A stretch of 26,153 nt of DNA from a virus. The notes below the pieces were generated by a model. The model was given only the letters and a program-made list of their open reading frames with translations, was not told the origin of the DNA and did not search any database. Positions 1 to 26,153 of the stretch are shown piece after piece; position 1 is the first letter of the stretch, and the number at the start of each line of letters is the position of its first letter. Position numbers and translations under genes: made by a program. The stretch spans positions 1 to 26,153 of the IMG/VR virus record IMGVR_UViG_3300024355_000069; one strand, given 5' to 3'.

Positions 1-2
1 GA

Positions 3-464
3 TTAACATCATACGAAAGAAATATATATTTTTCACATAAAGAACCAGTTTCGGTTCTGATGCATATGAGAGAAAATTTTCCAAAACAATTTCAAAAGTA
101 TCAAGGACCAATTGCGGATTTTAATAATTCTATGTTTATGTATTATTTTTATTACTTGTGTCTTTCACGACTAATACAATTATCATCAAACCATTTAAAA
201 GGAAGATTGTTAATTGTTCCGTGTATTAACGACGACAATTATAAAAATTTTGATCCTGTGTTAGAAAAATACTTTCAAACAGATATTTTAAATTTTAGAG
301 ATGAATGTTTAAACAGCGAGTATTTTATTACTGATAAAAATCTTTATGATTTTGTTGAACTGCAAGAGGATGATATTCATGCTGGTGGCCATCCAAAACA
401 AATCGTGCATGAAAGATTTGTTGACCACTTACTAGAGATTTTTCCAACTAAAGAAATTTCTTAG
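3..464 (+). CDS. C-terminal part of a possible SGNH-like protein (truncated by window edge)
   Basis: The reading frame is open back to base 3, so the start lies outside the window; 153 residues are visible. The first ATG in the window (60) is probably internal because the residues before it continue without a stop. It is the only plus-strand gene here and converges with the next gene, their 3' ends overlapping by 17 bases. Near the C terminus is D-D-I-H-A-G-G-H-P followed by an amphipathic helix. This resembles the Asp-x-x-His block at the end of SGNH/GDSL hydrolases and the ends of the two SGNH-like proteins at 6973-8375. A hydrophobic strand (LLIVPCIND) fits the core of such a fold. The Ser-containing GDS block would lie upstream and cannot be seen. 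Function is unknown and the family assignment is tentative. Confidence 0.5.
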   Translation, partial: LTSYERNIYFSHKEPVSVLMHMRENFPKQFQKYQGPIADFNNSMFMYYFYYLCLSRLIQLSSNHLKGRLLIVPCINDDNYKNFDPVLEKYFQTDILNFRDECLNSEYFITDKNLYDFVELQEDDIHAGGHPKQIVHERFVDHLLEIFPTKEIS

Positions 465-753
465 TTTCGTCTGAAATGTCTTGTTTAAGACGTTCTACAT
501 CAACTTCAAAATCTATTTTTTTAATAGTGTCGTGATATTCTTGCATTGTTTCTAATAGCTTATCGGCAACTTCTTCTGCATCAGAAACAGACAATAACTC
601 TGCAACTTCTATTTTCCAAACTCTGCCATTATCAAATTCTAATTTAATAGCATTAAGATAAGCGACCGGCATGGTGTTCATATACATATCCTCGAACACC
701 TCCGGCCACTCTTTGATTAGATGCTTTGGTGGTTTAAAGAGACGCTTAGGCAC
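448..753 (-). CDS. Conserved hypothetical protein of T4-like marine phages
   Basis: 101 residues, starting at a GTG that overlaps the 3' end of the preceding gene by 8 bases; no upstream ATG is available. The N terminus (PKRLFKPPKHLIKEWPEVF) followed by a compact alpha/beta region and an acidic C-terminal helix is familiar to me as a recurrent small protein of cyanophages and pelagiphages. I know no assigned function for it. No membrane segment, signal peptide or catalytic motif is visible. It is the last gene of the minus-strand run and converges with the plus-strand gene at the left edge. Confidence 0.75.
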   Translation of the reverse strand: MPKRLFKPPKHLIKEWPEVFEDMYMNTMPVAYLNAIKLEFDNGRVWKIEVAELLSVSDAEEVADKLLETMQEYHDTIKKIDFEVDVERLKQDISDETKKFL

Positions 754-1396
754 TTGCTTCTTCTTTAGCCTTAGTAGTCTTTTTAACTGGTGGATCTAAT
801 TCATCTGCTTGTTTACGTAGTCTTGCAGCTTCTTTATACATAGCATCTGCTTGACTGCGATAACTTTTAGCAAGGTCTTTATCAGTTAATGCTTCTGTAG
901 TTGATGCTTGTGCTCTTACTGGAGCAGGAACATCTGGATCTACATTAGGAACAGCTTCTGATTTTTGTTGTTTCTTTTTAAAATCTTGATCTCTTGCTGG
1001 TGCGCCGGAAACAAGATTTGATAATTCGTCAACGGTGCAATTTTTTTGTTCTGCGATAAGAACATTTAATTCAGACAACACAATATTGGTGCTAGACGTT
1101 GGAGTCATAATAACCATATCAGTTGCAACTTTTTGTAATCTTCCGTCTGCTTGCATAGCTTGAAGCATAGGACGACCATCTGGAAACAATCGAGTATGCA
1201 TGATTTCGCCAAACTCATTTACCTCTTGCCCCTGGTCGCTTTCAAGCAATCCCATCAGAGCATCGTGATAGGAATCAGTTAAGTTTGCTGTTCCTACTAC
1301 AAGAGCTGATCCTGAATCGCCCGGTATTGTTCTAAATACGGTGATTACTTTCGCTCCAGTATTTTTCATTCTTCCGATGTGCTTGATTTGTCTCAT
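746..1396 (-). CDS. Conserved hypothetical protein, charged C-terminal tail
   Basis: 216 residues, ATG start with an AGGA Shine-Dalgarno sequence inside the end of the previous gene. The first ~140 residues form a globular domain starting MRQIKHIGRMKNTGAKVITV. The remainder is low-complexity, with Pro/Ala-rich linker followed by a basic-acidic predicted coiled coil ending in KKTTKAKEEASA. I recognise the N-terminal domain as recurrent in marine T4-like phages without a known function. It sits directly after a 76-residue protein that also recurs next to it in such phages, which suggests the pair works together. No enzymatic motif is apparent. Confidence 0.75.
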   Translation of the reverse strand: MRQIKHIGRMKNTGAKVITVFRTIPGDSGSALVVGTANLTDSYHDALMGLLESDQGQEVNEFGEIMHTRLFPDGRPMLQAMQADGRLQKVATDMVIMTPTSSTNIVLSELNVLIAEQKNCTVDELSNLVSGAPARDQDFKKKQQKSEAVPNVDPDVPAPVRAQASTTEALTDKDLAKSYRSQADAMYKEAARLRKQADELDPPVKKTTKAKEEASA

Positions 1397-1398
1397 GA

Positions 1399-1629
1399 TT
1401 ATTGTTCCTTTTTGCTAACAGAATCTAAAAATGTTGAAAGTCTATTATAAACTTTACCAACTGCTTCTAGTTCGTTTGCTTTAAATGCTCCACGTTGGCT
1501 AGCAACGTCGATAATGCTTTTTAGTGCTGTAAGGTCACTAACGTTTAAATCTGCAGAGTTTGCGGCCGGAGCTTCTGGAGCAGAAGCAGCTGGAGCAGTA
1601 GTTTGCAAATCTTTGTTTTCTTCAGTCAT
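1399..1629 (-). CDS. Small conserved hypothetical protein
   Basis: 76 residues, ATG preceded by a clear GGAG Shine-Dalgarno sequence. The first 28 residues are Ala/Pro/Glu-rich and probably disordered. The remainder (from about LNVSDLTALKSIID) is a predicted helical domain ending in a hydrophilic tail. I recognise the C-terminal part (VASQRGAFKANELEAVGKVY) as a conserved small protein of T4-like cyanophages, function unknown. It lies 2 bases from the next gene and follows the previous one by 2 bases, so it is part of a translationally coupled set. Confidence 0.75.
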   Translation of the reverse strand: MTEENKDLQTTAPAASAPEAPAANSADLNVSDLTALKSIIDVASQRGAFKANELEAVGKVYNRLSTFLDSVSKKEQ

Positions 1630-1631
1630 TG

Positions 1632-1901
1632 TTATCTCCTTAATTTTGTACAGGCTAATGCAAAGAATGTCATTTCTTTTTCATCTTCAAATCCAACATA
1701 CGTTGAAGTTTTTAGATTTCCGTTCTCATCAAAAGACGGTATTTGTTTAATACAATATCTTCCTTTTAATTTAGAACGAATCCAATCATCTAATTCGTTA
1801 TTATAAACATCTCTTTCGCTTAATTTCATTTTTAAAAAATGTGGCGGAATCCTAGTAAGTTTTCTAGTGTTCAAAACGTCTAACGGATTAAGATCATTCA
1901 T
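1632..1901 (-). CDS. Conserved hypothetical protein, first gene after promoter P1
   Basis: 89 residues beginning MNDLNPLDVL. It has a mixed alpha/beta character with a basic C terminus (CTKLRR). No catalytic motif, membrane segment or named domain is visible. It lies downstream of a sigma70-like promoter at 1931-1959 and no strong Shine-Dalgarno sequence precedes its ATG. A T4-late-like TATAAATA also sits 7 bases upstream of the start, too close for a normal leader. Function is unknown. Confidence 0.7.
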   Translation of the reverse strand: MNDLNPLDVLNTRKLTRIPPHFLKMKLSERDVYNNELDDWIRSKLKGRYCIKQIPSFDENGNLKTSTYVGFEDEKEMTFFALACTKLRR

Positions 1902-1930
1902 ACGTGATATTTATAGTAGTAGTTTATAAT

Positions 1931-1959
1931 ATTATACAGAATTGAAATGAAAATTTCAA
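1931..1959 (-). promoter_or_regulatory. Sigma70-type promoter P1 overlapping a hairpin
   Basis: On the minus strand, TTGAAA (1959-1954) is followed by exactly 17 bases and TATAAT (1936-1931). The predicted start is near 1924, about 23 bases before the ATG at 1901. The -35 element lies inside a perfect 8-bp inverted repeat (1941-1948 with 1953-1960, 4-base loop) that also contains the stop codon of the upstream gene. This layout resembles the terminator/promoter overlap at 19970-20014, although this hairpin is AT-only in its stem and has no T-run. Confidence 0.6.
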
Positions 1960-2348
1960 TCTGCGTTTAATCGTTTGCTCATAGCTTTTGAATATCCCAT
2001 TTTCATAACATCGCCGGAAAATAGATAAAGTTCAAATGCTGCTTTTTCGGATAACACCGATAACGTATGTTTTTCAAGATACCACGGGGCATGAATAAAG
2101 TTATCTAACCAAACTAGTATTTGGGGTGTTATTTTAATTTCTTTGGGAATTTTTATACTATAGGTCTTTATGTCTGCTTCTTCTTGAATAAATCTAAGAC
2201 CTTCTTCTGTGAGGCGTAGTCCGCCTTCGTTTTTTGTGCGCAAGTTGTACCACCAACTTGTTTTTAATTGATCAAATGTGCGGTCGTCTACTTCTTTATT
2301 TGCCGCTTTCAAGAACACCGCAGTATAGGTATTCTTGGTATAAGTCAT
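1956..2348 (-). CDS. Conserved hypothetical protein
   Basis: 130 residues. The ATG overlaps the stop of the preceding gene as ATGA. The middle part (LRLTEEGLRFIQEE) looks like a helix-turn-helix or winged-helix segment, with Trp- and Tyr-rich hydrophobic stretches around it (SWWYNLR, APWYLEKH). I have seen similar small proteins in T4-like marine phages, but no function is assigned. A DNA-binding role is possible from the segment alone and is not established. Its stop codon lies in the hairpin that overlaps promoter P1. Confidence 0.7.
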   Translation of the reverse strand: MTYTKNTYTAVFLKAANKEVDDRTFDQLKTSWWYNLRTKNEGGLRLTEEGLRFIQEEADIKTYSIKIPKEIKITPQILVWLDNFIHAPWYLEKHTLSVLSEKAAFELYLFSGDVMKMGYSKAMSKRLNAD

Positions 2349-2629
2349 TTTATCGGTTCACCTTGTGTTAATTTATATACTGCAAAATCTGTTGTTTTAA
2401 AAAGTTTGTTTAATTTTTTTGCTAGATTGTGTGCATGGCCTGGATTTGAAAAACTAACCTTTTTGTATTTTGGTCCAGGATAGCTAGCCAACAGGCTTCC
2501 GCTCTTTAAATTAAAAGGCTGGCCTTTGTAGAATACTGCCCATATAGCTTCACTTTCAAGAATCTGTTCAACCTTGTAGTTTTCTTTATTGGCATATTCG
2601 AGTATTATCTTCGGTTTTGGTCTACTCAT
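2345..2629 (-). CDS. Conserved hypothetical protein behind a late-type promoter
   Basis: 94 residues starting MSRPKPKIILEYANK. The central segment with PGPKYKKVSFSNPGHAHNLA is one I recognise as conserved in cyanophage small proteins of unknown role. It forms an alternating strand/helix pattern and has no enzymatic motif or membrane segment. It is preceded by a T4-late-like GATAAATA at 2660-2667 and an AGGA sequence, which suggests it and the gene after it are expressed late. The ATGA junction couples it to the next gene. Confidence 0.7.
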   Translation of the reverse strand: MSRPKPKIILEYANKENYKVEQILESEAIWAVFYKGQPFNLKSGSLLASYPGPKYKKVSFSNPGHAHNLAKKLNKLFKTTDFAVYKLTQGEPIK

Positions 2630-2659
2630 TATATACGTGTTCCTAATTAACCACGTATA

Positions 2660-2667
2660 TATTTATC
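2660..2667 (-). promoter_or_regulatory. T4-late-type promoter -10 (GATAAATA)
   Basis: The minus strand reads GATAAATATATACG in the gap between two genes. T4 late promoters have TATAAATA as their only strong element. A start about 6 bases downstream would leave a leader of roughly 25 bases containing AGGA before the ATG at 2629. The same 11-mer GATAAATATAT occurs in front of the lysine-rich putative capsid protein at 20869-20876, which strengthens the call. Confidence 0.5.
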
Positions 2668-2671
2668 ACCT

Positions 2672-2920
2672 TTAGAACGTTCCGCCGTCAAACTTTACAT
2701 CGATTTGAGTGGTTGATTCTTTAATTTCTTTCAATAAATCGCGAATTTCGGCAACCGTAGAACCTAATTTAGTCGTTATAATAGCTAGTTCTTGTACTAG
2801 CTCTTTTCCTTCTTGAATAGATATACGTATATCTTTCTGTTGACTTTTTTCTGCTACATTTAATCGTTGAATAAGCCTTTCAACACTAGGTAATTTATCT
2901 GGTATATTATTTGCTGACAT
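2672..2920 (-). CDS. Small helical hypothetical protein
   Basis: 82 residues, mostly predicted helix with heptad-like spacing of Leu/Ile (ERLIQRLNVAEKSQQ through AEIRDLLKEIKE), so probably a coiled-coil oligomer. The ATG overlaps the end of the upstream gene by 14 bases and has an AGG sequence before it. No named domain. Late promoter 2660-2667 lies just downstream, so this gene ends the transcription unit that begins at queE. Function unknown. Confidence 0.65.
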   Translation of the reverse strand: MSANNIPDKLPSVERLIQRLNVAEKSQQKDIRISIQEGKELVQELAIITTKLGSTVAEIRDLLKEIKESTTQIDVKFDGGTF

Positions 2921-3383
2921 TTGATAATACCTGTTTCATTTCCATTTCTGTTTTAAATGGACCTTTAAAATCATATCTTTGTAAAGTAATCATTTTTGGA
3001 CAAAATGATTTTACCCAACCTTTATCGAAACGGATGACATAGTATCCGGCACAATATAAACTTTTACTATCTTTACTTTTTGTGAACAACGGTAGTTTAC
3101 GTTTGATGTCGAACATAGCATTATGAGGTTCAACACTAGTTGAATAGCCATGAACTTCATTTGGTAATGAACCATTGGCTTCTTTAACAATTTTAGCAAC
3201 AAAGAAATCTTTGCCAAATTGTTTCGTCAGGCTTTCTTTATTATCATAAATTTTAATACCTGTTTCATTACTAAGTACAAATCGCTCGTCTTCAATCTTT
3301 CGAAGAGTTGCAAATTTTTCTCCGTCCTTTTCAACAATCCAAAATTTATCTTTAATGATTGGTTTAGCGTGTATCTCTGTCAT
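2907..3383 (-). CDS. Conserved hypothetical protein (HAKPIIKDKFWIVE family)
   Basis: 158 residues from an ATG at 3383, which is preceded by GGGAGA at good spacing. An upstream in-frame ATG at 3470 would add 29 Cys-rich residues overlapping the exonuclease gene and lacks a better ribosome site, so I prefer the shorter form. The protein is a compact alpha/beta domain beginning MTEIHAKPIIKDKFWIVEKDG, which I recognise as recurrent in T4-like cyanophages. No function is assigned to that family as far as I know. It lies directly downstream of the 5'-3' exonuclease gene. Confidence 0.75.
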   Translation of the reverse strand: MTEIHAKPIIKDKFWIVEKDGEKFATLRKIEDERFVLSNETGIKIYDNKESLTKQFGKDFFVAKIVKEANGSLPNEVHGYSTSVEPHNAMFDIKRKLPLFTKSKDSKSLYCAGYYVIRFDKGWVKSFCPKMITLQRYDFKGPFKTEMEMKQVLSNVSK

Positions 3384-3426
3384 GTGATTCTCCCAACATG
3401 TTGCTGACTTGTTTTCACAAGTATTT

Positions 3427-4437
3427 TCATACTGACAAAACTCTAGTTTCATCATAGTTGTATCTAGCATTTAATGGCTCCGCATAAGATTGTGCCTGCT
3501 CTGCAATTTTTTTCAAATCGTAGAGATGACAAAATTTCATTAATCTAATTCCAACTTGATTAACATTTTTGTTAGCAGTTGTAGCAGTATTAATTGTTTC
3601 TACAATAATTTTTTTAATTTCTTCTGGTTGATAAGACAAATCGATTAGTCGCCGATTTCTCTCATAGTCTTCCAAAACTCTGTGTTCTTTGCCTTCGTGG
3701 TCAGTCCATCTCTGAAGCATGAGATTGTTCCACGCAAATCCTTTGGTTTTACGATCTTCGAACGCTTCAGCAAGACCCACTTTTTTGCTTGTGCCTTTAG
3801 TACGCACACCTGGATACGCTGAGAAGACATTATCACTGGTATCACCACGCATACATTTTTCAAATAGTTGCCATTCTGGATTGGGTGCTGCTTTAGCTTC
3901 TTTAGTTTTTTTGTCAACAATGGGCTTACCTTTGTCATCAAAATACCCCTCATGTGTAATAGTCATTTCCATTACACCGTTATATTGTTTCACATTGGGT
4001 GCAATAAGTTGTGCAAAATCGGTATCTGTAGAAATAATAACATGGTTATCATCTGGATGATTTTGAATCCAGCCTGCAATTAAATCATCTGCTTCTAATT
4101 GCGGATGATGCATAACGGTGCAATTTGTTTTATCTTTAATGAATTCTTTAAAGGTATCAAATGCTTCCCAAAATAGTGTATCTTCTTCTTGTTCTTTTTC
4201 GCTGTGTGCCGCACGAGCTTCTGCACGATTTCTTTTGTAGGGGGCGTAAAAATCTTTGCGCCAGCTACGACCTTCTAAGCAGAAAATAACGTGACTGCCG
4301 TTAAACTGCTGCCAGGCTTTACGAATTGAATTTAAAGTTATATGAAAAGCCATGCCAAGTTTAATATCAGCATCGCCGTTGATCACATGCCGTGCGCGAA
4401 AAAAAGTATTCGCAGTATCAACTAAAATGTAGGTCAT
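3427..4437 (-). CDS. rnh: 5'-3' exonuclease / T4 RNase H-like flap nuclease
   Basis: 336 residues, close to T4 RNase H in length. The FEN/PIN-type nuclease acidic residues are visible in order: D7 in YILVDTAN, the L-E-A-D-D cluster at 114-118, S-T-D-T-D at 136-140, and G-D-T-S-D-N at 198-203. In T4 this enzyme removes RNA primers and adjacent DNA from lagging-strand fragments using Mg2+, working with the replisome. Basic patches (RKDFYAPYKRNRAEAR) fit DNA contact. The start overlaps the previous stop as ATGA. A polymerase-associated 5' nuclease domain is an alternative name for the same fold; the replication role is well supported by context. Confidence 0.9.
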   Translation of the reverse strand: MTYILVDTANTFFRARHVINGDADIKLGMAFHITLNSIRKAWQQFNGSHVIFCLEGRSWRKDFYAPYKRNRAEARAAHSEKEQEEDTLFWEAFDTFKEFIKDKTNCTVMHHPQLEADDLIAGWIQNHPDDNHVIISTDTDFAQLIAPNVKQYNGVMEMTITHEGYFDDKGKPIVDKKTKEAKAAPNPEWQLFEKCMRGDTSDNVFSAYPGVRTKGTSKKVGLAEAFEDRKTKGFAWNNLMLQRWTDHEGKEHRVLEDYERNRRLIDLSYQPEEIKKIIVETINTATTANKNVNQVGIRLMKFCHLYDLKKIAEQAQSYAEPLNARYNYDETRVLSV

Positions 4438-4871
4438 TTATTATTTCTTTTTACACTCTGTATGTCCAAAGTCCCTGTTTGTAAAGGACCACCGTAATCA
4501 CCGTCAACAACAACATTAGCACATAGTTCACGGAACCAACGATCGACAATTTCTTCGTCCAAATCACCGTCAGCACCATAACCTTCTTGCTTTAATTGTA
4601 GCACAAAATGTTCATTCCAGTCAAGTTCAAAAAAACCGTTACGAACATTGTCTTTGTTTATATGTGTATTTAACACGCCTACCCATGGTTCTTTCTTTCG
4701 AGTAGCACGATCTTTTGGACTCAATTTAGCCAATTCTTGTTCTTGAGCAATTTCTTTTAGGCTATTTTCGGCTTCTTCTTTTAATTTGTTAGCCTGTTCA
4801 AGTGCTAATCTTGCTTCTTCAATGTTGGCTTCGATTTTATCTAAACCAAATAATTTTTTAATAAATTTCAT
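4434..4871 (-). CDS. Conserved hypothetical protein, N-terminal coiled coil
   Basis: 145 residues from the ATG at 4871, which shares a base with the queE stop (TAATG) behind a GGGGA sequence. A GTG 12 bases upstream is a less likely start. After a short amphipathic N terminus (MKFIKKLFGLDK), residues ~12-50 are a strongly predicted coiled coil. A globular C-terminal domain containing KKEPWVGVLNTHI and GFFELDWNEHFV follows. I recognise that domain from marine T4-like phages, function unknown. It sits between queE and the exonuclease, but nothing in the sequence ties it to either pathway. Confidence 0.75.
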   Translation of the reverse strand: MKFIKKLFGLDKIEANIEEARLALEQANKLKEEAENSLKEIAQEQELAKLSPKDRATRKKEPWVGVLNTHINKDNVRNGFFELDWNEHFVLQLKQEGYGADGDLDEEIVDRWFRELCANVVVDGDYGGPLQTGTLDIQSVKRNNK

Positions 4872-5734
4872 TAAGTTCCCCACTCATTTTTAAATAATGG
4901 TACTTGTAGTCTATCACTATAGCGCAAGCCATTTTTCATCGCTAGTTCAGCGACCCTACGATTATTAAGAGTATAAACAGACTCCACCCCACCAACTGGC
5001 ATAAGATATACGGGTCCTGTAAACCCTTCGGCTCTGTAAATGTCTGCTGTTTCAATTGCTTCTTCTGCATCTTCTTCTGTCGCTACTACAAACTTAAGGT
5101 AAGTGTAGCCAACCTCCTCATATTCACATACAATGTCTGGACGAATAGCTTCACTGCGTTCTTCACCGGAACAACTTAGTTTAGCACTTACACTAAATGT
5201 AATTTCTTTATTATATTCTGGATGCGGCATCAACCATTCGATAGAAAGAAATTCTTTAAACTCTGGCGTTAGTTTTTGAGTACCATTAGTTTCAAAGGTA
5301 ATCTCTTTTAAACCAGCCATCTTAGGATGGCGCAACAGATCTGGATAAGCACGTTGCCAACCTAGTAACGGCTCGCCGCCTGTAATGACCAAGTGTTCGT
5401 CCTGCCACTGATTAAATGGAAGGATTTCGCAGATACGTTCTGCAATACCATCTGTTGTAAGCATAGGACTAAGATCTTTAAAACGAGGATCCCAACTAGC
5501 GTAACTATCACAGCCTGTGCTAACAAGCGGAAGTTCTTCGTATTTTGTATAAGGTTTTCTTTCGTGCTGGATAGCAATATCTTCAACTTCTGCACTTAGT
5601 TCGCCCTTTGGCATACCAAAGCCTGCACATTTAAAGTTACAACCAAATGTACGTAAGAAAACAGAAGGCACACCCATAAAGCGTCCTTCACCTTGAATGC
5701 TATAAAATAGCTCTGCGATTTTAATTTTGCTCAT
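4871..5734 (-). CDS. queE: 7-carboxy-7-deazaguanine synthase (QueE), radical SAM
   Basis: 287 residues. QueE converts 6-carboxy-tetrahydropterin to 7-carboxy-7-deazaguanine, using SAM and a 4Fe-4S cluster. The sequence has the family N terminus ELFYSIQGEGRFMG, cluster cysteines C32 and C36 (GCNFKC), a third candidate C75 in VSTGCDSY, and SAM-binding TGGEP at 118-122. Instead of the usual C-x3-C-x2-C, the third cysteine comes after a ~38-residue insertion, a variant I recall from some phage and bacterial QueE proteins. The start at 5734 fits family length. A consensus promoter ends 5 bases before the ATG. With FolE, the QueD-like protein and DpdA elsewhere in the window it forms a deazaguanine DNA-modification pathway. 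Confidence 0.93.
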   Translation of the reverse strand: MSKIKIAELFYSIQGEGRFMGVPSVFLRTFGCNFKCAGFGMPKGELSAEVEDIAIQHERKPYTKYEELPLVSTGCDSYASWDPRFKDLSPMLTTDGIAERICEILPFNQWQDEHLVITGGEPLLGWQRAYPDLLRHPKMAGLKEITFETNGTQKLTPEFKEFLSIEWLMPHPEYNKEITFSVSAKLSCSGEERSEAIRPDIVCEYEEVGYTYLKFVVATEEDAEEAIETADIYRAEGFTGPVYLMPVGGVESVYTLNNRRVAELAMKNGLRYSDRLQVPLFKNEWGT

Positions 5735-5912
5735 TGTTTATTATACCTTTATATATGAAATTTGTCAAGTCCTCTTTGACCAAACTCCATGTTCCGTCTT
5801 TATTATCAATCCAATTTATAGTATCGCCTTCTTTCCAACCCATCTCATTTAGTAAATCTTGAGGCAATGGTAATATTCCATCTTCGTTAATCGTTAATGT
5901 CCAACTTTTCAA
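5721..5912 (-). CDS. AbrB/MazE-type (SpoVT-AbrB) DNA-binding protein
   Basis: 63 residues. The pattern WTLTINEDGILPLPQDLLNEMGWKEGD matches the swapped-hairpin AbrB/MazE/SpoVT fold, where an imperfect GxhxLPxxhhxxhGhxxGD motif is typical. Such domains bind DNA as dimers and act as transcription regulators or antitoxins; no toxin partner is adjacent. The start is a TTG at 5912 with a well-spaced GGAG upstream; it overlaps the end of the dCMP deaminase gene by 26 bases. The C-terminal residues (NFIYKGIINNEQN) are encoded by DNA that also holds promoter P2 and run 14 bases into queE. It may regulate phage early genes; that is inference. Confidence 0.75.
   Translation of the reverse strand: MKSWTLTINEDGILPLPQDLLNEMGWKEGDTINWIDNKDGTWSLVKEDLTNFIYKGIINNEQN
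5740..5768 (-). promoter_or_regulatory. Perfect consensus sigma70 promoter P2, leaderless queE
   Basis: Minus-strand TTGACA (5768-5763), 17-base spacer and TATAAT (5745-5740), all twelve bases matching consensus. The five bases after the -10 are AAACA and the queE ATG starts immediately at 5734, so transcription would begin at or within two bases of the start codon. The promoter lies inside the 3' end of the AbrB-like gene. A weak AAAGG lies within the spacer region and could serve read-through transcripts. Confidence 0.8.
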
Positions 5913-6405
5913 CTTTTACTCCGGATTTTTCAAGAAATTTAATTCCATCATCATTACGATAAGATTCGCGATAGAAAACACTATTAATCCCGCTTTGATA
6001 AATGAGTTTGGCACAATCAAGGCAAGGACTATGAGTAACAAACATAGTAGCATTCGCACCAGACTCAGTACTTTTAGCCAATTTGGCAATTGCATTTGTT
6101 TCTGCATGTAATACCTCGGGTTTAGTTTTTAATCCAAAATGAACGTTACATCCTGCTTCTTCATTCCATTCTTCGTATGGATATTTAGAAAGAAATTCGT
6201 CGGGACTCAGCCATCCGCCTGCTCCGGTGTCATAATCTCTATATTCGCAGTTATTTTCCCAACCAGCCGGCATACCATTATAGCCAATACTGATAATTCT
6301 ATCATCTTTGACTACAATAGCACCAACATGTAATCTTTGTGCATGACTAAGCTCGGAGAATAATTGAGCGGCCTTCATGTATGCGCTCTTCATTTTTTCT
6401 TTCAT
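5887..6405 (-). CDS. cd: dCMP deaminase
   Basis: 172 residues. Deaminates dCMP to dUMP, supplying the dTMP pathway during phage DNA synthesis. Zinc-site motifs are H-A-E at 100-102 and P-C-L-D-C at 127-131, as in T4 Cd and cellular dCMP deaminases. The insertion with C53 and GCNVHF at 85-90 is typical of the dCMP-specific branch, which binds an additional zinc. The ATG at 6405 has AAGGGA at 5-base spacing and lies inside the preceding membrane-protein gene (59-base overlap). Thymidylate synthase is not in the window. Confidence 0.92.
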   Translation of the reverse strand: MKEKMKSAYMKAAQLFSELSHAQRLHVGAIVVKDDRIISIGYNGMPAGWENNCEYRDYDTGAGGWLSPDEFLSKYPYEEWNEEAGCNVHFGLKTKPEVLHAETNAIAKLAKSTESGANATMFVTHSPCLDCAKLIYQSGINSVFYRESYRNDDGIKFLEKSGVKVEKLDIND

Positions 6406-6598
6406 TTCTATCCCTTTGTTCTTGCTTCCAATGATCGTATCTTAATTTTCTACACGCATCTCGAACTTCTGCAGGAATATCTGGATGCCATTCGGCCATG
6501 CCGCAGTCGTATACTCGTTGTCGAGGAAAATCTAATAATACAAGAATTCCAAGGCCAACTATTATTATTAATGCTGCAACAATTTTATCAAATTTCAT
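6347..6598 (-). CDS. Small single-pass membrane protein
   Basis: 83 residues. Residues ~6-24 (IVAALIIIVGLGILVLLDF) form one strong transmembrane helix, followed by a charged cytoplasmic or periplasmic part with RVYDCGMAEWHPDIPAEVRDAC. I recognise that juxtamembrane segment from recurrent small proteins of T4-like cyanophages. The last ~35 residues are very basic/acidic (KQEQRDRNERKNEERIHEG). The start overlaps the upstream stop as ATGA and the 3' end overlaps the deaminase gene by 59 bases. Function unknown. Confidence 0.7.
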   Translation of the reverse strand: MKFDKIVAALIIIVGLGILVLLDFPRQRVYDCGMAEWHPDIPAEVRDACRKLRYDHWKQEQRDRNERKNEERIHEGRSIILRA

Positions 6599-6789
6599 AA
6601 AGCGTGACTTACTAAAATTTTACACATTAGAGCATCGTGTTCATTTTTAAAAAAGAATTTCATACATTCTTCGCTTACTTCTGTTGTGTATCGACCGCCG
6701 GGTAGTCCAAAGTGTTCGAGAACACTAGCACAGGTTCCACTCCACCAAACATCACCTTGATTACGCCACGGTATAGTAATAACATTCAT
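6595..6789 (-). CDS. Small hypothetical protein
   Basis: 64 residues with an aromatic N-terminal part (ITIPWRNQGDVWWSGTCASVLEHFGLPGGRY) and a helical C terminus. Three cysteines are present but no spaced metal-binding pattern. ATGA overlaps on both sides place it firmly in the operon between the SGNH-like genes and the deaminase. I do not recognise a function. Confidence 0.65.
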   Translation of the reverse strand: MNVITIPWRNQGDVWWSGTCASVLEHFGLPGGRYTTEVSEECMKFFFKNEHDALMCKILVSHAL

Positions 6790-6980
6790 TCTGGTAATGG
6801 ATTAAATCGTTGAAGAAAACTTTCAATGTAACAACTCCATTCCTGACATTCTGCTATATTAGGATTGCAGTTATCTAATCGATAATACACCCAAGTATGA
6901 TCATCGATTTCGGTTACACTAATAACACGAAATTTTTTTCTATCATTATAGGTACCCCAAAGTGTTCCTGCTTTAACCAT
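6786..6980 (-). CDS. Small hypothetical protein, beta-rich
   Basis: 64 residues with the character of a small beta barrel: GTLWGTYNDRKKFRVISV followed by HTWVYYRLDN, ending in a short helix (CYIESFLQRF). The ATG overlaps the stop of the SGNH-like gene by 8 bases and the 3' end couples by ATGA to the next gene. No named family recognised; an SH3-like fold is a guess from strand pattern only. Confidence 0.65.
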   Translation of the reverse strand: MVKAGTLWGTYNDRKKFRVISVTEIDDHTWVYYRLDNCNPNIAECQEWSCYIESFLQRFNPLPE

Positions 6981-7560
6981 ATTCTTTGTTCCTTAAAAAT
7001 TGTGACAGCAATTCAAAAATAACTTTATTTCCTTTTTCAGTATAATGATTAATTAAACCTCTTTCCGAACTCCAAAGTCTACTAAAATCAAAATGATTTT
7101 TTTCTATTGATAGTTTTTTTAAAATTTCAATATGAGATAAACTTATATAAGGAATTGTTATTATACTATTAATTTCTTTTCTTAACAACCGATAAACATC
7201 TAATTGATACTCGTCGTCGTAGTGATATTTGAACCATCCTTGAGCAGTTTTTAAATTACCATCAAACAAAGAAAAATTTTCGTTTATGTCGGTTAAAATT
7301 AAATCACAATCTTTATGAAATCCAGTTTTATGAATTGGATGATTTGGAGTATGTATTCTACTAGGACTGGTATGACTAACAATTATACAATCATACAGGT
7401 GTTGGTTAATAGTTTCAATTTGTTTATATATTTTGTATTCGCCTACGCCAGCTTGAGCTACATTTGTAACTTCGTGTTCTTTAGCCAATAAATCAACCCA
7501 ACCAATAGAGGCATTTGGCCACTTAGCGGCAAAACTATCACCGGCAATTAAAATTCTCAT
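6973..7560 (-). CDS. SGNH/GDSL-like hydrolase-fold protein 1
   Basis: 195 residues. The N terminus MRILIAGDSFAAKW is block I of the SGNH family with the candidate nucleophile Ser in G-D-S (residues 7-9). A-G-V-G near residue 40 matches the block II glycine, and VSHTSPSR is in the position of block III although the usual Asn is not obvious. Near the C terminus N-H-Y-T-E-K-G-N-K resembles the catalytic-His block but an Asp two or three residues before the His is not present. So it may be a degenerate or non-hydrolytic member. It is coupled by ATGA to a second SGNH-like gene. Substrate unknown; esterase, acyltransferase or binding roles are all possible. Confidence 0.65.
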   Translation of the reverse strand: MRILIAGDSFAAKWPNASIGWVDLLAKEHEVTNVAQAGVGEYKIYKQIETINQHLYDCIIVSHTSPSRIHTPNHPIHKTGFHKDCDLILTDINENFSLFDGNLKTAQGWFKYHYDDEYQLDVYRLLRKEINSIITIPYISLSHIEILKKLSIEKNHFDFSRLWSSERGLINHYTEKGNKVIFELLSQFLRNKEYG

Positions 7561-8375
7561 AGTGCTTTCAACCAGGGTAGATATTTAGTAGCAATGAGAG
7601 TGTGATAATCTTTATTATAATGTTCGTTGTCTTCGATAAAATATTTTGTATGGTCAATATTTTTATCTAAAAAGAATTTTTCAACGGTCTTAGGTGCTAA
7701 TGTTGTAGCTTTTAATTGTCCGTAGTAGTTATAAACATCGGGAAATTTCAATCTTTCTGTAAAATTAAAAAGATATAATTTAGCATTGTTTTCAAAACAA
7801 ATTCTATCCCAGGCAAAGATTTGTAAACCAAAATCTCTTTTTTCTAAAAAAGAGTTTAATTCAAAAAATAATTTAACCTGCATATAAGTATTTTTTCTTA
7901 GATCAGGTTCTAATAATCCTTTCTCAGCAGATAAATTCATACCGGGAAATTTTGAATAATCGTCGTATGTGGGTTTATTGAATAATTGAAGTTTGTCTTT
8001 AACTACCGTATTGTCAACGTATCTAGAAATTAAAGAATTATCACTATCACATTTTAATTTAAAATGATCTACAGGAATAACATCGTCGGATAATTCATTA
8101 TCAAATCCTATTGTAAAACGATTTAAAGGTGCTACACATAGAAATACTTCATCAATGTCGTTATATTCTTCAAACATCGATTTTAACCAGTCTGTATACA
8201 CACGATTGTTTACACCTGCCATTGCATATATAGCCGCAGGTTTGTTTAGTTCGGACGAATAAATTTCTCCGTAATTATTTTCATTCCAGTAAGAAAAACT
8301 TCCTGGACCAATTTTTCCAGGAATACTATGGTATCCACAAGTATGACTATCTCCAATAAACAACGATCTTGACAT
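7557..8375 (-). CDS. SGNH/GDSL-like hydrolase-fold protein 2
   Basis: 272 residues from the ATG at 8375, which overlaps the HIT stop by one base (TAATG); a GTG two codons earlier is less likely. Block I is SLFIGDSHTCGY, block II A-M-A-G-V-N-N-R near residue 56, block III FLCVAPLNRFT, and D-N-E-H-Y-N-K-D-Y-H near the C terminus gives Asp and His in the family order. The catalytic set therefore looks more complete than in the neighbouring SGNH-like protein. No signal peptide or membrane segment, so it should act in the cytoplasm. It sits in an operon of nucleotide and base-modification enzymes, which is unusual for a lipase-like fold; the substrate is unknown. Confidence 0.7.
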   Translation of the reverse strand: MSRSLFIGDSHTCGYHSIPGKIGPGSFSYWNENNYGEIYSSELNKPAAIYAMAGVNNRVYTDWLKSMFEEYNDIDEVFLCVAPLNRFTIGFDNELSDDVIPVDHFKLKCDSDNSLISRYVDNTVVKDKLQLFNKPTYDDYSKFPGMNLSAEKGLLEPDLRKNTYMQVKLFFELNSFLEKRDFGLQIFAWDRICFENNAKLYLFNFTERLKFPDVYNYYGQLKATTLAPKTVEKFFLDKNIDHTKYFIEDNEHYNKDYHTLIATKYLPWLKAL

Positions 8376-8767
8376 TACCACTTCCTATAATTACCTCGTT
8401 CTGGAATAACGTGTCTAACCCCACCAGTGGGATCTTCCATATCGCCTGTTCGTCTTGGAATTAAATGTACATGAGGCCACGGAACCGTTTGTCCTGCTGA
8501 TTGGCCATAGTTAAGACCAATATTAAACCCATCCCATTCTCCGGTGCCTACACGTTTAATTCCATCTTTAACTGCATCTTCAAAACAATCCATTAGCACA
8601 TCAATAGTATTGTATTTAGGCACAAAAAGAAGATGGCCATCAGTAACAGGATACTTATCTCTAAATACTCTAACATGATAGTCTTCCTCTACAAGTTCGG
8701 TCCACGGTGCTTTTGAATCTTCAATAAAATCAGGCTCCGACGGAAATACTTTATGTTCGTGTTTCAT
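8375..8767 (-). CDS. HIT-family nucleotide-binding protein
   Basis: 130 residues from the ATG at 8767, which forms an ATGA overlap with the phosphoribosyltransferase stop; a TTG 21 bases upstream is the other option. HIT proteins bind and hydrolyse or transfer nucleoside monophosphates from nucleotide conjugates. The GHLLFVPK strand (44-51) and AGQTVPWPHVHLIPRR (91-106) are typical. Of the H-x-H-x-H triad the second and third histidines (H99, H101) remain, with Trp at the first position (97). The middle His is the nucleophile in this family, so activity is possible. The position after a phosphoribosyltransferase suggests a nucleotide-salvage role. Confidence 0.85.
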   Translation of the reverse strand: MKHEHKVFPSEPDFIEDSKAPWTELVEEDYHVRVFRDKYPVTDGHLLFVPKYNTIDVLMDCFEDAVKDGIKRVGTGEWDGFNIGLNYGQSAGQTVPWPHVHLIPRRTGDMEDPTGGVRHVIPERGNYRKW

Positions 8768-9351
8768 TTTGACCACCACTCTTCCCAAGGAAAATCAACC
8801 CATACATCCTCTTCTGCTTTGTTAATTTCCATGCCAACAAAATCCATTTTTACATTACACTTACTAGCAAGATTATCAACTAAAACAGCAAATTTAACAT
8901 TTTCGTTCCAAACTTCGTTCCACGAGTCGTCTCCTGGAAAACAACTAGAGCGCCAATCATCCATAATCCAATTAAAGGTAGCGCCACTATCGTTTATATC
9001 GTCTACAATTAAAATATTTTTGTAAGTAGCCCCGTCTTCTAACAAACCACTAGCTACATCTAAAATACTTCCAATGTCGTTAGCATCGTCAATTATACGA
9101 TCCTTAGTTGGAGGACCAAGTGCATCTTCTGCCATCCACATATTGCTTTCTCCACCGCTGCCATCTCTTAAACTAACATTTAAAGTCCACATTGGTACAT
9201 TAAGATAATGACTCAACAATACAGCGGGAATAAGGCCACCGCGAGTTAGGCCAACAATATAATCTGGCTTCCAATATCCTGTTGCAATATTTCTTCCAAT
9301 TTTTGAAACCAACCCTGTCATTTCATGCTGGTTGATTATGAGCTTTTTCAT
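8764..9351 (-). CDS. Phosphoribosyltransferase (type I PRTase)
   Basis: 195 residues. The PRPP-binding signature ILIVDDINDSGAT (113-125) and the upstream R-G-G loop (37-39) identify a type I phosphoribosyltransferase. It would transfer ribose-5-phosphate from PRPP to a purine base or related compound. The architecture is closest to the xanthine/hypoxanthine-guanine group, but a ~30-residue insertion near residues 65-100 and a Trp-rich C terminus (EEWWSK) make the substrate uncertain. A strong AGGAG precedes the ATG, inside the 3' end of the cupin gene (29-base overlap). In this operon it might salvage guanine released by the DpdA exchange; that is inference. Confidence 0.85.
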   Translation of the reverse strand: MKKLIINQHEMTGLVSKIGRNIATGYWKPDYIVGLTRGGLIPAVLLSHYLNVPMWTLNVSLRDGSGGESNMWMAEDALGPPTKDRIIDDANDIGSILDVASGLLEDGATYKNILIVDDINDSGATFNWIMDDWRSSCFPGDDSWNEVWNENVKFAVLVDNLASKCNVKMDFVGMEINKAEEDVWVDFPWEEWWSK

Positions 9352-9769
9352 ATCTCTCCTTTAGATACTCTTCATGTTGTATCCATTTACCGTTAACATC
9401 AAAACCCCAATCGCGTTGTTTAGGACCAGGCATAAAAATAGTCCAGCACTCAACACCTGGTTCTAATTCAACACGATGAAAGCTATTAGCACTACAAGTT
9501 CTAAAATGACCAGGACCTCTCCAGAATCTTCCTTCTGGAGTAGTTTCCCAGTAACCACCTTTGAGAATTAGTGTAGCATAAGGCCAAGGATGATCGTGTA
9601 AATCGTCCGGATCACCTTTTAAGAATTTGTGTAAAAAGATATTAAATGGAAAACGATCTCTATCTTTTAGAAAAAGATAGTAACGTTCTAAATATGGTTC
9701 GTTTACTTCTCGATCCATAACGATACGTTTACGACCCATACCTTCTAAAAGATTAAGAAACCATTTCAT
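9323..9769 (-). CDS. Cupin-fold protein
   Basis: 148 residues from the ATG at 9769, which overlaps the previous stop as ATGA; longer in-frame extensions run through the preceding gene and are rejected. The region KGDPDDLHDHPWPYATLILKG places H58 and H60 as candidate metal ligands of a cupin barrel, with E75 and H98 (SFHRVEL) completing a plausible 3-His-1-Glu site. Cupins of this kind include dioxygenases, isomerases and sugar-modifying enzymes, so the reaction cannot be named. It lies between GTP cyclohydrolase and the phosphoribosyltransferase, suggesting a metabolite or base substrate. Confidence 0.7.
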   Translation of the reverse strand: MKWFLNLLEGMGRKRIVMDREVNEPYLERYYLFLKDRDRFPFNIFLHKFLKGDPDDLHDHPWPYATLILKGGYWETTPEGRFWRGPGHFRTCSANSFHRVELEPGVECWTIFMPGPKQRDWGFDVNGKWIQHEEYLKERYEKAHNQPA

Positions 9770-9981
9770 GTGCGATCCTTTAACCATGCGTCTACTTTTG
9801 CTTCTGCTTCTTCTTGTGTAACAGCATAAGCATAGATCCAAAAACAATCATCTTTACCTTTGATATCAAAAGGAACACTACCGTTAAACAGGATTCCTTC
9901 TTCTAACATACGTTTTACTTCAAATTTCTTTAAATTTCTTGCACGATTAATTAAATCGTTAGCCATGTCTACTGAATTCAT
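9766..9981 (-). CDS. Small hypothetical protein
   Basis: 71 residues coupled by ATGA to the FolE stop upstream and to the cupin start downstream. It has an N-terminal helix (DMANDLINRARNLKKFEVKRMLEE), a short beta region (FWIYAYAVTQEE) and a C-terminal helix (AEAKVDAWLKD). No motif or family recognised. The strict coupling argues that it is a real gene. Confidence 0.65.
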   Translation of the reverse strand: MNSVDMANDLINRARNLKKFEVKRMLEEGILFNGSVPFDIKGKDDCFWIYAYAVTQEEAEAKVDAWLKDRT

Positions 9982-10724
9982 CTTGGGGCAAACTCCTGTT
10001 GTAGTTTAATGTTATCAAAGAATTCTTTCTTTGTACCAGGATCATCTTTAAACGCACCTTTGAGTACGGTGGTCTGTGTAAGACTAGAATGTGCCATAAT
10101 ACCACGATTCTCACAGCATCCGTGTACTGCTTGAATATAAACGCCTAGGTCTCTAGCTTCTGTGGCTTTTTCGATCTCCCGAGCAATGTCATTAGCAAGT
10201 TCCTCCTGGAGAGTACCACGTCGGGCACACCACTGGGCGATTCTTGTGTATTTGCTGAGTCCGATGAGCTTTTGGGCAGCAATAATACCAATATAAGCAA
10301 CGCCAGTAACGGGTTGGTGATGATGGCTACACATACTGCGAAGCTCGCTACGAACAACCAACATACCTTCGTAACGGTCCTCCGAGTCATTTGGAAACGC
10401 TGTTGCTGATGGTTTTGGGTCATATCTTCCTGCCATTATTTCGTTAAAATACATCTTAGCAAGGCGACGTGCTGTGCCTTTACTATTAGGATCGTTTTCA
10501 CGATCAATTAGCAACCGATCAAGCACTAGTTCAAATGCCTCTGTTGCTTCGTCAATTAGTCGTTCTTTATCGCCTTCGTGTAAAAAGTCGCTGATATTAT
10601 CGCCAGCCCAAAAGCGTTTGCCCTCACGTTTCATTTTAAAACGAAGATGATCGCCTAAGTATGCTTCTTCGTAACCACCGTTCCCTGCCATTGCGTCCAG
10701 GGCTGTTTCTTTTTTATCTGTCAA
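9978..10724 (-). CDS. folE: GTP cyclohydrolase I (FolE)
   Basis: 248 residues. Converts GTP to dihydroneopterin triphosphate, the entry step to tetrahydropterins and, through QueD and QueE, 7-deazaguanines. Zinc ligands are visible as C132 and H134/H135 (MCSHHHQPVTG) and the H-x-C at 201-203 (AVHGCCENRGIM). K-L-I-G-L-S-K and RRGTLQEEL are family signatures. It uses a TTG start at 10724 with a well-spaced GGAG; a stop lies two codons upstream, and the next ATG (residue 12) lacks a ribosome site. The ~45-residue N-terminal extension is also seen in bacterial type IA enzymes. Confidence 0.93.
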   Translation of the reverse strand: MTDKKETALDAMAGNGGYEEAYLGDHLRFKMKREGKRFWAGDNISDFLHEGDKERLIDEATEAFELVLDRLLIDRENDPNSKGTARRLAKMYFNEIMAGRYDPKPSATAFPNDSEDRYEGMLVVRSELRSMCSHHHQPVTGVAYIGIIAAQKLIGLSKYTRIAQWCARRGTLQEELANDIAREIEKATEARDLGVYIQAVHGCCENRGIMAHSSLTQTTVLKGAFKDDPGTKKEFFDNIKLQQEFAPR

Positions 10725-10763
10725 TTAAATTTCTCCGAGTTAATGTCGTGGATGACATATTAG

Positions 10764-11825
10764 TTATTTTAACATATCTAATAGGTTATCGCAACTAAAA
10801 TAGTTTTCTTTTAGTTTTGTTACTTGTTTATTTAGGCGAGGTAGATAAGATTTATAATTTTCCATATAGTGAATAACTCGATCTACAACAGCACTTCTGT
10901 ATTTTTTATAGCTGTCAAATGATTCTGTCCATTCGCTAGGATATTTGAAATCCTCCATTGACATTTCGCTGTAACTTAAACGATCTGGAACCATAGGTAT
11001 TGCATCAACAATTGCACCTTCATACCAACTAATACCTAGTGTTTCTTGCAGGTTAGCACTAAACACAAGTTTAGCTTCTCCTAAGAAATTATGATATTCG
11101 TTTTTGGTTAGTTGGCGTTCTTGACAAACAACAAATTCATACTGCGGTAACTGCTCTTTAAGATCATTAAAAATGTCAACTTGTTTTTCAGGAGCAATAC
11201 GATGAGGAAAAAGGATTAGATCTTTTTTAGCCATTCCTTTATATTGCAATAAAGTATCTTCCATATACTCCATTGGCCAACCAGTACGAGTCATTTTATA
11301 ATAATTTTCTGGTCCGTACATACCGCCAAACAAATTCTTATTAAACATTTCGATATGAAATTGAGTAGCAAAGTAGTTGTGGTCGAACGCATGAAAGAAA
11401 CTTTTCTCAGCGTGTCTAACCCAGGGAGCATCGCCGATGAGTCTGCCTAGAAAGTCTTGAGGATCGTATGACCCAGCATGCCATAAGCCATGTGTGGTTA
11501 CTGGAATGTTCAATAACTCACTCATGTACTTTAAATTTATGATACCAGGATGCCAAGCATCAGTAAACAAAAAGTGATCGCCGGGATGAACGGCTCCGTT
11601 ACAAAATAAACGCCCCATCTGCTCAACTTGGCTAGACTTATAGATATTAGTCCCGCCAAAATTAAGAAAGGCGCCAGGAGTAGTGGCACTAGGAATGTCC
11701 GTAGGACCAGATATAATTTGAACATTGTGACCTGCCTTTCGAAGAAGTGAAGGTAAATGGGTTTTCCACTCGCCTGTATAGCGAGTTTCTACTGCTTCAA
11801 GGTCAACGAGGAAAACCCTTGCCAT
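10764..11825 (-). CDS. GT-B glycosyltransferase (GT4-like)
   Basis: 353 residues from the ATG at 11825, preceded by AGGGG; a longer frame upstream overlaps the previous gene and is rejected. The N-terminal Rossmann half starts ARVFLVDLEAVETRYTGEW. The C-terminal half has FPHRIAPEKQVD (207-218), the donor-phosphate region, and an E-x7-E signature (E261 to E269 in ETLGISWYE), as in retaining GT4 enzymes. The donor would be a nucleotide sugar; the acceptor is unknown. In T4-like phages such enzymes may glycosylate DNA bases or surface polymers. Its place between the QueD-like gene and folE makes a modified base a plausible acceptor, but this is inference. Confidence 0.82.
   Translation of the reverse strand: MARVFLVDLEAVETRYTGEWKTHLPSLLRKAGHNVQIISGPTDIPSATTPGAFLNFGGTNIYKSSQVEQMGRLFCNGAVHPGDHFLFTDAWHPGIINLKYMSELLNIPVTTHGLWHAGSYDPQDFLGRLIGDAPWVRHAEKSFFHAFDHNYFATQFHIEMFNKNLFGGMYGPENYYKMTRTGWPMEYMEDTLLQYKGMAKKDLILFPHRIAPEKQVDIFNDLKEQLPQYEFVVCQERQLTKNEYHNFLGEAKLVFSANLQETLGISWYEGAIVDAIPMVPDRLSYSEMSMEDFKYPSEWTESFDSYKKYRSAVVDRVIHYMENYKSYLPRLNKQVTKLKENYFSCDNLLDMLK
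10766..10794 (-). promoter_or_regulatory. Candidate weak sigma70 promoter ahead of folE
   Basis: Minus-strand TTGCGA (10794-10789), 17-base spacer, TAAAAT (10771-10766). The -35 matches consensus at 4 of 6 bases and the -10 at 5 of 6. It lies in the last codons of the glycosyltransferase gene and would give a leader of about 35 bases containing a small ATGTC/GACAT hairpin and the GGAG site. In AT-rich DNA a match of this quality could be chance. Confidence 0.3.
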
Positions 11826-11826
11826 A

Positions 11827-12087
11827 TTAACGACCCCTGCGATCGTAATTTCGATTGTCGTAGTTACGACCTTCGAATCTTGGTTTATTTCCTTGGTAAG
11901 GTCGACGTGGTCGCTTACTTGCCAAGTATGCACCATAATTAGGTGCATCTTTACGATACAACTCCGCTGGATCAAAATTGCGAAGTTCGAAGCGACACCA
12001 GTCGTAGTATGCTTCTAGATCATCCCAAACTTTTACAACGTCCGGGCGGTTTTCAAAATAGGAATAATCCTTATAATTACGAGCCAT
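11827..12087 (-). CDS. Conserved hypothetical protein with basic Arg/Asn/Tyr-rich tail
   Basis: 86 residues, ATG behind AAGGA. The first ~55 residues (YKDYSYFENRPDVVKVWDDL and onward) are an aromatic, acidic helical region that I recognise from marine T4-like phages. The last ~30 are strongly basic with repeated R-N-Y-D units (GRNYDNRNYDRRGR) and likely disordered, as in nucleic-acid-binding tails. It lies one base from the glycosyltransferase start, so the two are probably translated together. Function unknown; RNA or DNA binding is suggested only by composition. Confidence 0.72.
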   Translation of the reverse strand: MARNYKDYSYFENRPDVVKVWDDLEAYYDWCRFELRNFDPAELYRKDAPNYGAYLASKRPRRPYQGNKPRFEGRNYDNRNYDRRGR

Positions 12088-12099
12088 TATAGCTTTCCT

Positions 12100-12489
12100 T
12101 TAGTACTTGATGAAACTACCATTTTCTCCGTCTTCGGAGACCTCAATCCAAACCTCACGGTCGGGATACTTTTTGCTAATCATGTCATATAAATCATCTG
12201 ACATCATTTCGCAACTTTTAAAATCTAAACTCAGTGTAGCATCTGCGTAGAGATTTTGCAACCAACGTTTAAATTGAATAAACTCAATATCGCGGTCATT
12301 GTGAGTAACACCAATCCATACCTTAAAATGGAAGATATGTCGATGTGGATAGCCTAGGAAACTTACATCATATTCATCACCTGTTGCTAGGTTAGGATCT
12401 GTAAGTGCTGCGGGATATTTGTGCATACCTTCTTTTTGAAAGGTAACCCAAATCATTTTGTTAGGACGAATGTCTTGTTTGATAATCAT
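12100..12489 (-). CDS. queD: QueD-like tunnelling-fold protein (6-carboxy-tetrahydropterin synthase/PTPS family)
   Basis: 129 residues from the ATG at 12489, which overlaps the previous stop as ATGA. Family features are a first zinc His in FQKEGMHKYP (H23), the H-x-H pair in YPHRHIFHFKV (H49, H51), a downstream acidic site in S-C-E-M-M (E94), and the terminal substrate Glu in IEVSEDGENG (E117/E119). The order and spacing match QueD/PTPS. The catalytic Cys normally just before the H-x-H pair is absent, so the chemistry could differ from standard QueD. QueD turns dihydroneopterin triphosphate into 6-carboxy-tetrahydropterin, exactly between FolE and QueE, both present. I infer this role from fold features and context. 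Confidence 0.6.
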   Translation of the reverse strand: MIIKQDIRPNKMIWVTFQKEGMHKYPAALTDPNLATGDEYDVSFLGYPHRHIFHFKVWIGVTHNDRDIEFIQFKRWLQNLYADATLSLDFKSCEMMSDDLYDMISKKYPDREVWIEVSEDGENGSFIKY

Positions 12490-12701
12490 ATTTGCATCAA
12501 GCCGTCGCACAGCTCTTTAATTTCATCTCTGGTCATATTAAAGTTATAGATACTTGAAGTATCAACTTTACCTTGTTTATTTAGGCTTTCTTGCACAAAG
12601 TCTAAACTAATAAGACCTTTTGGAGCAATACATTCGTTTGCTACAACCTTTAAACGAAAGCCGGGATTTTCATGTACAACAAATTCTTTTTTAACTCTCA
12701 T
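12486..12701 (-). CDS. Small conserved hypothetical protein
   Basis: 71 residues beginning MRVKKEFVVHENPGFRL, then a region ECIAPKGLISLDFVQESLNKQG that I recognise from cyanophage small proteins, and a C-terminal helix. It looks like a small alpha/beta domain with no catalytic motif. ATGA overlaps link it to both neighbours, directly upstream of the QueD-like gene. Function unknown. Confidence 0.7.
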   Translation of the reverse strand: MRVKKEFVVHENPGFRLKVVANECIAPKGLISLDFVQESLNKQGKVDTSSIYNFNMTRDEIKELCDGLMQI

Positions 12702-13078
12702 CTTTGCAAAGCCTCCATCATAATAATTTTTGCTAAACGATCACCTAAATCTTCTGCTTCTGTAATAACATGCATAGTATTTTGATTACGATCTCTATTA
12801 CGATCATAACTACGAGTTTCTACAACGTATCCACCACTTGCTTTATAAATCTGTAGTCGCATACCTTCGGAAGATAGTTTATCTTCTTCAACATAGATAC
12901 CACGATCTGCTTCGATATCGTCTTGATGGTCCATTAACCAGTTGCGAAAACGTTGTTTTAAAGTTAGTTTCATTTCTTTCTTTCTTGCCTTTTTAATTTT
13001 ATTCAATCCGTAACCAGGTGTTCTTGCGATTGACTTTTGGCCAATGGCGTAGCCTGCTGATACTTGTCCAGTACTCAT
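12698..13078 (-). CDS. Conserved hypothetical protein
   Basis: 126 residues from the ATG at 13078 (ATGA overlap). An internal ATG at 12973 (MKLTLKQRFRNWLMDHQDD) starts the part I recognise from other marine T4-like phages and might be the true or a second start. It lacks a good Shine-Dalgarno sequence. The conserved part continues with GIYVEEDKLSSEGMRLQIYKASGG and RNQNTMHVITEAEDLGDRLAKII, an alpha/beta domain of unknown function. If the longer start is right, the first 35 residues are a basic Gly-rich extension. Confidence 0.68.
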   Translation of the reverse strand: MSTGQVSAGYAIGQKSIARTPGYGLNKIKKARKKEMKLTLKQRFRNWLMDHQDDIEADRGIYVEEDKLSSEGMRLQIYKASGGYVVETRSYDRNRDRNQNTMHVITEAEDLGDRLAKIIMMEALQR

Positions 13079-13608
13079 TTAATAATTTCATCCTTGCCAT
13101 ATTGATCCCAATCTGTGAAGCGATCTCTTCCCAGAAGGTCCTGTAGGTTATGACACCATACCCCAGGATTAGTTGCTGAAAAATCTTTGTCGTCGATTTT
13201 AAGAGTGGCGTTATAACCTAGTTGATTAATATAAGGTAATTTTACACTGATCTGCGGAATAAATCTACGTTTTTCGGTAAGACCGCTTTCAAGCAATCCT
13301 TCCGTTTCGCTGACATCAAAATCAAGAGTACACCAGAAACCGTCTTCGGCGTCTAAGCATACATAGATCATATCTTCCCAAGGACGCCAGGTTTCAACAT
13401 CATTGACGCCGTTAGTTTTAAAACTTTGGTTAGCACCAAAATAGATATGTTTGCAGTCGTTATTACGAGCAAGTTCCATAATAACATATGGATCATGAAC
13501 GCCTACAACAAAAAGAGTTTTCATTCCAAAGGCAGGAGTCTTTTCAATTTCGACTCCTGTAAAGAAGGTGATGTTGTTTTCAACACCAGTGGAGTAATCA
13601 CGTTTCAT
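13075..13608 (-). CDS. Conserved protein of unknown function, first gene after consensus promoter P3
   Basis: 177 residues. Recognisable segments include KRDYSTGVENNITFFTGVEIEKTPAFG, TLFVVGVHDP, HIYFGANQSF and FIPQISVKLPYI. I recall this family from marine T4-like phages without an assigned function. The N-terminal half alternates strands and helices in a Rossmann-like way; the C-terminal half is beta-rich (CTLDFDVS, ATLKIDDKDF). It is the first full gene after a perfect sigma70 promoter and heads the run that includes the QueD-like protein and FolE, so an early role is likely. A link to base modification is only contextual. Confidence 0.75.
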   Translation of the reverse strand: MKRDYSTGVENNITFFTGVEIEKTPAFGMKTLFVVGVHDPYVIMELARNNDCKHIYFGANQSFKTNGVNDVETWRPWEDMIYVCLDAEDGFWCTLDFDVSETEGLLESGLTEKRRFIPQISVKLPYINQLGYNATLKIDDKDFSATNPGVWCHNLQDLLGRDRFTDWDQYGKDEIIK

Positions 13609-13763
13609 TTTTTAAAAAGATTTTTAATTGACGTAAGTAAATTATAATATCTTGCTTTGTAATTGTCAACAAGAATTTGGTTAACCACAGATTGATGAGG
13701 ACATCTTCCTTGATTCCAAGTACAATTTGGTTGAACGTCTTCTTTACAATATGTACATTTCAT
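13605..13763 (-). CDS. 52-residue zinc-ribbon-like protein
   Basis: Short gene with ATGA overlaps at both ends, so its frame is fixed by coupling. The N terminus has C-T-Y-C (residues 3-6) and then N-C-T-W-N-Q-G-R-C-P-H (C14, C21, H23), four or five ligands in a spacing suited to one zinc ion. A basic C-terminal helix follows (DNYKARYYNLLTSIKNLFKK). I recognise the N-terminal pattern from cyanophage microproteins. Nucleic-acid or protein binding is likely; the role is unknown. Promoter P3 lies within its coding sequence. Confidence 0.72.
   Translation of the reverse strand: MKCTYCKEDVQPNCTWNQGRCPHQSVVNQILVDNYKARYYNLLTSIKNLFKK
13641..13669 (-). promoter_or_regulatory. Perfect consensus sigma70 promoter P3
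   Basis: Minus-strand TTGACA (13669-13664), 17-base spacer, TATAAT (13646-13641), twelve of twelve consensus bases. It lies inside the coding sequence of the 52-residue cysteine protein. The predicted start is near 13634, giving a ~26-base leader to the ATG at 13608 with no clear Shine-Dalgarno sequence. It would drive the run from the 177-residue unknown protein through the QueD-like, glycosyltransferase and folE genes as an early transcript made by host polymerase. Confidence 0.8.
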
Positions 13764-13942
13764 TCTTCTAGACCTGCTTGTTTAGCCTGCAATAAAACAA
13801 TTTCATCTTTTAAAAATAATCTTTGTTTTTTTAATTCTTCTAGTCTTAAGTCTTCAAATAGCCCATTTTTTTCTAGCGTGTCGATTTGTTTATTCAACAC
13901 TCGATGTGCTTCTTCTAAATGTTTAATTCTATTTTCGTACAT
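13760..13942 (-). CDS. YdcH/DUF465-like small coiled-coil protein
   Basis: 60 residues forming a helical hairpin with heptad repeats: RIKHLEEAHRVLNKQIDTLE, then a loop at NGLFEDLRLE, then KKQRLFLKDEIVLLQ. This matches the DUF465/YdcH pattern of H-x-x-L-x-x-x-I followed by K-K-x-x-L-x-x-K-D-E-I. A strong AAGGAG precedes the ATG. The molecular role of the family is not known to me. It follows the DpdA-like gene by 9 bases. Confidence 0.75.
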   Translation of the reverse strand: MYENRIKHLEEAHRVLNKQIDTLEKNGLFEDLRLEELKKQRLFLKDEIVLLQAKQAGLEE

Positions 13943-13951
13943 AAAAACTCC

Positions 13952-15502
13952 TTATTCAACTTTAAGATTATCTAATGCTTCGTCTTCTCTATCATCAGTC
14001 CAAGAAGTTTCATCTTCTGATTCTTCATAGAACAATGTATCTGCAATGTTAGTAACACCGCCACGTAGTCGAGCACCTTCTAAGTTCTGTAAGAAACCAA
14101 GTCGTTCAGCTTCTGCAATCATAGTAAATGCTTCATCTTTAGTTTTAAGAGCAAACAATTCTTCAACAAACTGATTAAAGTACAAAATATTACGAGGTAC
14201 CCATTCCGAACGTTCATCGCTCTTATCGTTGTCTTTTACTTTACGCCAGTGTCTCCAATCTGGTTTGTAACTAGCGTATTCAATATCTGCAAGATTGTTT
14301 GCACGTTGAACAGCACGAATATGACATTCAACATTATGACCCATCATTAGAGCATAAGCAAAACTATCCCAACTAGTTTTACCTTCCTTGCCAATCTTGT
14401 TTAACATTCCTGGAGCATAGTGGCAGATATCCGCGACCGTAAGTCTCCTACCAAAATCGGACTCGAAAGGAAAAGGTATATCGTGCCGTCCGGCAAGACC
14501 CTTATTGTCCGGGGCTTTATCCATGATAACACTGAATCGCTTATTGGTATGTTGGGCGTTAGTATATACCAATCCGTGAGCTGTTGCGATGAAAGGTGAA
14601 GCGCAGTCAAAGGAAATTGTGAAGTTTTCATTTACGTGTTTTCTAATTTGACGTTGAATGCTTGTTAAGTAACAAGCCCAATCCAGCTGTGCGGTACCCA
14701 AGAAGTGCATCCAATCCTTGCCTTCTAGCATACCATCAAAACGCATAGTGATTAGTCTGCGTAGTGTAATAGGCATTTTGCACATATTAGCACCACCCAT
14801 AGCCCAACCTTCTGCGGCTTTGTCTCCATACTTGTTTGTATCGGAATATTCTTTTACACCCTGGTACCACGCTTCTGCGTTTTCCCAGTTGCTACCTTGT
14901 AAAACATTTAATAGCTTAGTGCCGCCTTCTTTGGCACCTAAACGATTTTGAATAAAGTATTCGTTATTAAAACGAGTCTTTTCTAAACAATCTTCAAACG
15001 ATTTTAATCCTGTCTTTGGGCTGTGAATGTGATCACAAGCCCATGTCGGAACGTCTAGCATCATTGACCAATCAGCAGTTACGTCTAACCAAGTTAAAAT
15101 CTTTTCGCGAGTTTTATTTGCTTCAGTACCTTCAAAGTTTTGCCAGTCAAACTTAATAACACCTTTACCGATCTGATAACCGCCTGAATCTCCTAAGATC
15201 ATTGTCTTTGAACGATCACGCTGTTGAATCATAGATTCTTGCGTCATAGACTTAGTAATGTCTAATTGAGCATGACCCGCTGAATACAAGGCAAATTTAT
15301 AATAAAAATATCCTTGTTCGGGATTTAAAAAATTCATACCTTCAATACCGCGATCAAAGTCTTTAGGAATGCGGTCATCTGGAATAAATTTTTCTAAACG
15401 TTGTTTTGCAACGTATGTAGAATAGAAAGAACTAATAGCTGGTAAGTATACCGCATAGTCCTTTTGTAGTGGTGTTAAATCAACTGGTGGTTGTTTCTTC
15501 AT
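13952..15502 (-). CDS. dpdA: DpdA-like DNA guanine transglycosylase (TGT-related)
   Basis: 516 residues. DpdA enzymes replace guanine in DNA by a 7-deazaguanine, by a mechanism related to tRNA-guanine transglycosylase. Visible TGT-fold sites are D-S-G-G-Y-Q (105-110, substrate-base Asp), L-Q-G-S (201-204), G-G at 236-237 in GWAMGGANM, and S-F-D-C-A-S-P (297-303), where D299 aligns with the TGT nucleophile in its F-D-C-x-x-P motif. The C-terminal zinc cysteine set of tRNA TGTs is not seen, consistent with the DNA-acting branch. The start has GAGAGA upstream and overlaps the previous gene by 23 bases. With FolE, QueE and a QueD-like protein here, DNA base replacement is the best reading. A tRNA substrate cannot be excluded. 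Confidence 0.82.
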   Translation of the reverse strand: MKKQPPVDLTPLQKDYAVYLPAISSFYSTYVAKQRLEKFIPDDRIPKDFDRGIEGMNFLNPEQGYFYYKFALYSAGHAQLDITKSMTQESMIQQRDRSKTMILGDSGGYQIGKGVIKFDWQNFEGTEANKTREKILTWLDVTADWSMMLDVPTWACDHIHSPKTGLKSFEDCLEKTRFNNEYFIQNRLGAKEGGTKLLNVLQGSNWENAEAWYQGVKEYSDTNKYGDKAAEGWAMGGANMCKMPITLRRLITMRFDGMLEGKDWMHFLGTAQLDWACYLTSIQRQIRKHVNENFTISFDCASPFIATAHGLVYTNAQHTNKRFSVIMDKAPDNKGLAGRHDIPFPFESDFGRRLTVADICHYAPGMLNKIGKEGKTSWDSFAYALMMGHNVECHIRAVQRANNLADIEYASYKPDWRHWRKVKDNDKSDERSEWVPRNILYFNQFVEELFALKTKDEAFTMIAEAERLGFLQNLEGARLRGGVTNIADTLFYEESEDETSWTDDREDEALDNLKVE

Positions 15503-15851
15503 TTTCTCTCGCTAGTATTGATGTAAGTTCTAATCTTGTCTTTGCCTGTTCTAGTTGGTCTAATGCTATACGGACTGCTTTATTAGTTGTGGCCAACTTG
15601 TACCATTCTTCTTCCTGCTTCATACGTTTAATAGCCCAGTCAATGGCCTTTTCTGCTTCATTATTTAGGCCTACGTTTGCAGATCCTGCATAAATTTTCA
15701 TCCAAGAATTGCCATCAAACACTTCCATATCGGAACCGTTTAATCTCAACATGCCTTGTGAAGGATTATTATGATTCATTGACACATAGGGAAGCGAACT
15801 TCCCCCTGCGGCATACATATGTTTGCTGGAACTATTAACGTTATTAATCAT
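15480..15851 (-). CDS. Conserved hypothetical protein between clamp and DpdA genes
   Basis: 123 residues. The N-terminal part (YVSMNHNNPSQGMLRLNGSDMEVFDGNSWMKIY) resembles short beta modules with N-G-x-W repeats found in phage virion proteins and also recurs in marine T4-like phages. The C-terminal part (~60-115) is a long charged helix, probably a coiled coil. The ATG shares a base with the clamp stop (TAATG). A structural or assembly role would fit the N-terminal module, but its place beside the clamp and DpdA suggests early expression, so I leave function open. Confidence 0.7.
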   Translation of the reverse strand: MINNVNSSSKHMYAAGGSSLPYVSMNHNNPSQGMLRLNGSDMEVFDGNSWMKIYAGSANVGLNNEAEKAIDWAIKRMKQEEEWYKLATTNKAVRIALDQLEQAKTRLELTSILARENEETTTS

Positions 15852-16588
15852 TAGGCCGCCTGTGCTGGAATAATGTATTTGTATGTTGCCAAACCGCTGT
15901 CTAGAGTAATCTGGATAGCACCTTCGTTACTCAAACTCATCTTAGTGTTGTTAACATCGGCAATCTTAAGAATGCTCAAGATTGGTAGCACTGGCCAAGT
16001 CCAACCGCGATCCAGTTTACCCGCAACGTTTTGTGCAAAAATAAACTCACCGCCGTGTGTGCTTGCATCACCAAAGATAAACTTTAAGTTACCGCCATCT
16101 GTCTTTGCTAAGAATGTTGGGTGTTCGTTGTTAGCACCTGCTTGGAAGTTGAAACGCTGTACTGCGGCAACACTTGGTTCTAGTTCAACATCCCACTTAA
16201 CACCACGAAACTTAACGGTTTTCATCTTTTCGTTAATAATTTCTTGATTCATAAAGCGATAATCATTACGGAAGTCACCGTCTTTATTTTCAAAGTGAAT
16301 TCCTACCGGAATAGTTTCACCATTTCTTTCAGCAGTTGTAATAGTGATTTTAGCATCATCTTTATATTCTGAACCGTCTAATAGGTATTTGAGTTTATTA
16401 AGTTGAGGCATGCCAAAAACACCAACCATATCTGGGTATGGATTAGAAGTTTCTGCTTCCATAATAACAGAACGATCGTCTGCCATTGAATTAATTGTAG
16501 TCTTTTCTTCTGTACCTGTTACTTTAACGGTAGTTAAAAAACCTAGATTTTGCGTATGTGATACGATGTCTTGTAAAATATCTTTCAT
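15851..16588 (-). CDS. 45: Sliding clamp, DNA polymerase accessory protein (gp45)
   Basis: 245 residues, near T4 gp45 (228). It forms the trimeric ring that tethers gp43 to DNA and, in T4, also activates late transcription. The N terminus MKDILQDIVSHTQNLGFL, the MPQLNKLKYLL segment, HPTFLAKTDGGNLKFIFGDAS in the second half and the final LATYKYIIPA are typical of gp45 in marine T4-like phages. The ATG has GGAG 9 bases upstream and follows a TTGATT-17-TATAAT promoter, giving it independent expression from gp43. The DNA polymerase gene is immediately upstream. Confidence 0.93.
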   Translation of the reverse strand: MKDILQDIVSHTQNLGFLTTVKVTGTEEKTTINSMADDRSVIMEAETSNPYPDMVGVFGMPQLNKLKYLLDGSEYKDDAKITITTAERNGETIPVGIHFENKDGDFRNDYRFMNQEIINEKMKTVKFRGVKWDVELEPSVAAVQRFNFQAGANNEHPTFLAKTDGGNLKFIFGDASTHGGEFIFAQNVAGKLDRGWTWPVLPILSILKIADVNNTKMSLSNEGAIQITLDSGLATYKYIIPAQAA

Positions 16589-16613
16589 TTAGAGAGTCTC
16601 CATGTATATTAAG

Positions 16614-16642
16614 ATTATATTTAGATTTTGAGAAAAAATCAA
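16614..16642 (-). promoter_or_regulatory. Sigma70-type promoter P4 for the sliding clamp
   Basis: Minus-strand TTGATT (16642-16637), 17-base spacer, TATAAT (16619-16614), in the 62-base gap between gp43 and gp45. The predicted start near 16607 gives a ~19-base leader containing the GGAG ribosome site. An imperfect stem between GATTTTGA and TCAAAATC spans the region and may attenuate read-through from gp43. Confidence 0.65.
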
Positions 16643-16650
16643 CCCTGAAA

Positions 16651-19320
16651 TCATTCAAAATCAAACAATTTGTTAAATGTATTGTCACTTCTAGTTTGAC
16701 TGATGTCCCATTCTAGTACTCCAATTAAGTTTTCTAGTTTTTCATCAATCACGGTAGTTTCCATAGTTGCATCATCGAATGGTAAATCTTTAAACCATTG
16801 TGGCAAACGTAGTTCGTCTACTGGATAAGCTACTGAGGTATATGCCATCGGATTATCTTTGATTTTACAAACAATGACTTTTGCGCCATCAACGATGTTC
16901 ATTGAGTATTTGTCGTCAAACATTCTCTTGAGAGTATTCCAATTAAGACTAGCACGAACGTGTCCGGGCATATTAGCCTTACCTTGTTTCTTTTCTTTGG
17001 CAGCATATTCTGTAATGTTGTTGGCTCGCTTAGGTGAACCCTTCTCCCAACCAGGTCGAGTCTTAAACTCTGTTCTAAAATCTGTGATGTATTCTAGAAC
17101 TTCTTCTTTACTATGACCAGTTAAGACCATTTCAAGAACTTTGCTTAGGAAGTCTTGGATAACAACCGGGGTATCTGACCGCTTGAGGTCAAGCCCCATA
17201 GCTTTAATCTTGCCTGGCTTTCCTTCGACATCTGTACGTTTTCCTTCTTTGTCGTAGTAGAGGACGGCATATCGTTTCTTTGTAATGAATAGTCCTTTGG
17301 AAGCAACAATCTCGCGACCTGCTTTGATGACCTCTCCTCGATTTTTTGGGCAGTGGAAGACATCGGACATAAATTTTGCAAAGGTTCCATTTACTTCTTC
17401 TCCTATGGTATCATAAAGTTCAATTACATTTTCACGAGACCACGGTATGGTCCCTTTCTCAATGTCCTTCTTCAGCGTAGTGTATGCTGAGAAGTAACAA
17501 GAGTCTGTGTCACCGTAGATAATAGCTTTACCTACATGGTTAAATTCGCCTGTGATAATTTCGTTTACTTTACTTGCCATATGTTTGGCAATTTGTCTAC
17601 CAGTAAGAGTTGTGGATTGACCAATTCTGTTATCAAAGAATCTACATCCAGGATTAAGAATAGCACCGTATAATGAGTTTAAGTTAATCTTTTTAACTAA
17701 TTGACGTTTGTCCCAGTATTCTTCTTCAATCTTATTACCTGCTTGAATACATTCTTTTAGTTTGGCCTGCATTTCTTTACGTTCTGAATACCATCTCTTA
17801 AGCAGTCCTGGAATAATACCTTCTTTTTCGTAGGTAAAGATAGTTCCATTTGCAGAGATCATCCACGGTTGATTACTTTCAAAAATTAAATCGTAAATTT
17901 GTGCTCCGCTAAGAGTATCACTACCGCCGCCTTCCCAGTCAATGGTAATTTCACGACCTACTTCTTTTTCCATTACAGAAGTATATTCTAAAGAACCAAA
18001 AATACCTTCCCATGCTGCCGCAAATGATTTGCCTTTAGCCATCTCTGCTTCAATGTATGCTTTAGTTCCATCTGGACGTAGTTGACCAACAATGGTCTCT
18101 GGTCCCATGTTCAAAGCCCTAATAGCAGAAGGATAAAGACTATTAATATCAAGAGAACCAATCCACTCATGTATACCTTTCTTAGGATATGCAACATAAG
18201 CACCAGCGGCCTGTGTGTCTGCTCCAGCTTCTCGTTGTACACGGTTAGGAACAATCATGCCTCGTCTGTGTGCTTCATTAATAATTGCTTGTTCTGTAAC
18301 AGCAACAGCACCCATAGTTGTTTGAATAAGAACCGTATTTTCATGTGCAATGGTGTTAGCAAGATCGATAAATTTTAATTTTTTATCTAACTTATCTAAC
18401 AATGCACAATCTTGTCGGTTATACTCAATAAACTTTCGAAAATCGTTATTGTAAAGTTGATCAAGTGTTCCTTCGTAAACGGTCTTAGACTCGCCTACTT
18501 CCATTTCCCCGATCGCGTCCAGTCTGTATGTATGTCTTTCTTCGTATGTGTACTTTCTGTATAGTTCCAACGAGTCAACGTGAACACGCCCAACCAAGTC
18601 ATAGGTAACAGCAGTTTTGCCAAACTTTTCATATTCTCTCTTTTTTGGATATTGATTCCATAAACAGAATCGACGAGTATCTTCTTTGCTTAGGACTTTG
18701 ATTACACGATTAACGGTATATGGAATATCAAAACCTTCCGAGTTCCAACCACTTAATACATCTGCTTCTTCAATAAGGGTTAAAAATGTATCTAACATGT
18801 CTGCTTCATTTTCAAAGAGCATAGTGTTAGGAAATTCTGCAACAGCCTTCTCAGCTTCTTCCATATTCATAGTTTTTGGAGGAATAGCCAAACAGACCAT
18901 AGTTTCCATCCATTGTAGATGAACGGCAATGGCAGTAATTGGCATGAATGCATCGTCGGGTGATGCATAGCCACGCTCTGGGTCAAAGTCTACCTCAATA
19001 TCAAAAAATGCTACATTTAATTTTGGAGCATCAATATTTAGATAATGATCTTCTAAACAGCGATAGATTGGGTTAATGTCAGATTCGTAAAGTTTTTTGT
19101 TTGAATGAATTGCAAGTTCTTTGCGAAGTTCTTTTACATTCTTGCAACTTACACGACTTAGGGGCTCGCCCTTGATTGATTGAAATTTACCTTTTGGATC
19201 AAGGTAATAAAAAAGGTGTTTGGCGGCATAATCTTTATAGTGCCTTTGACCTTTGTCATCACGTTCAACGACACGAATTGTGTCGTTTTCGCGATCATAG
19301 AATGCGTCAACGTAGCTCAT
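16651..19320 (-). CDS. 43: DNA polymerase, family B (gp43)
   Basis: 889 residues from the ATG at 19320, preceded by AAGGAG; the TTG five codons earlier is not credible. All catalytic motifs are present. Exonuclease: F-D-I-E (~106-109), N-S-E-G-F-D (~194-199), Y-N-R-Q-D (~300-304). Polymerase: D-I-N-S-L-Y-P-S (~391-398, motif A), K-I-N-L-N-S-L-Y-G (~544-552, motif B), Y-G-D-T-D-S (~602-607, motif C). The C terminus N-K-L-F-D-F-E resembles the clamp-binding tail of T4 gp43. No intein or intron interrupts it. It replicates the phage genome with gp45; a hairpin overlapping its ribosome site suggests translational control. Confidence 0.97.
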   Translation of the reverse strand: MSYVDAFYDRENDTIRVVERDDKGQRHYKDYAAKHLFYYLDPKGKFQSIKGEPLSRVSCKNVKELRKELAIHSNKKLYESDINPIYRCLEDHYLNIDAPKLNVAFFDIEVDFDPERGYASPDDAFMPITAIAVHLQWMETMVCLAIPPKTMNMEEAEKAVAEFPNTMLFENEADMLDTFLTLIEEADVLSGWNSEGFDIPYTVNRVIKVLSKEDTRRFCLWNQYPKKREYEKFGKTAVTYDLVGRVHVDSLELYRKYTYEERHTYRLDAIGEMEVGESKTVYEGTLDQLYNNDFRKFIEYNRQDCALLDKLDKKLKFIDLANTIAHENTVLIQTTMGAVAVTEQAIINEAHRRGMIVPNRVQREAGADTQAAGAYVAYPKKGIHEWIGSLDINSLYPSAIRALNMGPETIVGQLRPDGTKAYIEAEMAKGKSFAAAWEGIFGSLEYTSVMEKEVGREITIDWEGGGSDTLSGAQIYDLIFESNQPWMISANGTIFTYEKEGIIPGLLKRWYSERKEMQAKLKECIQAGNKIEEEYWDKRQLVKKINLNSLYGAILNPGCRFFDNRIGQSTTLTGRQIAKHMASKVNEIITGEFNHVGKAIIYGDTDSCYFSAYTTLKKDIEKGTIPWSRENVIELYDTIGEEVNGTFAKFMSDVFHCPKNRGEVIKAGREIVASKGLFITKKRYAVLYYDKEGKRTDVEGKPGKIKAMGLDLKRSDTPVVIQDFLSKVLEMVLTGHSKEEVLEYITDFRTEFKTRPGWEKGSPKRANNITEYAAKEKKQGKANMPGHVRASLNWNTLKRMFDDKYSMNIVDGAKVIVCKIKDNPMAYTSVAYPVDELRLPQWFKDLPFDDATMETTVIDEKLENLIGVLEWDISQTRSDNTFNKLFDFE

Positions 19321-19325
19321 TTTTT

Positions 19326-19349
19326 CTCCTTGCAATTTTTGGCTTGCAA
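19326..19349 (-). promoter_or_regulatory. Candidate translational operator hairpin of gp43
   Basis: On the minus strand TTGCAA (19349-19344), an 8-base loop GCCAAAAA and TTGCAA (19335-19330) form a perfect 6-bp stem. Its last two bases are also the first two of the AAGGAG Shine-Dalgarno sequence of gp43. In T4 and RB69, gp43 represses its own translation by binding a small hairpin with an 8-base loop just upstream of its start. Position and loop size match, while the loop sequence does not. Confidence 0.45.
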
Positions 19350-19396
19350 ATACCTAAAGTGCGGATTCTGGCCACGCCTACCATCTAAACTTATAT

Positions 19397-19687
19397 TTAA
19401 TTACTTAGCATTCTAATTAAACCTATGCTATCTATAGTGGTTAGCAAGATGTAATTAGCCAGCATACCAAATGATTTCCTAGTCCAAGCAGCCCAAGCGT
19501 ACATAGCACAACCAGTGATCCAAATAGGATAAAGTACCAAGAGAGGTGGGTTAGGGACCGTAAGGGCCATTGTGATACTACACCCAATACTAATAGCCCA
19601 AGCAAGAAGCTCGACAATAAAGCGGCTACGGTAACTCCTAAAATCATCTTTGATCCACTCTATGGTTGAATTAAAGTATTCTATCAT
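19397..19687 (-). CDS. Small membrane protein upstream of DNA polymerase
   Basis: 96 residues with an amphipathic charged N terminus (EYFNSTIEWIKDDFRSYRSR) and two or three hydrophobic segments: FIVELLAWAISIGCSITMAL, LLVLYPIWITGCAMYAWAAW and the weaker GMLANYILLTTIDSIGLI. I recognise this as a recurrent protein of T4-like cyanophages. The YPIW...MYAWAAWTR region is vaguely like PnuC-type transporters, but the protein is far too short to call one. ATGA overlaps with the DsbA-like gene. Function unknown. Confidence 0.75.
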   Translation of the reverse strand: MIEYFNSTIEWIKDDFRSYRSRFIVELLAWAISIGCSITMALTVPNPPLLVLYPIWITGCAMYAWAAWTRKSFGMLANYILLTTIDSIGLIRMLSN

Positions 19688-19944
19688 TCTGGTAAACGTT
19701 TAGTAACGCCAAGGATCATTTCAACTTCGTCCCATTCAGTTTCGTGATCTTTCCAATTATCTTTATGTGCAATCTTGATTGCTTTATTGATCCAGCTTGG
19801 TTTGATTTGCAGCTCTTCTGCTACGGCTTTAACGGTTTCTTTTAGGCCTTCTTGGAGATCTTCAATTTCACGAAGTACATTTCCGCCTTCATTGATAAGT
19901 CTCTCAAGTTTGGCTTTTTCTTCTGCACCATACATTTTTGCCAT
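19684..19944 (-). CDS. dsbA: DsbA-like double-stranded DNA-binding protein
   Basis: 86 residues from the ATG at 19944, which has AGGAGA at 6-base spacing; the longer frame to 19998 runs through the promoter and is rejected. The second half (AEELQIKPSWINKAIKIAHKDNWKDHETEWDEVEMIL) matches my recollection of T4 DsbA, which has a similar basic-helix and H-K-D-N followed by an acidic stretch. T4 DsbA is a small protein that binds double-stranded DNA near late promoters. The length is also similar (T4 ~89). It is the first gene after promoter P5, so early synthesis is expected. The identification rests on remembered similarity, not an alignment. Confidence 0.62.
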   Translation of the reverse strand: MAKMYGAEEKAKLERLINEGGNVLREIEDLQEGLKETVKAVAEELQIKPSWINKAIKIAHKDNWKDHETEWDEVEMILGVTKRLPE

Positions 19945-19969
19945 AGTATTCTCCTGTGTATAAAAGTAT

Positions 19970-19998
19970 ATTATATAGCCAACAAAAAAGCCAGTCAA
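19970..19998 (-). promoter_or_regulatory. Sigma70-type promoter P5 embedded in a terminator
   Basis: Minus-strand TTGACT (19998-19993), 17-base spacer, TATAAT (19975-19970). Predicted start near 19963 with a ~19-base leader carrying AGGAGA before the ATG at 19944. The -35 element sits in the loop and descending arm of the intrinsic terminator at 19984-20014, so the end of the late-type block and the start of the replication block share the same bases. Confidence 0.75.
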
Positions 19999-20014
19999 CT
20001 CAGGACTGGCTTTT
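19984..20014 (-). terminator. Bidirectional-looking intrinsic terminator
   Basis: A perfect 7-bp GC-containing stem, GCCAGTC (19990-19996) with GACTGGC (20004-20010), and a 7-base loop. On the minus strand the stem is followed by TTTTTTG, and the opposite strand has TTTTGTTT. It lies 19 bases after the stop of the lysine-rich protein gene and would end the transcript of the capsid-associated block. It is the clearest terminator in the window. Confidence 0.85.
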
Positions 20015-20032
20015 GTTTACCTTTTGGTAAAA

Positions 20033-20830
20033 TTACTTTTGTGCTTCGGATAACACATCATACATTTCAAATACACCGCCCATTCTTTCATATACTAGCC
20101 CGGCATATAGATCTGCTTTCATTCCTTCACCTAGTTTAGATTTAGCAACACGCTCAGCCCAGGCAAATAATTCTTTGTCTTTTGGATCAATTTGTTGTTG
20201 ACCGCCGCTTTCTTGTACTAGTTTTACCATGTCTTTGAAAGATAGTTTTGTTTCAACTGATTCTGCAACTACTTTCTTAGAAGTTTTTACAGATTCGTTT
20301 TTCTTACCAAAGTATTTTGCTTGTTTAGCACTCATACCTTTCTTGCCATCTTTCTTGTCGCCGCCTTTCTTTTTATCTTTAGCAGCTTTCTTCATTGGTT
20401 CTTTTTTGTCACCGTCACCGTCGATGTCTGCAAAATCTGGCTTACCCTTTGCAGCTTCAACCATCTTACTAAATTTAGACTTGAACTCAGGATCAATAGA
20501 CTCGTCTTTCTTTTTCTTATCTTCTTTTTCAGCTTGTTTTCCACTATAGCGATCACCCGCTGTATGTTTCAAACCAGTTTTAGTTTTTTCTGCTGTACCG
20601 CCACTAGCTGTTTTTTTCTTGTCGCCTACTTTAGCATCGGCATCAAAAACTTCATCCATCTTTTCATCAGCTTTTTTCTTAGCTTCTGCAATATATGATG
20701 AAGTACCTGCTAGCACACGTAATTGTGCATCTTCGTTAAGCTGAACAGCTTTTGGTAATTCTGGAGCTTTTGGTAGATCAACTTGATCGTTTAAGCTATG
20801 AATTTTAGTAAGTAATGATTTGAAGTCCAT
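20033..20830 (-). CDS. Lysine-rich putative capsid-internal protein
   Basis: 265 residues, extremely Lys/Asp/Glu-rich in the middle (KKKADEKMDE through KKGGDKKDGKKGMS). The acidic loop DFADIDGDGDKKEPMKKA recurs in cyanophage virion-associated proteins. The N terminus MDFKSLLTKIHSL is a short amphipathic tag. Several [ILV]-x-E|[ADGS] sites occur (LNE|D at 33, IAE|A at 49, VAE|S, VQE|S, LSE|A near the C terminus), as in substrates of the T4 prohead protease. A compact C-terminal helix bundle (KELFAWAERVAKSKLGEGMKADLYAGLVYERM) looks folded. A role as a scaffold/core or DNA-packing internal protein is inferred. It follows a late-type promoter and ends at the terminator. Confidence 0.7.
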   Translation of the reverse strand: MDFKSLLTKIHSLNDQVDLPKAPELPKAVQLNEDAQLRVLAGTSSYIAEAKKKADEKMDEVFDADAKVGDKKKTASGGTAEKTKTGLKHTAGDRYSGKQAEKEDKKKKDESIDPEFKSKFSKMVEAAKGKPDFADIDGDGDKKEPMKKAAKDKKKGGDKKDGKKGMSAKQAKYFGKKNESVKTSKKVVAESVETKLSFKDMVKLVQESGGQQQIDPKDKELFAWAERVAKSKLGEGMKADLYAGLVYERMGGVFEMYDVLSEAQK

Positions 20831-20868
20831 GTTTGAGTCCTTGTATCCTGTATAAAGATCCTATAATA

Positions 20869-20876
20869 TATTTATC
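20869..20876 (-). promoter_or_regulatory. T4-late-type promoter -10 (GATAAATA)
   Basis: Minus strand GATAAATATATTATAGG in the gap before the lysine-rich protein. A start ~6 bases downstream leaves a ~35-base leader with AAGGA before the ATG at 20830. It shares the 11-mer GATAAATATAT with the site at 2660-2667. It overlaps the stop region of the upstream 85-residue gene. Confidence 0.55.
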
Positions 20877-21129
20877 TTTTTATGGCAGAGCCGCCACCGA
20901 AGATATTAGTTTTCATATCTAGGGCATTTTTAGCTGTACCGTCCTTATTTTTTGCTTGTTTTACTTTAGGAACTGCTGGTGCTTTTGTACCAGATTTGCC
21001 TGGGCTACCTGTGTAGCTTTTATTTCCACGATCTTTTCCTATAGCAATATGAGGGCTAACAACCGTGCCGATATTAGCCGATGATGTTGCTCCTGCTGTA
21101 GCTGATTCTAAAATATCACGTATTTTCAT
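20872..21129 (-). CDS. Small basic modular protein, probable virion component
   Basis: 85 residues. It starts with the tag MKIRDILES, nearly identical to MKISDILEH of the protein at 23098. The next segment ATAGATSSANIGTVVSPHIAIGKDRG is a Gly/Ser-rich module I recognise in T4-like marine phages. The rest is basic and low-complexity (SYTGSPGKSGTKAPAVPKVKQAK). I-L-E|S at residues 6-9 fits a prohead-protease site. Basic, disordered and tagged, it resembles a packaged internal protein; no enzymatic domain. No clear ribosome site precedes the ATG. Confidence 0.68.
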   Translation of the reverse strand: MKIRDILESATAGATSSANIGTVVSPHIAIGKDRGNKSYTGSPGKSGTKAPAVPKVKQAKNKDGTAKNALDMKTNIFGGGSAIKR

Positions 21130-21135
21130 AATATA

Positions 21136-21336
21136 TTATTTATTCTTTCCGCTTTTCATATTTGCACACCAGTGATACATTTTAGATTTCTCACCCGATG
21201 CATTTTTTGCACGTTTGCGTAGATCAGTAACTGAACCAGAACAACTAGCCCCTGAACGTTTTACTCTTCCGGGGCGGCTTTTTCCTTTAACTTTTCCGTC
21301 AGCAAAGTTTTCTATAACAAACTCTTTAGCTCTCAT
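21136..21336 (-). CDS. Small basic Cys-containing protein (RPGRVKRSGASC family)
   Basis: 66 residues. After a tag-like start (MRAKEFVIENFADG) comes RPGRVKRSGASCSGSVTDLRKRAKNASGEKSKMYHWCANMKSGK, a module I recognise as widespread in environmental T4-like phages. It is strongly basic, with C32 and C58 and His57 conserved-looking. DNA binding inside the capsid is plausible but not shown. Coupled by ATGA to the nucleotidase/GH19 fusion gene. Confidence 0.72.
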   Translation of the reverse strand: MRAKEFVIENFADGKVKGKSRPGRVKRSGASCSGSVTDLRKRAKNASGEKSKMYHWCANMKSGKNK

Positions 21337-22502
21337 CTCATTGCTACCTGGAAAGCCTGATGCTTTTCTTTTCTAGAGTCTAAATGTTTAAGCCCGGGAT
21401 TGATAGTTTTAGTAACCGCTTTAGTATCTTTAAAACTATCAATTTTTGGTGCTACTCTATTTTTCCAATACCAAACTGCTACTTTAGCAGCAATTTCTGG
21501 TTTTTCTACAAGTTCGGGTTTTTGCTCTAACGGCAATCCTAATGCTTGGCCTGCTTTCTTATAATTGTCTCGACCTGTCAGCTGTATGTATCCGCGACCT
21601 TTATATTTTGCTCCGTCTCCAACATTTTTATTACCCAATGCTTTTGCTTTTTTAGGAGCATATTTAGGATCATATTTTCGAAAGTCTAATGATCCGCCTA
21701 TTTCTTTCATGTGTTTAAAATCTAAAGTTTCGTGAGCGCATTGTGCTAAAAACGCTGTAAGCTCGTGACCTACTATACCTGCTTTTTCAGCAGCCTTTTT
21801 TAAGTAGACTTCGTGGGGATTACCGGTTACGCTTTTTGCAATATCTTTTTTAGATACCTGTTGAATAACATCCGGTTTAGAATGTTTAGCATTAGCATCA
21901 CTAGGAGCACCGAATGCCATTGCAGTTCCTAGTGCCCCGGCTGCTGCCCAGTCCTTCCATCCCTCGTCAACTTCTCCCTTAGCAGCAGTTTTTAATGCAG
22001 AAAAGACTTTAGATAAACTATCTTCGTCTGCTTGATACTTAATAGCAATACCGCCCGCTTGTTGCCAAGCACGAATGTTTACACCGTAATCGTCAATAAG
22101 AATATTAGGAGTACCGTCAGCATTTTTTGCATATTTGTATTTTTCGTGTTCGAATATAATTTTGTCAGCAGGAACATGAATATGTTTTTTCAGCCATTCA
22201 CGTTTACCTCTAATGCTTCCTTCTTTATCAAAGTTTAATGGGCTGCTTAAAATATTATAACCACCTGCATAATCAACTACTATGCTTAAAAGTTTATTAG
22301 CAGTAGAAAATGCCGGAAGGTCACGAAATAATTCATAGGCATTAGAGTCTTTAAAAAATGTTTCCCATTGATCTTTTGTCATTTTATTGTAGTGCTCTAC
22401 ATCATGTAAACCTCCTACATGATTAAAAAGATCAGCAAGGACTCCGTCCATATCAACATAGACTTTCATTCCTTTGGGTAAACTAAACTCTTCTGCTCTC
22501 AT
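21333..22502 (-). CDS. Fusion of 5'(3')-deoxyribonucleotidase-like HAD domain and GH19 lysozyme-like endolysin
   Basis: 389 residues in three parts. Residues 1-11 ([11 protein letters not shown]) are tag-like. Residues 12-175 are a HAD phosphatase of the deoxyribonucleotidase type: D-M-D-G at 17-20, S-S at 86-87, basic R-G-K-R-E-W-L-K-K near 98-106, and I-D-D-Y at 136-139. Residues 181-205 are a Trp/Ala-rich hydrophobic stretch ending S-D-A-N-A, like a signal peptide but internal. Residues ~225-389 are a GH19 chitinase/lysozyme fold with A-H-E-T (candidate catalytic E258), YKGRGYIQLTGRDNY and a final helical region. V-D-E|G at 178-181 between the halves is a prohead-protease-like site. The first domain would dephosphorylate deoxynucleotides, the second cut peptidoglycan. 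Confidence 0.85.
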   Translation of the reverse strand: MRAEEFSLPKGMKVYVDMDGVLADLFNHVGGLHDVEHYNKMTKDQWETFFKDSNAYELFRDLPAFSTANKLLSIVVDYAGGYNILSSPLNFDKEGSIRGKREWLKKHIHVPADKIIFEHEKYKYAKNADGTPNILIDDYGVNIRAWQQAGGIAIKYQADEDSLSKVFSALKTAAKGEVDEGWKDWAAAGALGTAMAFGAPSDANAKHSKPDVIQQVSKKDIAKSVTGNPHEVYLKKAAEKAGIVGHELTAFLAQCAHETLDFKHMKEIGGSLDFRKYDPKYAPKKAKALGNKNVGDGAKYKGRGYIQLTGRDNYKKAGQALGLPLEQKPELVEKPEIAAKVAVWYWKNRVAPKIDSFKDTKAVTKTINPGLKHLDSRKEKHQAFQVAMR

Positions 22503-22573
22503 ACTGGACTATATGGATTTAGAGGACGATCCCATTCGCCTTCTTGTGGTGGATAAACAGGATACTCGTTCAT
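22499..22573 (-). CDS. 24-residue Pro/Tyr-rich microprotein
   Basis: A tiny frame fits exactly between two genes with ATGA overlaps on both sides (22573 with the Fe-S carrier stop, 22499-22502 with the fusion gene start). The product begins [14 protein letters not shown], has five prolines and three tyrosines, and ends in NPYSPV. The perfect double coupling in an otherwise unexplained 70-base gap argues for translation. No function recognised; it may instead serve mainly to keep ribosomes moving into the downstream gene. Confidence 0.55.
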
Positions 22574-22893
22574 ACTGCAAAACTACTTCCACAACCGCAG
22601 GTTGTTACTGCATTAGGATTTTTGATAGTAAAACTTGATCCCATTAATTCTTCTTTATAATCTATCTCTGCACCGTGTAGATATTGCATACTCATTGCGT
22701 CAACTAATACTTTCCATGCACCGCAATCAAATTCAAAGTCATCTTCGTTTTGTTCGTCGTCAAAGGTAAAGCCGTAACTAAATCCACTACATCCGCCACC
22801 TTGTACAAAGGTACGAAGTTTTAAATTAGGGTTTCCCTCTTCAGAAAGCAAATCTTGAATTTTTATTTTTGCTGATGGTGATATTGTAATCAT
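22570..22893 (-). CDS. A-type Fe-S cluster carrier (IscA/ErpA/HesB family)
   Basis: 107 residues, normal length. The three cluster cysteines are in place: C35 in [11 protein letters not shown] and C99 and C101 in the C-terminal TTCGCGSSF. These proteins deliver Fe-S clusters to apo-enzymes in the cytoplasm. HesB-like genes are common auxiliary genes of marine T4-like phages. QueE in the same window needs a 4Fe-4S cluster, but the carrier is in the late-type block, so a direct partnership is uncertain. The ATG has AGGA upstream. Confidence 0.92.
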
Positions 22894-22894
22894 T

Positions 22895-23098
22895 TTATTT
22901 TCCTACAGGTTTTTCTCCGGTTAGATAAGGAAGACTGAACCATAATTGAAACCATTCCGGAGTACCTGGTTTAATATTATGTTGTTTCATAAGTTCGCCT
23001 TTTTCGTTTCCAGTAATACTTATGTTGCTGCCGTCGTAAGGTTGATAACCTTTAAATTCGGTAATACCTGCAAGACGTTTTAGTTCAGATAAATCCAT
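22895..23098 (-). CDS. Small tagged hypothetical protein
   Basis: 67 residues from the ATG at 23098, which shares a base with the upstream stop (TAATG); longer frames start at non-ATG codons inside the previous gene. It begins [14 protein letters not shown], an amphipathic tag of the kind seen on the neighbouring proteins, with I-T-E followed by F. The remainder ([34 protein letters not shown]) is a module I recognise from marine T4-like phages, function unknown. Confidence 0.68.
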
Positions 23099-23724
23099 TA
23101 TGCTGTGGCTGGTTCGCCTGTACGAGAAACTTCCCATTTCTTGCCAGTCTGTTCAGTTTTCTTACGGCACATGTCTTGCAATCTACGAAGCTGAGCCATT
23201 TCTCTGTGATCGTCTGCGTATGTTCCTTGACCAGGAAACACTTTCCATTTTTTACCGTTGATATAGATAGCAAAGTTATTTGGTGGTTCGGTGTTGCCCT
23301 CGTCCCAATCATCTTCTCTATTTCTACGTCCAAATCCGCTTACGCTACTATCGTAATCTCTTTGATAAGCATCACGTCCAAAACCTGATTCTTTCATAGG
23401 ATCCTTTCCTGCCTGTACTTTTTTATACCATGAAATTAATTCAGCATCACTAGCAAGTTCAAGATAGTTTATTTCCCAGTCCATCTTTTTAGCTAAGAAT
23501 TGAATAATTTGTTGTCTTTTAGATCTATCTAATAAACCTTCTGTTACTTCTGCTGGTTTTTTATGTTTTTCATATCCTTGTTTTTGTGCCTTCTTCATAT
23601 CTTTATGAGCACCGGCACCTGAGATAACACTTTGTGCAGCATGAGCTACAGGGTTTCTAGGTTTGACATTATACACTTTTGCTCTTCGGCTTTTCTTATG
23701 TTCTAATATATCAGATATTTTCAT
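23098..23724 (-). CDS. Modular probable virion-associated protein
   Basis: 208 residues. Modules in order: tag MKISDILEH; basic segment SRRAKVYNVKPRNPVAHAAQ to ~58, recurrent in T4-like cyanophages; V-T-E|G cleavage-like site (~60-63); helical segment LDRSKRQQIIQFLAKKMDW; acidic/aromatic linker with two S-G-F-G-R repeats; and a C-terminal NNFAIYINGKKWKVFPGQGTYADD...KTEQTGKKWEVSRTGEP domain that also recurs in such phages. No enzyme motif. The shared tag and protease-like site suggest packaging in the capsid. ATGA overlap with the upstream gene. Confidence 0.75.
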   Translation of the reverse strand: MKISDILEHKKSRRAKVYNVKPRNPVAHAAQSVISGAGAHKDMKKAQKQGYEKHKKPAEVTEGLLDRSKRQQIIQFLAKKMDWEINYLELASDAELISWYKKVQAGKDPMKESGFGRDAYQRDYDSSVSGFGRRNREDDWDEGNTEPPNNFAIYINGKKWKVFPGQGTYADDHREMAQLRRLQDMCRKKTEQTGKKWEVSRTGEPATA

Positions 23725-26153
23725 GATGATCTCTTTTGTTTAGGACCCTTACGAGTTTTCCATTTTTTATCAGTGGAACACCAATAGCGTCCATATCCTT
23801 CTTTTACTTCTTTCTTTTTAGGATAACCGTGTTTTATTTCTAGTTGATAACCCTGTAATCCTTGTTTATCTAAAACCTTACTAATAAATTCTTCGGCTTC
23901 TTTCGCAGAAGAAAATTTATCACCTAAATTATATTTCCTCATTTCGCCATCGATCATTACATAGGCAATAGTAATAGGTTTGACTGGTTCTTCTGCCGCC
24001 TGTGCCGGACTTGCTAATAAATTAGCAGCAGCTAAAGCTGCGCCTGCCGTTTTACTTTTCCAACCTTCTTCAACGCTATCAATCATTGGATCAATACCGC
24101 GACTTCGGATTCCACCTTTTCTTCTTACTTTAGCAAGTTCTTCTAAGGCATGACGAATTTGTTCTACATTCATTTTAAGTTCGTCAAATTGTTTGGCCAT
24201 GTTTTGCCATTCGTATGGACTAGCATTGTCTACTCTGCTAGCAAGATCTTTAATTTGTCCAGCTGCTCTCATCATTCTATATTTTAACTTCGCTGGGTTG
24301 GCTTTGTCATGGCTATGAATCATAGGATTCATTGGTTCGGAAGGATCCATTTCAATCGGTGCTTCAGATATGCTTTCTTGAATACCCATGCCCTTGCGTG
24401 TGAAATCCATTAATTTCATAATCCAATCTTTCCCTAATTTTTGAACATCAAAACCTTGAGACCATAATGCAAATTGCTGTTCTGGAGTAGCATTAGGATC
24501 TTTTAAAATGTTACGTAATTTAGTAAAACTCATTCCAGTTCCGCCAGTTTCGGCAGCTCTTGGTGTAACTTCTACATCAAATTTAACATGTTCAAATCCT
24601 GGATATTTAGGATTCTTCATCCTTTTAGATAAATGCTCCATCCATTTTTTAAATCCTTCATATCGATCTTCGCCAACCATAACAATGATATGATCGTATG
24701 GAGGAGGATTACTTGATGTTACTAATTCTTTTTCAATTTTTTTCATAACTAATCCACCTTCTTGGATCAGCTGGAACATGGCCTTCTTTTCTGGATATAA
24801 TTTTTGCCATGTTTGTAATTTAACAGAAGCTGGAATAGGATCGTCTGGTCCCACGGCACTACTAATATAAACATAAGGATCAGCATTTAACTGAGACGCT
24901 TTGTTTAAAACAAAATCTACAAGTTGTTGATGTCCAATGTGCCCAACAAAACTTCCTGCGGTAACGACAGCAGTTTTGCCCGATCTTCCATCGCCTGTTG
25001 CTCCAGGAGGTCTTGCAGATTTAATTGCTGCGTTTTTTGCAGAAATAATATCTTTTTGTTCTTGACTAGTAATTTTAACAGGACCATTCTTTGTGTTAAG
25101 AATAATGCCTTCATAATCTTTGCCTAACTTATCCTTTCCTATAATATCTGGATGTTGGATGATAAATTTTGCTAGATATTCTTTGACAGGCTGCAATGCT
25201 TCGGTAGCTTCTTTTTTAAGATCTCTTTTACCGCTATTAACTAACGATCGTAATGTTTCAAGATTTTCAATGGGAGGCAATGCCCCAGTTACATCTAAAC
25301 TGCCGTTAGTAGTTAACGAGTTGTCAATGAACATTGTTGTTCCAATGCGACCAATTTTTCTCAATGCAGAGATGTATTTGTCGCTATTTGGATGTTGTTC
25401 GCCAGTTGAGCTTTTTTCAGCAAACAATGGCACAAGTGCTAGAGTAACACCTTCGGGCAACTTGTCATAATGTATGCCAACAAATTTTAATTTACCATCT
25501 TCTGTTTCAGTAGCAAATGGTAGATATAAAACTTCACAATGAATTTTTACATCATTGAGAGCGGTATTACCTAATTTTTGATCAACGTTAGCAATGACAT
25601 GCATCATCTCGTCGTATAGATCATCAAATAACTTAGCCCTAGCTTTTACATCTGGAGCGGCTTGTCTTTCTTCAGCATGTTTGCTGAATGTACCAGGTTC
25701 AAACTTAGGACCACTACGACTAGTTTCCATATATGGTTTGCCAGATTTATCTTTACCAAACCTAGCACCAAACCCGTCTACTTTAACGGTCATTGGAACA
25801 TTGTGTAATTCAAATTTTCCTGTTGCTGAATTTTTTAATTCGTCTAATAAATTTAAAAAATCAGAATCCTTCATTTTTTCTAAATGAACAATTCCTTTTC
25901 TTTTACTTTGTACTACTTCGGCTTCGTTAATACTTTCGGATACTTTGTAACTTGCTTTATAATCTTGACGCATTTGTTCAAGATTTTTATGAGGTGTAAC
26001 GTTTAAAGTTTTTAATGCATAGTTAAGTGCTGTATTTTTTTCTAAGATATCTCTTTCAGGATCGCCTTTATATAATCCTTGTGCGCCAGGAGCATATAGC
26101 TTATCAATAAATGCATCAATGACTTTTTCCTTTTCATCCTGAGGAACAACAAG
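23721..26153 (-). CDS. Large multidomain protein: ligase-like nucleotidyltransferase plus cytidylyltransferase-like domain (N terminus outside window)
   Basis: The frame is open to the right edge, so 810 visible residues lack the true start; the ATG at 25973 (used here as residue 1) is internal. K64-V-D-G67 followed by FGARFG, H-C-E-V-L-Y (145-150), D-Y-E-G-I-I-L (286-292) and V-K-I-T (299-302) match motifs I, III, IV and V of ATP-dependent nucleic-acid ligases. Residues ~334-525 form a nucleotidylyltransferase with G-H-I-G-H (344-348) and S-F-T-K-L-R (482-487). Then come an acidic linker, a helical region, an internal hydrophobic AxA segment (~642-660) and a W-C-S-T-D-K-K-W-K tail. Protease-like sites occur at VSE|S, INE|A, IQE|S, ISE|A, VEE|G and VKE|G. 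Substrates are unknown. Confidence 0.8.
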   Translation of the reverse strand, partial: LVVPQDEKEKVIDAFIDKLYAPGAQGLYKGDPERDILEKNTALNYALKTLNVTPHKNLEQMRQDYKASYKVSESINEAEVVQSKRKGIVHLEKMKDSDFLNLLDELKNSATGKFELHNVPMTVKVDGFGARFGKDKSGKPYMETSRSGPKFEPGTFSKHAEERQAAPDVKARAKLFDDLYDEMMHVIANVDQKLGNTALNDVKIHCEVLYLPFATETEDGKLKFVGIHYDKLPEGVTLALVPLFAEKSSTGEQHPNSDKYISALRKIGRIGTTMFIDNSLTTNGSLDVTGALPPIENLETLRSLVNSGKRDLKKEATEALQPVKEYLAKFIIQHPDIIGKDKLGKDYEGIILNTKNGPVKITSQEQKDIISAKNAAIKSARPPGATGDGRSGKTAVVTAGSFVGHIGHQQLVDFVLNKASQLNADPYVYISSAVGPDDPIPASVKLQTWQKLYPEKKAMFQLIQEGGLVMKKIEKELVTSSNPPPYDHIIVMVGEDRYEGFKKWMEHLSKRMKNPKYPGFEHVKFDVEVTPRAAETGGTGMSFTKLRNILKDPNATPEQQFALWSQGFDVQKLGKDWIMKLMDFTRKGMGIQESISEAPIEMDPSEPMNPMIHSHDKANPAKLKYRMMRAAGQIKDLASRVDNASPYEWQNMAKQFDELKMNVEQIRHALEELAKVRRKGGIRSRGIDPMIDSVEEGWKSKTAGAALAAANLLASPAQAAEEPVKPITIAYVMIDGEMRKYNLGDKFSSAKEAEEFISKVLDKQGLQGYQLEIKHGYPKKKEVKEGYGRYWCSTDKKWKTRKGPKQKRSS

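Follow-up and report, generated by a model that had tools for sequence, protein, structure and literature searches.

A block of tagged proteins in a T4-like phage with predicted prohead protease sites and a candidate export signal behind some of them

Introduction

In phage T4, the internal proteins IPI-III and Alt carry a short N-terminal capsid-targeting sequence (CTS), hydrophobic and then aliphatic-x-Glu; the cargo is diverse and often basic, and the gp21 protease cuts after [IL]xE. According to the account cited, residues 4 and 7 of IPIII serve in targeting and residues 8 and 10 govern processing, with gp21 cutting after L/I-x-E (PMC9026906). An N-terminal signal likewise directs the large DarB protein into the head of phage P1, although this is another phage with a longer signal (the first 30 residues are sufficient), and no GWK-type module is described in the text excerpted from that source (PMC9024508). 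The head ejection proteins of SPN3US and phiKZ are cleaved on the C-terminal side of Glu residues by a gp21-like protease and their ejection has been inferred, but several of their propeptides exceed 100 residues, and the excerpts describe no export signal (PMC5694885, PMC9026906). For the enzymes associated with cyanophage virions (NMNAT, SAM hydrolase, kinase), the papers propose virion carriage or contamination and, in the sections seen, do not mention tags.

The locus described here shares with T4 the short tags, the diverse and often basic proteins behind them and a gp21-family protease. In contrast to T4, it has many more kinds of candidate cargo, some of them multi-enzyme proteins with internal sites and with a signal-peptide-like segment behind one such site. 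We know of no such segment in the T4 internal proteins. With the cyanophage enzymes it has in common a homologous nucleotidyltransferase, whose virion-detected copies have T4-type starts. A further likeness is to the SAR and signal-peptide endolysins, wall hydrolases that use the Sec route; their signal is N-terminal and works in the lysing cell, whereas the one considered here is internal, lies behind a predicted prohead protease site and would come into play in the next host.

Results and discussion

The phage and its tagged block

The window, which is the whole 26,153-nucleotide stretch of DNA analysed, comes from a T4-like phage and matches a stretch of a 219,444-bp record (G001) that carries genes for gp23 and for a gp21-family protease (PF03420, E 9.8e-26). 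Six proteins of the window are central to the analysis, and an untagged Fe-S protein (22570-22893) sits among them.

20033-20830, minus strand: 265-aa protein rich in Lys, Asp and Glu, start MDFKSLLTK, six [ILVM]xE/small sites (a slash marks a predicted cut)
20872-21129, minus strand: 85-aa basic protein, tag MKIRDILE/ followed by SATAGATSSANIGTV
21136-21336, minus strand: 66-aa basic protein, tag MRAKEFVIE/NFADGKVKGKSRPGRVKR
21333-22502, minus strand: 389-aa candidate cargo with a tag, an NT5C deoxynucleotidase domain, VDE/G, a signal-peptide-like segment and a GH19 hydrolase
23098-23724, minus strand: 208-aa protein, tag MKISDILE, basic DUF7230-like part, VTE/G at codon 23539-23541
23721-26153, minus strand: multi-enzyme protein of 1133 aa, cut by the window edge, with a cytidylyltransferase-like domain (phrog_3041, E 1.7e-15) and a C-terminal module

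The last of these had been taken for a 750-aa protein on the basis of an internal start; in the longer record it has 1133 aa and its true start is MKLLELFYKRNNLPLIE/GG (G001:205354-208755). The label of a capsid-protein block, given to these genes in the sequence-only reading, is not borne out either, as the tagged block occupies 202-209 kb of the record, whereas gp23, gp21 and the scaffold-like genes map to 117-121 kb.

N-terminal tags

The claim that similar starts recur on unrelated proteins holds for MKIRDILE/S, MRAKEFVIE/N, MRAEEFSLP and MKISDILE in the window, and others are found elsewhere in the record (MRAKEFIQE/S, MRAQEFITE/A, MKTFREYLAE/S, MRLNEFITE/D, MKIKDIITE/N). MKTFREYLAE and MRLNEFITE fit the T4 CTS layout, with hydrophobic residues at the Y4/F7 positions and then aliphatic-x-Glu. 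MRAKEFVIE has one residue fewer, with Ala in first position; still one residue shorter are MKISDILE and MKIRDILE, which fail the written T4-type tag rules, and MRAEEFSLP has Pro at the position expected for the cut Glu. Of the six quoted starts, two fall outside the T4 type. MDLSELKRL shows nothing of a tag, and no site occurs in its protein or in the Fe-S protein (0 sites, 0.5 expected for the pair). MDFKSLLTK is a family-specific start, conserved among the 63 aligned members of a single family; another protein of G001 begins MNFHELLTK.

Of 221 N termini in G001, 7 fit the T4-like rule, compared with 5 of 1002 windows beginning at an internal Met (p 0.002). The difference is significant in four of the five genomes tested and is not significant in G006 (1/120 N termini and 2/590 internal-Met windows; p 0.43). 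Two further rules, both framed after inspection of the data, pick out 149 and 53 of 2503 N termini versus 5 and 0 of 12,045 internal Met windows. When proteins were clustered on residues 21 onward, 14 of 478 clusters contained a tagged member, so that the tag occurs on otherwise dissimilar proteins; the largest cluster, with 522 proteins, is itself linked through shared modules.

Predicted protease sites

The [ILV]xE/[AGS] sites that had been noted on these proteins are all present: IAE/A, VQE/S and LSE/A in the 265-aa protein, VTE/G in the 208-aa protein, VDE/G in the 389-aa protein and VEE/G in the long one. Their enrichment is threefold in the 11 tagged proteins of the phage (26 sites versus 8.6 expected), a set that takes in the protein starting MDFKSLLTK (265 aa) and the long protein at its full 1133 aa, whereas the other 207 proteins have 166 versus 146. 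The six block proteins alone hold 17 sites versus 5.7 expected from composition shuffles, and the major capsid protein (MCP) with the two scaffold-like proteins 15 versus 5.8.

The 265-aa protein, which has no match in Pfam or PHROG, belongs to a family in which conservation can be followed site by site. Among 63 aligned members, the first five sites keep the whole motif in 53, 52, 62, 62 and 60 of 62 and the sixth in 19 of 60, and mean Glu conservation is 0.97 at the sites versus 0.71 at 16 other Glu positions. In the 85-aa protein, SATAGATSSANIGTV behind the tag copies the N terminus predicted for the mature MCP of this phage; MCP N termini in five genomes read KYL[AS]E/SATAGATSAGNVATL. The 38 distinct members listed for this family were chosen by the tag, and the stretch behind it was no criterion.

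21058-21108, minus strand: MCP-like stretch, residues 8-24 of the 85-aa protein

The NFADGKVKGKSRPGRVKR stretch of the 66-aa protein is found in relatives fused ahead of GH19 cargo, as in L158 (442 aa), which begins MRAKEFITENFADGKVKGKSRP and carries LysM and GH19. The DUF7230 match of the 208-aa protein (E 2.1e-5) is below the curated cut-off, and of the 33 loci found, several resemble this protein from residue 21 onward only, and thus not in the tag. Predicted sites of the 1133-aa protein, and the segment behind the last of them, are as follows.

25923-25937, minus strand: VSE/S and INE/A, between the first and second enzyme-like regions
24363-24377, minus strand: IQE/S and ISE/A, behind the cytidylyltransferase domain
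24066-24068, minus strand: Glu1019, predicted P1 of VEE/G
23997-24065, minus strand: signal-peptide-like segment GWKSKTAGAALAAANLLASPAQA, then AEE

An E/A site near the junction of the first and second regions occurs in four of the five family members compared (relatives L332, L334, L335 and L337), being absent from L334. The gp21-family gene and the enriched, conserved sites together suggest that the block proteins are substrates of a gp21-type prohead protease, with cleavage predicted from sequence.

Packaging data from relatives

Published proteomics detected relatives of the cytidylyltransferase/NMNAT cargo in virions of the cyanophages S-CREM2, S-SZBM1 and S-SCSM1, and all three of these nucleotidyltransferases have tags, with the starts MKNFSSFLTE/A, MRFRQFIIE/A and MKSFLQFLKE/A, respectively. 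Two of them are 40% and 39% identical to the module protein L067. Packaging of the nucleotidyltransferase cargo is thus supported by data from distant relatives. Genome-wide, tag and virion detection are associated in one of the three phages, and there with annotated starts only: in S-CREM2, proteins under the strict T4 rule are detected in 5 of 8 cases versus 47 of 211 untagged ones (p 0.020), and in 4 of 8 with re-called gene starts (p 0.17). No link between tag and detection was found in S-SZBM1 (1/5, p 0.61; called starts only, 1/3, p 0.43) or in S-SCSM1 (1 of 6 tagged proteins detected, p 0.73).

The lack of a genome-wide link in these two phages, together with the quoted starts that are off-pattern, could mean that the recurring starts arose by convergence or shuffling and have a role other than targeting, and that [ILV]xE is merely common in Glu-rich proteins. 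We regard this as quite improbable in view of the controls with internal Met windows and composition shuffles, the agreement of the starts with the mapped T4 tag, and the tags on the virion-detected cargo of relatives. T4-type loading is the best reading of the tags, considering gp23, gp21, the IPIII-like starts, the shared site enrichment and the virion-found nucleotidyltransferase relatives. As a blanket claim, the general cargo system proposed from the sequence alone goes too far, since the association appears in one of three phages and two of the six starts are off. The tags offer a simple reading for enzymes that recur in cyanophage virions and that the papers themselves did not manage to tell apart from contamination.

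A module behind the predicted cut

Beyond what had been noted earlier, the 389-aa and 1133-aa proteins contain a shuffled module consisting of [ILV]xE/GWK, an Ala-rich segment and AxA. Its parts in the 389-aa protein are as follows.

22476-22502, minus strand: tag MRAEEFSLP, without the cut Glu
22035-22463, minus strand: NT5C domain, residues 14-156 (PF06941, E 2.4e-9)
21963-21965, minus strand: Glu180, predicted P1 of VDE/G, invariant in 20 aligned proteins
21888-21962, minus strand: signal-peptide-like segment GWKDWAAAGALGTAMAFGAPSDANA, then K
21441-21767, minus strand: GH19 domain per Pfam, residues 246-354 (PF00182, E 8.8e-13)

The GH19 residues H257, E258 and E267 are invariant in 20 proteins. 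In the AlphaFold model (mean pLDDT 74.4, pTM 0.45), only residues 1-3 and 177-214 fall below 50, the latter being left unstructured between two folded domains. All 16 Foldseek matches of the model at E <=0.001 are GH19-type enzymes or phage proteins with that fold, and deoxyribonucleotidases rank lower.

The module was defined as GW[KRD] plus a hydrophobic stretch, with the preceding residue left free. Glu precedes it in 75 of 76 copies from all scans together; because two scans had Glu in their search patterns (as one of six patterns in one, as the sole pattern in the other), the fair count was taken from other loci and genomes, fetched without asking for the module. In this set, Glu precedes 32 of 33 copies, the exception being a chance match in a 5232-aa protein, and I/L/V occupies P3 in 26 of 32 (background frequencies, 6.8% for Glu and 19.6% for I/L/V). 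AxA follows 15-28 residues on in 27 of 32, versus 15.2 in shuffles (sd 2.9, maximum 22 of 300); in the smallest subset, the genomes and part of the loci, the contrast is weak (9/12 versus 5.8 expected). Over all 75 modules, AxA is present in 68 and missing in 7, P3 is other than I/L/V in 14, and in 58 the distance from the predicted cut to the end of the last AxA is 23-25 residues. The copies are homologous and therefore are not independent events, and the EGWK core may have been kept as one block. Minimal forms are MFLNELFEKDVDE/GWKDW..., MRAAEFITPQELEE/GWKDW... and MRINEIIIESELDE/GWKEK....

The module follows the plan of a Sec signal peptide, in which a positive n-region precedes an apolar core of 10-15 residues and a small-x-small end: most copies have Lys/Arg at position 3, the core consists of Ala/Gly/Leu, and an Asp often follows the Lys in the hydrophobic stretch. 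It is not classed as an ordinary signal peptide because, in the copies listed, it is internal and becomes N-terminal only after the predicted cut. Nor is the segment a typical membrane anchor, as all 75 stay below 1.6 when hydropathy is averaged over 19 residues; on 10 residues it scores 1.35-2.05, versus 2.44-2.86 in four N-terminal signal peptides of the same phage that were picked by eye.

Under a loose rule, 60 of the 75 module proteins have a tag-like start versus 380 of 2821 others. The 15 without a match comprise five that are mis-called (they begin inside the cytidylyltransferase domain), three that are tag-like but missed and seven with none. Behind the module stands GH19 in 52 of 75, accompanied by LysM in eight of these; small unassigned domains of two kinds follow in 13 and 6, and no domain was recognised in 4; Pfam confirmed GH19 in the window protein, L099, L107 and L158.

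A possible route to the periplasm of the next host

These features may be joined in a single scheme. The N-terminal tag would bring each protein into the prohead core, where the gp21-type protease would trim the tags and cut multi-domain cargo at [ILV]xE/small between domains, and the pieces would be injected together with the DNA. In the module, the predicted cut falls directly before G-W-K and the Ala-rich segment ending in A-x-A; uncut, this segment would be internal and silent, and after the cut it would form a new N terminus with a Sec signal peptide layout. The next host would then export the attached domain, most often the GH19 wall hydrolase, to its periplasm. We put the whole explanation, head cargo with gp21-type trimming, injection and an unmasked export signal, at an even chance. 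Its most specific part, a buried secretion signal that is freed only by the prohead protease and traded among cargo proteins with cytoplasmic enzymes across the cut, is more tentative, and we hold it at somewhat below even. On that reading, the enzyme would be harmless in the producing cell because the prohead protease alone frees the signal, and one gene would serve two compartments because the module is joined to cytoplasmic enzymes across the cut. If true, phage heads would deliver pre-programmed enzymes to two host compartments, and a single protease would both mature the head and arm its cargo. The many T4-like phages represented by metagenome sequences alone could then be searched by a sequence rule for injected proteins, most of which are annotated as 'hypothetical' at present, and phage could be tried as a vehicle that sends a chosen protein into the periplasm of a laboratory strain.

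The weak hydrophobicity of the segment, and the few copies (e.g., L028, L086 and L026) that finish in AAYDAYK without a clear AxA end, are also what might be expected if the tags target the capsid and the proteins are indeed cut, with the segment serving as a short amphipathic or packing helix (for core, shell or DNA) or a membrane-touching injection aid and not as an export signal. This is unlikely, though a serious competitor; the nearly fixed distance to AxA, its excess over shuffles and the wall hydrolase behind the segment in most copies argue against it.

Phage GH19 enzymes are mostly endolysins, and secreted and SAR endolysins are known (PMC7143992), so the GH19 proteins might be ordinary lysis enzymes or fusion by-products, with the segment a secreted-endolysin relic and the tag and cut irrelevant. 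We find this improbable. The Glu ahead of the segment is retained in the fair count despite differing upstream domains, and 19 of the 75 modules precede domains other than GH19. In addition, G001 encodes a separate, untagged GH19 endolysin adjoining holin and spanin-like genes; the presence of this enzyme, and the internal position of the segment, also led us to reject a SAR endolysin as the identity of the tagged GH19. Relatives of the untagged endolysin occur in all five genomes, and four of the five have a tagged GH19 as well.

Genomic setting of the cargo block

The 208-aa and 389-aa proteins of the tagged cargo block (window 20033-25973) have 100% identical copies in IMG/VR record 3300024503_000485 (219,444 bp; G001), and five 60-base probes from the window map where expected on its + strand, with record position equal to window position w + 181,633. 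The phage of G001 is T4-like, since it has genes for a protease of the gp21 family (PF03420, E 9.8e-26) and a capsid protein of the gp23 family (PF07068, E 3e-98). The sequence-only reading had called the cargo genes a capsid-protein block, a label that has to be given up because the head genes of G001 sit at 117-121 kb of the record and the block at 202-209 kb. Genes were called with a simple purpose-made script, and their starts are predictions, some of them wrong. By eye, three other genes of the window resemble known types:

4871-5734, - strand, QueE-like gene
9978-10724, - strand, FolE-like gene
13952-15502, - strand, transglycosylase-like gene without a Pfam match

Judging from these three genes, the phage DNA may be modified with 7-deazaguanine.

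Tags and predicted prohead-protease sites

According to a review (PMC9026906), packaging of T4 IPIII requires its first 10 residues, of which residues 4 and 7 serve targeting and 8 and 10 processing, and gp21 of T4 cleaves after L/I-x-E. The same review describes the tag as a possible route by which T4-like phages load various proteins into their heads; the general idea of tagged cargo is therefore not new. In four of the five genomes, N termini match a T4-like rule more often than internal Met windows do, namely G001 (7/221 vs 5/1002), G002 (7/315 vs 5/1339), G003 (6/197 vs 2/855) and G004 (5/170 vs 2/791), the exception being G006 without a significant excess (1/120 vs 2/590). Two further rules, fitted to tags already observed, match 149 and 53 of 2503 N termini vs 5 and 0 of 12,045 internal windows; the 2503 are distinct proteins of at least 50 aa from the fetched loci and the five genomes (2622 called, 119 shorter or starting at a locus edge). 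After clustering without the first 20 residues, 14 of the 478 clusters contained tagged members; shared modules hold together the largest one, of 522 proteins. At 40% identity over 75% of length, 201 tagged proteins form 77 groups. Within the block, the tag-like starts are MKIRDILE|S, MRAKEFVIE|N, MRAEEFSLP and MKISDILE. Elsewhere in G001, further tag-like starts are MRAKEFIQE|S, MRAQEFITE|A, MKTFREYLAE|S, MRLNEFITE|D and MKIKDIITE|N, where the bar marks the predicted cut; a search of the window record for the pattern MKIxDILE gave no match.

Eleven tagged G001 proteins contain 26 copies of the motif [ILV]xE|[AGS] vs 8.6 expected from composition, and the major capsid protein (MCP) and two scaffold-like proteins contain 15 vs 5.8. 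The remaining 207 G001 proteins contain 166 vs 146 expected, so that the sites are indeed enriched in the tagged proteins relative to the others. A wider rule for the 265-aa family, which begins with MDFKSLLTK, gave 63 members; its six predicted sites are conserved in 53, 52, 62, 62 and 60 of 62 and in 19 of 60 (63 aligned), and the Glu of the predicted sites has a mean conservation of 0.97, while 16 other Glu average 0.71 (p 0.005). With a narrower rule (10 members), site Glu are kept at 0.62-1.00 and other Glu at 0.50 on average. The observation of shared tags and protease-like sites across the block is thus partly confirmed: tag-like starts and [ILV]xE sites are both enriched, while two starts proposed as tags fall away, as MDLSELKRL does not match the tag pattern and MDFKSLLTK is the start of a single conserved family.

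Virion proteomes of cyanophages

Comparison proteomes came from the published reports on S-CREM2 (PMC10665884), S-SZBM1 (PMC9146016) and S-SCSM1 (PMC9602691). In S-CREM2, which has 52 virion proteins and 219 annotated genes (PMC10665884), 5 of 8 proteins matching a rule from the T4 literature at annotated starts were virion-detected vs 47 of 211 others (p 0.020), the rule having been fixed after the S-CREM2 N termini were already known. The five are a SAM hydrolase, a kinase, a cytidylyltransferase and two hypothetical proteins, and without 24 named structural proteins the comparison becomes 5/8 vs 23/187 (p 0.0018). With script-called starts, 4 of 8 tagged proteins were detected (p 0.17), and our first tag rule gave p 0.057. 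The association failed to replicate in S-SZBM1 (1/5 tagged proteins detected, or 1/3 with called starts only) and in S-SCSM1 (1/6), neither being significant; the S-SCSM1 virion set comprises 48 labels in the GenBank record vs 45 counted in PMC9602691. The S-CREM2 authors regard the virion enzymes as possible contaminants (PMC10665884).

The one constant is the cytidylyltransferase/NMNAT, which is virion-detected and tagged in all three phages (MKNFSSFLTE|A, MRFRQFIIE|A and MKSFLQFLKE|A); the window cytidylyltransferase domain is assigned to the same PHROG (phrog_3041). L067, a tagged, module-bearing relative of the block cargo, shares 40% identity with the S-CREM2 protein (E 3e-38) and 39% with the S-SCSM1 protein (E 2e-44). 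Overall, the head-cargo interpretation is partly supported, the best reading being a cargo system of the T4 type, apparently used more widely than in T4.

A Cas9-like virion protein of S-CREM2 lies at:

L240 (OR473000) 7704-10313, - strand, with the tag-like LRFASFMAE|A at residues 17-25 of the annotated protein, not at the start

A start at LRFASFMAE|A found no support, its Leu codon being CTG with no good ribosome site seen before it. Methylophilales phage Melnitz-3 (L248) carries a series of T4-type starts (MQGFKTFLSE|A, MKKFSEIIE|A and MKNFKNHIAEE), of which MKKFSEIIE|A precedes a cytidylyltransferase; NT5C is a separate gene there.

A signal-peptide-like module behind a predicted cut

Two otherwise dissimilar window proteins have in common the stretches VDE|GWKDWAAAGALGTAMAFGAPSDANA and VEE|GWKSKTAGAALAAANLLASPAQA, and this module, E|GWK followed by an Ala-rich segment and A-x-A, is found in many cargo proteins from residue 12 to beyond residue 1000. 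Our definition requires GW[KRD] followed by a hydrophobic stretch free of Asp, Glu, Lys and Arg, with any residue allowed in front. Glu precedes 75 of 76 distinct copies from all loci, a set that includes loci from two scans with Glu in the search pattern (as one of six patterns and as the sole pattern), and 32 of 33 copies when such loci are excluded, this reduced set including G003, itself chosen via a locus from a Glu-pattern scan. The 33rd copy, in a 5232-aa protein, is a chance match. The third residue before the predicted cut is I, L or V in 26/32 copies of the reduced set and 61/75 of all, where Glu makes up 6.8% and I/L/V 19.6% of background residues. A-x-A begins 15-28 residues on in 27/32 vs 15.2 (sd 2.9, max 22) in 300 shuffles, and is present in 68/75 of all copies. 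The copies are homologous and therefore not independent events; the sequence ahead of the Glu is highly variable. The charged-residue filter omits some copies seen by eye, e.g., L270, L272 and L310, each after Glu. An unbiased scan (W[KRDEN] + hydrophobic + AxA) returned 61 stretches, of which 45 follow EG; among the other 16, L094 and L109 are module-like behind LDE|VS and the rest chance-like. Signal-like segments follow any [ILV]xE in tagged proteins in 65/1287 cases vs 17/1287 random positions, and in untagged proteins in 99/8876 vs 62/8876, some of the untagged cases among the matches listed being mis-called tagged proteins.

A 27-aa module query had no match in cultured phages, which is weak evidence given so short a query, and a pattern scan of genome contigs gave 76 pattern matches and no confirmed relatives. 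Searches of open-access papers, with subscription papers outside their scope, brought up no description of a signal peptide placed behind a prohead-protease site. We regard the module as probably new.

C-terminal to the module lies GH19 in 52/75 copies, 8 of which also have LysM; small unassigned domains of two kinds follow it in 13 and 6 copies, and no recognized domain in 4. N-terminal to it are an NT5C nucleotidase, a cytidylyltransferase, basic stretches or the tag alone. In the shortest forms (L177, L178, L071, L106), a 13- or 14-residue tag leads directly into E|GWK. By a loose rule, 60/75 module proteins have a tag-like start vs 380/2821 others; of the 15 exceptions, five are mis-called starts within the cytidylyltransferase domain (L047, L066, L070, L076, L112), three have tag-like starts that the rule missed (L172, L298, L337) and seven have none. 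In the 389-aa protein, fold search recovered both the nucleotidase and the GH19 domain, and between them AlphaFold residues 177-214 are unstructured. Glu258 and Glu267, invariant in 20 proteins, we take to be the GH19 catalytic pair.

A possible export function

The layout of the module is that of a signal peptide, with a Lys near the start, an apolar core and A-x-A about 24 residues on, but it is internal. Its core is weaker than those of four N-terminal signal peptides of the same phage chosen by eye, and none of the 75 copies reaches a 19-residue hydropathy of 1.6. G001 also encodes a GH19 endolysin without a tag (phrog_181, E 2.6e-75), and next to it lie a holin-like gene (PF11351, E 1.2e-6) and a gene with a weak match to an Rz-like spanin (E 1.8e-4):

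G001:214038-216533, - strand, ordinary lysis cassette of untagged GH19 endolysin, holin-like and spanin-like genes

The tagged hydrolase therefore need not be the lysis enzyme. Endolysin relatives occur in all five genomes and tagged GH19 in four; it was not found in G002, where a module precedes another domain. G001 and G004 have further GH19-like stretches, in a 1077-aa and an 895-aa protein, respectively.

Given the internal signal-peptide layout behind E|G and the separate lysis endolysin, the best reading is export in the next cell. The tagged hydrolase would be packaged in the head, as findings in relatives suggest; a prohead-protease cut at E|G would make the signal-like segment the N terminus; and the cut piece might then be injected into the next cell and exported. 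There it may breach the wall locally, or target other phages or the envelope. All steps after packaging are inferred, and the proposal is bold but testable.

The long multi-enzyme protein

Window 23721-26153, - strand, 1133-aa protein whose N-terminal part lies beyond the window edge
True start, beyond the window: MKLLELFYKRNNLPLIE|GG

This protein has three enzyme-like regions in series. From the motifs GDID, KVDG and EGII, we assume that the first is a pol-beta-like nucleotidyltransferase and the second a KxDG ligase core. The predicted cuts are:

LIE|G, after the tag
VSE|S and INE|A, between regions one and two
IQE|S and ISE|A, behind region three
another, before the module

Two sites (E557, E788) fall inside regions, so not every site is at a border. 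Where the tag ends, relatives retain a predicted cut (LLE|G, LME|G, VLE|G), and in four of five family members compared the first junction has a predicted E|A cut, L334 being without it. Xanthomonas phage X1 encodes a relative of the second region (25% identity, E 3e-11) as a separate gene next to a cytidyltransferase gene, and the two are apparently also separate neighbours in Stenotrophomonas phage YB07, which fits a fused protein taken apart by protease. The structure model is poor (mean pLDDT 53.8), and none of the matches in a fold search with it reached E 0.001. Pfam had no match for the first region and a single chance-level one for the second, and a PDB sequence search with the second region had hits at chance level only. 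Pieces of the C-terminal tail also occur in other tagged proteins.

A capsid-like stretch behind the tag of the 85-aa protein

Window 20872-21129, - strand, 85-aa protein
G001:117175-118344, - strand, major capsid protein gene

SATAGATSSANIGTV follows the tag of the 85-aa protein. In each of the five genomes, the capsid protein has the stretch KYL[AS]E|SATAGATSAGNVATL. Behind its own predicted cut, the 85-aa family thus carries a copy of the predicted mature N terminus of the MCP (SATAGATSAGN...). After that cut, the N termini of the two proteins would be nearly identical, and the 85-aa protein would probably sit on the inner shell, at the binding place of the capsid protein's N-terminal arm. 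The capsid-like stretch is present in most of the 38 distinct family members listed and clearly absent in L073 and L162.
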